From: Nocardioides phosphati
GTDB taxonomy: Bacteria > Actinomycetota > Actinomycetes > Propionibacteriales > Nocardioidaceae
NCBI RefSeq assembly: GCF_014646375.1
Contig: NZ_BMNI01000003.1
Span: forward strand, 131,668 to 195,667
DNA: 64,000 nucleotides
Direction: 5' to 3'
Position numbers and translations under genes: made by a program. The notes under the pieces are model-generated. The model was not told the origin of the DNA, searched no databases, and worked only from the letters and a program-made list of their open reading frames with translations. Below are positions 1 through 64,000 of this stretch, one piece after another. Every line of letters begins with the position of its first letter. Positions within the stretch are counted from its first letter, which is position 1.

Positions 1-228
1 CAGGGAGACCACCCGCAAGCCTGGCAGCGCACGCAGCACCGCCTCGTCCACGCGGCCGTAGCCGACCAGCAGCGCTACCGCGTCACCCGCCGCGGCGGCG
101 AGCTCCGCGGGGTCGTCCGACCCGGCCTGCACGACCCGGAAGCCGGCGGCCTCGAGTGCCGCGACACCAGCCGCTACGTGGTCGTCGAGTGCGGCGTAGA
201 CCGCGACCGGCGCGTCCGCCACCGTCAC
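1..228 (-). CDS. 2-hydroxyacid dehydrogenase, N-terminal part (runs off the window)
   Basis: Only the first 76 codons lie in the window. A GTG start at 228 overlaps the stop of the upstream phosphatase gene (GTGA), so the two are probably translationally coupled. The readable protein holds a segment like ALLVGYGRVDEAVLRALP followed by GLRVVSL, which is typical of the N-terminal catalytic lobe of D-isomer-specific 2-hydroxyacid dehydrogenases (phosphoglycerate / hydroxypyruvate reductase type). The NAD-binding GxGxxG region would lie outside the window, so the family call rests on the N-terminal pattern alone and the substrate is unknown. It is the last visible gene of a leftward operon led by an amino-acid ABC importer. 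Confidence 0.55.
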   Translation of the reverse strand, partial: MTVADAPVAVYAALDDHVAAGVAALEAAGFRVVQAGSDDPAELAAAAGDAVALLVGYGRVDEAVLRALPGLRVVSL

Positions 229-1070
229 GGCACCTGGTTGAGGGCCGCCTGCAGCATGCGCTCCCGGTACGCCGGGGTGTCAGCCGGCTCGCTCTCGCCG
301 AAGATCGCGCCGACCCAGTGGCCGTCGGTGTTGTTGGGGAAGAGGATGAACCTCCGGCCGAACTCCTCGGCGTCCTCGCCGGCGAGCACCTTCCGCTGCG
401 CCACGGACTTCACGTAGTACGTGCGGCGGAAGTCGTTGAGGTTGTCGCCGAGGTAGGCGATCACCTCGTGGGTCTCCGCGATCGCCTTCTGCGCAGGCTC
501 CTTGTTGGAGGACTCGCGCAGGAAGGTGCAGTGCGCGTCGTCGGCGTACGCGAGGCCGACGTGGGCCAGGTTCCCGACGCCGTACCTCTGGGTGTCCGGG
601 CCCTGGTCGCGCGAGGAGACGTAGAAGACCTCGACGCCCCTGGACTCCGCGTAGCGGGTGAACTCGACCGCGCCGGCGGTCGCGGTCGGGCCGTTCTCGA
701 TGACCCACTTGTCCCAGAGGGCGTCGTCGAAGGCCTGCTTGCCGGCCGCGACCAGCCGCACCCAGTAGGTGTCGGCGGAGAGCACCGTGTCGTCGACGTC
801 GCAGATCACCGCGAGCGGCTTGTCGCCACGCCGGGTCTGGCCGCGACCACGGAGCACGGCGTCGATGCGGTCGCGGGCGATGTTGAAGCCCTGCCGGTAG
901 AGCATGTCGCGCTCGGCAGCGGTCTCACGCCACGCGACGGCCGCGCTGAGGATGTTCTGGATGTCGTCGGCCGGGGCCGCGGCGGCCCGCCCGGCTCCGG
1001 AGAGCAGGAGCGAACCGCCGGCGATGCCGGTCGCGCCGGTCAGGAGTGAACGGCGGGCGAGGTCGGACAT
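225..1070 (-). CDS. Secreted HAD-family acid phosphatase (class III, e(P4)-like), Tat signal
   Basis: Predicted 281 aa. The N-terminus has a twin-arginine signal (ARRSLLTGA, then an alanine/glycine-rich hydrophobic stretch to about residue 33), so export by Tat is likely. HAD motif I is CDVDDTVLSADTYW with the nucleophile and general-acid aspartates, motif II lies around YVSSRDQ, and the late acidic motif is YLGDNLNDF. This arrangement matches the subfamily IIIB phosphatases that include lipoprotein e(P4). It starts 24 bp after the ABC ATPase gene, so it is probably in the same operon and may release an importable nutrient from a phosphate ester outside the cell (inference). A second protein of the same family is encoded at 35754-36557, also downstream of an importer operon. 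Confidence 0.85.
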   Translation of the reverse strand: MSDLARRSLLTGATGIAGGSLLLSGAGRAAAAPADDIQNILSAAVAWRETAAERDMLYRQGFNIARDRIDAVLRGRGQTRRGDKPLAVICDVDDTVLSADTYWVRLVAAGKQAFDDALWDKWVIENGPTATAGAVEFTRYAESRGVEVFYVSSRDQGPDTQRYGVGNLAHVGLAYADDAHCTFLRESSNKEPAQKAIAETHEVIAYLGDNLNDFRRTYYVKSVAQRKVLAGEDAEEFGRRFILFPNNTDGHWVGAIFGESEPADTPAYRERMLQAALNQVP

Positions 1071-1094
1071 GGGGTCCCTTTCGGGGAGCGGGGC

Positions 1095-1859
1095 TCAGAG
1101 CACCTTGGAGAGGAAGGACTTCGTGCGGTCGTGCTGCGGTGCGTCGATGACCTCGGCGGGCGAGCCGGCCTCCACGACCACGCCGCCGTCCATGAAGACG
1201 ACCGTGTCGGCGACCTCGCGGGCGAAGCCGATCTCGTGGGTGACCACGATCATCGTCATGCCCTCCCTGGCCAGGTCCTTCATGACGTCGAGGACCTCGC
1301 CGACCAGCTCGGGGTCGAGCGCGGAGGTGGGCTCGTCGAAGAGCATCAGCTTCGGCTTCATCGCCAGCGCGCGGGCGATCGCGACGCGCTGCTGCTGGCC
1401 ACCCGAGAGCTGGCCGGGGTAGTTGTCCACGCGCTCGGCCAGGCCCACGCGGTCGAGCAGCCTGAGGGCCTGCTCGCGCGCCTCCGCCTTGCCGACACCG
1501 CGGATCTTGACGGGCGCCTGCATGACGTTCTCCAGCGCCGTCAGGTGCGGGAAGAGGTTGAACCGCTGGAAGACCATGCCGATGTCGCGGCGCTGGGCGG
1601 CGATCTCCTTCGGCTTCATCTCGTGCAGCTTGTCGCCCACCTCGCGGTAGCCGATCAGCGCGCCGTCGACCGAGAGCCGGCCGGCGCTGACCTGCTCGAG
1701 GTGGTTGATGCAGCGCAGGAACGTCGACTTGCCGGAGCCCGACGGACCCAGCAGGCAGAAGACCTCGCCGTTCTTCACCTCGAGGTCGATGCCCTTGAGG
1801 ACCTCGACGTGGCCGAAGGACTTGTGGACGTTCTCGGCCTTGACCATGACGGCGCTCAT
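1095..1859 (-). CDS. Polar amino-acid ABC transporter, ATP-binding protein
   Basis: Predicted 254 aa, the usual length for GlnQ/HisP-type ATPases. Walker A is GPSGSGKST at residues 38-46, the signature is [15 protein letters not shown], Walker B is [16 protein letters not shown], and the switch histidine lies in VVTHEIGFA. It powers uptake of an amino acid or a related cation through the permease encoded just upstream, whose stop it overlaps by 4 bp (ATGA). With the substrate-binding lipoprotein gene it forms a complete three-part importer. Sequence alone does not fix the substrate; basic amino acids are plausible because the divergent neighbours resemble arginine catabolism. Confidence 0.93.
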
Positions 1860-2770
1860 GCGACGCCTCCTTGTGCGTTGCGCAGGAAGAAGAGACGGGT
1901 GATGCCGCCCGTGCGGGTGGTGACGGCGTGGCTGCCCTTGGCGTACTTCTTCTCCAGTCGGCTCTGGAGCGTCGAGAGGACCGTGGTCATCACGAGGTAC
2001 CAGAAGCTGGCGACGAGGTACATCTCGAAGAGCGTGAAGTTCTTGCTGCCGAAGTTGTAGGCCTCGGTGAAGAGGTCGGCGGCGCCGATCGCATAGACGA
2101 GCGCGGTGGTCTTCAGCATGGTGACGACCTCGTTGCCGGTCGGCGGCACGATCACGCGCATCGCCTGCGGCAGGACGATCAGCCGCATCGTCTTCGCGCC
2201 GCTGTAGCCCAGCGCGTGCGCCGCCTCGGTCTGGCCCTGGTCGACGGAGAGGATGCCGCCGCGCACGATCTCGGCCATGTACGCCGCCTCGTTGAGCGCG
2301 AGCGCGAGCAGCGCCGCCCCGAACGGGCTGATCACGTGGTTGGTGTCGACGCTGAACGAGCCGACGCCGAGCCGCGGGAAGACGAGGGCGAGGTTGAACC
2401 AGATGACGATCTGGACCAGGACCGGGGTGCCGCGGAAGATCCAGAGGTAGCCGCCGCTGACCGCGCGCAGGACGGGGTTGCCGGAGAGGCGCATGACGGC
2501 CAGCAGGACGCCGCCGATCACGCCGAGGACCATGGAGAGCACGGTCAGGGCCAGGGTGATGCCGATGCCGTGGAAGATCTCGGGGCGGAACATGTAGTCA
2601 CCGACGACGGACCACTGGATGTTGTCGTTGGCGGCCACCGAGTAGAGCAGGCCGCCGGCGAGCAGCAGGACGACCGCGGCCGAGGCCCACTGGCCGTAGT
2701 GGCGGATCGGGACCGCCTTGATCGGCGCGGGTGCTGTCGACGTACGCGCCGCGGGTGTCGTCGTGGCCAT
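1856..2770 (-). CDS. Polar amino-acid ABC transporter, permease
   Basis: Predicted 304 aa from the ATG at 2770, which overlaps the stop of the binding-protein gene. An N-terminal membrane segment ([19 protein letters not shown]) is followed by the HisM/GlnP-type permease domain with about five more segments. The EAA loop is visible as [20 protein letters not shown], where the ATPase docks, and the family pattern [13 protein letters not shown] is present. The reading frame stays open upstream to 3847, but that part is the antisense shadow of the binding-protein gene and should not be read as a fusion. Such permeases act as homodimers or heterodimers; only one is encoded here. Confidence 0.9.
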
Positions 2771-3678
2771 CAGTCGACCGCACCGTTGAGGGCCGGGGCG
2801 TCGACGGCGCCGCCGTCCAGCTCGTACTTCGCGAGGATCTGCTCGTAGGCGCCGCTCTTGATGACCTCGGCGATGGCGGCGCTGAGCACGTCGCGCAGCT
2901 GGCTGTCCTGCTTGTCGAAGACCATGCCGACCGGGGTGGGCAGGAGCGCCTCGGAGTTGGCGATCTCGAACTGGTTGCCGCCGCCGATGTTCTTGACGTT
3001 GTAGGCGCCGACGGCGTCCTGCGTGAACGTCGCGTCGGCGCGGCCGGTCTGGACCTGGAGCAGCGCGTCCTTGTCGGTCGGGAGCGCGGTGACCATGATG
3101 CTCTTGTCGGCGCACTCCTTCGTGTTGAAGCCCTCGAGCATCTTCAGCTGGGTCGAGCCCTTGAGCACCGCGACGGACCGGCCACAGAGGTCGTCGACGC
3201 CGGCGATCTTGTCGGGGTTGCCCTTCTTGACCACGATCGCCTGGCCGGTCATGAAGTAGTCGACGAAGTCGTACTGCTTCTCCCGGGCCTTGGTGTCGGT
3301 GACGGCGGCCTGGACCAGGTCGAAGCGGCCGGAGTCGAGGGCCGGGAGCAGGCCGTCGAACGCCATGTTCGTGTAGACCAGCTTGACGCCGAGCACCTGG
3401 CCGACGGCCGCAGCGAGGTCGGGGTCGAGGCCGACGATCGTCTTGTTGTCGTCGGCGAGCGACTCGAACGGCGGGTACTGCGCCTCGGTGCCGACCTTGA
3501 TCACGCCGGCCTTGCGGATGTCGGCGGGGAGCTTCGCGCTGAGCGCGGCGTCCTTCTTCTGCACCGCGATGGAGCTCTCCGACTTCGGAGCGTCGGTGCC
3601 ACCCCCGCAGGCGGCGACGAGCGAGCAGGTGGCGGCCGCGGCAGCGAGCCAGGCGGCGGGGCGTGCGATCGGGGTCAT
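2770..3678 (-). CDS. Amino-acid ABC transporter substrate-binding lipoprotein
   Basis: Predicted 302 aa, bacterial extracellular solute-binding protein family 3. A lipoprotein signal ends in the lipobox VAAC with the lipidated cysteine at residue 24, followed by a glycine-rich linker. Family hallmarks include VIKVGTEAQYPPFE near the start of the first lobe, GLDPDLAAAVGQVLG, and FDLVQAAVTDTKAREK. It should sit on the outer face of the membrane and deliver ligand to the permease encoded next to it. It is the first gene of the leftward operon; a gaggtga ribosome-binding site precedes the ATG. It shares a 167-bp upstream region with the divergent XRE-cupin regulator gene. Confidence 0.92.
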   Translation of the reverse strand: MTPIARPAAWLAAAAATCSLVAACGGGTDAPKSESSIAVQKKDAALSAKLPADIRKAGVIKVGTEAQYPPFESLADDNKTIVGLDPDLAAAVGQVLGVKLVYTNMAFDGLLPALDSGRFDLVQAAVTDTKAREKQYDFVDYFMTGQAIVVKKGNPDKIAGVDDLCGRSVAVLKGSTQLKMLEGFNTKECADKSIMVTALPTDKDALLQVQTGRADATFTQDAVGAYNVKNIGGGNQFEIANSEALLPTPVGMVFDKQDSQLRDVLSAAIAEVIKSGAYEQILAKYELDGGAVDAPALNGAVD

Positions 3679-3751
3679 GCGGGTTCACCTCGGGGAGTGG
3701 TGTGGTCTGGGTCACCCGAGCATCACCCGTGGTTTCCTTGATGTCAACCCT

Positions 3752-3782
3752 TGTTTCATGACGAGGTGATGGTGTTTCATGA
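3752..3782. promoter_or_regulatory. Pair of TGTTTCATGA direct repeats, candidate XRE-cupin operator
   Basis: The 10-mer TGTTTCATGA occurs at 3752-3761 and again at 3773-3782, exactly 21 bp apart (two helical turns). Each copy contains the self-complementary core TCATGA. The pair lies in the divergent intergenic region between the ABC importer operon and the XRE-cupin regulator gene, where a local regulator would be expected to bind. The repeat is seen directly; its use as an operator is inferred. Confidence 0.5.
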
Positions 3783-3845
3783 GGGAGAGCGACGTGGCCC
3801 CGGTCACGTTCCGCGACCCGCCACACCCACCGAAGGAGCCCAGCC

Positions 3846-4427
3846 ATGACGGCAGCCGCAGCAGGTCAGTCCGACGGCGCACAGCTCGGCCAGCAGCTCA
3901 AGGCCGTGCGCCAGGCCCGCCGGATGACGCTCGCGGAGGTCGCCGAGTCGGCCGGCATCACCAAGGGCTTCCTCTCCAAGATCGAGCGCGACCAGGCGAC
4001 CGCCTCGGTCGCCTCGCTGATGCGGATCTGCGAGACGCTGCAGATCTCCGTGGGCGAGCTCTTCGACGCCCCCGCCGGTGACGTCGTACGACGGGGTGCC
4101 TACCCGGCGATCAACTTCGGCGGCGTCGGGATGAACGAGTTCCTGCTCACCCCGCGCGGCGAGCAGCGCCTGCAGGCGATCCTCAGCGAGATCGAGCCTG
4201 GCGGCGGCAGTGGCGAGGAGCCCTACAGCCTGCCGGCCGACGTCGAGTTCGTCTTCGTGGTCTCCGGGCGCCTCGCGGTGACCCTCGGCGAGACCGAGAC
4301 CGTCCTCGAGCAGGGCGACGCGCTGACCTTCGCCCCCCATGCCCAGCACACCTTCCGCAGCGCCCTCGAGAAGGGCACCACCCAGGTCCTCTGGGTCTTC
4401 TCGCCGGCGCTTCCCTCGCGCGGCTGA
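3846..4427 (+). CDS. XRE-family transcriptional regulator with cupin domain
   Basis: Predicted 193 aa, the usual length for this two-domain family. Residues about 15-70 form the helix-turn-helix ([20 protein letters not shown], then [18 protein letters not shown]). Residues about 105-185 form a C-terminal cupin barrel with the family run [16 protein letters not shown] and [17 protein letters not shown], which normally senses a small ligand. Relatives such as PuuR regulate amine and amino-acid use. AAGGAG precedes the ATG. It is the first gene of a rightward set with the ureohydrolase, amidase and amine oxidase genes, and divergent from the amino-acid importer, so it probably controls both; the ligand is unknown. 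Confidence 0.88.
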
Positions 4428-4452
4428 ACCGCGAACCGAACCGGAGAACCCC

Positions 4453-5454
4453 ATGACCGAGAACGCCACCGCCCCCACCACCCCGGCCGGCGCCCGCGTC
4501 GACGCGCCCGTCAGCACCCCGATCGGGCCCGTCGACTCCTCGAAGACCCCGCGCTTCGCCGGCATCGCGACGTTCGCGCGGCTGCCGCGGCTGGAGGACG
4601 TCGGCCGCGCGGACATCGCGGTCATGGGCGTGCCCTTCGACAGCGGCGTCTCCTACCGCCCGGGTGCCCGCTTCGCGCCGGCCCAGATCCGCGAGGCCAG
4701 CCGGCTGCTGCGGCCCTACCACCCCGGGCTCGACGTCTCGCCGTTCGCCGCGGTGCAGGTGGCCGACGCCGGTGACATCGCGTGCAACCCCTACAACATC
4801 CCCGAGGCGCTCGACGCCGTGCAGGAAGGTGCCTCCACCCTCCTCGACGCCGGCTCGAAGATCGTCACGATCGGTGGCGACCACACGATCGCCCTGCCGC
4901 TGCTGCGCGAGATGAAGCGCCGCCACGGTCCCGTCGCGCTGCTCCACTTCGACGCGCACCTCGACACCTGGGACACCTACTTCGGCGCCGACTACACCCA
5001 CGGCACGCCGTTCCGCCGGGCCTTCGAGGAGGACCTCCTCGACACCGAGGCGCTGGCCCACGCCGGTATCCGCGGCCCGCTCTACTCCAAGGACGACCTC
5101 ACCGACGACGCCCGCATGGGCTTCGGCATCACCACCGCGATGGACGTCATGAACGAGGGCGTCCCCGCCGTCGTCCAGGCCCTGCGCGAGCGCATCGGCG
5201 ACCGCCCCCTCTACATCTCCATCGACATCGACTGCCTCGACCCGGCGCACGCGCCCGGCACCGGCACCCCCGAGGCCGGCGGCATGACCAGCCGCGAGCT
5301 GCTCGGCATCCTCCGCGGACTGGCCGGCACCAACATCGTCGGAGCCGACGTCGTCGAGGTCGCCCCGGCGTACGACCACGCGGACATCACCGCGGTCGCC
5401 GCCTCCCACGTCGCCTACGAGCTCGTCTCGCTGATGGCGCTGCAGGGTCGCTGA
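4453..5454 (+). CDS. Ureohydrolase (agmatinase / guanidinobutyrase type)
   Basis: Predicted 333 aa from the ATG at 4453, which has GGAG upstream; the frame is open earlier, but that part overlaps the regulator gene. The six binuclear manganese ligands are all visible: His144 in GGDHTIALP, Asp167, His169 and Asp171 in [10 protein letters not shown], and Asp258 and Asp260 in [14 protein letters not shown]. The enzyme should hydrolyse a guanidino group to urea plus an amine. Agmatine is the textbook substrate, but the adjoining amidase and flavin oxidase make 4-guanidinobutyrate the better guess, giving GABA and urea. The choice among agmatinase, guanidinobutyrase and guanidinopropionase is not settled by sequence. 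Confidence 0.85.
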
Positions 5455-5458
5455 TCCG

Positions 5459-6262
5459 ATGAAGATCGCCGTGTGGCAGACCGGGTCGGGCGGCCTCGAC
5501 AGGCTGCGGGAGCGCGCCCTCGAGGCGGCAGCCGCCGGGGCGCGGCTGCTGGTCGTTCCCGAGGCCTTCACGAGCGGCTATGCGGTCCCGGGCATCGCCG
5601 AGGCCGCCCAGCCGGTCGACGGCCCCTGGCGCCAGGCGATCGCCGCGATCGCGACCGATGCCGGCCTCGCGATCCTCTACGGCTTCCCCGAGCGCGACGG
5701 AGACCGGGTCCTCAACAGCGCTGCCCTCGTCGACGTGGACGGCTCGGTGCTCGCCCTGCATCGCAAGTGCCATCTCTTCGGCGACCTCGACACCTCGACG
5801 TACGCACCGGGGGAGTCGCTCGCGACGCTCACCGAGCTCGACGGGCTCCGGGTCGGCATCCTGATCTGCTACGACGTCGAGTTCCCCGAGGCGGTGCGCA
5901 CGCTGGCGCTCGCCGGCGCGGACCTCGTCGCCGTGCCCACCGCGCTGATGCGCCCCTATGAGGTCGTCGCGCGCACGCTCGTGCCCGCGCGCGCCTACGA
6001 GAACCAGGTGTACGTCGCGTACGCCAACCGCAGCGGGTCCGAGGGCGACCTCACCTACTGCGGAGAGAGCTGTGTGGTCGGCCCCGACGGTGCCGACCTC
6101 GCCCGTGCAGGCTCCGGTGACGAGCTGTTGCTGGCCGAGATCGATCCGGCCCGGCTCGCGTCCTCGCGCGCCGACAACACCCACCTCGGTGACCGTCGCC
6201 CGGAGCTCTACGCCTCCCTGGTCGACGGCGCCCCTGTCACAGATGAGGAGCACGCCCGATGA
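5459..6262 (+). CDS. Carbon-nitrogen hydrolase (nitrilase-family amidase)
   Basis: Predicted 267 aa. The Glu-Lys-Cys triad is clear: Glu35 in VVPEAFTSGY, Lys103 in HRKCHLFGD, and Cys137 in GILICYDVEFPE. Proteins of this size and pattern usually hydrolyse small amides. It begins 4 bp after the ureohydrolase gene and its stop overlaps the amine oxidase start by 4 bp (ATGA), so the three are almost certainly co-translated. In the arginine monooxygenase pathway an amidase converts 4-guanidinobutyramide to 4-guanidinobutyrate, and in the parallel lysine pathway 5-aminovaleramide to 5-aminovalerate. The first fits this neighbourhood better because of the ureohydrolase. Confidence 0.85.
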   Translation: MKIAVWQTGSGGLDRLRERALEAAAAGARLLVVPEAFTSGYAVPGIAEAAQPVDGPWRQAIAAIATDAGLAILYGFPERDGDRVLNSAALVDVDGSVLALHRKCHLFGDLDTSTYAPGESLATLTELDGLRVGILICYDVEFPEAVRTLALAGADLVAVPTALMRPYEVVARTLVPARAYENQVYVAYANRSGSEGDLTYCGESCVVGPDGADLARAGSGDELLLAEIDPARLASSRADNTHLGDRRPELYASLVDGAPVTDEEHAR

Positions 6263-7956
6263 CCTCGGCCGTCCCCACCAACGCCACCACCGAAGGCGTC
6301 ACCAAGCCGATCACGATGTTCGGCCCCGACTTCCCCTTCGCCTACGACGACTACGTCGCGCACCCGGCCGGCATCGGCTCGATCCCGCAGGGCGCGCACG
6401 GCACCCGCGTCGCGATCGTCGGCGGCGGCCTGTCCGGCATGCTCGCCGCCCGCGAGCTGCTGCGGATGGGCTTCGAGCCCGTCGTCTACGAGGCCGACCG
6501 CATCGGCGGCCGGATGCGCTCGGTCACCTTCGACGACCACCCCGACGCGCAGGGTGTCGTCGCCGAGATGGGCTCGATGCGCTTCCCTCCGTCGTCGACC
6601 ACGCTCTTCCACTACCTCGACGAGATGGGGCTGGCCACCGAGGCGTTCCCCAACCCGCTCTGCGAGGCGACGCCGAGCACCGTGGTCGACCTCAAGGGCG
6701 AGACCCACTACGCCCGGACGCTCGAGGACCTGCCGCCGGTCTACACCGAGGTCGCCGAGGCGTGGAGCCAGACCCTCGAGGAGTACGCCGAGCTCGGGCC
6801 GCTCCAGGACGCCATCCGCGCGCGTGACGCCGCGAAGGTCAAGGAGATCTGGAACGGCCTGGTCGAGCGCTTCGACGACGAGACCTTCTACGGCTTCCTC
6901 GCGCGGAGCAAGGCGTTCCGGAGCTTCCGCCTGCGCGAGATCTTCGGCCAGGTCGGCTTCGGCACCGGCGGCTGGGACACCGACTACCCGAACTCGATCC
7001 TCGAGATCCTCCGCGTCGTCGTGACCGCGGCCGACGACCACCATCGCGGCATCGTCGGTGGCTCGCAGCAGCTGCCGGAGCGGCTCTGGTCGCTCCCCGT
7101 CGACGGCGCGGCGCACTGGCCGGCGGGCACGTCCGTGCAGTCGCTGCACGAGGGCGGCGTTCCGCGGCCCGCGGTGACCGAGATCCGGCGTACCGAGCCC
7201 GACCGGTTCACACTCCACGACGCCGACGGGCGCATCGACACCTTCGACGCGGTCATCTACACCGCGCAGTCGTGGATGCTGCTCAACACGATCCGGGCCG
7301 ACGAGCGGCTGCTGCCGATCGACCACTGGACCGCGATCGAGCGCACGCACTACATGGGCTCGAGCAAGGTCTTCGTCCTCGTCGACCGGCCGTTCTGGAA
7401 GGACATCGACCCGGAGACGGGCCGCGAGGTCATGAGCATGACGCTCACCGACCGGATGAGCCGCGGCACCTACCTGCTCGACCAGGGCGAGGGGAAGCCG
7501 GGCCTGATCTGCCTGAGCTACACGTGGTCCGACGACTCGCTGAAGCTGCTGCCGCTCGACGCGCAGGCGCGCGCCGACATCATGCTCAACTCGCTCGCGC
7601 AGATCTACCCGGGCGTCGACATCCGCTCGCACATCATCGCCACGCCGGTGACGATCTCGTGGGAGCAGGAGAAGGCGTTCATGGGCGCCTTCAAGGCGAA
7701 CCTGCCCGGCCACTACCGCTACCAGGAGCGGCTCTACACGCACTTCATGCAGGACCGGCTCGCGCCGTCGTTCCGCGGCCTCTTCCTCGCCGGCGACGAC
7801 GTGTCGTGGACGGCCGGCTGGGCGGAGGGCGCGGTGACCACGGCGCTCAACGCGGTCTGGGGCGTCATGCACCAGTTCGGTGGTGCGACTGCTCCGGAGA
7901 ACCCGGGCCCGGGCGACGTCTTCGACGCGATCAAGCCGGTGGTCCTGGAGGACTGA
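6259..7956 (+). CDS. Flavin monoamine oxidase / amino-acid 2-monooxygenase-like protein
   Basis: Predicted 565 aa. The FAD-binding Rossmann motif VAIVGGGLSGMLAARELL sits near residues 51-68, after a roughly 50-residue N-terminal arm, and is followed by the acidic ribose-binding residue in VVYEADRIGGRMRS. The C-terminal FAD signature is LFLAGDDVSWTAGWAEGAV. Length, the N-terminal arm and overall layout resemble tryptophan and lysine 2-monooxygenases, which oxidatively decarboxylate an amino acid to an amide. Coupled to an amidase and a ureohydrolase, the likely substrate is arginine (inference). An ordinary L-amino-acid oxidase or amine oxidase remains possible. Confidence 0.8.
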   Translation: MTSAVPTNATTEGVTKPITMFGPDFPFAYDDYVAHPAGIGSIPQGAHGTRVAIVGGGLSGMLAARELLRMGFEPVVYEADRIGGRMRSVTFDDHPDAQGVVAEMGSMRFPPSSTTLFHYLDEMGLATEAFPNPLCEATPSTVVDLKGETHYARTLEDLPPVYTEVAEAWSQTLEEYAELGPLQDAIRARDAAKVKEIWNGLVERFDDETFYGFLARSKAFRSFRLREIFGQVGFGTGGWDTDYPNSILEILRVVVTAADDHHRGIVGGSQQLPERLWSLPVDGAAHWPAGTSVQSLHEGGVPRPAVTEIRRTEPDRFTLHDADGRIDTFDAVIYTAQSWMLLNTIRADERLLPIDHWTAIERTHYMGSSKVFVLVDRPFWKDIDPETGREVMSMTLTDRMSRGTYLLDQGEGKPGLICLSYTWSDDSLKLLPLDAQARADIMLNSLAQIYPGVDIRSHIIATPVTISWEQEKAFMGAFKANLPGHYRYQERLYTHFMQDRLAPSFRGLFLAGDDVSWTAGWAEGAVTTALNAVWGVMHQFGGATAPENPGPGDVFDAIKPVVLED

Positions 7957-7990
7957 GGGCCTGGCCGTGGGGCCGTGGGGGCAGCTGGCG

Positions 7991-8761
7991 TCAGGCGGCG
8001 TGCAGCACGCCGCGTGTACGCCGTGCGGTCTCGCGCGCTGCCCACGGCGCGAGGTCGCGGACCCGGCGGCCGAGCCACGGCGCGACGTCGGCGACCAGGG
8101 TCCGGGCGCGGTCGCGGCGCGTGGCCGGGGCGCTCGTGCAGACCAGGGAGGGAAGCGGGAACCGCAGGCCCTCGGCGTTGAGCAGCGAGCCGACCTTCCA
8201 CGCCAGCACACGGTGGCCGAGCTCGGAGGGGTGCAGGCGGTCGAAAGACCAGAAGACCCGGTCCTGCATCGTCGCGTCGGCGGTCAGGTCGAGCTGCAGC
8301 ACGCCGTACCGCTCGTGGATCTCGGCGTAGATCTGGTTGAGCACGCGGATCCGCGCGCGCATCGGACGGGCGAGGACCTCGGGCAGCCCGAGCACACGGG
8401 TGTGGTCGTGGAACTGCACGGTGATCAGCAGCGTGCCCTGGCGGGCGAGCTCGGACGCGCAGTGCAGGAGGTCCTCGCGGAGGCGGTCCGGGTCCCACGA
8501 GGAGCGCATCGCGTCGTTCAGGCCGACGACGAGCGAGGCCACGTGCGGGCGGTGTGCGAGCGCCTCGGCGAGCTGCTCCCGGCGTACGTCGGCGACGGTC
8601 GCGCCGGGGACGGCGAGCTTGCAGAAGGAGACGTGGTGCTCGCGTCCGATCGCGTCGGCGAGCAGCTGCGCCCATCCGCGCCAGCCGGCCGGTGTCGGGT
8701 CGCCGACGCCGCAGGAGGCCGAGTCGCCGAGGGCGGCGATGCGGACGTAGTCGGCGCTCAC
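7991..8761 (-). CDS. SGNH/GDSL-type hydrolase
   Basis: Predicted 256 aa from a GTG start at 8761. Block I is ALGDSASCGVGD with the nucleophile Ser14, block III is VVGLNDAM with the oxyanion Asn, and block V is RLHPSELGH with the catalytic Asp/His pair region. This is the usual layout of intracellular SGNH esterases found in many actinobacteria. No signal peptide is apparent. It is convergent with the amine oxidase gene (34 bp between stops), and a small unknown gene lies 10 bp upstream in the same direction. The substrate cannot be told from sequence. Confidence 0.85.
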   Translation of the reverse strand: MSADYVRIAALGDSASCGVGDPTPAGWRGWAQLLADAIGREHHVSFCKLAVPGATVADVRREQLAEALAHRPHVASLVVGLNDAMRSSWDPDRLREDLLHCASELARQGTLLITVQFHDHTRVLGLPEVLARPMRARIRVLNQIYAEIHERYGVLQLDLTADATMQDRVFWSFDRLHPSELGHRVLAWKVGSLLNAEGLRFPLPSLVCTSAPATRRDRARTLVADVAPWLGRRVRDLAPWAARETARRTRGVLHAA

Positions 8762-8771
8762 GGTGATCGCC

Positions 8772-8975
8772 TCAGATCGCCGCGAGCAGCTGGTCGGCCT
8801 GGGCGCGGAGCACGTGGGCGGCGCCGCGGTGGCTGATGACGGACAGGGGGGTCGGCTCCCAGTAGGGCGTCGCCGCGTTCTCGTCGCAGGCGAGGGCGTC
8901 CTCGTCGCGCGCCATCTGCAGGAGCAGCGAGCGCAGCCGGGTGGCGGTGCCGGTGTCGATGGTGGTGGTGTTCAT
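8772..8975 (-). CDS. Small protein of unknown function
   Basis: Predicted 67 aa, not recognised. The composition is that of a soluble, mostly helical protein: LRSLLLQMARDEDALACDEN is likely one helix and GAAHVLRAQADQLLAAI another. It contains one cysteine and no transmembrane segment. It lies 10 bp upstream of the SGNH hydrolase gene and is probably co-transcribed with it. Codon use has the strong third-position GC of its neighbours, which supports real coding. Confidence 0.5.
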   Translation of the reverse strand: MNTTTIDTGTATRLRSLLLQMARDEDALACDENAATPYWEPTPLSVISHRGAAHVLRAQADQLLAAI

Positions 8976-9148
8976 GGCTGCGGTGCTTCCTCTCTGGGTC
9001 CTGCTTGCGGGGTGCTTCCAGTCAAGGACGATCCCGCCCCGGGGGCGACGGGAGGACTACGTAGGTCGGTACCTGTTTCGGGGCACCACGTAGTGCGTAG
9101 GGGCGCGCTAGGTTGGCCTCGTTCGGGGACGACGTGCTGGAGGAGCAG

Positions 9149-11458
9149 ATGACCGAGGCTCTCGCCGTGCCTGACCCGGCAGGGCAGCTGCCGGCCGAGG
9201 TGACCTCGTTCGTCGGCAGGCGCTTCGAGCGCAGCACCGTGCGCGAGCTCCTCAGCGAGTACCGCCTGGTCACGCTCACCGGTTTCGGCGGCATCGGCAA
9301 GACCCGTTTGGCGATGCGGATGGCCGCGGAGCTGCGGCGGGTCCATCCCGACGGCGTCTGCTTCGTGCCGCTCGGTGCGCTCGAGGTCGCCGAGGAGGTC
9401 CCCGACCAGGTCGCGGCCTCTCTCGGCCTGACCGGGCGGTCGCCCGCGTCGAGCCCCGCGGCGATCGTCGACTACCTGCGCGAGAGGACGATGCTCCTGG
9501 TCCTCGACAACTGCGAGCACGTCGTCGACGCGGCGGCCGTGCTGGCCGAGACGGTGCTCCGCTCGTGCCCGACGGTCCGGATCCTCGCCACCAGCCGCGA
9601 GCCGCTGCGGGTCGAGGGCGAGGTGGCCCATGCGGTGACGCCGCTGAGCCTCCCGGGTGGCGCAGGCGCCGGCCTGCAGGAGTCCGAGGCGGTCCAGCTC
9701 TTCCTCGACCGCGCCCGGGCGAGTGCCCCTGGTTTCACGTTGAACAACGAGAACCGGGCGGCGGTCGCTGCGATCTGCCGGAAGCTCGAGGGGATCCCCC
9801 TGGCGCTCGAGCTCGCGGCCGCGCGCCTGACCACGCTCTCGGCGTACGAGCTGGAGCAGGGGCTGACCGACCGCTGGGAGCTGCTCAGCCGCGGCCGGCG
9901 TACGGCGCCACACCGGCAGAGCACGATGGCCGCCTGCATCGAGTGGAGCTTCGACCTCTGCACCCCCGCCGAACGCCGGCTGTGGGCGCGAGTGGCCGTC
10001 TTCGTCGACGGGTTCGAGCATGACGCCGTCCGTGTGGTCTGCGCGGCACCGGATGAGGCCGAGCCGCTGCTCGAGACGCTGGCCTCCCTGGTCGACAAGT
10101 CGGTGCTGACCGCCACCCGCGAGGGCGCCACCACCCGCTTCCGGATGCTGCCGCCGCTGCGCCAGCGCGGGCTCGCCGAGCTCGAGCGGATCGGCGAGGC
10201 GACCGCCGTACGCCAGCGGCACCGCGACTTCCACCTCGACCTGGTCGCCCGGGCCCACGCCGCCTGGCTGGGCGCGGACCAGCTCGGCTGGATCGACCGC
10301 GTACGCCGCGAGCTGGGCAACATCACCGAGGCGCTCGAGCAGTGCGTGGCCGATCCCCAGGCGACCGCCGCGGGGCTGCGTGCCTGCGGCCACCTCCTCG
10401 AGTACGTCCACATCCTCGGTCTCTTCCGGCAGGGCCGCCGCTGGGCCGAGCACCTGCTCGCGGTCGCGTCGGACGACGTCGACGCACGGGTGCGCGCGCT
10501 CCGGGCGGCGACCGCCTGGGCGACGATCCAGGGCGACCTCCCCGCGGCGACGGCACTCCTGGCGGAGGCCGAGGAGCTCGCCGGGCCGGGCTACGGGGAG
10601 CTGCAGACGCTCCTCGTGCAGGCCGCCGGTCTCGTCGCGCAGTACGCGGGCCAGCTCGAGGAGTCCGAGCGCCTGCTGGTCGAGGCCGACCGTCGCTTCA
10701 CCCGGACCGGCGAGCTGGCCGAGGCCGCGCACTGCCGGATGCTGCTGGTCATCACGGCGGTGCTGCGCGACCAGCCCGACCGGGCGCTGGAGTTCCACCG
10801 CTCGTGCCTCGCCCTCACCGAGCCCGTCGGCGAGGGCTGGGTGCGCTCCTGGTCGCTCTGGGCCGCGGGCATCGCCGAGTGGATGCGCGGCGACACCGCC
10901 GCCGGCCAGCGGATGCTCGCGCAGTGCCTGCGGCTCGAGCGCGCGATGGCGGAGCGCATCGGCATCGGGTCGGTGATGGAGGCGATGGCCTGGACGCTCG
11001 CCCACGGTGACCCGGAGCGCGCGGTCGTCCTCATGGGCGCCACGCAGAACGAGTGGGAGCGGGTCGGTGCGGCGATCGACGCGCTGCCCGGCTTCGCCGT
11101 ACGGCACCGTGAGGCGGAGGCGACCGCACGGGCGCAGCTCGGCGACGTGCGGTACGACGAGGCGCACGCGCGCGGACGGGCCCTCGACCAGGCGGCGGCG
11201 ATCGCGCTCTGCCTGGGGGAGCGGGCCGCGCCGCCCGTCGCGGCCGTGCCGAAGCCGGTGCTGACCCGCCGCGAGCGGCAGATCGCCGAGCTGATCCACC
11301 AGGGCCTGACCAACCGCGAGATCGCGGACGCCCTCGTCATCTCGACCCGCACCGCCGAGGGCCACGTCGAGCACATCCTCACCAAGCTGGGCTTCACCAG
11401 TCGCACGCAGGTCGCGGCGTGGGTGGCCGAGCAGCACCTCGCAGAAGGACGGTCCTGA
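9149..11458 (+). CDS. Large NTPase-TPR regulator with C-terminal LuxR DNA-binding domain
   Basis: Predicted 769 aa from the ATG at 9149, chosen because GGAGGAG lies just upstream; a TTG at 9113 is the alternative. Residues about 20-300 form a STAND-type NTPase module with Walker A GFGGIGKT (45-52) and Walker B LLVLDNCEHV. The middle is a helical region resembling tetratricopeptide repeats. The last about 65 residues form a LuxR-type helix-turn-helix (LTRRERQIAELIHQGLTNRE, then IADALVISTRTAEGHV). Such proteins are large ATP-dependent transcription activators in actinobacteria. The targets are unknown; the ProC-like gene begins one base after its stop, so the two are linked in expression. Confidence 0.85.
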   Translation: MTEALAVPDPAGQLPAEVTSFVGRRFERSTVRELLSEYRLVTLTGFGGIGKTRLAMRMAAELRRVHPDGVCFVPLGALEVAEEVPDQVAASLGLTGRSPASSPAAIVDYLRERTMLLVLDNCEHVVDAAAVLAETVLRSCPTVRILATSREPLRVEGEVAHAVTPLSLPGGAGAGLQESEAVQLFLDRARASAPGFTLNNENRAAVAAICRKLEGIPLALELAAARLTTLSAYELEQGLTDRWELLSRGRRTAPHRQSTMAACIEWSFDLCTPAERRLWARVAVFVDGFEHDAVRVVCAAPDEAEPLLETLASLVDKSVLTATREGATTRFRMLPPLRQRGLAELERIGEATAVRQRHRDFHLDLVARAHAAWLGADQLGWIDRVRRELGNITEALEQCVADPQATAAGLRACGHLLEYVHILGLFRQGRRWAEHLLAVASDDVDARVRALRAATAWATIQGDLPAATALLAEAEELAGPGYGELQTLLVQAAGLVAQYAGQLEESERLLVEADRRFTRTGELAEAAHCRMLLVITAVLRDQPDRALEFHRSCLALTEPVGEGWVRSWSLWAAGIAEWMRGDTAAGQRMLAQCLRLERAMAERIGIGSVMEAMAWTLAHGDPERAVVLMGATQNEWERVGAAIDALPGFAVRHREAEATARAQLGDVRYDEAHARGRALDQAAAIALCLGERAAPPVAAVPKPVLTRRERQIAELIHQGLTNREIADALVISTRTAEGHVEHILTKLGFTSRTQVAAWVAEQHLAEGRS

Positions 11459-11459
11459 C

Positions 11460-12278
11460 ATGGGTCTCGACGGACTGCGGCTCGGGTTCATCGGCACCGG
11501 GGCGATCACGGCCGCGATGGTGCGGGGCCTGCTCCGCTCGGACCTGCGCGTCGGTGCGCTGCTGCTGTCGCCGCGCAACGCCACGATCGCTGCTGAGCTC
11601 GCCACGCTCGACGACCGTGTGCGGGTCTGCGCCAGCAACCAGGAGGTGCTCGACGGCGCCGACGTCATCTGCGTCGCGGTCGTCCAGCAGATCGTGCGCG
11701 AGGTGGTGGGCGCGCTGGAGTTCGCGCCGCGGCACCACGTCATCACGTTCGTGCCCGGCACGCCGCTCGGCGTACTCGCGGAGCTGACCGGGCCCGCCGG
11801 CAGCCTCGCGCGCGCCGTACCCCTGCCTGCGGTGGAGTTCGGCGAGGGCGTGACGGTGGTGCACCCGGGCGACGCGCTGACGACGCGAGTCTTCGACGCG
11901 CTGGGTGGCGCCGTGGCCGTCGACGACGAGGCGCACTTCGAGCCGCTCTTCGCCGCGACGGCGACGATGGCGAGCTTCTACGCCGTGCAGGACGCCGTGA
12001 CCTCGTGGCTCGGCGAGCAGGGAGTGCCGGCGGGCGCGGCACGTCACTTCGTCGGGGGCTACTACGCGAGCCTCGCCTCGGAGGTCGAGCGGAGCCCCCG
12101 CGCGCTCCAGGAGCTCATCGCCGGCATGACCCCCGAGGGCCTCAACGAGCAGGTGCACGCCGAGCTCTCCGCTGCGGGCGCCTACGACCACTACGGACCG
12201 GCCCTCGACCGCGTCCTCGCGCGGCTGCGGGCGACCGGCGCGGACGACGCCGACGCCGTGGTTGACTCGCGCTCGTGA
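11460..12278 (+). CDS. Pyrroline-5-carboxylate reductase family (ProC-like) protein
   Basis: Predicted 272 aa, close to the normal ProC length. It has an N-terminal NAD(P)-binding pattern LGFIGTGAITAAMVRGLL, a mid-domain VVQQIVREVVGALEF, and a C-terminal helical dimerisation region with FVGGYYASLASEVER. The bacterial ProC signature near the C-terminus is not well matched, so this may be a divergent imino-acid or ketimine reductase rather than the proline-biosynthesis enzyme. It follows the LuxR-type regulator by one base and overlaps the TRIC-family gene by 4 bp. Confidence 0.7.
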   Translation: MGLDGLRLGFIGTGAITAAMVRGLLRSDLRVGALLLSPRNATIAAELATLDDRVRVCASNQEVLDGADVICVAVVQQIVREVVGALEFAPRHHVITFVPGTPLGVLAELTGPAGSLARAVPLPAVEFGEGVTVVHPGDALTTRVFDALGGAVAVDDEAHFEPLFAATATMASFYAVQDAVTSWLGEQGVPAGAARHFVGGYYASLASEVERSPRALQELIAGMTPEGLNEQVHAELSAAGAYDHYGPALDRVLARLRATGADDADAVVDSRS

Positions 12279-12898
12279 TGATGGCCCTCGACCTGCTCGC
12301 GATCTTCGTCTTCGGCGTGGCGGGCGGGCTGACCGCGGTCCGCATGGGCATGGACATCGTCGGCGTCGCGGTGCTCGGCACGGTCTCCGGCATCGGCGGC
12401 GGGATGATGCGCGACGTGCTCATCGGTGCGCTGCCGTCGCCGTTGCTCTCCGACTGGCGCTATCTCTGCGCGCCGCTGGTGGGCGGGCTGCTGACCTTCT
12501 GGTTCCACCCCGCGATCGGCCGCCTGGAGCGGGCGATCAACATCGTCGACGCCTTCGGGCTGGGCCTCTTCACCGTCGCCGGTGCCGTGAAGGCGACCGA
12601 GCACGGGCTCGGTCCGGTGCCCGCCACGATGCTCGGCGTGATGACGGGCGTCGGTGGTGGCGTGCTGCGTGACGTCCTGACCCGGCAGGTGCCGGAGCTG
12701 CTCCGCGCCGGCACGCAGCTCTACGCGACGACCGCCCTCGCCGGCGCCGCGCTCACGGTCGCCGTCATGCGGCTGGAGGCTCCGACGGTCGCGGTCGTGC
12801 TGACCGGCGTCACCGTCACCACCGGGTTCCGCCTCCTCACGATCTGGCGCGGCTGGACCGCCCCCAGTCCCGTCCTGGTCTCGCCCCGCCCCGAGTAA
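12275..12898 (+). CDS. TRIC-family (UPF0126) cation channel-like membrane protein
   Basis: Predicted 207 aa, about seven hydrophobic segments. It shows the internal duplication of this family, with two matching halves: GVAVLGTVSGIGGGMMRDVL early on and TMLGVMTGVGGGVLRDVL in the second half, each with the GGGxxRD signature. Bacterial relatives are trimeric monovalent cation channels in the inner membrane; the physiological role is uncertain. The start overlaps the ProC-like gene, and the gene ends in a 47-bp convergent gap to the MOSC gene. Confidence 0.85.
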   Translation: MMMALDLLAIFVFGVAGGLTAVRMGMDIVGVAVLGTVSGIGGGMMRDVLIGALPSPLLSDWRYLCAPLVGGLLTFWFHPAIGRLERAINIVDAFGLGLFTVAGAVKATEHGLGPVPATMLGVMTGVGGGVLRDVLTRQVPELLRAGTQLYATTALAGAALTVAVMRLEAPTVAVVLTGVTVTTGFRLLTIWRGWTAPSPVLVSPRPE

Positions 12899-12905
12899 CA
12901 CGCCC

Positions 12906-12938
12906 CGAAGCGGCACATCTGGAGTGCCGAGGCGGCAC
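12906..12938 (+). repeat. 33-bp intergenic repeat, copy 1
   Basis: This unit matches the reverse complement of 13744-13776 at 28 of 33 positions. Each unit contains two copies of a GAGGCGGCAC-like word about 21 bp apart. The two units lie in opposite orientation on either side of the MOSC gene. I see no transposase or target duplication. Confidence 0.6.
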
Positions 12939-12945
12939 GTCCGGG

Positions 12946-13719
12946 TCAGGAGCCGAGCGTCAGCACGTCGTCGACGGAGATCGTCCCGGCCTCGACGACG
13001 TCGGCGTAGACCCCGAACGCCGGGCCCGGCCCGAGCACCGTCTCCTGCCGGCCGCGGTAGCCGATGATCTGCCGCAGCGTCTGCAGGTCGACCGCGCCGG
13101 AGTCGGGGTTGCGGGTCGTCGCGGCGCAGCGCTTGACCAGCCCGCCCCCTCGCAGGACGGCGCTGCCCATCGCGATCTCCCGGTCCTGCCAGGTGTCCTC
13201 CTCGTGCGGCTCGCCGCCCGCGAACTCGACCAGCATCCGGAACCGCCGGGCATCGACCGCCTCCAGTCCGGCCCGCCGCGCCAGCTCGGCGACGGACGCC
13301 GAGCCGACCAGCGTCGCAGGGCACACGTCGTACGCCGGGGCGTGGGCGCGCAGGAGCCGCACCGGTTTGCCGAGGACGGTGGAGAAGAGGTCGTCCCAGT
13401 CGTGGCCCACGTGGGAGGCCCGGCCGGTGCGGAGGCCGTGGAGGTCGATGTCGACCGGGGCGCCGTCCTCGACCTCACCGCTCAGCAGCACCTCGCCCGA
13501 CCGGCTGACGGAGAGGCGGCGCTGCGCTGCGTCGTACGCCGCGCGGAGGGGGAGGAGGGCCTGGTGGTGCGTGCAGCTCTGCAGCGTGCCGGCCGCGTCG
13601 ACGAGGAGGAACTGCCGGTCGCCCGGCACGCCGCGCGGCGTGATCTCGATCGACGTGGGGTGGTGGAGCTGCAGGCCCTTGACCGGGGTGATCGAGAGGC
13701 GCGTGACGCGGTAGGGCAC
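12946..13719 (-). CDS. MOSC-domain protein (N-terminal beta-barrel plus MOSC)
   Basis: Predicted 257 aa. The N-terminus has the MOSC beta-barrel pattern (ITPVKGLQLHHPTSIEITPR followed by GVPGDRQFLLVD). The C-terminal MOSC region carries GGGLVKRCAATTRNPDSG, where the cysteine is the residue expected to contact the molybdenum cofactor sulphur in this family. Relatives include YcbX and mARC-type reductases, which reduce N-hydroxylated compounds. No fused ferredoxin is present, so an external electron donor would be needed. It lies alone between convergent and divergent neighbours and is bracketed by two inverted 33-bp repeats. Confidence 0.82.
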   Translation of the reverse strand: MPYRVTRLSITPVKGLQLHHPTSIEITPRGVPGDRQFLLVDAAGTLQSCTHHQALLPLRAAYDAAQRRLSVSRSGEVLLSGEVEDGAPVDIDLHGLRTGRASHVGHDWDDLFSTVLGKPVRLLRAHAPAYDVCPATLVGSASVAELARRAGLEAVDARRFRMLVEFAGGEPHEEDTWQDREIAMGSAVLRGGGLVKRCAATTRNPDSGAVDLQTLRQIIGYRGRQETVLGPGPAFGVYADVVEAGTISVDDVLTLGS

Positions 13720-13743
13720 GTCCGAAGCCTACGCACACCACTT

Positions 13744-13776
13744 CTGCCGCCTCGGTGCACCAGATGTGCCGCCTCG
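13744..13776 (-). repeat. 33-bp intergenic repeat, copy 2 (inverted relative to copy 1)
   Basis: Reads as the reverse complement of the 12906-12938 unit with five differences. Its centre contains the palindrome GGTGCACC. It lies 24 bp upstream of the MOSC start codon, in the divergent region shared with the dmgO operon. A short CGCCGCC/GGCGGCG stem follows at 13799-13814. Confidence 0.6.
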
Positions 13777-13839
13777 ATGGGCCCGGAGGCGACGTCACGC
13801 CGCCTCGGCGGCGTAACGAGGAATTTCCTGGCAACCCTC

Positions 13840-13868
13840 TTGACGTCATCTACGTCACACCTGCATTG
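13840..13868 (+). promoter_or_regulatory. Candidate promoter of the dmgO-gbcAB-fdhA-glyA-sox-sdaA operon
   Basis: TTGACG at 13840-13845 could be a -35 element; 17 to 18 bp later GCATTG/CATTGT is a weak -10. Three other island promoters show a TTGAC-type hexamer at the same distance (29-31 bp) before the paired palindromes, which is the main support. Confidence 0.4.
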
Positions 13869-13902
13869 TTGCTTTTAACGCAATGCAGTGCAGATTACGC
13901 AA
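13869..13902. promoter_or_regulatory. Tandem 15-bp palindromes, candidate IclR operator 1 (dmgO operon)
   Basis: The first unit is TTGCTTTTAACGCAA at 13869-13883. The second, read on the minus strand, is TTGCGTAATCTGCAC at 13888-13902. The centres are 19 bp apart, as at the four other sites. The pair ends 15 bp before the dmgO start codon and 1 bp before its AGGAGG, so bound protein would cover the transcription start region, consistent with repression. Confidence 0.7.
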
Positions 13903-13917
13903 CAGGAGGCTCGAAAC

Positions 13918-16365
13918 ATGGTCGGACGTCGGACCGTCATCATCGGGGCGGGAGTGGTGGGCGCCGCGCTCGCCGACGAGCTCTCCGCACTCGGCTGGAC
14001 GGACATCACGGTCCTCGACCAGGGCGACCTCCCCGCGACGGGTGGCTCGACCTCCCACGCTCCGGGTCTCGTCTTCCAGGCGAGCGGCAGCAAGGTGCTC
14101 AGCGAGCTCGCGACGTACACCGTCGAGAAGTTCGTCGACCTGCAGCACGAGGGCCAGTCCTGCTTCCTGCAGGTCGGTGGCCTCGAGGTCGCCACCACGC
14201 CGGAGCGGCTCGCCGAGCTCCACCGCCGCCACGGCTGGCTCACCTCGTGGGGCGTCGAGGCCGAGGTCGTCGACGTCGACCGCTGCGTCGAGCTGCACGA
14301 CCTCGTCGACCCCGCCACGATCCTCGGCGGCCTCTGGTGCCCGACCGACGGCCTGGCCAAGGCGGTCTGGGCGGTCGACGCGCAGATCGAGCGCGCCAAG
14401 GCCCGCGGCGTCGTCTTCCACGGCCGCCACGAGGTCACCGACATCACCGTCGTCGACGGCCAGGTCACCGCCGTCGTCACCAACCAGGGCGAGTTCCCCG
14501 CCGACATCGTCGTCTCCTGCGCCGGCATCTGGGGCCCGAAGGTCGCCTCGCTCGTCGGCCTCGACCTCCCCCTCACGCCGCTCGGCCACCAGCTCGCCTG
14601 GACCGGCGACGTCCCCGCCCAGAAGGGCCAGACGCAGGAGGCGGTCCGCCCGATCCTGCGCCACCAGGACTCCGGCCTCTACTACCGCGACCGCTACGAG
14701 GGCCAGGGCATCGGCTACTACCACCACAGGCCGATGCCGCTCTCGGCGTTCGACATCCGCTCGATGGAGGAGGCCGACAGGACCGGCAACATGCCGTCGG
14801 TCCTGGAGTTCACCCCCGAGGACTTCGAGCCGGCCTGGGCCGAGACCCAGCGCCTGCTGCCCTCGACCGCGGACACCAAGGTCGAGGAGGGCATCAACGG
14901 CCTCTTCTCCTTCACCACCGACGGCATGCCGCTGCTCGGGGAGTCCCGCGAGGTCAAGGGCTTCTGGGTCGCCGAGGCCGTGTGGGTCACCCACTCCGCC
15001 GGTGTCGGCCGCGCCGTCGCCGAGTGGATCGCCAAGGGCTACTGCGAGTCGTGGGACATCCACGAGTGCGACGTCAACCGCTTCGAGCAGTACCAGCTCG
15101 CCCCCGACTACGTGCTCGAGCGCGACTGCCAGAACTTCGTCGAGGTCTACGACATCCTGCACCCGCTGCAGCCGATGGACTCCCCGCGCAACGTCCGGCT
15201 CTCGCCGTTCTTCTCCCGCGAGCAGGAGCTCGACGCCTTCTTCCTCCCGGCCAACGGCTGGGAGCGCCCGCACTGGTACGCCGCGAACGCCGGCCTGCTC
15301 GAGCGCTACGACATCCCCACGCCCAACGCCTGGGCCGCGAAGTACTGGAACCCGATCGTCGGTGCCGAGGCGAAGGCGACCCGCGACGGCGTCGCGATGT
15401 ACGACATGACCGCCCTCAAGCGGATCAACGTCACCGGCCCCGGCGCGGTCGACTTCCTCCAGAAGCTCTGCACCAACGACGTCGACAAGAAGGTCGGCGC
15501 GGTCGTCTACACGCTCCTCCTCGACGTCGACGGCGGCATCCGCTCCGACATCACCGTCGCCCGCCTGGCGAAGGACCATTACCAGGTCGGCGCCAACGGC
15601 GAGCTCGACATCGACTGGTTCGAGCGGCACCTCCCCGAGGACGGCACGGTCCAGATCACCGACATCACGCCGGGCACCTGCTGCATCGGCCTGTGGGGCC
15701 CGAAGGCCCGCGAGGTGCTCGCCACGATCACCGACGCCGACATGACCAACGACGGCCTGAAGTACTTCCAGGCCAAGAAGCTGACCATCGGCAACGTCCC
15801 GGTCACCGCCTGGCGCCTGTCGTACGTCGGCGAGCTCGGCTGGGAGATCTACACGACCGCCGACCTGGGCCAGCGCCTCTGGGACACGATCTGGGAGGCC
15901 GGCCAGGAGCACGGCATCATCGCCGCCGGTCGTGGCGCCTTCAACAGCCTCCGCCTGGAGAAGGGCTACCGCTCCTTCGGTGGCGACATGACCAACGAGC
16001 ACGACCCCTACGAGGCCGGCCTCGGCTTCGCGGTGAAGCTCGACAAGGGTGACTTCATCGGCCGCGACGCGCTGGTCGAGCGCAAGGCCAACCAGACGAA
16101 GACCCTCGCCTGCCTGACCATCGACAGCACCCAGGACGTCGTCCTCGGCAAGGAGCCCGTCTTCGCCGACGGCACGACGGTCGGCTACGTCACCTCCGCG
16201 GCGTACGGCTACACGATCGAGAAGGGCATCGCCTACGCCTGGCTGCCACTCGAGGTGGCCGAGGTCGGCACCGAGGTCGAGATCGGCTACTTCGACAAGC
16301 GGGTCAAGGCCGTCGTCACGGCGGAGCCGCTCTTCGACCCGAAGATGACCCGCCTCCGCGGCTGA
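13918..16365 (+). CDS. dmgO: Dimethylglycine oxidase-like enzyme (FAD domain plus folate-binding GcvT domain)
   Basis: Predicted 815 aa from the ATG at 13918, 8 bp after a perfect AGGAGG; Arthrobacter dimethylglycine oxidase is of similar size (about 830 aa). The N-terminal half has a dinucleotide motif VIIGAGVVGAALADEL (residues 7-22). The segment GGSTSHAPGLVFQ (42-54) has a histidine where this family binds FAD covalently; that assignment is by analogy. The C-terminal half, about 430-815, is a GcvT/aminomethyltransferase domain (for example YVGELGWEIYTTADLGQRLW). It should demethylate dimethylglycine to sarcosine and pass the methyl to THF as 5,10-methylene-THF. Sarcosine dehydrogenase activity is the alternative. 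It is the first gene of a 14-kb operon. Confidence 0.85.
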   Translation: MVGRRTVIIGAGVVGAALADELSALGWTDITVLDQGDLPATGGSTSHAPGLVFQASGSKVLSELATYTVEKFVDLQHEGQSCFLQVGGLEVATTPERLAELHRRHGWLTSWGVEAEVVDVDRCVELHDLVDPATILGGLWCPTDGLAKAVWAVDAQIERAKARGVVFHGRHEVTDITVVDGQVTAVVTNQGEFPADIVVSCAGIWGPKVASLVGLDLPLTPLGHQLAWTGDVPAQKGQTQEAVRPILRHQDSGLYYRDRYEGQGIGYYHHRPMPLSAFDIRSMEEADRTGNMPSVLEFTPEDFEPAWAETQRLLPSTADTKVEEGINGLFSFTTDGMPLLGESREVKGFWVAEAVWVTHSAGVGRAVAEWIAKGYCESWDIHECDVNRFEQYQLAPDYVLERDCQNFVEVYDILHPLQPMDSPRNVRLSPFFSREQELDAFFLPANGWERPHWYAANAGLLERYDIPTPNAWAAKYWNPIVGAEAKATRDGVAMYDMTALKRINVTGPGAVDFLQKLCTNDVDKKVGAVVYTLLLDVDGGIRSDITVARLAKDHYQVGANGELDIDWFERHLPEDGTVQITDITPGTCCIGLWGPKAREVLATITDADMTNDGLKYFQAKKLTIGNVPVTAWRLSYVGELGWEIYTTADLGQRLWDTIWEAGQEHGIIAAGRGAFNSLRLEKGYRSFGGDMTNEHDPYEAGLGFAVKLDKGDFIGRDALVERKANQTKTLACLTIDSTQDVVLGKEPVFADGTTVGYVTSAAYGYTIEKGIAYAWLPLEVAEVGTEVEIGYFDKRVKAVVTAEPLFDPKMTRLRG

Positions 16366-16413
16366 CCACCCCCGTCTTCTCTCTTCCACCACTTCTTCAT
16401 CCGGAGGTTCCCC

Positions 16414-17733
16414 GTGAGTTTCAAGACCGCTCCTGCGGCCAACATGGCCGAGATCGCCGCCATGGTCGAGCGCCGCGAGGTGGGCTACAGCCTCGAGTCC
16501 GCCTTCTACGCCAGCCAGGAGGTCTTCGACCTCGACATGTTGGCGATCTTCGGGGAGCACTGGCTCTTCGTCGCCAGCGAGGCGGAGATCCCCGACGAGG
16601 GTGACTTCGTCACCGTCGAGATCGGCACCCAGTCGATCATCGTGGTGCGCGACGACGACGGCACGGTCCGCGCGCTGCGCAACGTCTGCCGCCACCGCGG
16701 CTCGCGGCTCCTCGAGGACCCCTGCGGCTCGGTCGGCAACATCGTGTGCCCCTACCACCAGTGGACCTACCGCGCCGACGGCGAGCTCATGTACGCCGAG
16801 AGCCAGTCGCCGTCGTTCGACAAGTCGAAGTTCAACCTGAAGCAGGTCCACGTCCGCACCGTTGGCGGCCTGATCTTCATCTGCCTGGCCGACGAGCCGC
16901 CGGCCGACTTCGACGAGGTCGCCGCGGTCATCGAGCCCTACCTGCGCTCCTACAAGATCGCGGAGGCGAAGGTCGCCCACCAGACCGACCTGGTGGAGAA
17001 CGGCAACTGGAAGCTCGTCATGGAGAACAACCGCGAGTGCCACCACTGCGACGCCTCGCACCCCGAGCTGATCACGTCGTACTTCCCGTTCCTGCGCTAC
17101 GACGAGTCCGACGTGACCCCGCGCCTGCAGCCGCTCTACGAGCGCTACCTGAAGGCGACCTCGGACCTCGACGACGTCTGCAAGACCGCCGGCGTCCCGC
17201 GCGAGCTGGTCCACGAGCTCGACACCCGCGAGACGGGCTTCATGATCATGCGCCTCCCGCTCGACGGCGACGGTGCGTCGTTCGGCATCGACGGTGCGCA
17301 GGTCTGCAAGAAGCTGATCGGCGACTCGCCCACCCCGCAGTTCGGTGACCTCTCGCTGCACATGCAGCCGAACTCGTGGTTCCACTTCCTCAGCGACCAC
17401 GTCATCGTCTTCAGCGTCCTGCCGCTCGGCCCGGACAAGACGATGGTCCGCACGACCTGGCTGGTCAACGCGGACGCCGTCGAGGGCGAGGACTACACGA
17501 TCGAGGGCCTCACCAGCGTCTGGAAGGCGACGAACGACCAGGACCGCGTCCTCGTCGAGAAGGGCCAGCGCGGCGTCACCGACCCGAGCTACGTGCCCGG
17601 TCCGTACGCGCTCATCGAGGACGACGTCGAGGCCTTCATCAACTGGTACGTCGGCCGGCTGCACGACTACCTCGCGCCGCACCGTGAGAGCGCCGAGCGC
17701 CTGGGCCACCTCAACGCCGTCGGCGCCCAGTAG
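16414..17733 (+). CDS. gbcA: Glycine betaine monooxygenase, Rieske oxygenase subunit
   Basis: Predicted 439 aa from a GTG start with GGAGGT upstream. The Rieske [2Fe-2S] ligands are Cys92 and His94 in CRHRGS, and Cys112 and His115 in CPYHQW. The mononuclear iron site is in ENNRECHHCDASH (204-216), with His211 and His216 as likely ligands. The catalytic domain matches GbcA/BmoA-type enzymes, which hydroxylate a methyl of glycine betaine to give dimethylglycine and formaldehyde. The next gene encodes the matching reductase, and the operon holds dimethylglycine, sarcosine and formaldehyde enzymes, so the assignment is strong. Stachydrine or carnitine demethylase homologues are less likely here. 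Confidence 0.9.
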   Translation: MSFKTAPAANMAEIAAMVERREVGYSLESAFYASQEVFDLDMLAIFGEHWLFVASEAEIPDEGDFVTVEIGTQSIIVVRDDDGTVRALRNVCRHRGSRLLEDPCGSVGNIVCPYHQWTYRADGELMYAESQSPSFDKSKFNLKQVHVRTVGGLIFICLADEPPADFDEVAAVIEPYLRSYKIAEAKVAHQTDLVENGNWKLVMENNRECHHCDASHPELITSYFPFLRYDESDVTPRLQPLYERYLKATSDLDDVCKTAGVPRELVHELDTRETGFMIMRLPLDGDGASFGIDGAQVCKKLIGDSPTPQFGDLSLHMQPNSWFHFLSDHVIVFSVLPLGPDKTMVRTTWLVNADAVEGEDYTIEGLTSVWKATNDQDRVLVEKGQRGVTDPSYVPGPYALIEDDVEAFINWYVGRLHDYLAPHRESAERLGHLNAVGAQ

Positions 17734-17764
17734 TCACCACGACCTGATCATCGGGAGTAGAGAA

Positions 17765-18910
17765 ATGTCGTCCACCCAGGCACTCGAGAGCCTCGTGCCG
17801 CCCCTGCAGTCTGCGGTCTGCTGGGCGGAGGAGGACCAGGCCGTGCTGGTGTGCACCGCGGTCAGCGACGTCACCCACGACGTCAAGAACTTCGTGTTCG
17901 AGCCCGAGGGCGAGCAGCTCTTCGAGTTCGACGCGGGGCAGTTCCTGACCCTGATGCTCGACATCGACGGCACCCCGGTGAACCGCTGCTACACGATCTC
18001 GTCGCCGCCGACCCGCCCGAACCGCATCGCCATCACGGTGAAGCGGGTCGTCGGCGGCACGGTCTCCAACTGGATCCACGACAACCTCGTGCCCGGCAGC
18101 AAGGTCAACGCGCTGGCGCCCCTGGGTGCCTTCACGCTCACCCGCAAGCCGGCGGAGAAGCTCCTCTTCCTCTCCGCCGGCAGCGGGATCACCCCGCTCA
18201 TGTCGATGCTGCGGACGCTCTACGACCTCGGGTCCGACGCCGACGTGGTCTTCCTCCACAGCGCGCGCACCCCGAGCGACATCGTCTTCCGCAGCGAGCT
18301 CGCCGCGATCGAGACGCTCATGCCGAACCTCCGCGTCGTGCACATCTGCGAGGCCGACTACCCGTCGGAGCGCTGGGGCGGCATGCGCGGCCGGATCTCC
18401 CCGACGATGCTCTCCACGATCGTGCCCGACTTCCTGGAGCGCACGACGTTCAACTGCGGCCCGCTGCCCTACATGGAGGCGGTCCGCCGGATCCTCGGCG
18501 AGCTCGACTACGACCTCGCGAACTACCACGAGGAGAGCTTCAGCTTCGACGACCCGTCCAAGCCGGGCGCGGTGCCGCCGCCGGAGGGCGTCTCCTACGA
18601 GGAGATCGCCGCCCCCACGCCGCCGGCCGGTGCCGACGACGGCGTCACGACGTACGCCGTGGAGTTCACCAAGACCGGCAAGACGGTCAGCGTCCGCGCC
18701 GACCAGTTCGTGCTCGACGCGGCCCTCGCCGCCGGCGTACGCCTCGCGTCGTCGTGCAGCCAGGGCATGTGCGGCACCTGCAAGATCCCGAAGCTCTCCG
18801 GCGAGGTCGAGATGAACCACAACGGCGGCATCCGACCCAAGGAGGTCGCCGCCGGAAAGATCCTCGCCTGCTGTTCCAAGCCGCTCAGCGACCTCTCGCT
18901 CGACGCCTGA
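17765..18910 (+). CDS. gbcB: Glycine betaine monooxygenase, ferredoxin reductase subunit
   Basis: Predicted 381 aa. The FAD-binding motif is RCYTISSPPTRP (74-85), the NAD-binding motif is LFLSAGSGITPLMSML (134-149), and a C-terminal plant-type [2Fe-2S] domain carries Cys331, Cys336 and Cys339 in SCSQGMCGTC plus Cys369 or Cys370. Electrons flow from NADH through FAD and the ferredoxin domain to the Rieske centre of GbcA. It starts 31 bp after gbcA. The ribosome-binding site is weak (GGGA at 17753), so coupling to gbcA translation is possible. Length and domain order agree with GbcB. Confidence 0.9.
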   Translation: MSSTQALESLVPPLQSAVCWAEEDQAVLVCTAVSDVTHDVKNFVFEPEGEQLFEFDAGQFLTLMLDIDGTPVNRCYTISSPPTRPNRIAITVKRVVGGTVSNWIHDNLVPGSKVNALAPLGAFTLTRKPAEKLLFLSAGSGITPLMSMLRTLYDLGSDADVVFLHSARTPSDIVFRSELAAIETLMPNLRVVHICEADYPSERWGGMRGRISPTMLSTIVPDFLERTTFNCGPLPYMEAVRRILGELDYDLANYHEESFSFDDPSKPGAVPPPEGVSYEEIAAPTPPAGADDGVTTYAVEFTKTGKTVSVRADQFVLDAALAAGVRLASSCSQGMCGTCKIPKLSGEVEMNHNGGIRPKEVAAGKILACCSKPLSDLSLDA

Positions 18911-18978
18911 TCGCACGCAGCTCCCCACCCCCCACGCCACCGCGCGCCACCACCGAAGCAAGAAACGGAGTCACCCCC

Positions 18979-20193
18979 ATGGCTGACAATCGAGTCGTCG
19001 TCTACGCGGGACCTGGTCAGGTCGCGATCGAGAACACCGAGTACCCCAAGCTCGAGATCCCGGCCGAGGTCGCCAAGGGGCTCGGCATCAAGCAGGCCGC
19101 CCCGCACGCCGTGATCCTCAAGCTGGTCACCACCAACATCTGCGGCTCCGACCAGCACATGGTCCGCGGTCGTACGACGGCCCCCGTCGGCCAGACCCTC
19201 GGCCACGAGATCACCGGCGAGATCGTCGAGATCGGCGACGACGTCCTCTTCCACAAGGTCGGCGACATCTGCTCGGTGCCGTTCAACATCGCCTGTGGCC
19301 GCTGCCGCATGTGCAACGAGGGCAAGACCGGCATCTGCCTCAACGTGAACCCGGCCCGCGCCGGCGCGGCGTACGGCTACGTCGACATGGGCGGCTGGCT
19401 CGGCGGCCAGGCGGAGTACGTGATGATCCCGTTCGCCGACTTCAACCTGCTGAAGTTCCCGGACCGCGACGCGGCCCTCGAGAAGATCCTCGACCTGACG
19501 ATGCTGTCGGACATCTTCCCGACCGGCTACCACGGCGCCTACACCGCCGGCGTCACCACCGGCTCCACCGTGTACGTCGCCGGTGCCGGCCCGGTCGGCC
19601 TCGCCGCGGCGTACTCCGCGCAGCTGCTCGGCGCCTCCCGCGTGATCGTCGGCGACATGAACGCCGACCGCCTCGCCCAGGCCGCCAGCTTCGGCTGCGA
19701 CATCGCCGACCTGTCGAAGGGCGACTCGCTCACCGACATCGTGGCCGACCTCCTCGGTGAGCCCGAGGTCGACGCCGCCGTCGACGCCGTCGGCTTCGAG
19801 GCCCGTGGCCACGGTGCCGGCGCGGCCGAGGCGCCCGCCACGGTCCTCAACGACGTCATGGGCATCGCGCGTGCCGGTGCCTCGCTCGGCATCCCCGGCC
19901 TCTACGTGACCGGCGACCCGGGCGCGGTCGACGAGGCCGCGAAGATCGGCCAGATCGGCGTCCGCCTCGGCCTCGGCTGGGCGAAGTCGCACACGCTCGT
20001 CACGGGTCAGTGCCCGGTCAAGCAGTACAACCGCCAGCTGATGAACCTGATCCTCGCGGACAAGGCGCACATCGCGAAGGCGGTCAACGCCACGACGATC
20101 AGCCTCGACGAGGCGGCCCAGGGCTACGCCGCGTTCGACAAGGGCGCCGCGCAGAAGTTCGTCATCGACCCGCACGGCATGGTCCGGGCCTGA
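18979..20193 (+). CDS. fdhA: Glutathione-independent formaldehyde dehydrogenase (zinc-dependent)
   Basis: Predicted 404 aa, the usual length for the Pseudomonas-type enzyme (about 400). Catalytic zinc ligands are probably Cys55 in NICGSDQH and His76 in GHEITG. The structural zinc loop is Cys106, Cys109, Cys112 and Cys120. The Rossmann motif is [20 protein letters not shown]. The long insertion around [20 protein letters not shown] is characteristic of this subgroup, which keeps NAD tightly bound. It should oxidise the formaldehyde made by GbcAB to formate. It lies directly after gbcB and 8 bp before glyA. Confidence 0.88.
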
Positions 20194-20201
20194 CTTCCGA
20201 G

Positions 20202-21551
20202 ATGAGTGACCTCATGACTACCTCCACCACCTCCGTGCTCGACCAGAGCCTCGCCGACTTCGACCCCGAGGTCGCCGAGCAGATCGAGCGCGAGCTGGTC
20301 CGCCAGCAGACGACGCTCGAGATGATCGCCTCGGAGAACTTCGCTCCCACCGCGGTCATGCAGGCCCAGGGCTCCGTCCTCACCAACAAGTACGCCGAGG
20401 GCTACCCCGGCCGCCGCTACTACGGCGGCTGCGAGAACGTCGACGTGATCGAGCAGCTCGCGATCGACCGGATCAAGGAGCTCTTCGGTGCCGAGGCCGC
20501 CAACGTGCAGCCGCACTCCGGCGCCCAGGCCAACGCCGCCGCGATGTTCGCGCTGATCAACCCGGGCGACACGATCCTCGGCCTCGACCTCGCGCACGGC
20601 GGTCACCTGACCCACGGCATGAAGATCAACTTCTCCGGCAAGCTCTACAACGTCGTGGCCTACCAGGTCTCGCCGGAGGACTTCCGGGTCGACATGGCCG
20701 AGGTCGAGCGCCTCGCCGTCGAGCACAAGCCGAAGCTGATCGTCGCCGGCTGGTCGGCGTACCCGCGCCAGCTCGACTTCGCGGAGTTCCGCCGGATCGC
20801 CGACAAGGTCGGCGCCTACCTCATGGTCGACATGGCGCACTTCGCCGGCCTGGTCGCCACCGGCCTCCACCCGAGCCCCGTGCCGTACGCCGACGTCGTC
20901 ACCACCACCACGCACAAGACCCTCGGCGGTCCGCGTGGCGGCGTGATCCTCAGCAAGGCCGAGCTGGCCAAGAAGATCAACTCGGCCGTCTTCCCCGGCC
21001 AGCAGGGTGGTCCGCTCGAGCACGTGATCGCGGCCAAGGCCGTCGCCTTCAAGATGGCGCTCGAGCCGGCGTTCAAGGAGCGCCAGCAGCGCACGCTCGA
21101 GGGTGCCCAGATCATCGCCGGCCGCCTCGCGCAGGCCGACGTGGCCGAGGCCGGCATCACCGTCCTCTCCGGCGGCACCGACGTGCACCTCGTCCTGGTC
21201 GACCTCCGCAACGCGGAGATCAACGGCCAGGAGGCCGAGGACCGGCTCCACGCGGTCGGCATCACGGTCAACCGCAACGCGGTCCCGTTCGACCCGCGCC
21301 CGCCGATGGTCTCCTCCGGCGTCCGCATCGGCACCCCGGCGCTGGCCACCCGTGGCTTCGACGCCGAGGCGTTCGGCGAGGTCGCCGACGTCATCGCCGA
21401 GACCCTCGCCGGCTCCGGCGAGGCCGGGCAGCTCCAGAAGCTCCGCGACCGCGTCGAGGCGCTGGCCGAGCGCTTCCCGCTGTACGCCGACGCCAACCTG
21501 CCCACCAGCATCGGTGCCGGCATCGGTGCAGCAGCCGGATCGGCGGTCTGA
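20202..21551 (+). CDS. glyA: Serine hydroxymethyltransferase
   Basis: Predicted 449 aa. The PLP lysine lies in [14 protein letters not shown]. Other family marks are [34 protein letters not shown] and [11 protein letters not shown]. In this operon it most likely runs toward serine, joining glycine from sarcosine oxidase with 5,10-methylene-THF. Two start codons are close together, ATG at 20202 and ATG at 20214; neither has a strong ribosome-binding site, and the first is preferred only by length. It is 8 bp after fdhA and 1 bp before soxB. A housekeeping glyA would be expected elsewhere in the genome. Confidence 0.93.
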
Positions 21552-21552
21552 G

Positions 21553-22773
21553 ATGGGCAACCCGTTCCCGGGCGAGCACCCCGAGTGGCTGTGGCGCGAC
21601 CCCGACCCCAAGTCGTCGTACGACGCGATCGTCATCGGCGGTGGCGGCCACGGCCTGGCCACGGCGTACTACCTCGCCAAGAACCACGGCATGACCAACA
21701 TCGCGATCCTGGAGAAGGGGTGGCTGGCCGGCGGCAACATGGCCCGCAACACCACGATCATCCGGTCGAACTACCTCTGGGACGAGTCCGCGGCGATCTA
21801 CGAGCACGCGCTCAAGCTGTGGGAGGAGCTCCCCGAGGAGCTCGACTACGACTTCCTCTTCAGCCAGCGCGGCGTGCTCAACCTCGCGCACTCGATGCAG
21901 GACGTCCGTGACTCCGTACGCCGGGTGGAGGCCAACCGCCTCAACGGTGTCGACGCGGAGTTCCTGACGCCCGAGGAGGTGCAGAAGGTCTGCCCGATCG
22001 TCAACATCTCCGAGGACGTGCGCTACCCGGTCCTGGGTGCGACGTTCCAGCCGCGGGCCGGCATCGCCAAGCACGACCACGTGGCGTGGGCCTTCGCCCG
22101 GGCCTGTGACGCGATGGGCGTCGACATCATCCAGAACTGCGAGGTCACCGGCTTCGTCAAGGACGGCAACCGGGTCACCGGCGTCGAGACCACCCGCGGG
22201 CGGATCCTCTCCGACACCGTCGGCATGGTCGCGGCCGGTCACTCCAGCGTGCTCGCCGAGAAGGCCGGCTTCCGGCTCCCGGTGCAGTCGCACCCGCTGC
22301 AGGCCCTGGTCTCCGAGCTCTACGAGCCGGTGCACCCGACGGTCGTGATGTCCAACTACGTCCACGTCTACGTCTCGCAGGCGCACAAGGGCGAGCTGGT
22401 CATGGGCGCCGGCGTCGACCAGTACAACGGCTACGGCCAGCGCGGCTCGTTCCACGTGATCGAGCACCAGATGGCGGCGGCGCTGGAGCTCTTCCCGATC
22501 TTCGGGCGGGCCCACCTGCTGCGCACCTGGGGCGGCATCGTCGACGTCTGCCCGGACGCCTCGCCGATCATCGGCGGCACCCCGGTCGACGGCCTCTACG
22601 TCAACGCCGGCTGGGGCACGGGTGGCTTCAAGGCCACCCCCGCCGCCGGCTGGGCGATGGCCCACACGATGGCCACCGGCGAGGCCCACGAGCTGAACAA
22701 GCCGTTCGGCCTCGAGCGCTTCACCACCGGCCACCTCATCGACGAGCACGGCGCTGCCGGCGTCGCGCACTGA
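21553..22773 (+). CDS. soxB: Heterotetrameric sarcosine oxidase, beta subunit
   Basis: Predicted 406 aa; the Corynebacterium beta subunit is about 405. The FAD motif is [19 protein letters not shown] (25-43). His174 in GIAKHDH matches the position where the family binds FMN covalently (His172/173 in characterised enzymes), which I infer by alignment of length and context. The C-terminal active-site stretch is [17 protein letters not shown]. The beta subunit oxidises the methyl group of sarcosine. Order and lengths of soxB-soxD-soxA-soxG after glyA match the well-known corynebacterial operon. Confidence 0.94.
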
Positions 22774-22802
22774 TCCCCAGACCTAGCGAAAGAGCACCTG
22801 TC

Positions 22803-23114
22803 ATGTTGCAGATCGAGTGCCCGTGGTGCGGACTGCGGGACGAGACCGAGTACAAGTACGGCGGCCAGGCGCACGTCGCCTACCCCGAGGACCCGAGCGC
22901 GCTGTCCGACGAGGAGTGGGCCGAGTACCTCTTCTTCCGTGACAACCCCAAGGGCCCGTTCGCGGAGCGCTGGGTCCACACCGGCGGCTGCCGCAAGTGG
23001 TTCAACGCCGTACGTGACACCCGGACCTACGAGGTGCTCGCGGTCTACACGAACAGCGACCCCCGACCCGTGATCAGCGACCTCGTCGCTGACTCTGCAG
23101 GAGCAACGGCATGA
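22803..23114 (+). CDS. soxD: Heterotetrameric sarcosine oxidase, delta subunit
   Basis: Predicted 103 aa, near the usual 95-100. The zinc ligands known for this subunit are all present: Cys6 and Cys9 in ECPWCG, His59 in WVHTGG and Cys63 in GGCRKWF. It stabilises the heterotetramer and has no catalytic role of its own. Its stop overlaps the soxA start by 4 bp. Confidence 0.93.
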
Positions 23115-25999
23115 GCACCCAGTCCCACCGCCTGCCCACGGGCGGCCGCATCGACCGCGCGACGGAGCTGACCTTCACCGTCGACGGCGAGGAGCTCACC
23201 GGTCACCCCGGTGACACCCTGGCCTCGGCGCTGATCGCCAACGGCAAGGTCCGCGTCGGTGACTCGATCTACCTCGACCGTCCGCGCGGCATCCTCGCCG
23301 CCGGTGGCGAGGAGCCCAACGCGCTGGTCCAGATCCTCGGCGAGCACTCGGAGCCGTCGGTCACCGCGACGATCCGCTCGCTCACCGACGGCCTCCAGGC
23401 CCGCACGCTCTCCGGCCTCGGCGTCCTCGACCCCGAGCCCGACGCCGCGACGTACGACAAGGTCTTCGTGCACACCGACGTCCTGGTGATCGGCGCCGGC
23501 CCCTCGGGGCTCGCCGCCGCCGCGGCCGCGGCGCGCTCCGGTGCCCGCGTCATCGTCATGGACGAGCAGTCCGAGCTCGGCGGCTCGCTGCTGTCCGGTC
23601 GCACCGAGCAGGTCGAGGGCAAGCCGGCCCTCCAATGGGTCGCCGACGTCGCGGCCGAGCTCGCTGCTGCCGACGAGGTCACCGTGCTCACCCGCACGGC
23701 CGCCTTCGGCTCGTACGACGACAACTACGTGCTCGCCGTCGAGGACCGCGCCGGTGGCTCGTCGGCGCCCCAGCCCGACGGCGTCTCCCGCCAGCGCGTC
23801 TGGCACGTCCGTGCCGCGCAGGTCGTCCTCGCCAACGGCTCCTACGAGCGCCCGCTCGTCTTCGCCGGCAACGACGTCCCCGGCGTGATGCTCGCCGGTG
23901 CGGTCCGCACCTACCTCAACCGGTACGCCGTGACCCCCGGCCAGCGGTTCGTCGTCGCGACGACCAACGACAGCGCCTACGACACGGTCGAGGACATCGT
24001 CGCCGCCGGCCTCGAGGTGGCTGCCGTCCTCGACGCCCGTACCGAGCTGTCGGCCCGGGCGCAGGCGGTCGCCGCCAACGGCGTCCGCGTGCTCGCCGGC
24101 ACCACGGTCGAGCGCGCCGAGGGCGACGCGGAGACGGCCTGCCTCGTGCGGGTCCACGCCGCGACGCTGGGCGAGGGCGACACCGTCACCCCGCTCGAGA
24201 CGGTCGACGCCGACGTGCTCGCCGTCTCCGGCGGATGGACCCCGCTGGTCCACCTGCACACGCAGCGCCAGGGCACGACCCGCTGGGACGCGGCGCTGGC
24301 CGCGTTCGTGCCCGACGCGGGCGTGAAGAACCAGGCCGTGGTCGGTGCCAACAACGGCACCTTCCTCCTCGGCGACGCCCTCGCCGAGGGCACGGCCGCC
24401 GGTGCGGCGGCTGCCACCGCAGCCGGCTTCGCGGTCGAAGCGAGCGCTCCGGCGGCCTCCGGCACGGCCACCGAGGTCGGCGCCGTCCGCACCCTCTGGC
24501 TGGTCCCCGCGGCCGAGGGCGAGCCGGGCGAGTGGGACACCCACTTCGTCGACCTGCATCGTGACCAGACCGTGGCCGATGTGTGGCGGGCGACGGGTGC
24601 CGGCATGCGTAGCGTCGAGCACGTGAAGCGCTACACCTCGATCGGCACCGGGCAGGACCAGGGCAAGACCTCCGGCGTCAACGCGGGTGGCGTCATCGCC
24701 ACGGCGCTCGGCCTCGACGTGGCGGAGGTCGGCTTCAGCAACCACCGCGCGCCGTACACGCCGGTGCTCTTCTCGGCCCTCGCCGGCCGCGAGCGCGGCG
24801 AGCTCTTCGACCCGAAGCGGATCACCCCGATCCACGGCTGGCACGTCGAGCACGGCGCCGAGTTCGAGGTCGTGGGCCAGTGGCTCCGCCCCTGGTACTT
24901 CCCGCAGGACAGCGAGGACCTCGACGCCGCGGTCGAGCGCGAGTGCCGCGCGGTCCGCACCAGCGTCGGCATGATGGACGCCTCCACGCTCGGCAAGATC
25001 GAGATCAAGGGCGCCGACGCCGGTGAGTTCCTCAACCGGATCTACACCAACGCCTACAAGAAGCTGGCGATCGGTTCGGCCCGCTACGGCGTCATGTGCA
25101 AGCCCGACGGGATGATGTTCGACGACGGCGTCACGCTGCGCCTGTCCGAGGACACCTACTACATGCACACCACCACCGGTGGCGCCGCCGGCGTCCTCGA
25201 CTGGCTGGAGGAGTGGCTGCAGACCGAGTGGCCCGAGCTCGACGTGCTCTGCACCTCGGTGACCGAGCAGTGGTCCACCGTCGCCGTCGTCGGCCCGAAG
25301 TCGCGCGAGGTCATCGCGCGGATGGCTCCGGACCTCGACGTCTCCAACGACGCGTTCGGGTTCATGACCTTCCAGGAGACGACCCTGGCGTCGGGCATCC
25401 CCGCCCGGGTCTGCCGGATCTCGTTCTCCGGCGAGCTCGCCTTCGAGATCAACGTGGCCGGCTGGTACGGCCGCCAGGTCTGGGAGGACGTCGTCGCGGC
25501 GGGCGCCGACTTCGGCATCACGCCGTACGGCACCGAGACGATGCACGTGCTGCGTGCCGAGAAGGGCTACCCGATCGTCGGTCAGGACACCGACGGCACG
25601 GTCACCCCGCAGGACGCCGGCATGGAGTGGATCGTGTCCAAGGCGAAGGACTTCGTCGGCAAGCGCTCCTACACCCGCGAGGACAACGTCCGCGAGGACC
25701 GCAAGCACATGGTGGGCCTGCTGCCCGTCGACCGCACGACCCGCCTGCCCGAGGGCAGCCAGGTCATCGAGGCCGGCATCGACCTCGCGACCGCGCCGCG
25801 GCCCGTGCCGATGCTCGGACACGTGACCTCGAGCTACGACTCGGTGGCCCTCGAGCGCCCGTTCGCACTCGCGCTCATCAAGGGCGGCCGCGAGCGGATC
25901 GGCGACATCCTCCTGGCGCCCGTCGGCGACCGCCTGGTCGAGGTCGAAGTGACCTCGCCCGTTCTCTACGACCCCGAAGGGACCAAGCGAGATGGCTGA
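23111..25999 (+). CDS. soxA: Heterotetrameric sarcosine oxidase, alpha subunit
   Basis: Predicted 962 aa, as expected (about 965). The N-terminus (residues 20-110) is a ferredoxin-like fold seen in this family. GAGPSG at 128-133 begins the NAD-binding domain ([20 protein letters not shown]). The last 400 residues or so form a GcvT-like folate-binding domain that makes 5,10-methylene-THF from the iminium intermediate. It assembles with the B, D and G subunits to turn sarcosine, THF and oxygen into glycine, 5,10-methylene-THF and peroxide. It overlaps soxD by 4 bp and soxG by 8 bp, indicating tight coupling. Confidence 0.94.
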
Positions 26000-26609
26000 C
26001 CTCAGCACGCTGCAGGGGCTGCGCCGCAGCCCGCTGCACGACATGGCCACCGAGATCCGCGACGGAGGCGTCACGGGTGAGCGGGCGGTCCAGCTCGCCG
26101 AGCTGCCGTTCCTCACCCAGGTCGGCGTCCGGGTCGCCCCGGACTCCGCCGGTGCCCGCGGCATCGACGAGGCCCTCGGCGCGCCGCTGCCCCGCAAGGT
26201 CGGCGTGACCAGCCAGGCCGGTGGCCACACCGCGCTCTGGCTCGGCCCCGACGAGTGGCTCGTGGTCTCGGAGACCCCCGCCGACGAGCTGGTCGAGCAG
26301 CTGCGTGCTGCCGCCGGCGACACCCCGGCCCAGGTCCTCGACCTCTCCGCCAACCGCACGGTCATCGAGCTCACCGGCCCGGGCGCGCGCAGCGTGCTCG
26401 AGAAGGGCTGCCCGGCCGACCTGCACCCGCGCGTCTTCACCGACGGCACGGCGATCGTCACCAGCCTGGCCCGCGTCCCCGTGATCGTCTGGAGGACCGA
26501 CGCCGACGCCTTCCGCGTCGTGCCCCGTGCCTCGCTCGCGCAGTACGTCGCGGCCTGGCTGCTCGACGCCGTCCGGGAGTTCGCTCCGGTGGCGGCCGAG
26601 GGAGCCTGA
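25992..26609 (+). CDS. soxG: Heterotetrameric sarcosine oxidase, gamma subunit
   Basis: Predicted 205 aa (family about 200). The GcvT-like fold is recognisable in [20 protein letters not shown] and [20 protein letters not shown], and in the late [18 protein letters not shown]. It is a structural subunit of the sarcosine oxidase complex. The start lies inside the end of soxA and the stop shares one base with the sdaA start. Confidence 0.92.
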
Positions 26610-27979
26610 TGGCCCTCTCCGCGTTCGACCTGTACTCCGTCGGCATCGGGCCGTCGTCGTCGCACACCGTCGGCCCGATGCGGGCCGCGAAGCTCTTCGT
26701 CGACGGGCTCGCCGCCAGCGGCCGCCTCGACGACGTACGCCGGGTGCGGGCGGAGCTCTTCGGCTCGCTCGGCGCGACGGGCCACGGCCACGGCTCGCCG
26801 AAGGCGGTCGTGCTCGGCCTCGAGGGCGAGGACCCGGCGACCGTCGACACCGACCGTGCCGAGGTGCGGATCGACGAGATCCGCACGTCCGGCCAGCTGG
26901 TGCTCGGCGGCACGCACCCGGTCCCGTTCGCGGTCGACGACGACCTGCTGATGCACCGGCGCAAGAGCCTCCCGGCGCACCCCAACGGCATGACGTTCGC
27001 GGCGTACGACGAGAGCGGCGAGCAGATCGAGTTCCGCACCTACTACTCCGTCGGCGGCGGCTTCGTCGTCGACGAGGTGGCCACGGGCGCGGACCGGATC
27101 GTGCTCGACGAGACACCGGTGAAGTTCCCCTTCACGACCGGGGGCGAGCTGCTCGAGATCTGCGAGCGCGAAGGGCTGTCGATCAGCGACGTCATGCTCG
27201 CCAACGAGCAGGCCTGGCGCAGCGAGTCGGAGATCCGCGCGGGCATGCTCCACCTGTGGCACGTGATGGAGGAGTGCGTCGAGCGCGGCTTCCAGCGTGA
27301 GGGCGTGCTGCCCGGTGGCCTCAAGGTGCCGCGGCGTGCCCCGGGCCTCTACCGCGAGCTGTCGAAGAACGACCGGATCGACCCGCTCCACGTCGTCGAC
27401 TGGGTCAACCTCTACGCGCTCGCGGTCAACGAGGAGAACGCCTCCGGCGGTCGCATCGTCACCGCGCCCACCAACGGCGCTGCCGGCATCATCCCGGCGG
27501 TCCTGCACTACTACGTGAAGTTCGTGCCGGGCGCCGACGAGGACGGCATTGTGCGGTTCCTGCTGACCGCCGCCGCGATCGGCATCCTGTTCAAGATCAA
27601 CGCCTCGATCTCGGGCGCCGAGGTCGGCTGCCAGGGCGAGGTCGGCTCGGCCTGCTCCATGGCCGCCGGCGGTCTGGCCGAGGTCATGGGCGGGCGCCCG
27701 CCGCAGGTCGAGAACGCCGCCGAGATCGGCATCGAGCACAACCTCGGGCTCACCTGTGACCCCGTGGGCGGGCTCGTGCAGATCCCGTGCATCGAGCGCA
27801 ACGCGATCGCGTCGATGAAGGCGATCAACGCCGCGCGGCTCGGCTGCATCGGCAACGGCAGCCACAAGGTCAGCCTGGACAAGGCGATCAAGACGATGCG
27901 CGAGACCGGCGCAGACATGAAGGACAAGTACAAGGAGACCGCCCGCGGCGGTCTCGCCGTCAACGTCATCGAGTGCTGA
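26609..27979 (+). CDS. sdaA: L-serine ammonia-lyase, iron-sulphur dependent, single chain
   Basis: Predicted 456 aa, the fused (type II) form with the beta domain first ([20 protein letters not shown]) and the alpha domain after about residue 180. Cysteines expected to hold the catalytic [4Fe-4S] cluster lie in [16 protein letters not shown], in GLTCDPVGG and in IPCIERNA. The enzyme deaminates serine to pyruvate and ammonia without PLP. As the last gene of the sox operon (ATG overlapping the soxG stop) it drains the serine made by GlyA, which would pull the whole pathway forward. Two strong hairpins follow. Confidence 0.94.
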
Positions 27980-27982
27980 CGT

Positions 27983-28013
27983 GAGCGGGGGCGTTGCACC
28001 GACGCTCCCGCTC
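27983..28013 (+). terminator. Terminator hairpin 1 after sdaA
   Basis: GAGCGGGGGCGT at 27983-27994 pairs with ACGCTCCCGCTC at 28002-28013, a 12-bp stem with one G-T pair and a 7-base loop, 4 bp after the sdaA stop. No T-run follows, as is common in high-GC actinobacteria. Confidence 0.7.
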
Positions 28014-28029
28014 GCTTCGGCACGCATCC

Positions 28030-28052
28030 ACCCCGGCCGCTTCGGCCGGGGT
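28030..28052 (+). terminator. Terminator hairpin 2 after sdaA
   Basis: ACCCCGGCCG at 28030-28039 pairs perfectly with CGGCCGGGGT at 28043-28052 around a 3-base loop; TGGTGCTTT follows. Together with the first hairpin it should isolate the sox operon from betB. Confidence 0.75.
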
Positions 28053-28148
28053 AGTGGTGCTTTCCAGAGGTGTTTCCGCTGGTCAGATGACGGGTGTGTG
28101 ACCGTCTGTAAATGCTGTAGCACCTGCGACATTTCCCGTGGACACCCC

Positions 28149-28179
28149 TTGATCCCGACCCGTCAAGGCGCGCAAGATG
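28149..28179 (+). promoter_or_regulatory. Candidate promoter of the betB-betA-proVWX operon
   Basis: TTGATC at 28149-28154 stands 31 bp before the paired palindromes, in the same place as TTGAC in three other island promoters. No clear -10 can be named. Confidence 0.3.
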
Positions 28180-28213
28180 TTGTGCAATTCACACCGCGTT
28201 GCACATGGAGCAA
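28180..28213. promoter_or_regulatory. Tandem 15-bp palindromes, candidate IclR operator 2 (betB operon)
   Basis: Units TTGTGCAATTCACAC (28180-28194) and TTGCACATGGAGCAA (28199-28213) have centres 19 bp apart. The better palindrome here is the downstream one, so the site is inverted relative to the dmgO site. It ends 21 bp before the betB start codon. Confidence 0.65.
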
Positions 28214-28234
28214 CGTTCTAGGGTCGGAGGACGC

Positions 28235-29707
28235 ATGACCGGGATCTTCATCGACGGGCGCTGGGCGCCCGCGCAGTCGGGTGAGGAGCGGGAGATCCGC
28301 TGCCCCGCGGACGGCGCGGTCGTGGGCTCCGTGGCGGAGGCGGGAGCGGTCGACACCGACGCTGCCATCGCTGCCGCGCGCCGCGCCTTCGACGAGGGCA
28401 CCTGGCCGCGGACGGCCGGCGCCGAGCGCGGTGCGCTCCTCGAGCGCGTCGCCCGGCTCCTCGAGCGCGACAAGGCCGCGGTCGCCCGCGCCGAGTCCCT
28501 CGACACCGGCAAGCGCCTCGTCGAGAGCGAGTACGACGTCGACGACGTGGTCGCTGTCTTCGACCACTACGCCCGTCTTGCTGGCGAGGACCACGGCCGC
28601 CAGGTCATCGCGCCCGACCGCCCGGAGGTCGAGGCGGTCATCGTCCACGAGCCGGTCGGTGTCTGCGCCCTGATCACCCCGTGGAACTACCCGCTGCTGC
28701 AGACGGCGTGGAAGGTCGCCCCGGCCCTGGCCGCCGGCAACACCTTCGTGCTCAAGCCGAGCGAGCTGACGCCCCACACCGCGATCCTGCTCATGGAGCT
28801 GCTCGACGAGGCCGGCCTCCCGGCCGGCGTGGGCAACCTGGTCCTGGGTGCGGGCCCCGTCGCCGGCGCCCCGCTCGCCGAGGACCCCCGCGTCGACCTG
28901 CTCTCCTTCACCGGCGGCCTCGAGACCGGCAAGCGCCTGATGGCCACCTCGGCCGCCACGGTCAAGAAGGTCGCCCTCGAGCTCGGCGGCAAGAACCCCA
29001 ACATCGGCTTCGCCGACGCCGACCGCGAGATCGCCCTCGACAACGCGCTCACCGCGGTCTTCCTCCACTCCGGCCAGGTCTGCTCGTCCGGCGCCCGGCT
29101 CCTCGTCGAGGAGTCGATCCACGACGAGTTCGTCGACGCCCTCGTGGAGCGGGCCTCCGCGATCCGCCTCGGCGGCCCGTTCGATGAGAAGGCCGAGACC
29201 GGCGCCCTCATCTCGCTCGCCCACCTGCAGAAGGTCGCGGCGTACGTCGAGGCGGGGGTGGCCGAGGGTGCCGTGCTCCGCTGCGGTGGGGCCCGGCTGA
29301 CCGACGCCGAGCACGCCGACGGCTACTTCTTCCCGCCGACGATCCTCGACAACTGCTCCGCGGACATGACCGTCGTGCGCGAGGAGTCGTTCGGACCGGT
29401 GCTGACCGTCGAGACGTTCCGCACCGAGGAGGAGGCACTGGCCCTGGCCAACGACACGATCTTCGGCCTCGCCGGCGGCGTGTGGACCTCCGACGCCGAC
29501 CGCGCCCGCCGCATCGCCGCGGGCCTGCGCGCCGGCACGGTCTGGATCAACGACTACCACCCCTACGTGCCGCAGGCCGAGTGGGGCGGCTTCAAGCAGT
29601 CCGGCGTGGGCCGTGAGCTCGGCATGGCCGGCCTGGACGAGTACCGCGAGACGAAGCACGTCTGGCACAACACCACCCCCGCACCGAGCCTCTGGTTCGG
29701 CGCGTGA
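28235..29707 (+). CDS. betB: Betaine-aldehyde dehydrogenase
   Basis: Predicted 490 aa, normal for BetB. Catalytic residues are Glu249 in LELGGKNP and Cys283 in [10 protein letters not shown]; the NAD-binding Asn is in TPWNYPLLQ (148-156). The start at 28235 has GGAGG 4 bp upstream; an in-frame TTG at 28199 lies inside the operator and is not used. It oxidises betaine aldehyde to glycine betaine. Other amino-aldehydes are possible substrates for this clan, but betA and betaine importer genes follow directly. Confidence 0.88.
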
Positions 29708-29724
29708 GCACAGGAGTTCCCTTC

Positions 29725-31448
29725 ATGGAGAAGCAGTACGACTTCGTCATCGTCGGCGGTGGCTCCGCCGGCAGTGCCCTGGCCGCGCGGCTCAGTGCCG
29801 ACCCGGGCAACAAGGTCCTCGTCCTCGAGGCCGGTCACAGCGACTACAAGATCGACCCGTTCGTGCACATGCCGGCGGCGCTCCCCTTCCCGATCGGCAG
29901 CAAGCTCTACGACTGGAAGTACGAGACCGACCCGGAGCCGCACATGGGCGGCCGGAAGATCTACCACGCCCGCGGCAAGGTCCTCGGTGGCTCGAGCTCG
30001 ATCAACGGCATGATCTTCCAGCGCGGCAACCCGCTCGACTACGAGCGCTGGGCCTCCGACCCGGGCATGGAGACGTGGGACTACGCCCACTGCCTGCCCT
30101 ACTTCAAGCGCATGGAGAGCCGCCACCTCGAGGACGGCACGCCGGCCGGCGACGCCTGGCGCGGTGACGACGGCCCGCTCCACCTCGAGAAGGGCAAGTG
30201 CGAGAACCCCCTCTTCGGCGCCTTCTTCGACGCCGTCCAGGAGGCCGGCTACCCGCTGACCGACGACGTCAACGGCTACCGCCAGGAGGGCTTCGGCCGC
30301 TTCGACCGCAACGTCAAGAACGGGCGCCGCTGGTCCGCCGCCCGCGCCTACCTGCACCCGGCGAAGAAGCGCCCGAACCTCACGGTCGAGACCTTCGCCT
30401 TCGCCGAGAAGATCCTCTTCGACACCTCCGGTGACACCCCGCGCGCCACCGGTGTCGAGTACACCCACGGCGTCGGCCGCGCGGCCCGCCGCCACACCGT
30501 CCACGCCGGCGAGGTCATCCTCTGCGGCGGCGCGATCAACACCCCGCAGCTGCTCCAGCTCAGCGGCGTCGGCAACCGCGAGCTCCTCGAGGCCCACGAC
30601 ATCCCGGTCGTGCACCACCTGCCGGGCGTCGGCGAGAACCTCCAGGACCACCTCGAGGTCTACATCCAGTACGCCGCGAAGGAGCCGGTCTCGATCGCGC
30701 CCGGCCTGGCCTGGCACCAGCGCCCGAAGATCGCCTTCCAGTGGCTCTTCCAGCGCAAGGGCCTCGGCGCGACGAACCACTTCGAGGGCGGCGGCTTCTG
30801 CCGCTCCAACGAGGACGTCGACTACCCCAACCTGATGTTCCACTTCCTGCCGATCGCGATCCGCTACGACGGCAGCCAGCCCGAGGGGCTCGGCAAGGGC
30901 GCGCACGGCTACCAGGTCCACATCGGCCCGATGTACGCCGACACCCGCGGCTGGGTCCGGATCAAGTCGAAGGACCCGAAGGTCCACCCGTCGATGCAGT
31001 TCAACTACCTGTCGACGCCGACGGACCGCAAGGAGTGGGTGGAGGCGATCCGCGTGGCGCGCACCATCCTCAACCAGCCGGCGTTCGCGAAGTACAACGA
31101 CGGCGAGATCTCGCCCGGTCCCTCCGTGGAGACCGACGAGGAGATCCTCGAGTGGGTCCGCAAGGACGCCGAGACCGCGCTGCACCCCTCGTGCACCGCG
31201 GCGATGGGCACGGGGCCGATGGCGGTCACCGACCCGCTGACCATGAAGGTGCACGGCACGGAGGGCCTCCGGGTCTGCGACGCCAGCGTCTTCCCCTACG
31301 TCACCAACGGCAACATCTACGCCCCCGTGATGATGGTGGCGGAGAAGGCAGCGGACCTGATCCTGGGCAAGACCCCGCTGCCGCCGTCGGAGGCGCCGTT
31401 CTACAACTACCGGGCGGGCACCCCGCTCAAGCCGGAGCAGGTGACCGC

Positions 31449-31452
<4 letters not shown>
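29725..31452 (+). CDS. betA: Choline dehydrogenase (GMC oxidoreductase)
   Basis: Predicted 575 aa, close to the usual 550-570. The FAD motif is [18 protein letters not shown] near the N-terminus, followed by GMC signature 1 ([20 protein letters not shown]) and signature 2 ([16 protein letters not shown]). The catalytic region [10 protein letters not shown] contains the conserved histidine. It oxidises choline to betaine aldehyde at the membrane. CAGGAG precedes the ATG, 17 bp after betB, and its stop overlaps the proV start. BetA rather than an alcohol or glucose oxidase is favoured by the gene order. Confidence 0.88.
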
Positions 31453-32539
<1,087 letters not shown>

Positions 32540-32543
<4 letters not shown>

Positions 32544-34570
32544 GCGTCCTCGCCCCGCCCCTGGCGAACCACACGCCTCCGGAGCCCGACACCACCCCGT
32601 GGCGGGCGACCCCGGCGCGGCTGGTCCGCAACCGGTTCGCCGCCGTGATCGGCGTACTCGTGGTGTGGGTGGTGGCGTGGGCCCTCTTCAAGGACCACTT
32701 CACGCTGACGATCGGCGGCTCCGAGCAGACCCCCGTCTTCGACTGGCTCCGTGACCGCAGCAACTGGGTCGAGGAGGCCGCCTCGAGCGGCAGCAACCCG
32801 GTGATCAACTTCGCCGGCTGGATCGCCGACATCGTCGACAGCGTCTTCAGCTGGCTGCAGAGCGTCTTCACGGTCGCGAAGTTCCCCCGCCCGCTGCCGC
32901 AGATCGGCTGGCTCGGCACGATCGCGCTCGCCGCCCTCGTGGCGTACGCCGCCGCGGGCTGGCGCACGCTCGCCCTGGTCGTGCCGTGCTTCCTCTCCTT
33001 CGGTGTCCTCGGCTACTGGGACGACTCGATCGACCTGCTGATCGTCACGTTCTTCGCGGTGGTGGTCTCCTGCTTCTTCGGCATCGCCCTCGGCGTGCTG
33101 ATGGCGCACAGCCGGCGCTTCTCGGCGCTGCTCACCCCGGTCCTCGACGTCATGCAGACGATGCCGTCGTTCACCTACCTGCTGCCGTTCAGCATCCTCT
33201 TCGGCATCGGCCCGGCCGCCGCGGTCATGATGACGCTCGTCTACGCCGCGCCGCCGGTCATCCGGATCACGGCCCACGGCCTCCGTGGGGTCTCGGGCCC
33301 CGTGCTCGAGGCGACCGACTCGCTCGGCCAGACCGGCCTCCAGCGGCTGTGGAACGTCGAGCTCCCGATGGCCAAGCGCACGATCATCGCGGGCATCAAC
33401 CAGACGATGATGGCGGCGCTGTCGATGGCCACCATCGCGGCGTACATCAACAGCCCGGGCCTCGGCCAGCCGGTCCTCGACGGCCTCAAGCGCAGCCAGC
33501 TCGGCACGTCGTTCGTCGCCGGCATCGCGATCGTGATCATGGCGGTCATGCTCGACCGGTCGATGACCGCGGCCGGCTTCCGCGCGGAGCTCGCGGCCCG
33601 CGCCGGCGAGAAGGGCGGCCCGTTCCGCAAGGTCGGCCTCGGCCTGGCGGCGGTCGGCACGCTCGTGGCGCTCTACCTCTCGCACAGCTACGTGTGGGCC
33701 AACGAGTTCCCGTCACAGCCGGACCTCGGCACCCCGCTGCGCAACGCGGTCGACGACTTCGGCAACTGGCTGCGCACCGACCTGTCCCACCTGACCGACG
33801 CGATCCAGCGGGTGGCCACCGACTACGGGCTCAACCCGATCCAGAGCCTCCTGGCCGACTCGCCGTGGTTCGTGACCTCGGCCGCGATCCTCGTGATCGC
33901 CGCCGTCGTCGGTGGGCGCAAGGCCGTCATCTCGACCGTCGTCTGTCTCGCCGGCATCCTCGGCCTCGGCCTGTGGAACCACGCGATGGAGACGCTCACC
34001 GCGTGTCTCGTCGCGACGATCGCCGTCGTCGTCCTGGCCGTCGTGCTCGGCGTCCTGATGGGCCGGAGCCACCGCGTCGACGTGGGCCTGCGGCCGATCC
34101 TGGACGCCGGCCAGACGCTGCCGCCGTTCGTCTACCTGGTGCCGGTGCTGATCCTCTTCGGTCCCAACCGGTTCACCGCGATGGTCGCGGGTGTCGTCTA
34201 CGCCGCCCCGGTCGCGATCAAGCTGGTCGCCGACGGCGTGCGTGCCGTCTCCCCGAACACGATCGAGGCCGCCGAGATGGCCGGCTCCTCGACCTGGCAG
34301 ATGATCACGAAGGTCCAGCTCCCGATGGCCCGCAGCTCGGTCCTGCTGGCCGCCAACCAGGGCCTGCTCTACGTGCTGGCGATGGTCGTGATCGGCGGCA
34401 TGGTCGGCGCCGGCGCGCTCGGCTTCGACGTGGTCACCGGCTTCCGCCAGGCCAACGACGTCGGCCGCGGTCTCGCGGCCGGCACCACGATCGTGCTGCT
34501 CGGCATCATGGTCGACCGCATCACGACGTACGGCGCCCAGCGCGCGTCCTCCCCAGCTTCGCGGGCCTGA
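32540..34570 (+). CDS. proW: Glycine betaine/proline ABC permease with two fused permease domains
   Basis: Predicted 676 aa, about twice the length of ordinary ProW. Two complete permease units are present in tandem, each with its own EAA loop: [20 protein letters not shown] in the first half and [20 protein letters not shown] in the second. Parallel pairs support internal duplication, for example [20 protein letters not shown] against [20 protein letters not shown]. The single chain could form the whole membrane pore, which is a homodimer in other systems. It overlaps proV by 4 bp and is followed 43 bp later by the binding-protein gene. Confidence 0.9.
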
Positions 34571-34613
34571 GTCCCGGCGAATGTTCCACCACCACCTTCC
34601 GAGAGGCATCACC

Positions 34614-35591
34614 ATGGAACACAAGCGCCCGCGCATCGTCGCGGCTGCCCTGGCCGGACTCGGCCTGGCCGTCTCCCTCACCGCCTGTGGCGGCGGCTCC
34701 ATCCAGGACGCGCAGACCGGCTCCGGCGACAAGAAGTGCGGCGACCTCAACGTCGCGGTCAACCCGTGGGTCGGCTACGAGGCCGACGCCCACGTCCTCG
34801 GCTACGTCGCCAAGACCCGCCTCGGCTGCAACGTCAACTACAAGGACCTCGACGAGCAGGTCTCGTGGAAGGGCTTCGGCAGCGGCGAGGTCGACGTCGT
34901 CGTGGAGAACTGGGGCCACCCCGAGCTCCAGAAGAAGTACATGGCCGACAAGGGCGGCGACGGCTCCGCGGTCGACTTCGGGTCGACCGGCAACAAGGGA
35001 GTCATCGGCTGGTTCGTCCCGCCGTGGATGGCGAAGAAGTACCCGGACATCACGGACTGGAAGAACCTCAACAAGTACTCCTCGCTCTTCAAGACCACCG
35101 AGTCGGGCAGCAAGGGCACGCTGTACGACGGCGACCCGGGCTTCGTCACCAACGACGAGGCGCTCGTGACGAACCTGAAGCTCAACTACAAGGTCGTCTA
35201 CGCCGGCAGCGAGACCGCCCTGATCGAGGCGTTCCGCGACGCGGAGAAAAACAAGAAGCCGATGCTCGGCTACTTCTACGAGCCGCAGTGGTTCCTCAGC
35301 GAGGTGCCCCTGGTCAAGGTCGACCTGCCGAAGTACACCGACGGCTGCGACGCCGACGCCGCGAAGGTCGCCTGCGACTACCCGGTCTACGACCTCAACA
35401 AGGTCGTCGCCAAGAAGTTCGCCGACTCGAAGAGCCCGGCTGTCGACCTGGTGAAGAACTTCACCTGGACCAACGACGACCAGAACGTCGTGGCGAAGTA
35501 CATCTCGCAGGACCAGATGGACCCCGAGGACGCCGCGAAGAAGTGGGTCGACGCCCACAAGGACGAGGTCGACGCCTGGGTCAAGGGCTGA
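34614..35591 (+). CDS. proX: Glycine betaine-binding lipoprotein of the ProVWX importer
   Basis: Predicted 325 aa from the ATG at 34614 with GAGAGG upstream. A lipobox SLTAC puts the lipidated cysteine at residue 25. The OpuAC-type ligand domain is recognisable by tryptophan-rich segments that form the aromatic cage for trimethylammonium groups: VNPWVGYEADAHVL, VVVENWGHPE, IGWFVPPWM and GYFYEPQWF. It should capture betaine or choline outside the cell. It is the last gene of the bet-pro operon; a 14-bp hairpin follows at 35669. Confidence 0.9.
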   Translation: MEHKRPRIVAAALAGLGLAVSLTACGGGSIQDAQTGSGDKKCGDLNVAVNPWVGYEADAHVLGYVAKTRLGCNVNYKDLDEQVSWKGFGSGEVDVVVENWGHPELQKKYMADKGGDGSAVDFGSTGNKGVIGWFVPPWMAKKYPDITDWKNLNKYSSLFKTTESGSKGTLYDGDPGFVTNDEALVTNLKLNYKVVYAGSETALIEAFRDAEKNKKPMLGYFYEPQWFLSEVPLVKVDLPKYTDGCDADAAKVACDYPVYDLNKVVAKKFADSKSPAVDLVKNFTWTNDDQNVVAKYISQDQMDPEDAAKKWVDAHKDEVDAWVKG

Positions 35592-35668
35592 CCTACCCGT
35601 GAGCTGAGTGCGCAGGTGGCTGCTCGGCCACCTGACCGGGCACCCGGCTCCAGCACTGCACGACCGAC

Positions 35669-35699
35669 GGCCCGGCCACCCCCCGGGGGTGGCCGGGCC
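35669..35699 (+). terminator. Terminator hairpin after proX
   Basis: GGCCCGGCCACCCC at 35669-35682 pairs perfectly with the 14 bases at 35686-35699, leaving a 3-base loop; CTGCATTCTCTC follows. It should end the bet-pro transcript, though some read-through into the downstream phosphatase gene is possible. Confidence 0.8.
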
Positions 35700-35753
35700 G
35701 CTGCATTCTCTCGGGACCTCTCCCACCCATCCCCACCACCTGGAGGACAACCC

Positions 35754-36557
35754 ATGCGTCTCTCACCCCTGTCCAGCGCCGTGCTCTCGGGCGTCGCCGT
35801 CGGCTCGTTCCTGCTGATGTCGCCGGCCGTCTCGTCGACCCCGATCGCGGCCACGACGGCCAGCTCGACGACCACCACCGACGACTGCCCCGTGCGCGAG
35901 TACGCCATGGGCATCCGCTATCAGCAGTCGGCGCACGCCGCGGCGGCGCAGCTCCAGTCGTGGAGCCTGGCCGAGAGCCGCCTGCGTGACGCGCTGCGCA
36001 ACCGCCGCTCGGGCGAGAAGCTCGCCGTCGTATCCGACCTCGACGAGACGGTGCTCGACAACAGCCCCCTCCTTGCCCGCGACCTCCAGGCCTGCCACAC
36101 CTACACCACGTGGGACACCTGGTCGGACTGGGAGGTCAACGGCCACCCGACGCTGACCCCCGGCGCCGCCGGCTTCTTCCGGTACGCCGACGCGCACCAC
36201 GTCGCGATCTACTACATCTCCGACCGCTTCCAGGAGAACAAGGCCTCGACGCTGGCCACGCTCCGCGACCTCGGCCTGCCGCAGGTCAACGACGACCAGG
36301 TGCTGCTCTACGGCCCGACCAAGGAGCAGCGCCGCCAGGTGGCGGAGGCCGACCACGACGTCGTCCTCCTCCTTGGCGACAGCCTCCCGGACTTCAGCGC
36401 GGTCTTCGACGGCAAGACGCCCGACCAGCAGGCCACCCTCGTCGCGCAGAACGCCGCCCATTTCGGCCGCGACTGGATCATGTTCCCCAACGCGACCTAC
36501 GGCAGCTGGAAGAAGTCGCCCCTGAAGGCGTGGGACGAGCCGCTCACCCTCCCCTGA
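35754..36557 (+). CDS. Secreted HAD-family acid phosphatase (class III, e(P4)-like), Sec signal
   Basis: Predicted 267 aa from the ATG at 35754 with TGGAGG upstream; the earlier in-frame part runs through the terminator hairpin. The N-terminus is a Sec-type signal (SSAVLSGVAVGSFLLMSPAV) without a twin arginine. HAD motif I is VVSDLDETVLDN, motif II lies in YYISDRFQENK and the late acidic motif is LLGDSLPDF. It is a distant relative of the 225-1070 product, with matched landmarks such as MFPNATYGSW against LFPNNTDGHW. Its place just after a choline/betaine importer suggests it may free choline from a phosphate ester such as phosphocholine (speculative). Confidence 0.85.
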   Translation: MRLSPLSSAVLSGVAVGSFLLMSPAVSSTPIAATTASSTTTTDDCPVREYAMGIRYQQSAHAAAAQLQSWSLAESRLRDALRNRRSGEKLAVVSDLDETVLDNSPLLARDLQACHTYTTWDTWSDWEVNGHPTLTPGAAGFFRYADAHHVAIYYISDRFQENKASTLATLRDLGLPQVNDDQVLLYGPTKEQRRQVAEADHDVVLLLGDSLPDFSAVFDGKTPDQQATLVAQNAAHFGRDWIMFPNATYGSWKKSPLKAWDEPLTLP

Positions 36558-36597
36558 TCCCGACGAGCGGCGGCACACCGCTCGGATACTCCCCAAC

Positions 36598-36634
36598 GAG
36601 AAGCACCGGTCGGATCCTCCGGCCGGTGCTTCTC
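36598..36634. terminator. Bidirectional terminator between phosphatase and MBL-fold genes
   Basis: GAGAAGCACCGG at 36598-36609 pairs perfectly with CCGGTGCTTCTC at 36623-36634, around a 13-base loop; TCGTTC follows. It lies between convergent genes and can serve both strands. Confidence 0.75.
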
Positions 36635-36758
36635 TCGTTCGGGACCATCCACCGCAGACGCGGATCGGCCCCGGCTGCCAAGGAAGGGGAGCCGGGGCCG
36701 ATCGGGAAGGGCGGGCCGCGCAGGAGAGAGGTGGGCGGCCGGCCAGGTCGTGCTGCGG

Positions 36759-37400
36759 TCAGTGACCGCGGGCGATCCACGCGTCGATGTCGCCGCGCTC
36801 GGCGCCGATGGAGGTGTCGTCGCCGTGACCGGTGTGGACGACCGTCTCGGGCGGCAGTCCGAGCAGCCTGGTGCTGATCGAGCCGATGATCGTCGGGAAG
36901 TCGCTGAAGGACCGGCCCGTCGCGCCCGGCCCGCCGTGGAAGAGCGTGTCGCCGGTGAAGACGACACCGAGCTCGGGCACGTGGAAGCAGCACGCACCCG
37001 GTGCGTGACCCGGCGTGTGGAGGGTCTGCAGCGTGACGCCGCCGACCTCGAACGTGTCGCCGTCGGCCAGCTCGCGGTCGGGGGCCTCGTCGTACACCTT
37101 GTCCCAGAGGACGCGGTCCGCCGGATGGAGGTACGCCGGAGCGCCGGTGGCCGCGCGCAGGTCACCCACCGCGGTGATGTGGTCGTCGTGCGCGTGCGTG
37201 AGGAGGATCGCCTTCACCGTGCGGCCGGCGACCGCCTCGAGGATCGGCCCCGCGTCGTGGGCGGCGTCGATGACGACGCACTCGCGGTCGTCGCCGACCA
37301 CCCAGACGTTGTTGTCGACGTCCCAGGTGCCGCCGTCGAGGCTGAAGGTGCCCGAGGTGACGACCCGGTCGACGCGGACGGCCGGAGCAGCAGCGCTCAC
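36759..37400 (-). CDS. Metallo-beta-lactamase-fold hydrolase, partner of MscR
   Basis: Predicted 213 aa from a GTG at 37400 that overlaps the mscR stop (GTGA). The metal motif is [12 protein letters not shown] with His69, His71, Asp73 and His74, and further ligands are in [12 protein letters not shown] and in VFTGDTLF. This glyoxalase II-like group often follows the mycothiol formaldehyde dehydrogenase gene in actinobacteria. A plausible role is hydrolysis of S-formylmycothiol to formate and mycothiol (inference from context). It is the last gene of the purU-mscR unit. Confidence 0.82.
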
Positions 37401-38482
37401 AGCTCGACCACCGAGCGGAGGACCTCGCCGTGGTGCATCTTCTCGAAGGCCTTCTCGACGTCGTCGAGCGTGATCCGCTCCGAGATGAAGTCCTCGAGCG
37501 GGAAGCGGCCCTGCAGCGCCAGGTCGACGAGCATCGGGAAGTCGCGCGACGGCAGGCAGTCGCCGTACCAGGAGGACTTGAGCGCGCCGCCGCGGCCGAA
37601 GACCTCGAGCAGCGGGAGGGTGATCTCCATGTCCGGGGCGGGCACGCCGACCAGCACGACGGTGCCGGCCAGGTCGCGGGCGTGGAACGCCTGCTCGTAG
37701 GTCTCGGGGCGGCCGACCGCGTCCACGACGACGTCGGCGCCGTTGCCGTCGGTGAGCGCGCGGATCGCCTCGACGGCGTCGGCCTCCCGGGAGTTGACCA
37801 CGTGGGTGGCGCCGAAGCCGCGGGCCCACTCGAGCTTCCGGTCGTCGACGTCGACGGCGATGATGGTCGAGGCGCCCGCGAGGGTGGCACCGGCGATCGC
37901 GGCGTTGCCGACGCCACCGCAGCCGATGACGGCGATCGAGTCGCCACGGCCCACGCCTCCGGTGTTGACGGCGGCGCCGAAGCCCGCCATCACGCCGCAG
38001 CCGAGGAGGCCGGCGGCGGCTGCCGGAGCGGCCGGGTCGACCTTCGTGCACTGACCGGCGGCGACGAGCGTCTTCTCGATGAAGGCGCCGATGCCGAGGG
38101 CCGGGGAGAGCTCGGTGCCGTCGGTGAGCGTCATCTTCTGCTTCGCGTTGTGCGTGTTGAAGCAGTACTGCGGCTTCCCCTTGGCGCACGCGCGGCACTG
38201 ACCGCAGACCGCGCGCCAGTTGAGGATGACGAAGTCACCCGGGGTCACCTCGGTGACACCGTCGCCGACGGCCTCGACGACGCCAGCCGCCTCGTGACCG
38301 AGGAGGAACGGGAACTCGTCGTTGATGCCGCCCTCGCGGTAGTGCAGGTCGGTGTGGCAGACGCCGCAGGCCTGGATCTTCACCACGGCCTCGCCCGGAC
38401 CCGGGTCGGGGACGACGACGTCCACGACCTCGACCGAGGCGCCCTTGCTGCGGGCGATGACGCCCTTGACGGTGCTCGACAT
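37397..38482 (-). CDS. mscR: S-(hydroxymethyl)mycothiol dehydrogenase (mycothiol-dependent formaldehyde dehydrogenase)
   Basis: Predicted 361 aa from the ATG at 38482, matching the length of characterised MscR; an in-frame start 11 codons upstream is less likely. Catalytic zinc ligands lie in ACGVCHTD (Cys39/Cys42) and in LLGHEAAG (His63, Glu64). The structural zinc loop is Cys93, Cys96, Cys99 and Cys107. The Rossmann motif is [17 protein letters not shown]. It oxidises the mycothiol adduct of formaldehyde. It is 72 bp downstream of purU on the same strand, so formaldehyde and formate functions are grouped. It provides a second formaldehyde exit beside FdhA. Confidence 0.88.
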
Positions 38483-38554
38483 GACGCTCCTTCGTGTGTG
38501 GTCCCCGAGGACCACACGGATCGTTCGGTTGCTCAGGTGGGCGCGGGGCCCGGG

Positions 38555-39424
38555 TCAGCGGAAGACGACGGTGCGGTTGCCGGTACCCAGCAGCACGCGG
38601 TGCTCCGCGTGCCAGCGGATCGCGCGGGAGAGCACCTGCGCCTCGACGTCGCGGCCGGCGGCCGTCATGTCGGCGGGGTCGAGGGAGTGGTCCACGCGGG
38701 CGACGTCCTGCTCGATGATCGGGCCCTCGTCGAGGTCCGGCGTCACGTAGTGGGCGGTCGCGCCGATCAGCTTCACGCCGCGGGCGTGGGCCTGGTGGTA
38801 CGGCTTGGCACCCTTGAAGCTCGGCAGGAACGAGTGGTGGATGTTGATCGCGCGACCCTCGAGCTTGCTGCAGAGGTCGTTGGAGAGGACCTGCATGTAG
38901 CGGGCCAGCACGACCAGGTCGACGTCGTACTCGTCGACGAGCTCGAGGAGGCGGGCCTCGGCCTCGGGCTTCGTCTCGGGCGTGACCGGGATGTGCACGA
39001 ACGGGATGCCGTGCGAGGCGGCCTCGTCCTCGAAGTCGCGGTGGTTGGAGACGATCAGCGGGATCTCGATGTTGAGGGCGCCGGTCGAGGTGCGGAAGAG
39101 CAGGTCGTTCAGGCAGTGGCCGAACTTCGACACCATCAGGAGGGTGCGCGTCGGCGTGCTCATGTCGTGCAGCTGCCACGACATGCCGAACTCGGACGCG
39201 ACCCCGGTGAAGTCCTGGCGCAGGGTCTCGACGTCGGTGCCGTCGACCCGGAACTGCACGCGCATGAAGAACGTGTCGGTGAGGCGGTCGTCGAACTGCT
39301 GGCTGGCGTTGATGTTGCCGCCGTGCTCCATGACGAAACGGCTGACCGCGAAGACGATGCCCGGTGCCTCGGGACAGGTCAGCGTGAGGACGTACTCCTG
39401 TCCGGCGGGGGGACGAGGTGACAT
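38555..39424 (-). CDS. purU: Formyltetrahydrofolate deformylase
   Basis: Predicted 289 aa, as expected for PurU. An N-terminal ACT domain (LTLTCPEAPGIVFAVSRFVM, then GGNINASQQFDD) is followed by a formyltransferase-fold catalytic domain with INIHHSFLPSFKGAKPYHQA and the late segment ARVDHSLDPADM. It hydrolyses 10-formyl-THF to formate and THF. In sarcosine and betaine users it regenerates free THF when demethylation overloads the pool, and corynebacterial sarcosine oxidase clusters also carry purU. The start codon lies 11 bp from paired palindromes shared with the other island promoters. Confidence 0.93.
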   Translation of the reverse strand: MSPRPPAGQEYVLTLTCPEAPGIVFAVSRFVMEHGGNINASQQFDDRLTDTFFMRVQFRVDGTDVETLRQDFTGVASEFGMSWQLHDMSTPTRTLLMVSKFGHCLNDLLFRTSTGALNIEIPLIVSNHRDFEDEAASHGIPFVHIPVTPETKPEAEARLLELVDEYDVDLVVLARYMQVLSNDLCSKLEGRAINIHHSFLPSFKGAKPYHQAHARGVKLIGATAHYVTPDLDEGPIIEQDVARVDHSLDPADMTAAGRDVEAQVLSRAIRWHAEHRVLLGTGNRTVVFR

Positions 39425-39435
39425 CGGAATCTCCT

Positions 39436-39469
39436 TTGCGTATTAAGCAACCGAATGAGCGATACGCAA
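39436..39469. promoter_or_regulatory. Tandem 15-bp palindromes, candidate IclR operator 3 (purU operon)
   Basis: TTGCGTATTAAGCAA at 39436-39450 is the best single match to the island motif. The partner, read on the minus strand, is TTGCGTATCGCTCAT at 39455-39469. The centres are 19 bp apart. The site is 11 bp upstream of the purU start codon. Confidence 0.7.
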
Positions 39470-39493
39470 CAGACTGCCTGTGCGTGTGATCCA

Positions 39494-39499
39494 CGTCAA
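39494..39499 (-). promoter_or_regulatory. Candidate -35 element of the purU promoter
   Basis: TTGACG on the minus strand (39499 to 39494) lies 30 bp upstream of the first palindrome. A CAGTCT 17 bp further on could be the -10. The placement parallels dmgO and folD. Confidence 0.4.
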
Positions 39500-39541
39500 G
39501 TGGTGCCCACTGGAAATCTCAGGGTGGAAGAGGGGTTCTTT

Positions 39542-39564
39542 CCGGGCGGTCGGCGACCGCCCGG
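39542..39564. terminator. Perfect 10-bp hairpin between BCCT and purU genes
   Basis: CCGGGCGGTC at 39542-39551 pairs with GACCGCCCGG at 39555-39564 around GGC. It is one of three stems in a row after the BCCT gene. Read leftward, an AAAG run follows, so it is a weak terminator by itself. Confidence 0.5.
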
Positions 39565-39595
39565 GGCGAGCAGGCGGCGTGCGGGCAGGGCCGAC

Positions 39596-39622
39596 CGGCG
39601 GGACCCCCTCGGGGCCCCGCCG
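39596..39622. terminator. Second hairpin between BCCT and purU genes
   Basis: The 12 bases at 39596-39607 pair with 39611-39622 at 11 of 12 positions (one A-C mismatch), with a 3-base loop. It lies between the two perfect stems. Confidence 0.45.
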
Positions 39623-39653
39623 ACCAGCTCCTGCGCCAGCGCGTACGCCGGGT

Positions 39654-39684
39654 GGCCGGCGCGGGCGTGCGGCCCGCGCCGGCC
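39654..39684 (-). terminator. Terminator hairpin after the BCCT gene
   Basis: GGCCGGCGCGGGC at 39654-39666 pairs perfectly (13 bp) with the bases at 39672-39684 around a 5-base loop, 17 bp after the BCCT stop codon. It is the best terminator candidate of the three stems here. Confidence 0.65.
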
Positions 39685-39701
39685 GGGTGGTGCGGCGTCC
39701 G

Positions 39702-41360
39702 TCAGCGAGCGGACGTCGGCTGTGCCGGGACGTGGCCGTTCGGGACGGGCGCCTCGACGAGCACCTCGGTCACGGGCTCGGTCACCAGGACGGCGACCTC
39801 CTGGCGACGGCGGCCGGGGTGCGGGGCCGGGTCGGGCTCGTTGCGGAGCTCCTTCACCAGCGAGACGGCCGCGCCGATCATGACGAACATGAACGGGAAG
39901 GCGGCCAGGATGCAGAGCGTCTGCAGCGCCTCGAGGCCACCGGCGAGGAGCAGGATGCCGGCGACCGCGCCGGTCATGACGCCCCAGAAGACCGTGACCG
40001 GCTTCTTGGGCTCGGTGGAGCCGCGCGAGGAGAGCATCGCCATCACGAGCGAGGCCGCGTCGGCGCCCGACACGAAGAAGAACGCGACGAGCATGATCAC
40101 CAGGAACGCGGTGACCGAGAACCACGGGTACTGGTGGAGCACCGCGAAGAGGGCGGTGTCCTGGCCCTTGGCGAGCGCCTTCTCGAGGTTGACGCCGCCG
40201 AGCTGCAGGTGGATCGAGATGCCGCCCAGGATCGAGAACCAGACGAAGGTGACCAGGCTCGGGGCGAGGATGACGCCGAGGACGAACTCACGGATCGTGC
40301 GGCCACGCGAAATGCGCGCGATGAAGGCGCCGACGAACGGCGTCCACGACATCCACCAGGCCCAGTAGAAGATCGTCCAGCCGCTGAGCCAGGACTGGCC
40401 GCCGAAGGCGCCGGAGCGGAAGCTCATCGGAGCGAGCTGCCAGAGGTAGTCACCGACGGACTCGGTGAAGTTGCTGAGGATGAAGACCGTCGGGCCGACG
40501 ACGAAGAGGAAGAACAGCAGGACGACCGCGAGCACCATGTTGGTGTTGGAGAGGAACTCCACGCCGCGGCCGATGCCGCTGACCGCCGACAGGATGAAGC
40601 AGACGGTGAGCACCGCGATGATGATGACGGCGATCGTCTTGGAGCGCGGCACGCTGTAGAGGTCGTTGAGGCCCGAGTTGATCTGGAGCGCGCCCAGGCC
40701 GAGCGAGGTCGCGGAGCCGAAGAGGGTCGCGATGATCGCGAAGGAGTCGATCGCGCGCCCGGTGTTGCCCTCGGTGCGCTTGCCCAGCAGCGGGAAGAAC
40801 GTCGAGCTGAGCAGCGTCGCCTTGCCGTGGCGGAAGGAGAAGTACGCGAGCGCGAGGCCGACGACGGCGTACATCGCCCACGGGTGGAAGGCCCAGTGGA
40901 AGAAGGCGTACTGCATCGCGACCTGCGCGGACTCCTGCGTGTTGGGCTTGGCGAGGCCCATCGGCGGCTCGGCCATGTGCGAGAGCGGCTCGGCGACGCC
41001 GTAGAACATCAGGCCGATGCCCATGCCGGCGCTGAACATCATCGTGACCCAGCTGATCGTGCTGAACTCGGGTCGCTCGTCGTCGGCGCCGAGGCGGATC
41101 CGGCCGTAGCGGCTGAAGGCGAGGACGGCGGCGAGGATGACGAACGACGCGCTGGCCAGGACGAAGAGCCAGCCGAAGCTGCTGATCACCCAGTCGAGGG
41201 CGGTTCCGCTGACCTTGGCCAGGCCCTTGTTGTCGAGGATGCCCCACAGCAGGAAGGCGATGCTGAACGCCGCGGCGCTCGCGAGGACGATCCGGTCGAC
41301 CGGGAGCTGGGCCGCGCGTACGTTGCCCGCGGCCTTCGGCGTCTCGGTGGTGCTTGTCAT
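39702..41360 (-). CDS. BCCT-family choline/betaine/carnitine transporter
   Basis: Predicted 552 aa from the ATG at 41360, with a GAAGGGA-like site upstream; the frame is open further, but that part overlaps the operator. Twelve hydrophobic segments are expected. The BCCT signature is clear in IFYWAWWMSWTPFVGAFIAR and ISRGRTIREFV, with the substrate-site motif WAMYAVVGLALAYFSFR. It couples uptake of a quaternary amine to sodium or proton entry. The C-terminal tail is short (about 40 residues after the last segment) compared with osmosensing BetP, which fits a catabolic rather than an osmoregulatory role (inference). It has its own copy of the island operator. Confidence 0.92.
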   Translation of the reverse strand: MTSTTETPKAAGNVRAAQLPVDRIVLASAAAFSIAFLLWGILDNKGLAKVSGTALDWVISSFGWLFVLASASFVILAAVLAFSRYGRIRLGADDERPEFSTISWVTMMFSAGMGIGLMFYGVAEPLSHMAEPPMGLAKPNTQESAQVAMQYAFFHWAFHPWAMYAVVGLALAYFSFRHGKATLLSSTFFPLLGKRTEGNTGRAIDSFAIIATLFGSATSLGLGALQINSGLNDLYSVPRSKTIAVIIIAVLTVCFILSAVSGIGRGVEFLSNTNMVLAVVLLFFLFVVGPTVFILSNFTESVGDYLWQLAPMSFRSGAFGGQSWLSGWTIFYWAWWMSWTPFVGAFIARISRGRTIREFVLGVILAPSLVTFVWFSILGGISIHLQLGGVNLEKALAKGQDTALFAVLHQYPWFSVTAFLVIMLVAFFFVSGADAASLVMAMLSSRGSTEPKKPVTVFWGVMTGAVAGILLLAGGLEALQTLCILAAFPFMFVMIGAAVSLVKELRNEPDPAPHPGRRRQEVAVLVTEPVTEVLVEAPVPNGHVPAQPTSAR

Positions 41361-41420
41361 GGAGAGATTCCCTTCAGGGGTTTCCGCTTGCCCGGGCGTT
41401 CGTCGACCATAAGGCCGGTG

Positions 41421-41454
41421 TTGTGTGATCTGCAACACCTAGCGTGATGCGAAA
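41421..41454. promoter_or_regulatory. Tandem 15-bp palindromes, candidate IclR operator 4 (BCCT gene)
   Basis: TTGTGTGATCTGCAA at 41421-41435 and, read on the minus strand, TTTCGCATCACGCTA at 41440-41454 have centres 19 bp apart. The second unit is the weakest of the set. The site is 61 bp upstream of the BCCT start. No TTGAC hexamer is seen on the transcribed strand at the expected place. Confidence 0.55.
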
Positions 41455-41540
41455 CACGGAGTTCACGCCGGGTGGAGCCTTGACCGCCCCCCGTTACACC
41501 GTCTTCATCATCCCTCGCGGACGCCGGAGCGGAAATGCCG

Positions 41541-41574
41541 CGAGGCCGGCAGTCCGTGGGGACTGCCGGCCTCG
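41541..41574 (-). terminator. Strong terminator hairpin after the iclR gene
   Basis: CGAGGCCGGCAGTCC at 41541-41555 pairs perfectly (15 bp) with 41560-41574 around GTGG. Read leftward it lies 25 bp after the regulator stop and is followed by CGGCATTTCC. It should keep iclR transcripts out of the BCCT gene. Confidence 0.8.
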
Positions 41575-41599
41575 TCGGCGTACGTCGGCGCGGGTGGCG

Positions 41600-42412
41600 T
41601 CAGCCCAGCCAGCCCATGCGGTGACTGATGCGCGCGCCGGTGTCGCGGAGCGCGTCGGACGTCCGCTTGATCTCGGCGTCGTCGAAGCGGAACGCCGGAC
41701 CCGACGCACTAACGGAGGCGACGACAGCGCCCGTGTGGTCGCGGATCGGGACCGCGGAGGCGTTGAGGCCGACCTCGAGCTCCTCGTGGGTGGTCGCGAA
41801 GCCGCTGTCGCGGACCTCGGCCAGCTGGTCCAGCAGGACCTTGCGCGAGGTGATCGTGTGGGGGGTGAGCTTCGGCAGGCCGGCCGTCTTGAGGATCTCC
41901 TCGAGCCGGGCCTCCGGCATGTGGGCGAGGAGCACCTTGCCGCTGGCGGTGGCGTGGAGGGGGGTCAGCTGGCCGACCCAGTTCTGGCTGGCGACCGCTG
42001 CGGTGCCCATCGCCTGCTGCACGTTGACGGCGTAGTGCTCGCGGACGACGGCGATGTTGATCGTCTCGTCGATGTCGGCGGCCAGGTCGTCGAGGAGGGG
42101 CTGCGACTGGCGGACCAGGTCGATGCGCGCCGGGATCGAGCTGGCCAGGCGCAGGATGCCGAAGGCCAGCTGGTACTTCCCGCGGTCGACGTTCTGCTCG
42201 ACGAGGTCGCGCTCCTCGAGGGCGGCCAGCAGGCGGAAGGCGGTGGACTTGTGGACGCCGATCTCGGCGGCCACCTCGCTCACGCCGGCGCTGCCCTCGC
42301 GGGCCAGGATCTCCAGGACGGTGATGGCGCGGTCGACGGACTGCACGCCGCCCTGGCTGTCGGTGCCGCGCCCGCTTGCGCGCGTTGCGGCCTTGGCTTC
42401 CCCGTTGCTCAT
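41600..42412 (-). CDS. IclR-family transcriptional regulator of the betaine island
   Basis: Predicted 270 aa. The N-terminal winged helix-turn-helix covers about residues 20-85 (GVSEVAAEIGVHKSTAFRLL, then AALEERDLVEQN). The C-terminal IclR effector domain includes TAVASQNWVGQLTPLHATAS and GKVLLAHMPE, then ATTHEELEVGLNASAVPIRD. Such regulators bind paired palindromes as dimers of dimers and respond to a small aromatic or aliphatic ligand. It is the only IclR gene in the window, sits amid the island, and its own upstream region has the shared operator, so autoregulation and control of all five promoters is the simplest reading. The effector is unknown; an intermediate such as sarcosine, dimethylglycine or betaine is likely. 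Confidence 0.9.
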   Translation of the reverse strand: MSNGEAKAATRASGRGTDSQGGVQSVDRAITVLEILAREGSAGVSEVAAEIGVHKSTAFRLLAALEERDLVEQNVDRGKYQLAFGILRLASSIPARIDLVRQSQPLLDDLAADIDETINIAVVREHYAVNVQQAMGTAAVASQNWVGQLTPLHATASGKVLLAHMPEARLEEILKTAGLPKLTPHTITSRKVLLDQLAEVRDSGFATTHEELEVGLNASAVPIRDHTGAVVASVSASGPAFRFDDAEIKRTSDALRDTGARISHRMGWLG

Positions 42413-42475
42413 GACGCAACCGTACCCACGGGTAGCGAGAGCGCAAGGGCCTTCGGGCCGAATTGTCGGGACCTC

Positions 42476-42505
42476 TTGACATGACCTGCGTCACGCACAG
42501 AGACT
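42476..42505 (+). promoter_or_regulatory. Candidate folD-folP-metF-folC promoter
   Basis: TTGACA at 42476-42481 is a full -35 consensus, 31 bp before the paired palindromes. GAGACT about 18 bp further on is a possible -10. Confidence 0.45.
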
Positions 42506-42506
42506 G

Positions 42507-42540
42507 TTGCGCATGACGCGCAGCGTTGTGCATAGCGCAT
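42507..42540. promoter_or_regulatory. Tandem 15-bp palindromes, candidate IclR operator 5 (iclR/folD)
   Basis: TTGCGCATGACGCGC at 42507-42521 and TTGTGCATAGCGCAT at 42526-42540, centres 19 bp apart. The pair lies between divergent genes, 34 bp before folD and 94 bp before iclR, and could control both. Confidence 0.6.
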
Positions 42541-42574
42541 CGACAAGCACCCGCCCTCCGGAAAGGCCCCACCG

Positions 42575-43459
42575 GTGACGACCGCTACACGGATCGACGG
42601 ACGCAAGGTTGCCGCCGGCATCAAGCAGCAGCTGGCCGGGCGCGTCGCCGCGCTCCAGGCGCAGGGCGTCCGCCCCGGCCTCGGCACGGTCCTGGTCGGC
42701 GACGACCCCGGCAGCCACTCGTACGTCGCCGGCAAGCACCGCGACTGCGCCGAGGTCGGCATCGCCTCGCTCCGCGTCGAGCTGCCCGCCACCGCCACGC
42801 AGGAGGAGATCGAGGCCGCGGTCGTCGCGCTCAACCAGGACCCGGCCTGCACCGGCTTCATCGTCCAGCTGCCGCTGCCGCCGCACATCGACACCCACCG
42901 CGTGCTCCAGCTGATCGACCCCGAGAAGGACGCCGACGGTCTCCACCCGGCCAACCTCGGCAAGCTCGTGCTCGGCATCCCCGGCCCGCTGCCCTGCACG
43001 CCGCGCGGCATCATCGAGCTGCTCCGCGAGCACGACGTCGAGATCACCGGCCAGCGGTTCTGCATCATCGGCTGCGGCCTCACGGTCGGCCGCCCGCTCG
43101 GCCTCATGCTCACCCGGCCCACCGAGCACGCGACCGTCACGCTCTGCCACGAGGCGACCGTCGACGTCGCGGCGCACGCCCGGGCCTCCGACGTCATCGT
43201 CGCCGCAGCGGGCGTCGCCCACCTCGTGAAGCCCGACTGGGTCAGCGCCGGCGCGACCGTCCTCTCCGTCGGCGTCACCCGCACCATCGAGGGGATCCTC
43301 GGCGACGTCCACCCCCAGGTCGACACGGTCGCCGGCAAGATGAGCCCCGCCACCGGCGGCGTCGGCCCGATGACCCGCGCGATGCTGCTCATGAACATCG
43401 TCGAGATCGCCGAGCGCGCGGCCGACTCGGCGCCCGAGCTCGCCGGCGTGGGTGCCTGA
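42575..43459 (+). CDS. folD: Methylenetetrahydrofolate dehydrogenase / methenyl-THF cyclohydrolase
   Basis: Predicted 294 aa from a GTG start with GAAAGG upstream. The conserved catalytic segment is [17 protein letters not shown] with the lysine needed for cyclohydrolase activity; [20 protein letters not shown] and the Rossmann stretch [14 protein letters not shown] follow. It converts 5,10-methylene-THF, the product of DMGO and sarcosine oxidase, into 10-formyl-THF for purine synthesis or for PurU. Its stop overlaps the folP start by one base, the start of a tightly coupled folate operon. Confidence 0.93.
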
Positions 43460-44412
43460 TGGCCGCCCAGGTCCTCGAGCGCACCGCGGCGGTCACCCGC
43501 CCCCGGTCGTCCGCCGACGGCGCGCTCGCCGAGGCGCCCGCGGGTGCGCCGGTCGTGGCGCGCCCGGTCCTGGACCGCACGAGGGTGCTCGGCATCCTCA
43601 ACGTCACGCCGGACTCCTTCTCCGACGGCGGCCGGTTCGCGGCCGTCGAGGCGGCGATCGAGGGCGGCCTTGCGCTGGTCCGCGACGGCGCCGACCTGGT
43701 CGACGTGGGCGGCGAGTCCACGCGGCCCGGCGCCGTACGCGTGGACGAGGCGGAGGAGCTCCGCCGGGTGATCCCCGTCGTCCGGGCGCTGGCCGAGGCT
43801 GGCATCGCGGTCTCCATCGACACCATGCGCGCCCGCGTGGCCGAGGCGGCCTGCGCCGCGGGTGCCGTGCTCGTCAACGACGTGTCGGGCGGCCTGGCCG
43901 ACCCCGCCATGCTCGAGGTCATCGCCGCGACCGGCCGCCAGTGCGTGCTCATGCACTGGCGCGGCCACTCCGCCGTCATGCAGAGTCGCGCGGTCTACGC
44001 CGACGTCGTCCGCGAGGTCACCGACGAGCTGGTGGACCGCGTCGACGCCGCGGTCGCCGCGGGCGTCGCCCCCGGCAACATCGTGCTCGACCCGGGCCTC
44101 GGCTTCGCCAAGGACGCCGAGCAGAGCTGGGCGCTCCTGGCCGGCTATCCCCGGCTGAGCAGCCTCGGCTTCCCGCTGCTCGTCGGCGCCTCGCGCAAGC
44201 GGTTCCTCGCGGAGTGCGTCCCGCAGGAGGCCCCCGGGCTCTCCGTCCCCGCCGACCGGGACGGCGCCTCGGCCGCCGTCACGGCGTACGCCGCGCAGGC
44301 CGGTGCCTGGGGCGTCCGCGTGCACGACGTCGCGCCTGCCGCCGCAGCTGTCCGGGTCGCCGCACGGCTCGCCGCCGCCCGCGCGACGCTCGACCCGAGG
44401 GCGTGGCGCTGA
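43459..44412 (+). CDS. folP: Dihydropteroate synthase
   Basis: Predicted 317 aa, with an N-terminal extension of about 40 residues before the TIM-barrel core. Signature 1 is GILNVTPDSFSDGGRF and signature 2 is VDVGGESTRPGAVRVDEAEE. The substrate-binding lysine/serine stretch is FPLLVGASRKRFL. It joins the pterin pyrophosphate to p-aminobenzoate. Its presence between folD and metF, away from the usual folKBE genes, suggests an accessory copy that lifts folate supply while demethylation is active; a housekeeping folP elsewhere would support that. A paralogue with a different acceptor cannot be excluded. Confidence 0.88.
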   Translation: MAAQVLERTAAVTRPRSSADGALAEAPAGAPVVARPVLDRTRVLGILNVTPDSFSDGGRFAAVEAAIEGGLALVRDGADLVDVGGESTRPGAVRVDEAEELRRVIPVVRALAEAGIAVSIDTMRARVAEAACAAGAVLVNDVSGGLADPAMLEVIAATGRQCVLMHWRGHSAVMQSRAVYADVVREVTDELVDRVDAAVAAGVAPGNIVLDPGLGFAKDAEQSWALLAGYPRLSSLGFPLLVGASRKRFLAECVPQEAPGLSVPADRDGASAAVTAYAAQAGAWGVRVHDVAPAAAAVRVAARLAAARATLDPRAWR

Positions 44413-45308
44413 TGCGCAGCCACGCGCGCGAACGGGTGCTGAGCCGTCTGCTCGAGCAGGTCCGTTACGAGGTCCTGCCGACGCCGAGCGTCGTCGACGA
44501 GGTCTACGGCCACCTGCCCGCGGGCGCGACCGTCACGGTGACCGCCTCACCGGCCAAGGGCATGGAGGAGACCCTCGACATCGCCGAGCGCCTCTCCGCC
44601 CTCGGCTTCGACGTGGTGCCGCACCTTGCCGCGCGGATGATCCACGGGAACGCCCACCTCGCCGAGATCACGGAGCGGCTCCGGCTCGCGCACGTCACGA
44701 AGGTCTTCATCCCCGCCGGCGACGCCGATCCCGAGCCCGGCTGCTACCGCAGTGCGCTGCAGGTGCTCGAGGACCTCGCCGTCGCGGGCAACCCGTTCGA
44801 CCAGGTCGGCATCACCGGCTACCCGGAGTCGCACCCGAGCATCAACGACGACCTCACGGTCCAGGCGATGTGGGACAAGCGGCACCACGCGACCCACATC
44901 GTCAGCAACCTGACCTTCGACCCCGACGTGCTCGCGCGCTGGATCGACCGGGTCCGCGCGCGTGGGGTGGCCCTCCCCATCCTGATCGGGCTGCCCGGCC
45001 CCGTCGAGCGGCTCAAGCTGCTCCGCATGGCGACGAAGATCGGCGTGGGGGAGTCGGCGAAGTTCCTCGCCAAGAACGGCGGCCTCTTCGCCCGCATCGC
45101 CGCTCCCGGCGGCTACGACCCGTTGCGCTTCCTCGGCCGTGCCGCGGAGACGCTGGGCCTCCCCGCCTCGAACGTCGCCGGCCTGCACCTCTTCACCTTC
45201 AACCAGGTCGCCGAGACCGAGGCCTGGCGCGTCGCACAGCTGGAGCGGATCCAGGACAGCGGCGTGCGGCGGCGTACGGCCCGGGCAGCGGCACGGAGCG
45301 ACGCATGA
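44412..45308 (+). CDS. metF: Methylenetetrahydrofolate reductase
   Basis: Predicted 298 aa. Family elements seen are VTVTASPAKGMEETLDIAER near the substrate region, VTKVFIPAGDADPEPGCYRS, ITGYPESHPSINDD and GLHLFTFNQVAETEAWR. The N-terminus is shorter than in E. coli MetF, and the usual early TFE motif is replaced by TASP, which fits a divergent clade found with folate-dependent demethylases. It would reduce 5,10-methylene-THF to 5-methyl-THF and so link the island to methionine, or it may act in reverse or on a related compound. It overlaps folP by one base and folC by 4 bp. Confidence 0.78.
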   Translation: MRSHARERVLSRLLEQVRYEVLPTPSVVDEVYGHLPAGATVTVTASPAKGMEETLDIAERLSALGFDVVPHLAARMIHGNAHLAEITERLRLAHVTKVFIPAGDADPEPGCYRSALQVLEDLAVAGNPFDQVGITGYPESHPSINDDLTVQAMWDKRHHATHIVSNLTFDPDVLARWIDRVRARGVALPILIGLPGPVERLKLLRMATKIGVGESAKFLAKNGGLFARIAAPGGYDPLRFLGRAAETLGLPASNVAGLHLFTFNQVAETEAWRVAQLERIQDSGVRRRTARAAARSDA

Positions 45309-46732
45309 GCGGCCTCGCGCAGGCAGTCCGCCCCGAGGTGAGCACTGACCCGCGCCCCGACGTACGGCCTGACCTGGCCGAGGTCGAGCGTCGGCTCCTG
45401 GCCCGCTGGCCGGAGACGAGGATCGAGCCGTCGCTCGACCGGATCCGGCTCCTCCTCGACTTCCTCGGCACGCCGCAGCGGCGCTACCGCAGCGTCCACC
45501 TCACCGGAACCAACGGCAAGACGAGCACGGCCCGCCTGGTCGAGGCGCTGCTGGGCGCGACCGGCCACCGCACCGGCCGGCTGACCAGCCCGCACCTGAC
45601 CTCCATCCGCGAGCGCATCGCGCTGGACGGCCACCCGATCGACGAGGCCGGCTTCGTCGACGCCTGGCGCGCGACGGAATTCCAGGCCGAGTGCGTCGAC
45701 GCGGTCATGGAGCACCCGCTCTCCTTCTTCGAGATGACGGTCGCCATGGGCTACCTCGCCTTCGCCACGGCCGAGGTCGACACCGCCGTCGTCGAGGTCG
45801 GCATGGGCGGCCGCTGGGACGCCACCAACGTCATCGACGCCGCCGTCTCGGTGATCCTGCCGGTCGCGCTCGACCACACCGACTACCTCGGCCCGACCAC
45901 GGTCGACATCGCCCGCGAGAAGGCCGGCATCATCGCGCCCGGCTCCACCGTCGTGAGCGCGCGCCAGTCGCCCGAGGTGCTCGCCGTCCTCCAGGAGCGT
46001 GCGGACTCCGTCGGCGCCCGCCTGCTCCTCCTCGACCGCGACTTCTCCGTCGTCGAGCGCTCGCCCGTCGCCGGCGGCCAGCGGATCTCGGTCAACGGGC
46101 TCCACGGCAGCTACGCCGACGTGCACCTCGCCCTCCGCGGCCGGCACCAGGCCGACAACGCCGCCTGCGCCCTCGTCGCCGCGGAGGCGCTGCTCGGTCA
46201 CGCGCTCGACCCCGACGCCGTACGCCGCGCGCTCGCGGGCGTGACCTCGCCGGGCCGACTCGACGTACGCCGCGGGCGGCCGACCGTCGTCCTCGACGCC
46301 GCGCACAACCCGCACGGCGCGCGCTCGCTCGTCGAGGGGCTCGAGGAGATCGCCCCCGGCCACCGCCAGTACGCCGTCGTCGCGGCGATGGCGGACAAGG
46401 ACGTCGAGGGGCTGCTGCGCGAGCTGGCGCCGAACGTCACGGAGATCGTCTGCACCGCCAACTCGAGCCCGCGCTCCCTGCCGGCCGAGGAGCTCGCCGC
46501 GATCGCGCGGACCGTCTTCGCGCCCGAGCGCGTGCACCTCGCGCGCTCGGTCGAGACCGCGCTCGCGGTGGCGCGTGGGCGGGCCGTCCCTCCGGGCGCG
46601 GCGCGGGAGTCCGTGGTCGTCGTGACCGGCTCGGTGGTCACCGTGGCCGACGCCGAGCGGCTCCTTCCCGCACCTCCCGCCGGCCTCCCGGCCACCCCCG
46701 ATCGACCGATGGTCCAACCCCTGCCCGGGTGA
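45305..46732 (+). CDS. folC: Folylpolyglutamate synthase / dihydrofolate synthase
   Basis: Predicted 475 aa. The ATP loop is HLTGTNGKTSTARLVEALL, followed by TSPHLTSIRERIALDG, VEVGMGGRWDATNVID and LDAAHNPHGARSLVEGLEE, all standard FolC/Mur-ligase-type landmarks. It adds glutamate to folates and so retains them in the cell; polyglutamylated THF is also the better substrate for many folate enzymes. It ends the folD-folP-metF-folC unit, all four genes being overlapped or abutted. A hairpin follows before pyc. Confidence 0.92.
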   Translation: MSGLAQAVRPEVSTDPRPDVRPDLAEVERRLLARWPETRIEPSLDRIRLLLDFLGTPQRRYRSVHLTGTNGKTSTARLVEALLGATGHRTGRLTSPHLTSIRERIALDGHPIDEAGFVDAWRATEFQAECVDAVMEHPLSFFEMTVAMGYLAFATAEVDTAVVEVGMGGRWDATNVIDAAVSVILPVALDHTDYLGPTTVDIAREKAGIIAPGSTVVSARQSPEVLAVLQERADSVGARLLLLDRDFSVVERSPVAGGQRISVNGLHGSYADVHLALRGRHQADNAACALVAAEALLGHALDPDAVRRALAGVTSPGRLDVRRGRPTVVLDAAHNPHGARSLVEGLEEIAPGHRQYAVVAAMADKDVEGLLRELAPNVTEIVCTANSSPRSLPAEELAAIARTVFAPERVHLARSVETALAVARGRAVPPGAARESVVVVTGSVVTVADAERLLPAPPAGLPATPDRPMVQPLPG

Positions 46733-46747
46733 CTCACCAATCGGTCC

Positions 46748-46780
46748 GGGGCTGGGCGTCTCACGCAGGCGCCCAGCCCC
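46748..46780 (+). terminator. Terminator hairpin between folC and pyc
   Basis: GGGGCTGGGC at 46748-46757 pairs perfectly with GCCCAGCCCC at 46771-46780; the loop is 13 bases. It begins 15 bp after the folC stop. It may end the folate operon or reduce read-through into pyc. Confidence 0.6.
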
Positions 46781-46811
46781 ACCCCTGTCCAGCCCTACTC
46801 GAAGGAATGAC

Positions 46812-49800
46812 ATGTTCCGGAAGATCCTGGTCGCCAACCGAGGCGAGATCGCCGTCCGTGCCTTCCGCGCAGGCCGCGAGGCAGGGGCGCGCATGGTCGC
46901 GGTCTTCCCCTACGAGGACCGCTGGTCCGAGCACCGGCTCCGCTCCGACGAGGCCTACGAGATCGGCGAGCCCGGCCACCCGGTGCGGGCCTACCTCGAT
47001 CCCGAGGGGATCGTCGACGTCGCGGTCCGCTGCGGTGCCGACGCGGTCTACCCCGGCTACGGGTTCCTCTCCGAGAACCCCGCGCTGGCCGAGGCCTGCG
47101 CGGCGGCGGGCATCACCTTCGTGGGCCCGCCCGCCGAGGTGCTGACCCTGACCGGCAACAAGGCGAGCGCGATCGCGGCGGCCAAGGCGGCCGGCGTCCC
47201 GACCCTGCAGAGCGTGGAGCCCTCGACCGACGTCGACGCGCTGGTCGCGGCGGCCGAGGCGATCCCGGCGCCGCTCTTCGTCAAGGCGGTCGCCGGTGGT
47301 GGCGGCCGCGGCATGCGCCGGGTCGACGACCGGGCCCAGCTGCGCGAGGCGATCGAGACCTGCATGCGCGAGGCCGAGGGCGCGTTCGGCGACCCGACGG
47401 TCTTCATCGAGCAGGCCGTGATGGACCCGCGCCACATCGAGGTGCAGATCCTCGCCGACGGCGCCGGCAACGTGATCCACCTCTTCGAGCGCGACTGCTC
47501 GGTCCAGCGGCGGCACCAGAAGGTCGTCGAGATCGCGCCCGCGCCCAACCTCGACCCGGCGATCCGCGAGCGGATGTGCGCCGACGCGGTGCGCTTCGCC
47601 AAGGAGATCGGCTACGTCAACGCGGGCACCGTGGAGTTCCTGCTCGACCCGCACGGCACCTACGTCTTCATCGAGATGAACCCCCGCATCCAGGTCGAGC
47701 ACACCGTGACCGAGGAGGTCACCGGTGTCGACCTGGTCCAGTCGCAGCTGCGCATCGCGGCCGGCGCGACGCTCGACGAGCTCGGCCTCTCCCAGGAGAC
47801 GGTCTCGATCCGGGGCGCCGCCCTGCAGTGCCGGATCACCACCGAGGACCCGGCCAACGACTTCCGCCCGGACACGGGCAAGATCACGACCTACCGCTCG
47901 CCCGGTGGCGCCGGCGTACGTCTGGACGCGGGCACGGTCTACACGGGCGCCGAGGTGTCGCCGCACTTCGACTCGATGCTGGCCAAGCTCACCTGCCGTG
48001 GCCGCGACTTCACCGAGGCCGTCAACCGGGCCCGTCGTGCGCTCGGGGAGTTCCACATCCTCGGCGTCCAGACCAACATCCCGTTCGTGCAGGGCCTGCT
48101 GGAGGAGCCGGAGTTCCTCGCCGGCAAGGTCACCACGTCGTTCATCGCCGAGCACCCGGAGCTGCTCCACACCCGCTCCAGCGGCGACCAGAGCACCAAG
48201 CTGGTCTCCTACCTGGCCGACGTCACGGTCAACCAGCCGCACGGCCCGGCGCCCACGACGCTGGAGCCGGCGACGAAGCTGCCCGGGATCGACCTCGCCG
48301 TCGCCCCCGCGGCGGGCACCCGGCAGCAGCTGCTCGAGCTCGGCCCGGCGGGGTTCGCGGCTGCGCTCCGGGCGCAGCGCGAGGTCGCGATCACCGACAC
48401 CACCTTCCGCGACGCGCACCAATCGCTGCTCGCCACCCGGATCCGCACCCGCGACCTGGTCACCGGCGCCGCGCACACCGCGCACCTGCTCCCGCAGCTG
48501 TGGAGCCTCGAGTGCTGGGGCGGCGCGACGTACGACGTGGCGCTGCGCTTCCTGGCCGAGGACCCGTGGGAGCGCCTCGCCGCCCTGCGCGAGGCTGCCC
48601 CCAACGTCTGCCTGCAGATGCTGCTCCGCGGCCGCAACACGGTCGGCTACACGCCGTACCCGACGGAGGTGACCGACGCCTTCGTCGAGGAGGCCGCGGC
48701 CACCGGCATCGACGTCTTCCGGATCTTCGACGCCCTCAACGACGTCGAGCAGATGCGCCCGGCGATCGAGGCCGTCCGCGCCACCGGCACCACGCTCGCC
48801 CAGGTCGCGCTCTGCTACACCGGCAACCTCAGCGACCCGCGCGAGCAGGTCTACACGCTCGACTACTACCTCAGGCTCGCCGAGCGGATCGTCGACGCGG
48901 GTGCCCACTCGCTCGCGATCAAGGACATGGCCGGCCTGCTCCGTGCTCCTGCCGCCCGCACGCTGGTCACCGCGCTGCGGCGTGAGTTCGACCTGCCGGT
49001 CCACGTGCACACCCACGACACCACCGGTGGCCAGCTCGCCACGCTGGTCGCGGCCATCGAAGCCGGGGCCGACGCGGTCGACGCGGCCAGCGCGGCGCTC
49101 GCCGGCACGACGTCCCAGCCGGCGATGTCGGCGCTCGTCGCCGCGACCGACGGCTCCGACCGGGAGACCGACCTCGACCTCGAGACGGTCTGCTCGCTCG
49201 AGCCCTACTGGGAGGCCACGCGCCGGCTCTACGCGCCGTTCGAGTCGGGGCTGCCCGCACCGACCGGCCGGGTCTACACCCACGAGATCCCCGGTGGCCA
49301 GCTCTCCAACCTGCGCCAGCAGGCGGTCGCGCTCGGCCTCGGTGAGAAGTTCGAGCAGATCGAGGACATGTACGCCGCGGCGAACCGCATCCTCGGCAAC
49401 CCGGTCAAGGTCACCCCGTCGTCCAAGGTGGTCGGCGACCTCGCGCTGCACCTCGTCGCGGTGGGTGCGGACCCGGCCGAGTTCGAGGCGAACCCGGCGA
49501 AGTTCGACCTGCCCGACTCGGTCGTCGGCTTCCTCTCCGGCGAGCTCGGCACCCCCGCGGGCGGCTGGCCCGAGCCGTTCCGCAGCAAGGCGCTCGAGGG
49601 CCGCACGCACAAGCCGGCCAGCCCGACGCTCGCCCCGGCTGATGCCGCGGCGCTGACGTCGGACCGCCGCGCGACCCTCAACCGGCTCCTCTTCCCCGCG
49701 CCCACGCGCGAGTACGAGGACAGCGTCCGCGCGTACGGTGACCTGTCGGTGCTGCCGACCGTCGACTTCTTCTACGGCCTGCGCCAGGGCGCCGAGCACA

Positions 49801-50228
49801 CCGTCCCGCTCGGCCCCGGCCAGCGGGTGCTGATGGGCCTGCAGGCGGTCGGCGACCCCGACGAGCGCGGCTACCGCACGGTGATGTGCACCGTCGACGG
49901 CCAGCTGCGGCCGGTGGTGGTCCGTGACCGCTCGGTCGCCTCCGTCGCCGCGGCCGCGGAGAAGGCCGACCGGAGCAACCCCGGCCACGTCGCGGCGCCG
50001 TTCCAGGGCACCGTTACTGTGACCGTCGCGGTGGGGGACGCGGTGAAGGCCGGTGACCCGGTCGCGACGATCGAGGCGATGAAGATGGAGGCCGCGATCA
50101 CCGCCCCGGTCGACGGCACGGTCGCGAGGGTGGCGATCGGCGGCGTGTCGCCCGTCGACGGCGGCGACCTGTTGTTGGTGGTTGAACCGGCGGAGCAGAC
50201 TCGGGACCAGGAGGAGGCGCTGACGTGA
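46812..50228 (+). CDS. pyc: Pyruvate carboxylase
   Basis: Predicted 1138 aa, normal for the single-chain enzyme. The biotin carboxylase domain covers about 1-450 (VANRGEIAVRAFRAGREAGA at the start, AGGGGRGMRRV for the ATP loop, EMNPRIQVEHTVTE). The carboxyltransferase domain runs about 520-800 (ITDTTFRDAHQSLLATR). The biotin carrier domain is at the C-terminus with Lys1091 in IEAMKMEAAI. It makes oxaloacetate from pyruvate, the end product of the betaine route through SdaA, so growth on betaine would need it. Its stop overlaps the start of the formate dehydrogenase-like gene (GTGA). Confidence 0.95.
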   Translation: MFRKILVANRGEIAVRAFRAGREAGARMVAVFPYEDRWSEHRLRSDEAYEIGEPGHPVRAYLDPEGIVDVAVRCGADAVYPGYGFLSENPALAEACAAAGITFVGPPAEVLTLTGNKASAIAAAKAAGVPTLQSVEPSTDVDALVAAAEAIPAPLFVKAVAGGGGRGMRRVDDRAQLREAIETCMREAEGAFGDPTVFIEQAVMDPRHIEVQILADGAGNVIHLFERDCSVQRRHQKVVEIAPAPNLDPAIRERMCADAVRFAKEIGYVNAGTVEFLLDPHGTYVFIEMNPRIQVEHTVTEEVTGVDLVQSQLRIAAGATLDELGLSQETVSIRGAALQCRITTEDPANDFRPDTGKITTYRSPGGAGVRLDAGTVYTGAEVSPHFDSMLAKLTCRGRDFTEAVNRARRALGEFHILGVQTNIPFVQGLLEEPEFLAGKVTTSFIAEHPELLHTRSSGDQSTKLVSYLADVTVNQPHGPAPTTLEPATKLPGIDLAVAPAAGTRQQLLELGPAGFAAALRAQREVAITDTTFRDAHQSLLATRIRTRDLVTGAAHTAHLLPQLWSLECWGGATYDVALRFLAEDPWERLAALREAAPNVCLQMLLRGRNTVGYTPYPTEVTDAFVEEAAATGIDVFRIFDALNDVEQMRPAIEAVRATGTTLAQVALCYTGNLSDPREQVYTLDYYLRLAERIVDAGAHSLAIKDMAGLLRAPAARTLVTALRREFDLPVHVHTHDTTGGQLATLVAAIEAGADAVDAASAALAGTTSQPAMSALVAATDGSDRETDLDLETVCSLEPYWEATRRLYAPFESGLPAPTGRVYTHEIPGGQLSNLRQQAVALGLGEKFEQIEDMYAAANRILGNPVKVTPSSKVVGDLALHLVAVGADPAEFEANPAKFDLPDSVVGFLSGELGTPAGGWPEPFRSKALEGRTHKPASPTLAPADAAALTSDRRATLNRLLFPAPTREYEDSVRAYGDLSVLPTVDFFYGLRQGAEHTVPLGPGQRVLMGLQAVGDPDERGYRTVMCTVDGQLRPVVVRDRSVASVAAAAEKADRSNPGHVAAPFQGTVTVTVAVGDAVKAGDPVATIEAMKMEAAITAPVDGTVARVAIGGVSPVDGGDLLLVVEPAEQTRDQEEALT

Positions 50229-52555
50229 AGCGACACAAGAACGGCCGGGAGGGGCTGGTCGACCCGGTCGACCACCTCGAGGTCACCCCGCCGAAGCAGT
50301 ACGCCGCCGGCATCCCGGCCGTGCGCAAGGCGATCGAGTACTCCCTGTCGCAGACGTCCCCGCGGCGTACGGCGCTGACGCTGCTGGCGATCAACCAGCC
50401 GGGCGGCATCGACTGCCCCGGCTGCGCCTGGCCCGATCCCGCGCACGCGCACAAGAACGAGTACTGCGAGAACGGCGCGAAGCACATCAACGACGAGGCG
50501 ACCTCGGCGCGGGTGACGCGGGAGTTCTTCGCGCGCCACTCGATCGAGGAGCTCGACGGCAAGTCGGACTGGTGGCTCAACCAGCAGGGCCGGCTCACCG
50601 AGCCGATGGTGAAGCGTCCTGGCGCCACGCACTACGAGCCGATCGCGTGGGCGGAGGCCTTCGACCTCATCGGCCGCGAGCTCAACGGCCTCGCCTCGCC
50701 CGACGAGTCGATGTTCTACGTGTCGGGGCGGCTCAACAACGAGGCGGCGTTCCTGCTGCAGACGTTCGTCCGGGCCTTCGGCACCAACAACCTGCCGGAC
50801 TGCTCCAACATGTGCCACGAGTCGTCGGGCTCCGCGCTCGGCGAGACGCTCGGTATCGGCAAGGGCTCGGTGCAGCTCGACGACATCTACCAGGCCGACC
50901 TGGTCCTCGTCGTGGGCCAGAACCCCGGCACCAACCACCCCCGCATGCTCTCCGCGCTCGAGGAGACCAAGGACCGCGGAGGCCGGGTCGTCGCGGTCAA
51001 CACGCTGCCCGAGGCCGGCCTGATCCGGTTCAAGAACCCGCAGAAGCCGCGCGGCGTCATCGGCAAGGGCACCGCGATCGCCGACGACTTCCTGCTGATC
51101 CGGCCCGGCGGCGACCTGGCGCTCTTCAAGATGGTCAACAAGCTGCTGCTCGAGGCCGACGACGCCTCGCTTGCGGCCGGCGGTCCGGGCGTGCTCGACC
51201 GCGACTACATCGCGACCTACGCGACGGGCTTCGAGGAGTTCGCCGAGCAGGCCCGCGACATCACGTGGGAGCAGGCGCTCGAGGCCACCGGGCTCACCCG
51301 CGCGGCGATCGAGTCGCTCGTCGAGCAGGTGCTCGCGGCGAAGTCGGTCATCGTCTGCTGGGCGATGGGCCTGACCCAGCACAAGCACGGCGTGCCGACG
51401 ATCCGCGAGATCGTCAACTTCCTCATGCTGCGCGGCAACATCGGCAAGCCCGGCGCCGGCGTCTGCCCCGTCCGTGGCCACTCCAACGTCCAGGGCGACC
51501 GCACGATGGGCATCTGGGAGCGGATGCCCGACCCGTGGCTCGACGCGCTCGGCAAGGAGTTCGGCTTCGAGCCGCCGCGCCACCACGGCGTCGACTCGGT
51601 CGAGGGCGTCCGCGCGATGCGCGACGGCAAGGCGAAGGTCTTCGTCGGGGTCGCGGGCAACTTCGTCCGGGCGATGTCCGACAGCGACGTCACCGAGGCT
51701 GCGCTGCGCAACTGCTCGCTGACCGTGCAGGTCTCGACCAAGCTCAACCGCTCGCACACCGTGGTCGGCGAGACCGCGCTGATCCTGCCCACCCTCGGCC
51801 GCAGCGACCGCGACGTCCAGGAGACCGGCGAGCAGTTCGTCACGGTCGAGGACTCGATGAGCGCGGTGCACGCCACCCGCGGCAAGCTCCCGCCGGCCTC
51901 GGAGCACCTGCTCTCCGAGGTCGCGATCATCAGCCGCATGGCCGCGGCGACCCTCGGCCCGCGCGAGGACGCCCCGGCGATCGACTGGCCGGCGTACGAG
52001 CGTGACTACGGGCTGATCCGCGACCACATCGCCGCGGTGGTGCCGGGCTTCGAGGAGTTCAACGAGCGGATCAAGGAGCCGAAGGGCTTCACGCTGCCCA
52101 ACCCGGTCAACTCCGGCGTCTACCGCACCGCGACGGGCCGGGCGACGTTCACGGGCAACCACCTGGAGTGGCTCGAGACGCCGCCGGGCCACCTGATCCT
52201 GCAGTCGCTGCGCTCGCACGACCAGTGGAACACCATCCCGTACGCCATGGACGACCGCTACCGCGGCATCCACAACGCGCGCAGGATCGTCATGGTCAAC
52301 CCCGACGACATCGCCGAGCTGGGCTTCGCCGACGGCGACGTCGTCGACATCGTGTCGATCTGGAAGGACGGCGTCGAGCGCCGCGCTCCCCGGTTCACGC
52401 TCGTGGCCTATCCGGCCTCGCGCGGCTCCGCGGCGGCGTACTACCCGGAGACCAACGTGCTCGTCCCGCTCGACAGCGTCGCGGAGATCAGCAACACCCC
52501 GACGTCCAAGGGTGTGCTGGTCCGCTTCGAGCGCGCTGCTGTACCGGAGGCCTGA
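50225..52555 (+). CDS. FdhF/YdeP-type molybdopterin oxidoreductase (formate dehydrogenase-like alpha subunit)
   Basis: Predicted 776 aa. Near the N-terminus Cys64, Cys67 (DCPGCAWPD) and Cys81 (YCENG) would hold an iron-sulphur cluster; a clear fourth cysteine ligand is not visible, as in the YdeP branch. Cys197-His198 in SNMCHESSG occupies the position of the molybdenum-binding (seleno)cysteine and catalytic histidine of formate dehydrogenases. Cofactor-binding stretches include [17 protein letters not shown] and [20 protein letters not shown]. With fdhD next to it and formate-producing PurU, FdhA and MscR in the island, formate oxidation is the likely role. No electron-transfer subunits are encoded nearby, so the acceptor is unknown. 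Confidence 0.83.
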
Positions 52556-52559
52556 GTCG

Positions 52560-53381
52560 ATGGGGCGGGTCACCGTACGCCGCAAGGTGCTGCGGGTGCG
52601 TGACGGCGTGACGTCGCACGCGCCGGACGCGCTGGCGGGCGAGGAGCCGATGGAGATCCGGGTCAACGGCCGCCCGGTGACGGTCACGATGCGCACGCCG
52701 GGCCACGACTTCGACCTCGCGGTCGGCTTCCTGGTGAGCGAGGGCGTCGTGCACTCCCGTGAGGACGTCGCGGCGGTCCGCTACTGCGCCGGCGCGACCG
52801 AGGACGGCAGCAACACCTACAACGTCGTCGACGTCCAGCTCGCCCCCGGGGTGCCGGAGCCGGAGACCTCCCTGGAGCGGAACTTCTACACGACCTCGTC
52901 CTGCGGCCTCTGCGGCAAGGCGTCGCTCGACGCCGTGCGCACGCGGTCGCGCTGGTCGGTCGCGTCCGACCCGACCCGGCTCTCCACCGACCTGCTGCTG
53001 TCGCTGCCCGACCGGCTCCGCGAGGCCCAGCGGGTCTTCGACCGCACCGGCGGCCTGCACGCGGCCGGGCTCTTCACCGCGGCCGGCGACCTGCTCGGGC
53101 TCTGCGAGGACGTCGGGCGGCACAACGCCGTCGACAAGGTGATCGGCGGCGCGGCCCTCAACGACCAGCTGCCCGCCCGCGGCACCATGCTCATGGTGAG
53201 CGGCCGCGCGTCGTTCGAGCTCGTGCAGAAGGCGGTCATGGCCGGCATCCCCGCGCTCGCCGCCGTCTCCGCGCCGTCGTCGCTCGCCGCCGACCTGGCC
53301 GAGGAGTCGGGCATGACCCTCGTCGGCTTCCTGCGCGGCAGCTCGATGAACGTGTACGCCGGCGCCGACCGCCTGCTCTGA
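52560..53381 (+). CDS. fdhD: Formate dehydrogenase sulphurtransferase (maturation factor)
   Basis: Predicted 273 aa from the ATG at 52560, 4 bp after the molybdoenzyme stop; the start could be slightly earlier. Active cysteines are Cys115 and Cys118 in [12 protein letters not shown]. Other family marks are [31 protein letters not shown] and [20 protein letters not shown]. FdhD passes sulphur from a desulphurase to the molybdenum cofactor, which is required for formate dehydrogenase activity. Its pairing supports the functional call for the preceding gene. Confidence 0.93.
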
Positions 53382-53393
53382 GCCGACCTGGCA

Positions 53394-53411
53394 CCCGCCC
53401 CGCGCGAGCGG
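53394..53411. terminator. Weak hairpin between convergent fdhD and acyltransferase genes
   Basis: CCCGC and GCGGG form a 5-bp stem in the 32-bp convergent gap. It is too short to be sure of. Confidence 0.3.
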
Positions 53412-53413
53412 GC

Positions 53414-54175
53414 TCAGGCCTTGGCGGCCTTGGCCGCCTTGCGCTCGGCGCGCAGCTTCTTCTCCTCGACGTCGAGGCGCTCGGCCTCCTCGAGCGACGG
53501 CGCGCTGCCGCCGTACGCCGCGGGGAGCCACCACGCGCCCGGCTCCTTCTGGTCGGCCGGGTAGGCGTCGATGCACTGCTCGAGGAGCGCGTCCATGCGG
53601 CGCTTCAGCTCGGCGGTCTCGGCGGCGACGTCCTCGCCCGTGGGGAAGTAGGGCTCGCCGACCCGGATCACGACCGCCGTGCCGCGCGACAGGTCGCGGG
53701 AGTGGCCCTTGGTCTGGACGCGGTGGAAGCCGAAGTGCACGACCGGGATGACGGGGACGCCGGCGGCCGCGGCCATGCGGACCGCACCGGACTTGATCTC
53801 CTTGATCAGGAAGCTGCGCGAGATCGTCGCCTCGGGGTAGACACCGACGACCTCGCCGCGCTTGAGCGCGTCGACGGCGACCTCGAAGGCCTCCGCGCCG
53901 TTGGACCGGTCGACCGGCAGGTGGTGGAACGAGCGCATGAAGAAGCCGCCGACCTTGTGGTCGAAGACCTCCTTCTTCGCCATGAACCGCGTGTAGCGCT
54001 TGTTGCGCTCGCCGGGGTAGCCGCTCGCGATGAAGTCGAGGTAGGAGTTGTGGTTGCACGCGATGACCGCGCCGCCCTCGGCAGGAACGTTCTCCGCGCC
54101 CTGCATGTCGACCTTGAGTCCGATCCGGAACCACGTCTTGGCCGCGGCGATGATGATCGGGTAGGTGATGTCCAT
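53414..54175 (-). CDS. 1-acyl-glycerol-3-phosphate acyltransferase family protein (PlsC-like)
   Basis: Predicted 253 aa. The HX4D acyltransferase motif is His42 to Asp47 in CNHNSYLDF, block II is around KEVFDHKVGGFFMRS, and block III is GVYPEATISRS, a variant of the usual PEGTRS. The C-terminus is basic and lysine-rich (EEKKLRAERKAAKAAKA), which might help membrane contact. It likely acylates a lysophospholipid or related glycerolipid at the inner membrane. It is convergent with fdhD, marking the right border of the betaine island. Confidence 0.88.
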   Translation of the reverse strand: MDITYPIIIAAAKTWFRIGLKVDMQGAENVPAEGGAVIACNHNSYLDFIASGYPGERNKRYTRFMAKKEVFDHKVGGFFMRSFHHLPVDRSNGAEAFEVAVDALKRGEVVGVYPEATISRSFLIKEIKSGAVRMAAAAGVPVIPVVHFGFHRVQTKGHSRDLSRGTAVVIRVGEPYFPTGEDVAAETAELKRRMDALLEQCIDAYPADQKEPGAWWLPAAYGGSAPSLEEAERLDVEEKKLRAERKAAKAAKA

Positions 54176-54236
54176 GGCGGGCGAGCTCCTCAGAAGGCGA
54201 ACGGGGATCGTGCGCGAGGCACCAGCATGCCTCAGG

Positions 54237-55208
54237 TCAGCGGCGTGAGGCAGCCGCGACCACGCTGGCGACCAGCTCGCCGAGGTCGGCTCCCTGTGCC
54301 TGCACCGACAGCGGCACCGTCGAGGTCTCGGTGAAGCCGGGCGCCACGTTGACCTCCAGGAACCACACCGTGCCCTCGCTGTCGACGATCAGGTCGGAGC
54401 GCGACAGGTCGCGCAGCCCGAACGCCGCGTGGGCCGCCAGCGCGACCCGCTGGCACTCGGCGGTGAGCTCGTCGGAGAGCGAGGCGGGCGTCACGAACGT
54501 GGTGCTGCCGGCGGTGTAGCGGGCGCTGTAGTCGTAGACGCCGCCGTCCGGGCGGATCTCGACGACCGGCAGCGCCTCGGGGCCGTCGCCGGTGTCGATG
54601 ACCGGTACGGCGACCTCGGTGCCCTCGACGAACCGCTCGAGCAGCGCCACCGTGCCGTAGGCGTAGGCACTCACCATCGCTGCCGGCAGCTGGTCCGCCG
54701 AGCGCACGACCGAGCAGCCCAGGGCCGAACCGGAGCGGGCGGGCTTCACCATCAGCGGCAGGCCGAGGCGCTCGACGATGAGGTCCATGACGGCGGTCGC
54801 ACCGAGCTCGCGGAACGACTCCGCGGGCAGGCAGACCGACTCGGGCGTGCTGATGCCGGCACGCCCGGCGACGATCTTGGCGACCGGCTTGTCGAACGCG
54901 ACGCGGCAGGCGGCGGGCGGCGCCCCGACGTACGGGATGCCGACGAGGTCGAGGACCTCGCGGATGGCGCCGTCCTCGCCGGTCTCGCCGTGGAGCATCG
55001 GGACGACGCAGGCCGGCTTGTCCGCGAGCAGGGCCGGCAGGAGCGAGGAGTCGACGTCGCGCTCCTCGACCTCGAGGCCGACCGAGCGCAGCGCCTCGGC
55101 GACGCGGCGTCCGGAGCGCAGCGACACGTCACGCTCGTGCGACAGGCCGCCGGCGAGCACCACGATGCGCCCCGTCGGGAGGCCGGAAGGAGCGGGGTTC
55201 TCGGTCAC
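54237..55208 (-). CDS. D-alanine--D-alanine ligase family ATP-grasp protein
   Basis: Predicted 323 aa from a GTG at 55208 with GGAG upstream; the open frame beyond that is antisense to the aminotransferase gene. N-terminal VVLAGGLSHERDVSLRSGR and VVPMLHGETGEDGAIREVLD are typical of Ddl. The ATP-grasp core has GLPLMVKPARSGSALGCSVV, ALLERFVEGTEVAVPVID and EVNVAPGFTETSTVP. It is shorter than many actinobacterial Ddl enzymes (about 360), so it may be a second, specialised ligase rather than the main peptidoglycan enzyme. It is encoded 26 bp downstream of an aminotransferase gene on the same strand. Confidence 0.8.
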   Translation of the reverse strand: MTENPAPSGLPTGRIVVLAGGLSHERDVSLRSGRRVAEALRSVGLEVEERDVDSSLLPALLADKPACVVPMLHGETGEDGAIREVLDLVGIPYVGAPPAACRVAFDKPVAKIVAGRAGISTPESVCLPAESFRELGATAVMDLIVERLGLPLMVKPARSGSALGCSVVRSADQLPAAMVSAYAYGTVALLERFVEGTEVAVPVIDTGDGPEALPVVEIRPDGGVYDYSARYTAGSTTFVTPASLSDELTAECQRVALAAHAAFGLRDLSRSDLIVDSEGTVWFLEVNVAPGFTETSTVPLSVQAQGADLGELVASVVAAASRR

Positions 55209-55234
55209 GGTCGTCTCCAGGGGGTGGGGCACGG

Positions 55235-56560
55235 TCAGGACAGGTCGTTGCTGGGCGCGTCGTACTCGCCGGCGCGCAGGGTGGGGATCGGGCCGGTCGC
55301 GCCGAACGTCGCGCGCAGCTCCATCTCCGCCTCGAGGACGCCGGCCAGGCGGCGTACGCCCTCGCGGATGCGCTCGGGAGTGGGGTAACAGAACGAGAGC
55401 CGCATCGAGCTCGAGCCGTAGCCGTCGGCGAAGAACGCCGTGCCCGGCACGTAGGCGACGCGCGCGGTGACGGCACGGGGCAGCATCGCCTTCGCGTCGA
55501 TGCCCGGCGGAAGGGTGAGCCAGACGTAGAAGCCGCCCGTGGGGACGTTCCACCGGCAGGTCGCGGGCATGAAGTCCTCGAGCGCGCTGACCATCGCGTC
55601 GCGCCGCTCCTTGTACATCGTGCGGAACGCCTCGACCTGGCCGAGCCAGTCGTGGTTCTCCAGGTAGCGCGAGATCGCCATCTGGCTGAAGGCCGACGGG
55701 CAGAGCGTCGCCGACTCCTGCGCCAGCACCAGCTTCTCGCGTACGGCGTGGGGTGCGAGCGCCCAGCCGACCCGGAAGCCGGGGGCGAAGGTCTTGGAGA
55801 ACGAGCCGAGGTAGATGACGCCCTCGGGCTCGTCGGCCCGCAGCGCCCGGTGGATCCGGCCGTCGAAGCCGAGCAGGCCGTAGGGGTTGTCCTCGAGGAT
55901 CAGGATGTCGGCCTCGCGGCAGATCCGCAGGATCTCGGGGCGGCGCTCCGCGCTCAGCGAGATGCCGGCGGGGTTGTGGTAGTTCGGGATCGTGTAGAGG
56001 AACTTGATCGTGCGGCCGGCCGCCTTCGTCGCGGCGATCGCCTGCTCGAGCGCCTCGGGCACCAGGCCGTCGGCGTCCATCTCGACGTGGACGATGTCGG
56101 CCTCGTAGGCGCGGAAGACGCCCAGCGCGCCGAGGTAGCTCGGCGCCTCGCAGAGCACCACGTCACCCGGGTCGCAGAAGATGCGGGTCACCAGGTCGAC
56201 GGCCTGCTGCGAGCCGACGGTCACGACGACGTCGTCGGGGTGCGCCTCGATGCCCTCGAGCCGCATCACCTCGCAGATCTGCTCGCGCAGCTCCGGAGTG
56301 CCCTGGCCGGAGCCGTACTGCATCGCCGTCGGGCCGTCGTGCGCGATCAGGTCGGCGATGCCCTTGCCGACCACGTCGAGCGGCAGGTCGGAGATGTTGG
56401 GCATGCCGCCGGCGAGGCTCACGACCTCGGGCCGGCTGGCGACGGAGAAGAGCGCGCGGACCTCGGAGGCCTTCATCCCCTCGGTGCGTGCCGCGTAGCG
56501 GTCGACGTAGTGGTCGAGTCGCGTGCTGCCTCGCGTGCCACCGGGGGAGATCTCGCTCAT
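55235..56560 (-). CDS. PLP-dependent aminotransferase, class I/II (LysN/2-aminoadipate type)
   Basis: Predicted 441 aa. The PLP lysine is in LGSFSKTFAPGFRVGW. The cofactor region is VTVGSQQAVDLVTRIFCDPG, and the aspartate and tyrosine ring contacts lie in ILEDNPYGLLGF. It resembles the aminotransferase half of MocR regulators but has no DNA-binding domain, as in 2-aminoadipate and alanine-glyoxylate aminotransferases. The substrate cannot be named from sequence. It precedes the Ddl-like gene and is divergent from the GNAT gene across a 29-bp gap. Confidence 0.85.
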   Translation of the reverse strand: MSEISPGGTRGSTRLDHYVDRYAARTEGMKASEVRALFSVASRPEVVSLAGGMPNISDLPLDVVGKGIADLIAHDGPTAMQYGSGQGTPELREQICEVMRLEGIEAHPDDVVVTVGSQQAVDLVTRIFCDPGDVVLCEAPSYLGALGVFRAYEADIVHVEMDADGLVPEALEQAIAATKAAGRTIKFLYTIPNYHNPAGISLSAERRPEILRICREADILILEDNPYGLLGFDGRIHRALRADEPEGVIYLGSFSKTFAPGFRVGWALAPHAVREKLVLAQESATLCPSAFSQMAISRYLENHDWLGQVEAFRTMYKERRDAMVSALEDFMPATCRWNVPTGGFYVWLTLPPGIDAKAMLPRAVTARVAYVPGTAFFADGYGSSSMRLSFCYPTPERIREGVRRLAGVLEAEMELRATFGATGPIPTLRAGEYDAPSNDLS

Positions 56561-56589
56561 GATGGGACCAAGGATAGGAGGTGGCGTCC

Positions 56590-57234
56590 ATGGGTTTGTC
56601 GCGTCGTCCGGTCAGGCTGACCGTCGACCACCTCGCCGCCGTGTCCGGCCACGGGGGCGACTGCCTCTTCTGGCAGCTCGACCCCGTACGCCGCTCACGA
56701 CTCTCCGAGGACGAGGCCGCGGAGGAGAAGCGCGACTGGGTCTCCGAGGTGCTCCGCGAGTGGGGCGCGTGCGGTCACGTGCTGCTCGACGACGACCGAG
56801 TCGTCGCCCACGCCCTCTACGTCCCGCCCGCCTTCGCCCCCGGCAGCGCCGGCCTGCCGACCGCGCCGGTGACCCCCGACGCGATCCAGCTGCTCACGGT
56901 GCGGGTCGAGCCGGCGTACCGCGACGGTGGGCTGGGCCGACTCCTGGTGCGCGCGGCCGCGAAGGACCTCGTCGACCGCGGGTTCGTCGCGCTCGAGGCG
57001 TTCGGCTCGTCGGGCGTCGCCCCGGCCGGGTGCGTCCTGCCGGCCGGCTTCCTCTCGGCGGTCGGCTTCCGTACCCAGCGCGTGCACCCGCTCCACCCGC
57101 GCATGCGGATGGAGCTCCGCTCCACGCTGACCTGGAAGGACGAGGTCGAGCAGGCGATCGGCGCGCTGCTCGGCGTCGTGCGGCCGGCGAAGGCGCCGAA
57201 GCCCGCTCCGCCCGCCGTGCGCCAGCGCGACTGA
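56590..57234 (+). CDS. GNAT-family N-acetyltransferase
   Basis: Predicted 214 aa from the ATG at 56590, 8 bp after AGGAGG (56576-56581); a GTG inside that site is not used. The acetyl-CoA loop is VRVEPAYRDGGLGRLLVRAA, followed by FVALEAFGSSGVA. The N-terminal part (LAAVSGHGGDCLFWQLDPVR) resembles a clade often found near the trx block in actinobacteria. The substrate is unknown. Confidence 0.8.
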   Translation: MGLSRRPVRLTVDHLAAVSGHGGDCLFWQLDPVRRSRLSEDEAAEEKRDWVSEVLREWGACGHVLLDDDRVVAHALYVPPAFAPGSAGLPTAPVTPDAIQLLTVRVEPAYRDGGLGRLLVRAAAKDLVDRGFVALEAFGSSGVAPAGCVLPAGFLSAVGFRTQRVHPLHPRMRMELRSTLTWKDEVEQAIGALLGVVRPAKAPKPAPPAVRQRD

Positions 57235-57321
57235 GGCCTCCCGCCGCACTGACCCTGCGCCTGTCCACAGGTCCGGGGGACGGCGCTGGCGGCGCGGGCA
57301 GGAGCAGCCAAGGCTGTCGCC

Positions 57322-58185
57322 ATGACCGGGCCCGACCTCGACCTCCTCGAACTCGTACGTCGCTCCGGCGGCGTCGTGCCTCGCCGCCAGCTGGGTGCGC
57401 TCGGCCTGCGCGGTGCGACGGAGCGGGCAGTGGCGTCAGGCGAGCTGGTCGTCCTCGGCCGGCGGTGGGTCGCGCTCCCCGCAGCGCGCTCGGCGGTCAA
57501 CGAGGCCCGTGCGGTGCGCGGTGTGCTGGCCGGGCCCAGCGCCGCACTCCACCACGGCTGGGCGGTGGCCCACCCGCCGGAGCGGCCCGTCGTGATCGTC
57601 CCGCGCAACCATGGCCACAAGCGCCCGCACCTCGACGTACGCCGCCGCGACCTGCCACCCGAGGCCTCGCGTGGAGGGGTGCTGACGCCGGTCGCCACGG
57701 TGGTCGACTGTGCGAGGACGCTCGAGTTCGGTGAGGCGCTCGCTGTCGCGGACTCGGCGCTCCGCTCCGGACGCGTGCACCGCGACGAGCTGCGTGCGGC
57801 TGCCGCCAGGGTTCCGGCGCGCTTCCGGGCCGGCGTGCTGCGGGTGATCGAGCATGCCGACGGTGCCGCGGCCAACCCGTTCGAGTCGGTGGCGCGCGCA
57901 CGTGCCATCGAGGTCGGCCTCGACGTCGTCGCGCAGCACTGGATCGACGCCCGCCGACCCGACATGACCGACGTCCTGCGCCGGGTCGTGGTCGAGTGCG
58001 ACTCCTGGGAGTGGCATGCCGTCCCCGAGCAGTTCCGTGCCGACGTACGCCGCTACACCGCGCTGACCGTCGCCGGCTGGATCGTCGTCCGGCTGGTGTG
58101 GGAGGACGTGATGTTCAAGCCGGACGACGTGCGCGCCGTCCTCCGGCAGGCGAAGGCACTCGCCGAGACGCGGGCGGCTGCATGA
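57322..58185 (+). CDS. DUF559-type protein with AbiEi-like N-terminal domain
   Basis: Predicted 287 aa. The N-terminal 50 residues look like the winged-helix start of AbiEi antitoxin-like proteins (LLELVRRSGGVVPRRQLGAL). The C-terminal 100 residues (VVVECDSWEWHAVPEQFRAD, then VAGWIVVRLVWEDVM) match the DUF559/Vsr-like endonuclease fold, with candidate catalytic residues Glu/Asp in VECDSWEWH. Many copies of this family occur in Nocardioidaceae, with no proven role. No toxin partner is adjacent. The stop codon lies within a long inverted repeat. Confidence 0.7.
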   Translation: MTGPDLDLLELVRRSGGVVPRRQLGALGLRGATERAVASGELVVLGRRWVALPAARSAVNEARAVRGVLAGPSAALHHGWAVAHPPERPVVIVPRNHGHKRPHLDVRRRDLPPEASRGGVLTPVATVVDCARTLEFGEALAVADSALRSGRVHRDELRAAAARVPARFRAGVLRVIEHADGAAANPFESVARARAIEVGLDVVAQHWIDARRPDMTDVLRRVVVECDSWEWHAVPEQFRADVRRYTALTVAGWIVVRLVWEDVMFKPDDVRAVLRQAKALAETRAAA

Positions 58186-58265
58186 ACCGACACGTTGACG
58201 CGTCAGATAGCCCCCGCCGAGCGCGGCCGCGTGCTGGTTGACACGTCAACGTGTCGGTTCGTGCA
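58179..58265. repeat. 27-bp inverted repeat with nested palindromes between convergent genes
   Basis: Arm 1 (58179-58205) and arm 2 (58239-58265) are reverse complements at 25 of 27 positions, separated by 33 bp. Arm 2 itself contains GACACGTCAACGTGTC (58240-58255), a perfect 7-bp inverted repeat with a 2-base centre; arm 1 has the same with one change. The repeat covers the stop of the DUF559-type gene and ends 40 bp before the stop of the alaA-like gene. It may be a bidirectional terminator or a protein-binding or recombination site. Confidence 0.65.
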
Positions 58266-58305
58266 GGCACGTCCTGCCGGCAGCTCCGCGGGCCCCTCAG
58301 CGCGA

Positions 58306-59526
58306 CTAGCCCAGGCGGCGCATCTCGAGGAAGTGGGCGATCCGCTCGATCGCCTCCTCGAGCACCTTCGCGTCGGGGAGGGTGACCAGCCGGAAGTGGT
58401 CGGTCTTCGGCCAGTTGAAGCCGGTGCCGTGGGTGATCAGCAGCTTCTTGGCGCGCAGCAGGTCGATCACGAACTGCTGGTCGTCCTCGATCGGGTAGAT
58501 CTCCGGGTCGAGCCGCGGGAAGCAGTAGAGCGCGCCCTTCGGCCGGACGTTGGAGACGCCCGGGATCTCGTTGAGCAGCCGGTCGGCGAGCATCGACTGC
58601 TCGTAGAACCGGCCGCCCGGCACGATGAGCTCCTCGATCGACTGGTAGCCGCCGAGCGCGGCCTGGATCGCGTGCTGCGCCGGCACGTTGGAGCACATGC
58701 GCATGTTGGCGATGAGCGTGAGCCCCTCGAGGAAGTCGGTCGCGATCTCCTTCGGGCCCGACACCATCACCCAGCCCGCGCGGTAACCACACACGCGGTA
58801 CGCCTTCGAGAGGCCGGAGAAGGTCAGGCAGAGCACGTCGTCGCCGGCGTACGTCGCGGCGTGGTGGTGCACCGCGTCGTCGAAGAGGATCTTCTCGTAG
58901 ATCTCGTCGGCCATGATCACGAGGTTGTGGCGGCGCGCGATGTCGACGAGGCCCTTGACGACGTCCTCGGAGTAGACCGCGCCGGTGGGGTTGTTCGGGT
59001 TGATGATCACCAGGGCGTGGGTGTTCTCGGTGATCTTGGCCTCGATGTCGGCGAGGTCGGGGTTCCACCCGTCGGCCTCGTCGCAGAGGTAGTGCACCGG
59101 CGTGCCGCCCGACAGCGTCACCGCCGCGGTCCACAGCGGGTAGTCGGGCGCGGGCACGAGGATCTCGTTGCCGTCGTCGACGAACGCCTGGAGCACCATC
59201 GAGATCAGCTCGGAGACGCCGTTGCCGATGTAGATGTCGTCGACGCCCACGTCGCGCAGCCCGCGCGACTGGTAGTAGTTCATCACCGCGGTGCGCGCCG
59301 ACCAGATGCCCTTGGAGTCGCTGTAGCCGGCCGCCTTCGGCAGGTGGTGGACCATGTCGGCCACGATCTGCTCGGGCGCGTCGAAGCCGAACGGCGCGGT
59401 GTTGCCGATGTTGAGCTTCAGGATCCGGTGGCCCTCGGCCTCCAGTCGCTGGGCCTCGACCAGGATCGGCCCCCGCACGTCGTAGCGGACACCCTGCAGC
59501 TTCTTGCTCTGACGAATCTGGCGCAC
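58306..59526 (-). CDS. alaA: Alanine aminotransferase-like PLP enzyme
   Basis: Predicted 406 aa from a GTG start, the same length as E. coli AlaA, which it resembles through the N-terminus (SKKLQGVRYDVRGPILVEAQ). The PLP lysine is in FSGLSKAYRVCGYRAGW, with ring contacts NPNNPTGAVYS and MADEIYEKI. It should interconvert pyruvate and glutamate with alanine and 2-oxoglutarate. In this window it could act on pyruvate from the betaine route, but it is outside the island and has no shared operator. Confidence 0.87.
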   Translation of the reverse strand: MRQIRQSKKLQGVRYDVRGPILVEAQRLEAEGHRILKLNIGNTAPFGFDAPEQIVADMVHHLPKAAGYSDSKGIWSARTAVMNYYQSRGLRDVGVDDIYIGNGVSELISMVLQAFVDDGNEILVPAPDYPLWTAAVTLSGGTPVHYLCDEADGWNPDLADIEAKITENTHALVIINPNNPTGAVYSEDVVKGLVDIARRHNLVIMADEIYEKILFDDAVHHHAATYAGDDVLCLTFSGLSKAYRVCGYRAGWVMVSGPKEIATDFLEGLTLIANMRMCSNVPAQHAIQAALGGYQSIEELIVPGGRFYEQSMLADRLLNEIPGVSNVRPKGALYCFPRLDPEIYPIEDDQQFVIDLLRAKKLLITHGTGFNWPKTDHFRLVTLPDAKVLEEAIERIAHFLEMRRLG

Positions 59527-59595
59527 GCTGCATTCTCGCAGGTGCGCGGTCGCGCCGGCCGGGCTTGTCGCAAGCCCGCTGACCCCGGCGTACGA

Positions 59596-59632
59596 CGAAG
59601 GCCGCCCGCCCCTGGGGGACGGACGGCCTTCG
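59596..59632 (-). terminator. Terminator hairpin after trxA
   Basis: CGAAGGCCG at 59596-59604 pairs with CGGCCTTCG at 59624-59632; the interior continues with two imperfect GC pairings. Read leftward it lies 60 bp after the trxA stop and before the alaA-like gene. Confidence 0.6.
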
Positions 59633-59691
59633 GTGAAGCTGGGTCAGCTGATTCAGCCGATTCGGCTCAGATGTTCATCGGCCTGACTTCG

Positions 59692-60018
59692 TCAGCCGAT
59701 GAAGTCCTCGAGCTCGCGCAGGAGGGCGCCCTTCGGCTTGGCGCCGACGATCGTCTTGACGATCTCGCCGTTCTGGAACACCGCGAGCGTCGGGATGCCC
59801 GTGACGCGGTAGTTGGACGGGGTGACGGGGTTCTCGTCGACGTTCATCTTGAGGAACGTGAGCTTGTCACCGTGAGCGGCGTTGATCTCGTCGAGGATCG
59901 GGGCGACCTGGCGGCACGGGCCGCACCACTCGGCCCAGAAGTCCACGAGGACCGGCTTGTCGGACTTGAGGACGTCGGCGTCGAACGCGGCGTCGGTGAC
60001 GGCGGGGATGTTGCCCAC
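59692..60018 (-). CDS. trxA: Thioredoxin
   Basis: Predicted 108 aa from a GTG at 60018, the standard thioredoxin length; an in-frame upstream start would add 34 residues with no homology. The redox site is WCGPC, with Cys32 and Cys35, in VDFWAEWCGPCRQVAP. The cis-proline is in TGIPTLAVFQNG. It receives electrons from TrxB, encoded 120 bp upstream on the same strand, and reduces cytoplasmic disulphides. The trxB-trxA order after a sigma/anti-sigma pair is conserved in many actinobacteria. Confidence 0.95.
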   Translation of the reverse strand: MGNIPAVTDAAFDADVLKSDKPVLVDFWAEWCGPCRQVAPILDEINAAHGDKLTFLKMNVDENPVTPSNYRVTGIPTLAVFQNGEIVKTIVGAKPKGALLRELEDFIG

Positions 60019-60138
60019 GGTATTGCCTTTCGGTTGGCCTTGGCTCCGCTGTGGAGCCAGTGGGGTAGTCAGCTCAGAGGCTTGGTACGGGTGTCTGAAC
60101 AGTACGTCGGCCGGATGCATTCCCGGCTCCCGTGGAGG

Positions 60139-61122
60139 TCAGACGGCGACTTCGGCGGCGGTCTTCTCGGCGCTGCCGGCGGTGGAGGCGGCGTGGTCGA
60201 GCGCGGCGATGTAGCGCTCGGCGTCGAGGGCCGAGGCGCAGCCGGAGCCGGCGGCGGTGATCGCCTGCATGTAGTGGCGGTCGACGAGGTCACCCGAGGC
60301 GAAGACGCCGGTCAGGTTGGTGTGGGTCGAGGGCGACTTCACGAGCACGTAGCCCTCGTCGTCGACGTCGACCTGGCCCTTGACCAGCTCGGAGCGCGGG
60401 TCGTGGCCGATCGCGACGAAGAGGCCGGTGACCGCGAGCTCGCTGGTCTCGCCGGTGACGGTGTCGCGCAGGGTCAGGCCCTCGAGCGACTCGGTGCCGT
60501 TGATGCTGGCGACCTCGGAGTTCCAGATCATCTCGATCTTCGGGTCGGCGAAGGCACGCTCCTGCATCGCCTTCGACGCGCGCAGCTCGCCGCGGCGGTG
60601 GACCAGGTAGACCTTCGAGGCGAAGCGCGAGAGGAAGGTGGCCTCCTCGACGGCGGAGTCGCCGCCGCCGATGACCGCGATCGCCTGCTCGCGGAAGAAG
60701 AAGCCGTCGCAGGTGGCGCAGTAGGAGACACCGCGGCCGGAGAGCGCGTCCTCGTTGGGGAGGTTGAGCTTCCGGTGGGCCGAGCCCATCGCGAGGATGA
60801 CGGAGCGGGCGCGGAACTCGCCGTCGTACGTCTTGACGACCTTGATGTCGCCGGTGAGGTCGACCTCGGTGACGTCGTCGGTGACCAGCTCGGCGCCGAA
60901 GCGCTCGGCCTGGGCGCGCATCTCGTCCATCAGGGCCGGGCCCATGATGCCGTCGCGGAAGCCGGGGTAGTTCTCGACCTCGGTGGTCTGCATGAGCGCA
61001 CCGCCGGCGCTGACCGCACCCTCGAAGACCAGCGGCTTGAGGCTGGCGCGCGCGGCGTAGACCGCGGCCGTGTAGCCGGCCGGACCGGAGCCGATGATGA
61101 TGACGTTGCGGACTTCGCTCAT
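60139..61122 (-). CDS. trxB: Thioredoxin reductase
   Basis: Predicted 327 aa. The FAD motif is [19 protein letters not shown] (8-26), the redox-active pair is Cys135 and Cys138 in SYCATCDG, and the NADPH motif is [24 protein letters not shown] precedes the ATG. It recycles thioredoxin with NADPH. A SigR/SigH-type promoter lies upstream, which would make it part of a thiol-stress response separate from the sigma factor genes read into it from upstream. Confidence 0.95.
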
Positions 61123-61170
61123 GAGCGCGTGGCCTCCTGGCCGGTGGGACGACTGACGTACTGCGTGCTC

Positions 61171-61196
61171 AACCGATCCTAGGCGGGCGTTGTTCC
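61171..61196 (-). promoter_or_regulatory. SigR/SigH-type promoter of trxBA
   Basis: On the minus strand GGAAC (61196-61192) is followed 18 bp later by GTT (61173-61171), which fits the known SigR/SigH pattern GGAAT/C-N18-GTT. The start of trxB is 48 bp downstream. In Streptomyces the trxBA operon is a SigR target with this pattern. Confidence 0.6.
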
Positions 61197-61206
61197 GCGC
61201 CTGGCC

Positions 61207-61980
61207 TCAGTCCAGCGGCACGGGCGTCGGGTCGCCGCCCCCGCACGGGTACGCCGACACCTGCGGCCCCGGGAGCACCACCAGCACCACGCGCTCGCCG
61301 TCGTGACGGGCCAGGTAGTACGTCGGGAAGGCGCCCTCCGGGAGGTGGAGGACCGGCAGCTCGCAGTCCGGCTGCTGCACCGCCTTCTGGTCGTACTCCG
61401 GCAGGGGCGACGGGCTGTCGGACCCGGCCGTCGCCGCCTCGGGGGCCCGGGCCTTGCTGGCGAGTGCCGCGACCAGCCACGGGGTGGGGCGCACGCGCCG
61501 GTAGCCCTCGTCGGCCAGGGCCCCGCGCTGCGCTGCGGTGAGCTGCTGCCCCGTGCCGTTGAGCTGCCGGTTGAGGAGGCTGTCGTCGCCGAGCGAGTCG
61601 AGAGCATCGTCGTCGGGGGTGGCGGAAGTGGGGCGCTGCTCGGCGCGGGAGGCCCCGTCGGCGCTCAGGGAGCTGGCGTGGCGGTCGGAGCGGTCGACGA
61701 GCTGGGTGCCGGCAAGGCCGATCGCGGTCACCGCGGCGGCCGCGGCGAGCACGGCCGGCCAGCGGCGCCGGCGCAGCGGGAGCACGGGCGCGACGTCGCC
61801 GTCCGCTGCACCGCCCGCTGCACCGTCCGCAGCAGCGTCGGCGACGAGGCCGGCGAGGGTGGCGTCGAGGCGGGTGGCCACGTCCTCGGGCAGGGGCGCG
61901 TCGTGGCGCGCGGCACGCAGGGCACGGCGTACGGCCTCGGTCTGTGCCGGCGTCAGGTCTGCCGGGTCTTCGCTGGACAT
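61207..61980 (-). CDS. Anti-sigma factor-like single-pass membrane protein (partner of the ECF sigma factor)
   Basis: Predicted 257 aa from the ATG at 61980, which has AGGAGG 5 bp upstream; a GTG at 61986 overlaps that site. Residues 1-75 are a cytoplasmic, charged and alanine-rich segment, residues about 76-97 (RWPAVLAAAAAVTAIGLAGT) are one membrane span, and the rest is an extracytoplasmic domain with two cysteines. Size, topology and position between the sigma factor and trxB match the RsmA anti-SigM protein of mycobacteria, although sequence similarity is weak. No zinc-binding anti-sigma motif is seen. Confidence 0.65.
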   Translation of the reverse strand: MSSEDPADLTPAQTEAVRRALRAARHDAPLPEDVATRLDATLAGLVADAAADGAAGGAADGDVAPVLPLRRRRWPAVLAAAAAVTAIGLAGTQLVDRSDRHASSLSADGASRAEQRPTSATPDDDALDSLGDDSLLNRQLNGTGQQLTAAQRGALADEGYRRVRPTPWLVAALASKARAPEAATAGSDSPSPLPEYDQKAVQQPDCELPVLHLPEGAFPTYYLARHDGERVVLVVLPGPQVSAYPCGGGDPTPVPLD

Positions 61981-62007
61981 GGTCACCTCCTCGGGTGTCT
62001 GGGTGGG

Positions 62008-62670
62008 TCAGGCGGGTTGAACGCCGGGTGGCGCGCGGCTCGGGTCCGTGGATGGGACGCCGGGGGCGGCGGGTGGGTTCCCGGGGGCGGGTGTGTCCCC
62101 GCCCTCACGGAGTACGCCGAGGAGCAGGGCGAGGCGGGCCCGGCCGCGTGCGCAGCGGGACTTCACCGTGCCGACCGCGCAGTCGAGCATCAGCGCGACC
62201 TCGGCGACCGGGTAGCCCTCCATGTCGACGAGCACGAGCGCCGCACGCTGCTCGGCGGGCAGCTCGGCGAGGGCCGCGAGGACGAGGTCGCGGCGTTCGT
62301 CGGCGACGGCCACCGCCGCCGGGTCGGCCGGGCTGCGCTCGGGGCTCCGCAGCCGGGTCTCGAGGTCGTCGGGGAGCGGGTCGGCGGTGCGGATCTTCTC
62401 GTGGCGGACCCGGTCGAGGCAGGCGTTGACGACGACCCGGTGGAGCCACGTGGTCACGGCCGCCTCGCCGCGCCAGGACGAGGCGCGACGGAAGGCGGAG
62501 ATCATCGCGTCCTGCAGGGCGTCGGCGGCGTCCTCGGGGTCGCCCAGGGTGCGCAGCGCGACGGCCCAGAGCCGGTCGCGGTGGCGCCCGAAGAGGACGC
62601 CGAAGGCCTCGGGGTCGCCCGCGACGTGGGCGGCGAGCAGGTCGGCGTCGGAGCGCTGCTCCTCCGTCAC
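62008..62670 (-). CDS. sigM: ECF RNA polymerase sigma factor, SigM type
   Basis: Predicted 220 aa. Region 2 is visible in EAFGVLFGRHRDRLWAVALR and DAADALQDAMISAFRRASSW. Region 4 contains ALAELPAEQRAALVLVDMEG and YPVAEVALMLDCAVGTVKSR, with the helix-turn-helix. The C-terminus is proline-rich and disordered. Its place between a MurJ-associated kinase-like gene and an anti-sigma factor followed by trxBA is the classic SigM neighbourhood. It starts 13 bp after the upstream gene, so it is probably transcribed with it; no separate promoter is evident. Confidence 0.88.
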   Translation of the reverse strand: MTEEQRSDADLLAAHVAGDPEAFGVLFGRHRDRLWAVALRTLGDPEDAADALQDAMISAFRRASSWRGEAAVTTWLHRVVVNACLDRVRHEKIRTADPLPDDLETRLRSPERSPADPAAVAVADERRDLVLAALAELPAEQRAALVLVDMEGYPVAEVALMLDCAVGTVKSRCARGRARLALLLGVLREGGDTPAPGNPPAAPGVPSTDPSRAPPGVQPA

Positions 62671-62683
62671 CCGTCGACCGCCG

Positions 62684-64000
62684 TCACCCGCGGACCTCGA
62701 CCTCGGCGATCGCGCCGCGGAACTCGCCGTCGACCTGCGGGACCGCGGTCAGCCAGAGCACGACGTAGCGCGCGTCGACCGGCGAGCCCGGGGTCAGCGT
62801 GATCGCGCCGCTGCCCGTGCCGGTGGCGACCTTCTCGAGGCCGTCGACGCCGGTCGGCGCCGTGGCGCCGGCGGCGAGCAGCTGCACGGTGGTGGCGCCG
62901 CCGTCGACCGTCACCTTCACGGAGCTGACCGAACGGCTGGTGCCGAGGTCGAGCACGAGGCCGACGCCGGGCTTGAAGCCGGAGCCGAACTGCTGGTGGT
63001 AGCCCTCGGTGGTCCAGCTCGTGGCGGGCTTGCCATCGACCGCGAGCGGAGCCTCGTCGGAGTGCTCGCCGCCGTCGCCGGTGGGGTCGAAGGCGGTCGC
63101 CCTGACGTCGCGAACGACGGCACTGGACCCTGCCGGGCCGCCGGTCTGACCGCCGGTGTTGGTGTCGTCGTCGCCGGTGGCGAGGCCCAGCACGAAGTAG
63201 GCGACCGGCAGCAGCACGAGCACGGCGAGCAGGACCAGCGCGATGCGCAGCCAGTTGCGCCCGGGGGAGTCCGCGCGGGGCTCGCGCTCCTCGACGACGG
63301 GCACCGCGGGGAGCTCGCCGGTGCTGCCGAAGGGCCAGTAGCCCCGCTCGTCGGAGGTCGGCGGCGGCAGGCGCCGCAGCCGCCCCTCCGGCGGGTCGGG
63401 GGCGAAGAGCGGCCGCTCGGGCGGCTCCTCGAACGGCGGGGGTGGGGCAGGCGCCACCTCGGACGGCGTGTGCCAGTCAGGGTCGGTGACCGCCGCGTCA
63501 GCCAGGTCGTCGAAGACCGGGGCACCCACCTGGGTGCGCTCCACGTCGTCAGCCACGTCGCCGGTCGTCTCGCCCGTGGACGGACCCGGGTCGTCGACCA
63601 TGACGTCGACGAGCATCGTGTCCTCGGGCTCGGCCACCGCCGGTGCGGCGGGCACGGCCGGGAGCTTCCCGGTGGCGTCGGTGTCGCCCGAGCCGGGACG
63701 GTGCACCGGGATGGCGCCCGTGCGCAGCCGGTGGGCCTCGGCCTCGGCGACGATCGTCGGGTCGCCGACGTACTCCGTCAGGGCCTCGGCGATGTCGGCG
63801 GCGCTCGTGAAGCGGGTGCCGCCACCGAGCAGGCTCTCGCAGATGCCGTCGAGCAGCCGCGGGACGCCGGCGCGCACCTGGCGCGGTCGCAGCGGACGCC
63901 CGTGCTCGAGCGGCGCGGCCGGGACCGCGGACTCGGAGACGCCCGCCCAGCGGCCCGTGAGTGCGGCGTACAGCAGGCCGCCGAGGTCGGTGAGGTCGGC
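62684..64000 (-). CDS. Kinase-like membrane protein with C-terminal discoidin-like domain (5' end outside window)
   Basis: The last 438 codons are present; the gene runs off the right edge. The visible start (ADLTDLGGLLYAALTGRWAG) resembles the C-lobe of a serine/threonine protein kinase fold. A long proline- and aspartate-rich linker follows, then one membrane span (LRIALVLLAVLVLLPVAYFV) and an extracytoplasmic beta-rich domain (VLDLGTSRSVSSVKVTVDGG) like a galactose-binding/discoidin fold. This layout matches the pseudokinase encoded next to or fused with MurJ in actinobacteria, which acts in cell-wall control. Whether catalytic residues remain cannot be seen here. Confidence 0.7.
   Translation of the reverse strand, partial: ADLTDLGGLLYAALTGRWAGVSESAVPAAPLEHGRPLRPRQVRAGVPRLLDGICESLLGGGTRFTSAADIAEALTEYVGDPTIVAEAEAHRLRTGAIPVHRPGSGDTDATGKLPAVPAAPAVAEPEDTMLVDVMVDDPGPSTGETTGDVADDVERTQVGAPVFDDLADAAVTDPDWHTPSEVAPAPPPPFEEPPERPLFAPDPPEGRLRRLPPPTSDERGYWPFGSTGELPAVPVVEEREPRADSPGRNWLRIALVLLAVLVLLPVAYFVLGLATGDDDTNTGGQTGGPAGSSAVVRDVRATAFDPTGDGGEHSDEAPLAVDGKPATSWTTEGYHQQFGSGFKPGVGLVLDLGTSRSVSSVKVTVDGGATTVQLLAAGATAPTGVDGLEKVATGTGSGAITLTPGSPVDARYVVLWLTAVPQVDGEFRGAIAEVEVRG

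What the first reader, a model, noticed from the sequence alone, without database searches (positions are those of the whole stretch)
3846..7956. Likely arginine 2-monooxygenase pathway in a XRE-cupin controlled operon
A flavin oxidase of tryptophan/lysine 2-monooxygenase type, a nitrilase-type amidase and a ureohydrolase with all six metal ligands are tightly coupled. In series they would convert arginine to guanidinobutyramide, guanidinobutyrate, then GABA and urea, avoiding the common arginase or deiminase routes. A divergent amino-acid importer would bring in the substrate. The individual families are known; this assignment as a set is inferred.
Basis: partly seen in the sequence, partly recalled or inferred. 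Interest (0 to 1): 0.6.

Follow-up and report, generated by a model that had tools for sequence, protein, structure and literature searches.

The report
Arginine-to-GABA operon via arginine 2-monooxygenase
A soil-type actinobacterium carries a compact gene set that most likely imports arginine and breaks it down by an old, little-sequenced oxygen-dependent route to the common metabolite GABA plus urea; the chemistry is known, while the complete operon and its likely DNA control site help to find the route in other genomes.

Summary
Window 3846-7956 holds four tightly packed genes: XRE-cupin regulator, ureohydrolase with all six metal ligands, nitrilase-type amidase and flavin amine oxidase. 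A divergent amino-acid ABC importer lies at 1095-3678. The flavoenzyme is 56% identical to the solved AIU 813 L-amino acid oxidase/monooxygenase, which itself makes 4-guanidinobutanamide from arginine, and keeps its side-chain-binding Asp. In 80 named actinobacterial loci the amidase is adjacent in 75 and the ureohydrolase near in 52. A lysine-type sister operon (L060) has a transaminase and an aldehyde dehydrogenase instead of the ureohydrolase. The genome has one ureohydrolase, no arginine deiminase or predicted arginine decarboxylase, a urease, and a gabT cluster about 14 kb away. I found a 16-bp candidate operator (TGTCAACNCNNGTTTC, window 3742-3757): 41 of its 51 exact matches in 2.45 Mb lie upstream of the regulator gene, the other 10 before the amidase, permease or flavoenzyme gene. 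The chemistry is classical (Streptomyces griseus; azalomycin starter unit), so this is a new member of a known kind. Weakest point: ureohydrolase residues do not decide between 4-guanidinobutyrate and other guanidino acids.

The parts
1095..1859 (-). ABC importer ATPase, polar/basic amino-acid (GlnQ/EhuA/HisP-like) family
   Evidence: Pfam ABC_tran; best NCBIfam GlnQ 342 bits, below its cut-off 379
1856..2770 (-). ABC importer permease, amino-acid type
   Evidence: BPD_transp_1; TIGR01726 HEQRo_perm_3TM 74.5 bits over cut-off 42.2; start ATG read from the translation
2770..3678 (-). Solute-binding protein, family 3 (lipoprotein-like start, by eye), probably for arginine / basic amino acids
   Evidence: SBP_bac_3; nearest solved sequence AncQR; TIGR01096 Lys/Arg/Orn SBP 119 bits, below cut-off 256
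3742..3757 (+). Candidate operator TGTCAACCCTTGTTTC in the divergent promoter region
   Evidence: Only exact match of TGTCAACNCNNGTTTC in the 3.54-Mb genome; 41 of 52 regulator upstream regions hold it; the other 10 of 51 matches lie before amidase, permease or flavoenzyme genes
3752..3761 (+). First copy of direct repeat TGTTTCATGA (overlaps the candidate operator)
   Evidence: 2 matches in 64 kb with 1 mismatch allowed, both exact; 0.39 expected, 5 of 100 shuffles had 2 or more
3773..3782 (+). Second copy of TGTTTCATGA, 21 bp downstream; its core TTTCATGA is in only 4 of 52 regulator upstream regions
3846..4427 (+). XRE-type HTH + cupin regulator (PuuR-like architecture), likely local sensor-regulator
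   Evidence: HTH_3, Cupin_2; next to the ureohydrolase in 44 of 80 named loci
4453..5454 (+). Ureohydrolase, proposed 4-guanidinobutyrase
   Evidence: Best solved sequence P. aeruginosa guanidinobutyrase 3nio; six metal ligands and guanidino-acid-hydrolase-like loop length
5459..6262 (+). Nitrilase-superfamily amidase, proposed 4-guanidinobutyramide hydrolase; E35-K103-C137 (triad recalled, positions counted by hand)
   Evidence: CN_hydrolase; nearest solved amidases 5jqn/3hkx; adjacent to the flavoenzyme in 75 of 80 named loci
6259..7956 (+). Flavin amine oxidase, proposed L-arginine 2-monooxygenase (decarboxylating)
   Evidence: 56% identity over 547 residues to AIU 813 L-AAO/MOG 3we0; D238, R102, Y416, W235, W418, F473, W516 kept

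Best explanation
The locus is a catabolic operon for L-arginine by the oxygenase route. The ABC importer brings in arginine. The FAD enzyme oxidises it with O2 and decarboxylates it to 4-guanidinobutyramide, probably leaking some 2-oxo-acid and H2O2. The nitrilase-type amidase yields 4-guanidinobutyrate and ammonia. The metal-dependent ureohydrolase yields GABA and urea. GABA then goes to succinate through the separate gabT-gdh-SSADH cluster, and urea to urease. The XRE-cupin protein binds a TGTCAACNCNNGTTTC site between importer and operon and probably controls both when an arginine-derived ligand binds its cupin. Shown here: gene content, order, family, conserved residues, comparative linkage, conservation of the site, presence or absence in the genome of the other routes searched. 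Inferred: every enzymatic step, the imported substrate, that the regulator binds the site, its ligand and the sign of regulation.
For: Flavoenzyme 56% identical to AIU 813, whose wild type makes 4-guanidinobutanamide from L-Arg with kcat 1.6 per s against 0.41 per s for oxidation (PMC5832979 passages). Ureohydrolase nearest in the PDB to guanidinobutyrase and grouped with the three guanidino-acid hydrolases apart from the two agmatinases, support 0.997. Linkage. Presence correlation. L060, whose flavoenzyme carries the AIU 813 residues C254/Q258/A515, sits with amidase, GABA-type transaminase and ALDH and a related importer, and its genome G444 has no hit to this ureohydrolase at E 1e-60. L058: a related flavoenzyme with ureohydrolase and PKS, as expected of amino-marginolactone clusters (PMC4737276 passages). 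AruI-like ThDP enzyme beside the ureohydrolase in some relatives. Own genome: one ureohydrolase, no arcA, no OKR decarboxylase, no speA over cut-off, urease, gabT over cut-off with GDH and SSADH-like ALDH. Candidate operator.
Against: No biochemistry. AIU 813 itself has higher kcat/Km for Orn and Lys than for Arg, so homology alone does not name arginine. The flavoenzyme differs at C254 (Ala), Q258 (His) and A515 (Gly); C254 controls the oxidase/monooxygenase ratio in AIU 813, so the ratio here is unknown. The ureohydrolase has Tyr176 where GbuA has Met161 (as in GpuA) and Trp at the E. coli agmatinase Tyr155 position where GbuA, GpuA and PAH have Asn; it is 41.7-43.2% identical to all five references, so identity does not choose; it passes two NCBIfam agmatinase cut-offs. 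The ureohydrolase is also found without the flavoenzyme (65 of 329 genomes). The amidase is missing beside the flavoenzyme in 5 of 80 named loci, of which L093, L100 and L107 have regulator, ureohydrolase and flavoenzyme without it. In Streptomyces-type loci the ureohydrolase is not adjacent. Five of 65 flavoenzyme-positive genomes lack it.
Confidence: 0.84

Rival explanations
1. A lysine (or ornithine) 2-monooxygenase operon of DavBA type; the ureohydrolase is an unrelated passenger, for example an agmatinase.
For: Closest solved flavoenzyme prefers Orn and Lys. Alphaproteobacterial relatives H2 and H3 have an amidase and no ureohydrolase within 8 kb. NCBIfam names the ureohydrolase agmatinase.
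Against: The ureohydrolase accompanies the flavoenzyme in 52 of 80 named loci and 60 of 65 genomes. The lysine-like clade (AIU 813, L060, L176, L177; support 1.0) carries different residues, and L060 has a transaminase and ALDH instead. No predicted agmatine source in the genome. GbuA, GpuA and PAH segments also pass the TIGR01230 agmatinase cut-off.
Confidence: 0.07
2. The flavoenzyme is chiefly an L-arginine oxidase; 2-ketoarginine plus H2O2 gives 4-guanidinobutyrate non-enzymatically, the amidase serving only a minor amide flux.
For: AIU 813 has both activities and C254 sets the ratio; here it is Ala. AruI-like genes lie in the operon of L065, L090 and L110. L093, L100 and L107 lack the amidase nearby. 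H2O2 decarboxylates 2-ketoarginine (PMC2242806 passages).
Against: The amidase is the most constant neighbour (75 of 80), which makes sense with an amide product. Own genome: only a 29% match to the AruI-like protein.
Confidence: 0.05
3. The substrate is another guanidino amino acid, such as homoarginine or canavanine.
For: The Asp238-type pocket accepts several basic side chains; ureohydrolase chain-length preference is not fixed by residues.
Against: Arginine is the abundant candidate (general knowledge); a GABA catabolic cluster lies about 14 kb away and gabT scores over cut-off; the arginine monooxygenase of azalomycin biosynthesis acts on arginine (PMC5082578 passages), though its sequence was not compared.
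Confidence: 0.04

Closest known systems
Arginine 2-monooxygenase pathway of Streptomyces griseus (van Thoai; EC 1.13.12.1, 3.5.1.4, 3.5.3.7 recalled)
   Same: Proposed chemistry is the same; PMC2242806 (passages) credits S. griseus with the first description of a route from arginine to 4-aminobutyrate, calling it the oxidase/dehydrogenase pathway
   Different: Here all three enzyme genes, a regulator and an importer lie together; in the Streptomyces loci read here the ureohydrolase is not near the flavoenzyme
Arginine monooxygenase and 4-guanidinobutyramide hydrolase of azalomycin / marginolactone starter-unit supply
   Same: First two steps, as described in PMC5082578 passages; DstH amidinohydrolase parallels the ureohydrolase (PMC4737276 passages)
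   Different: There 4-guanidinobutyrate is activated to CoA for a PKS; here it is probably degraded. The reference protein sequence was not in hand, so no direct alignment to it was made
L-AAO/MOG of Pseudomonas sp. AIU 813 and lysine DavBA pathway
   Same: 56% identity, same substrate-binding Asp; amidase partner of the same family in the lysine-like operon L060
   Different: Residues C254/Q258/A515 are A/H/G here; the lysine-like operon has transaminase and ALDH instead of a ureohydrolase (L060)
Guanidinobutyrase GbuA of Pseudomonas aeruginosa (3nio)
   Same: Best PDB match, same loop-B length, shared R-P-Y segment
   Different: 41.7% identity only; Tyr for Met161, Trp for Asn in loop A; in P. 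aeruginosa part of the transaminase/ketoarginine route (recalled)

Membership tests
Arginine 2-monooxygenase pathway (catabolic) | Tryptophan/lysine 2-monooxygenase-type flavoenzyme encoded | tested here: met
Arginine 2-monooxygenase pathway (catabolic) | Amidase of the C-N hydrolase family and ureohydrolase encoded with it | tested here: met
Arginine 2-monooxygenase pathway (catabolic) | GABA transaminase and SSADH in the genome | tested here: met
   TIGR00700 635.5 bits over cut-off 506.65; SSADH-like ALDH 548 bits, below the TIGR01780 cut-off 646
Arginine 2-monooxygenase pathway (catabolic) | Measured conversion of arginine to 4-guanidinobutyramide, 4-guanidinobutyrate and GABA | not testable with these tools
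   needs bench work
AIU 813-type L-amino acid oxidase/monooxygenase | Asp238, Arg102, Tyr416, aromatic cage Phe473/Trp516, Trp235, Trp418 | tested here: met
   residue roles from PMC5832979 passages
AIU 813-type L-amino acid oxidase/monooxygenase | Cys254 that balances oxidase and monooxygenase activity; Gln258; Ala515 | tested here: not met
   Ala, His, Gly; this ten-residue pattern in 124 of 135 aligned rows, some genes present twice
4-Guanidinobutyrase | Ureohydrolase metal ligands H, D-x-H-x-D, D-x-D | tested here: met
4-Guanidinobutyrase | Long loop B as in GbuA/GpuA/PAH, 8 residues longer than in the two agmatinases compared | tested here: met
4-Guanidinobutyrase | Met161 (GbuA) at the substrate loop | tested here: not met
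   Tyr176 here, Tyr in 61 of 61 relatives; role of Met161 recalled from Lee et al. 2011, not read
4-Guanidinobutyrase | Preference for 4-guanidinobutyrate over other guanidino acids | not testable with these tools
   needs assay
Agmatinase | Passes TIGR01230 / NF002564 cut-offs | tested here: met
   244.9 vs 174.3 and 315.4 vs 302; TIGR01230 is also passed by the GbuA, GpuA and PAH segments, NF002564 by none of the three
Agmatinase | Trp68 (E. coli) that holds the amino group of agmatine; short loop B | tested here: not met
   Gap at the aligned column in the window and 61 of 61 relatives, but also in the Burkholderia agmatinase 4dz4; loop B long; role from PMC8125230 passages
Lysine DavBATD pathway | Transaminase and glutarate-semialdehyde-type ALDH adjacent | tested here: not met
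   Not in the window operon; present in L060

The most novel reading that the evidence does not exclude
The operon belongs to one XRE-cupin arginine-oxygenase regulon, spread over several actinobacterial genera and marked by the TGTCAACNCNNGTTTC site, in which the flavoenzyme is by design two-way: its amide product goes through the nitrilase, and in some members its 2-ketoarginine leak goes through an AruI-like ThDP decarboxylase encoded between ureohydrolase and amidase (L065, L090, L110; near the locus in L059 and, beside a second ureohydrolase, in L068), both converging on the ureohydrolase. Lysine-specific versions arise by exchanging the ureohydrolase for a transaminase/ALDH pair together with the C/Q/A residues.
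Probability: 0.27. Interest if true: 0.55.

Novelty: new member of a known kind. Interest (0 to 1): 0.38.

Why it matters
An annotated example names these proteins NAD(P)/FAD-dependent oxidoreductase, agmatinase (speB) and carbon-nitrogen hydrolase family protein (H1). A coherent assignment would put a sequence handle on the oxygenase route of arginine breakdown in Rhodococcus, Nocardioides, Geodermatophilus and Tsukamurella, help to correct agmatinase labels, and give a compact test system: one regulator, one short site, and a lysine/arginine enzyme pair for studying specificity. The chemistry itself is not new.

Tried and rejected
Rejected: TTTCATGA as the general operator; it is in only 4 of 52 regulator upstream regions. 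I then found TGTCAACNCNNGTTTC by eye in the same upstream regions, which makes the 41 of 52 count post hoc. The more independent parts are the other 10 matches, the single exact hit in the own genome and the controls (reversed pattern 0 in 2.45 Mb; 200 permuted patterns mean 0.01). With 2 mismatches allowed the own-genome hits are near the reversed control, so I claim no wider regulon.

Rejected: choosing the ureohydrolase substrate by overall identity (41.7-43.2% to all five references) or by the NCBIfam agmatinase label. Promoter/terminator scan of 3600-8100 and Rfam on 1-9000 found nothing. ThDP enzyme as a confirmed AruI: three examples score 338-357 bits on NF005712, below its cut-off of 500, and higher on a hypothetical-protein model, 345-400 bits, so only 'AruI-like'. 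Literature: 10 searches; judging by titles, abstract starts and the passages read, none listed a paper on this operon, but the library lacks most subscription journals. No structure prediction was run: at 56% identity to a solved enzyme it would not settle specificity.

Presence statistics ignore the tree apart from the genus-level count. On rechecking L068 has its ThDP gene beside a second ureohydrolase about 6 kb beyond the flavoenzyme, not in the operon; I lowered the novel-case odds from 0.30 to 0.27 for that.


Full report
What is there. The four genes of the finding are at the stated places and are packed like an operon, with gaps of 25 and 4 nt and a 4-nt overlap. Each family is clear in Pfam. 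A complete amino-acid ABC importer diverges from them. The window lies in a 3.54-Mb genome, 99% complete.

The flavoenzyme. The best solved relative is the AIU 813 L-amino acid oxidase/monooxygenase (724 bits), 56% identical over 547 residues; tryptophan 2-monooxygenase is second (214 bits). From the AIU 813 ligand structures (PMC5832979, abstract and passages read) Asp238 holds the positive side-chain end, and the wild type turns L-Arg mainly into the amide (kcat 1.6 versus 0.41 per s), although its kcat/Km is higher for Orn and Lys. Asp238, Arg102, Tyr416, Trp235, Trp418, Phe473 and Trp516 are all kept here. Cys254, Gln258 and Ala515 are Ala, His and Gly. This ten-residue pattern is in 124 of 135 aligned rows (with some genes present twice). 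The C/Q/A pattern is shared only by AIU 813 and L060 among those rows, and L/Q/A by two alphaproteobacterial plasmid genes; these four form one clade with support 1.0.

A natural contrast. L060, from an unnamed actinobacterium, has the C/Q/A flavoenzyme followed by the amidase, a class-III aminotransferase that passes the GABA transaminase cut-off and an aldehyde dehydrogenase, and a divergent importer related to that of the window (ATPase 68%, permease 48%, SBP 38%). That is the gene content expected for lysine to 5-aminovaleramide, 5-aminovalerate and glutarate (pathway recalled). Its genome, G444, is one of five flavoenzyme-positive genomes of 65 without this ureohydrolase. So the third step seems to be exchanged according to whether the side chain ends in an amine or a guanidine. 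It is a single example, but my strongest argument for a guanidino substrate.

The ureohydrolase. All six metal ligands are invariant. P. aeruginosa guanidinobutyrase gives the best PDB score, 275 bits, ahead of guanidinopropionase (259), proclavaminate amidinohydrolase (256) and agmatinases (229, 202). It shares with the first three a loop B that is 8 residues longer than in the two agmatinases, and it lacks the Trp68 that holds agmatine in E. coli agmatinase (PMC8125230 passages); the Burkholderia agmatinase lacks it too at that column. In a tree with five references the actinobacterial ureohydrolases group with GbuA, GpuA and PAH apart from both agmatinases (support 0.997), beside rather than within the trio, which has support 0.865. 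Against this, it has Tyr at the GbuA Met161 position and Trp where the three acid hydrolases have Asn. The agmatinase label is weak evidence: GbuA, GpuA and PAH pass TIGR01230 as well, though not NF002564, which this protein passes, and human 'agmatinase' has been shown to hydrolyse guanidino acids and not agmatine (PMC9772407 abstract and passages). So a guanidino acid is likely, and 4-guanidinobutyrate is chosen by pathway context.

Comparative linkage. In the 80 named loci kept (best of 405), the amidase lies within 1.5 kb of the flavoenzyme in 75, the ureohydrolase within 4.5 kb in 52, the XRE-cupin gene within 5 kb in 45, and an APC-type amino-acid permease within 4.5 kb in 43. In the 16 unnamed 20-kb-class stretches with the flavoenzyme (L045-L060) the amidase is adjacent in 12 and the ureohydrolase near in 3. 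L093, L100 and L107 have regulator, ureohydrolase and flavoenzyme but no amidase hit nearby. Of the 28 named loci without a near ureohydrolase 24 are Streptomyces or Amycolatopsis; in the class survey all 38 flavoenzyme-positive genomes of genus g30, which groups with named Streptomyces, still carry the ureohydrolase elsewhere. Of 14 stretches taken around ureohydrolases away from the flavoenzyme, 5 (L182, L183, L185, L188, L193) have an AruI-like ThDP enzyme next to it and 9 have no such hit. The same type of enzyme lies between ureohydrolase and amidase in L065, L090 and L110 (3 of 80), after the ureohydrolase in L059, and beside a second ureohydrolase in L068. L058 pairs a second, 61% identical flavoenzyme with a ureohydrolase and a polyketide synthase, which fits the published amino-marginolactone clusters found with an arginine oxidase gene as probe (PMC4737276 passages).

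Genome context. One ureohydrolase only, so no separate arginase; no arginine deiminase; no OKR-type decarboxylase; the one speA-model match is 58 bits, far below its cut-off of 624, so agmatine has no obvious source. I did not search for the succinyltransferase route. Urease alpha is present. A gabT gene over cut-off, a glutamate dehydrogenase, an SSADH-like dehydrogenase and a PucR-type regulator lie together about 14 kb upstream of the ureohydrolase. Thus both products have an outlet.

Control site. Upstream regions of the regulator gene share TGTCAACNCNNGTTTC: 41 of 52, the window's included. In 2.45 Mb (117 loci and the window, with some overlap between loci) there are 51 exact matches; the reversed pattern has none, and 200 permuted patterns average 0.01. 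The 10 matches not at the regulator lie 137-149 bp before the amidase (5), directly before the permease reading frame (4) or, in L047, 72 bp before the flavoenzyme gene, whose ureohydrolase lies 9 kb away. In the window's genome the only exact match is at 3742-3757. TGT triplets recur at 3742, 3752 and 3773, one and two helical turns apart. This fits a regulator acting at the divergent promoter; whether it represses or activates is open. The motif was found by eye in these data, and close relatives are counted separately.

Comparison with the known. The route is classical: PMC2242806 (passages) credits S. griseus with arginine to 4-aminobutyrate, and PMC5082578 (abstract and passages) names arginine monooxygenase and 4-guanidinobutyramide hydrolase. 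What may be new is the complete catabolic operon with importer, regulator and candidate operator, and the exchange of the last step between arginine and lysine types. Ten searches of the open-access library listed no paper that I recognised as describing such an operon, which is weak evidence because most subscription journals are missing. I file it as a new member of a known kind.

Distribution. Of 58 near genomes searched, 3 have the flavoenzyme at E 1e-80 or better, the own genome included; in the class, 65 of 394. The patchy presence suggests gain by transfer or frequent loss (inference).

Noticed in passing
L060 (unnamed actinobacterium), 5637-13293: Apparent lysine DavB-DavA-DavT-DavD type operon with a related divergent ABC importer; flavoenzyme has the AIU 813 residues C254/Q258/A515.
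   Followed up: partly
L065 7579-9219, L110 7513-9141, L182 10830-12518: AruI-like ThDP enzyme beside the ureohydrolase, below the cut-off of the 5-guanidino-2-oxopentanoate decarboxylase model; substrate unknown.
   Followed up: partly
L058 3054-19999: Second flavoenzyme copy in a Streptomyces-type genome close to a ureohydrolase, a LuxR-type regulator and a polyketide synthase: possible amino-marginolactone cluster.
   Followed up: partly
own genome C3:118119-123919 (L044 6119-11919): gabT, glutamate dehydrogenase and SSADH-like gene with a divergent PucR-type regulator, outside the window.
   Followed up: partly
L062, L063: Distant flavoenzyme paralogues with Phe instead of Asp238 and Cys instead of Phe473, perhaps for a hydrophobic amino acid.
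   Followed up: no
L093, L100, L107: Regulator, ureohydrolase and flavoenzyme together without an amidase hit nearby; the amidase may be elsewhere or dispensable.
   Followed up: no
window 225-1070 -: HAD class IIIB acid phosphatase / e(P4)-like protein directly downstream of the importer ATPase; no evident link.
   Followed up: no
window 9113-11458 +: Large regulator-like protein with an apparent ATP-binding N-terminal part and a LuxR-like C-terminus (by eye); not examined.
   Followed up: no
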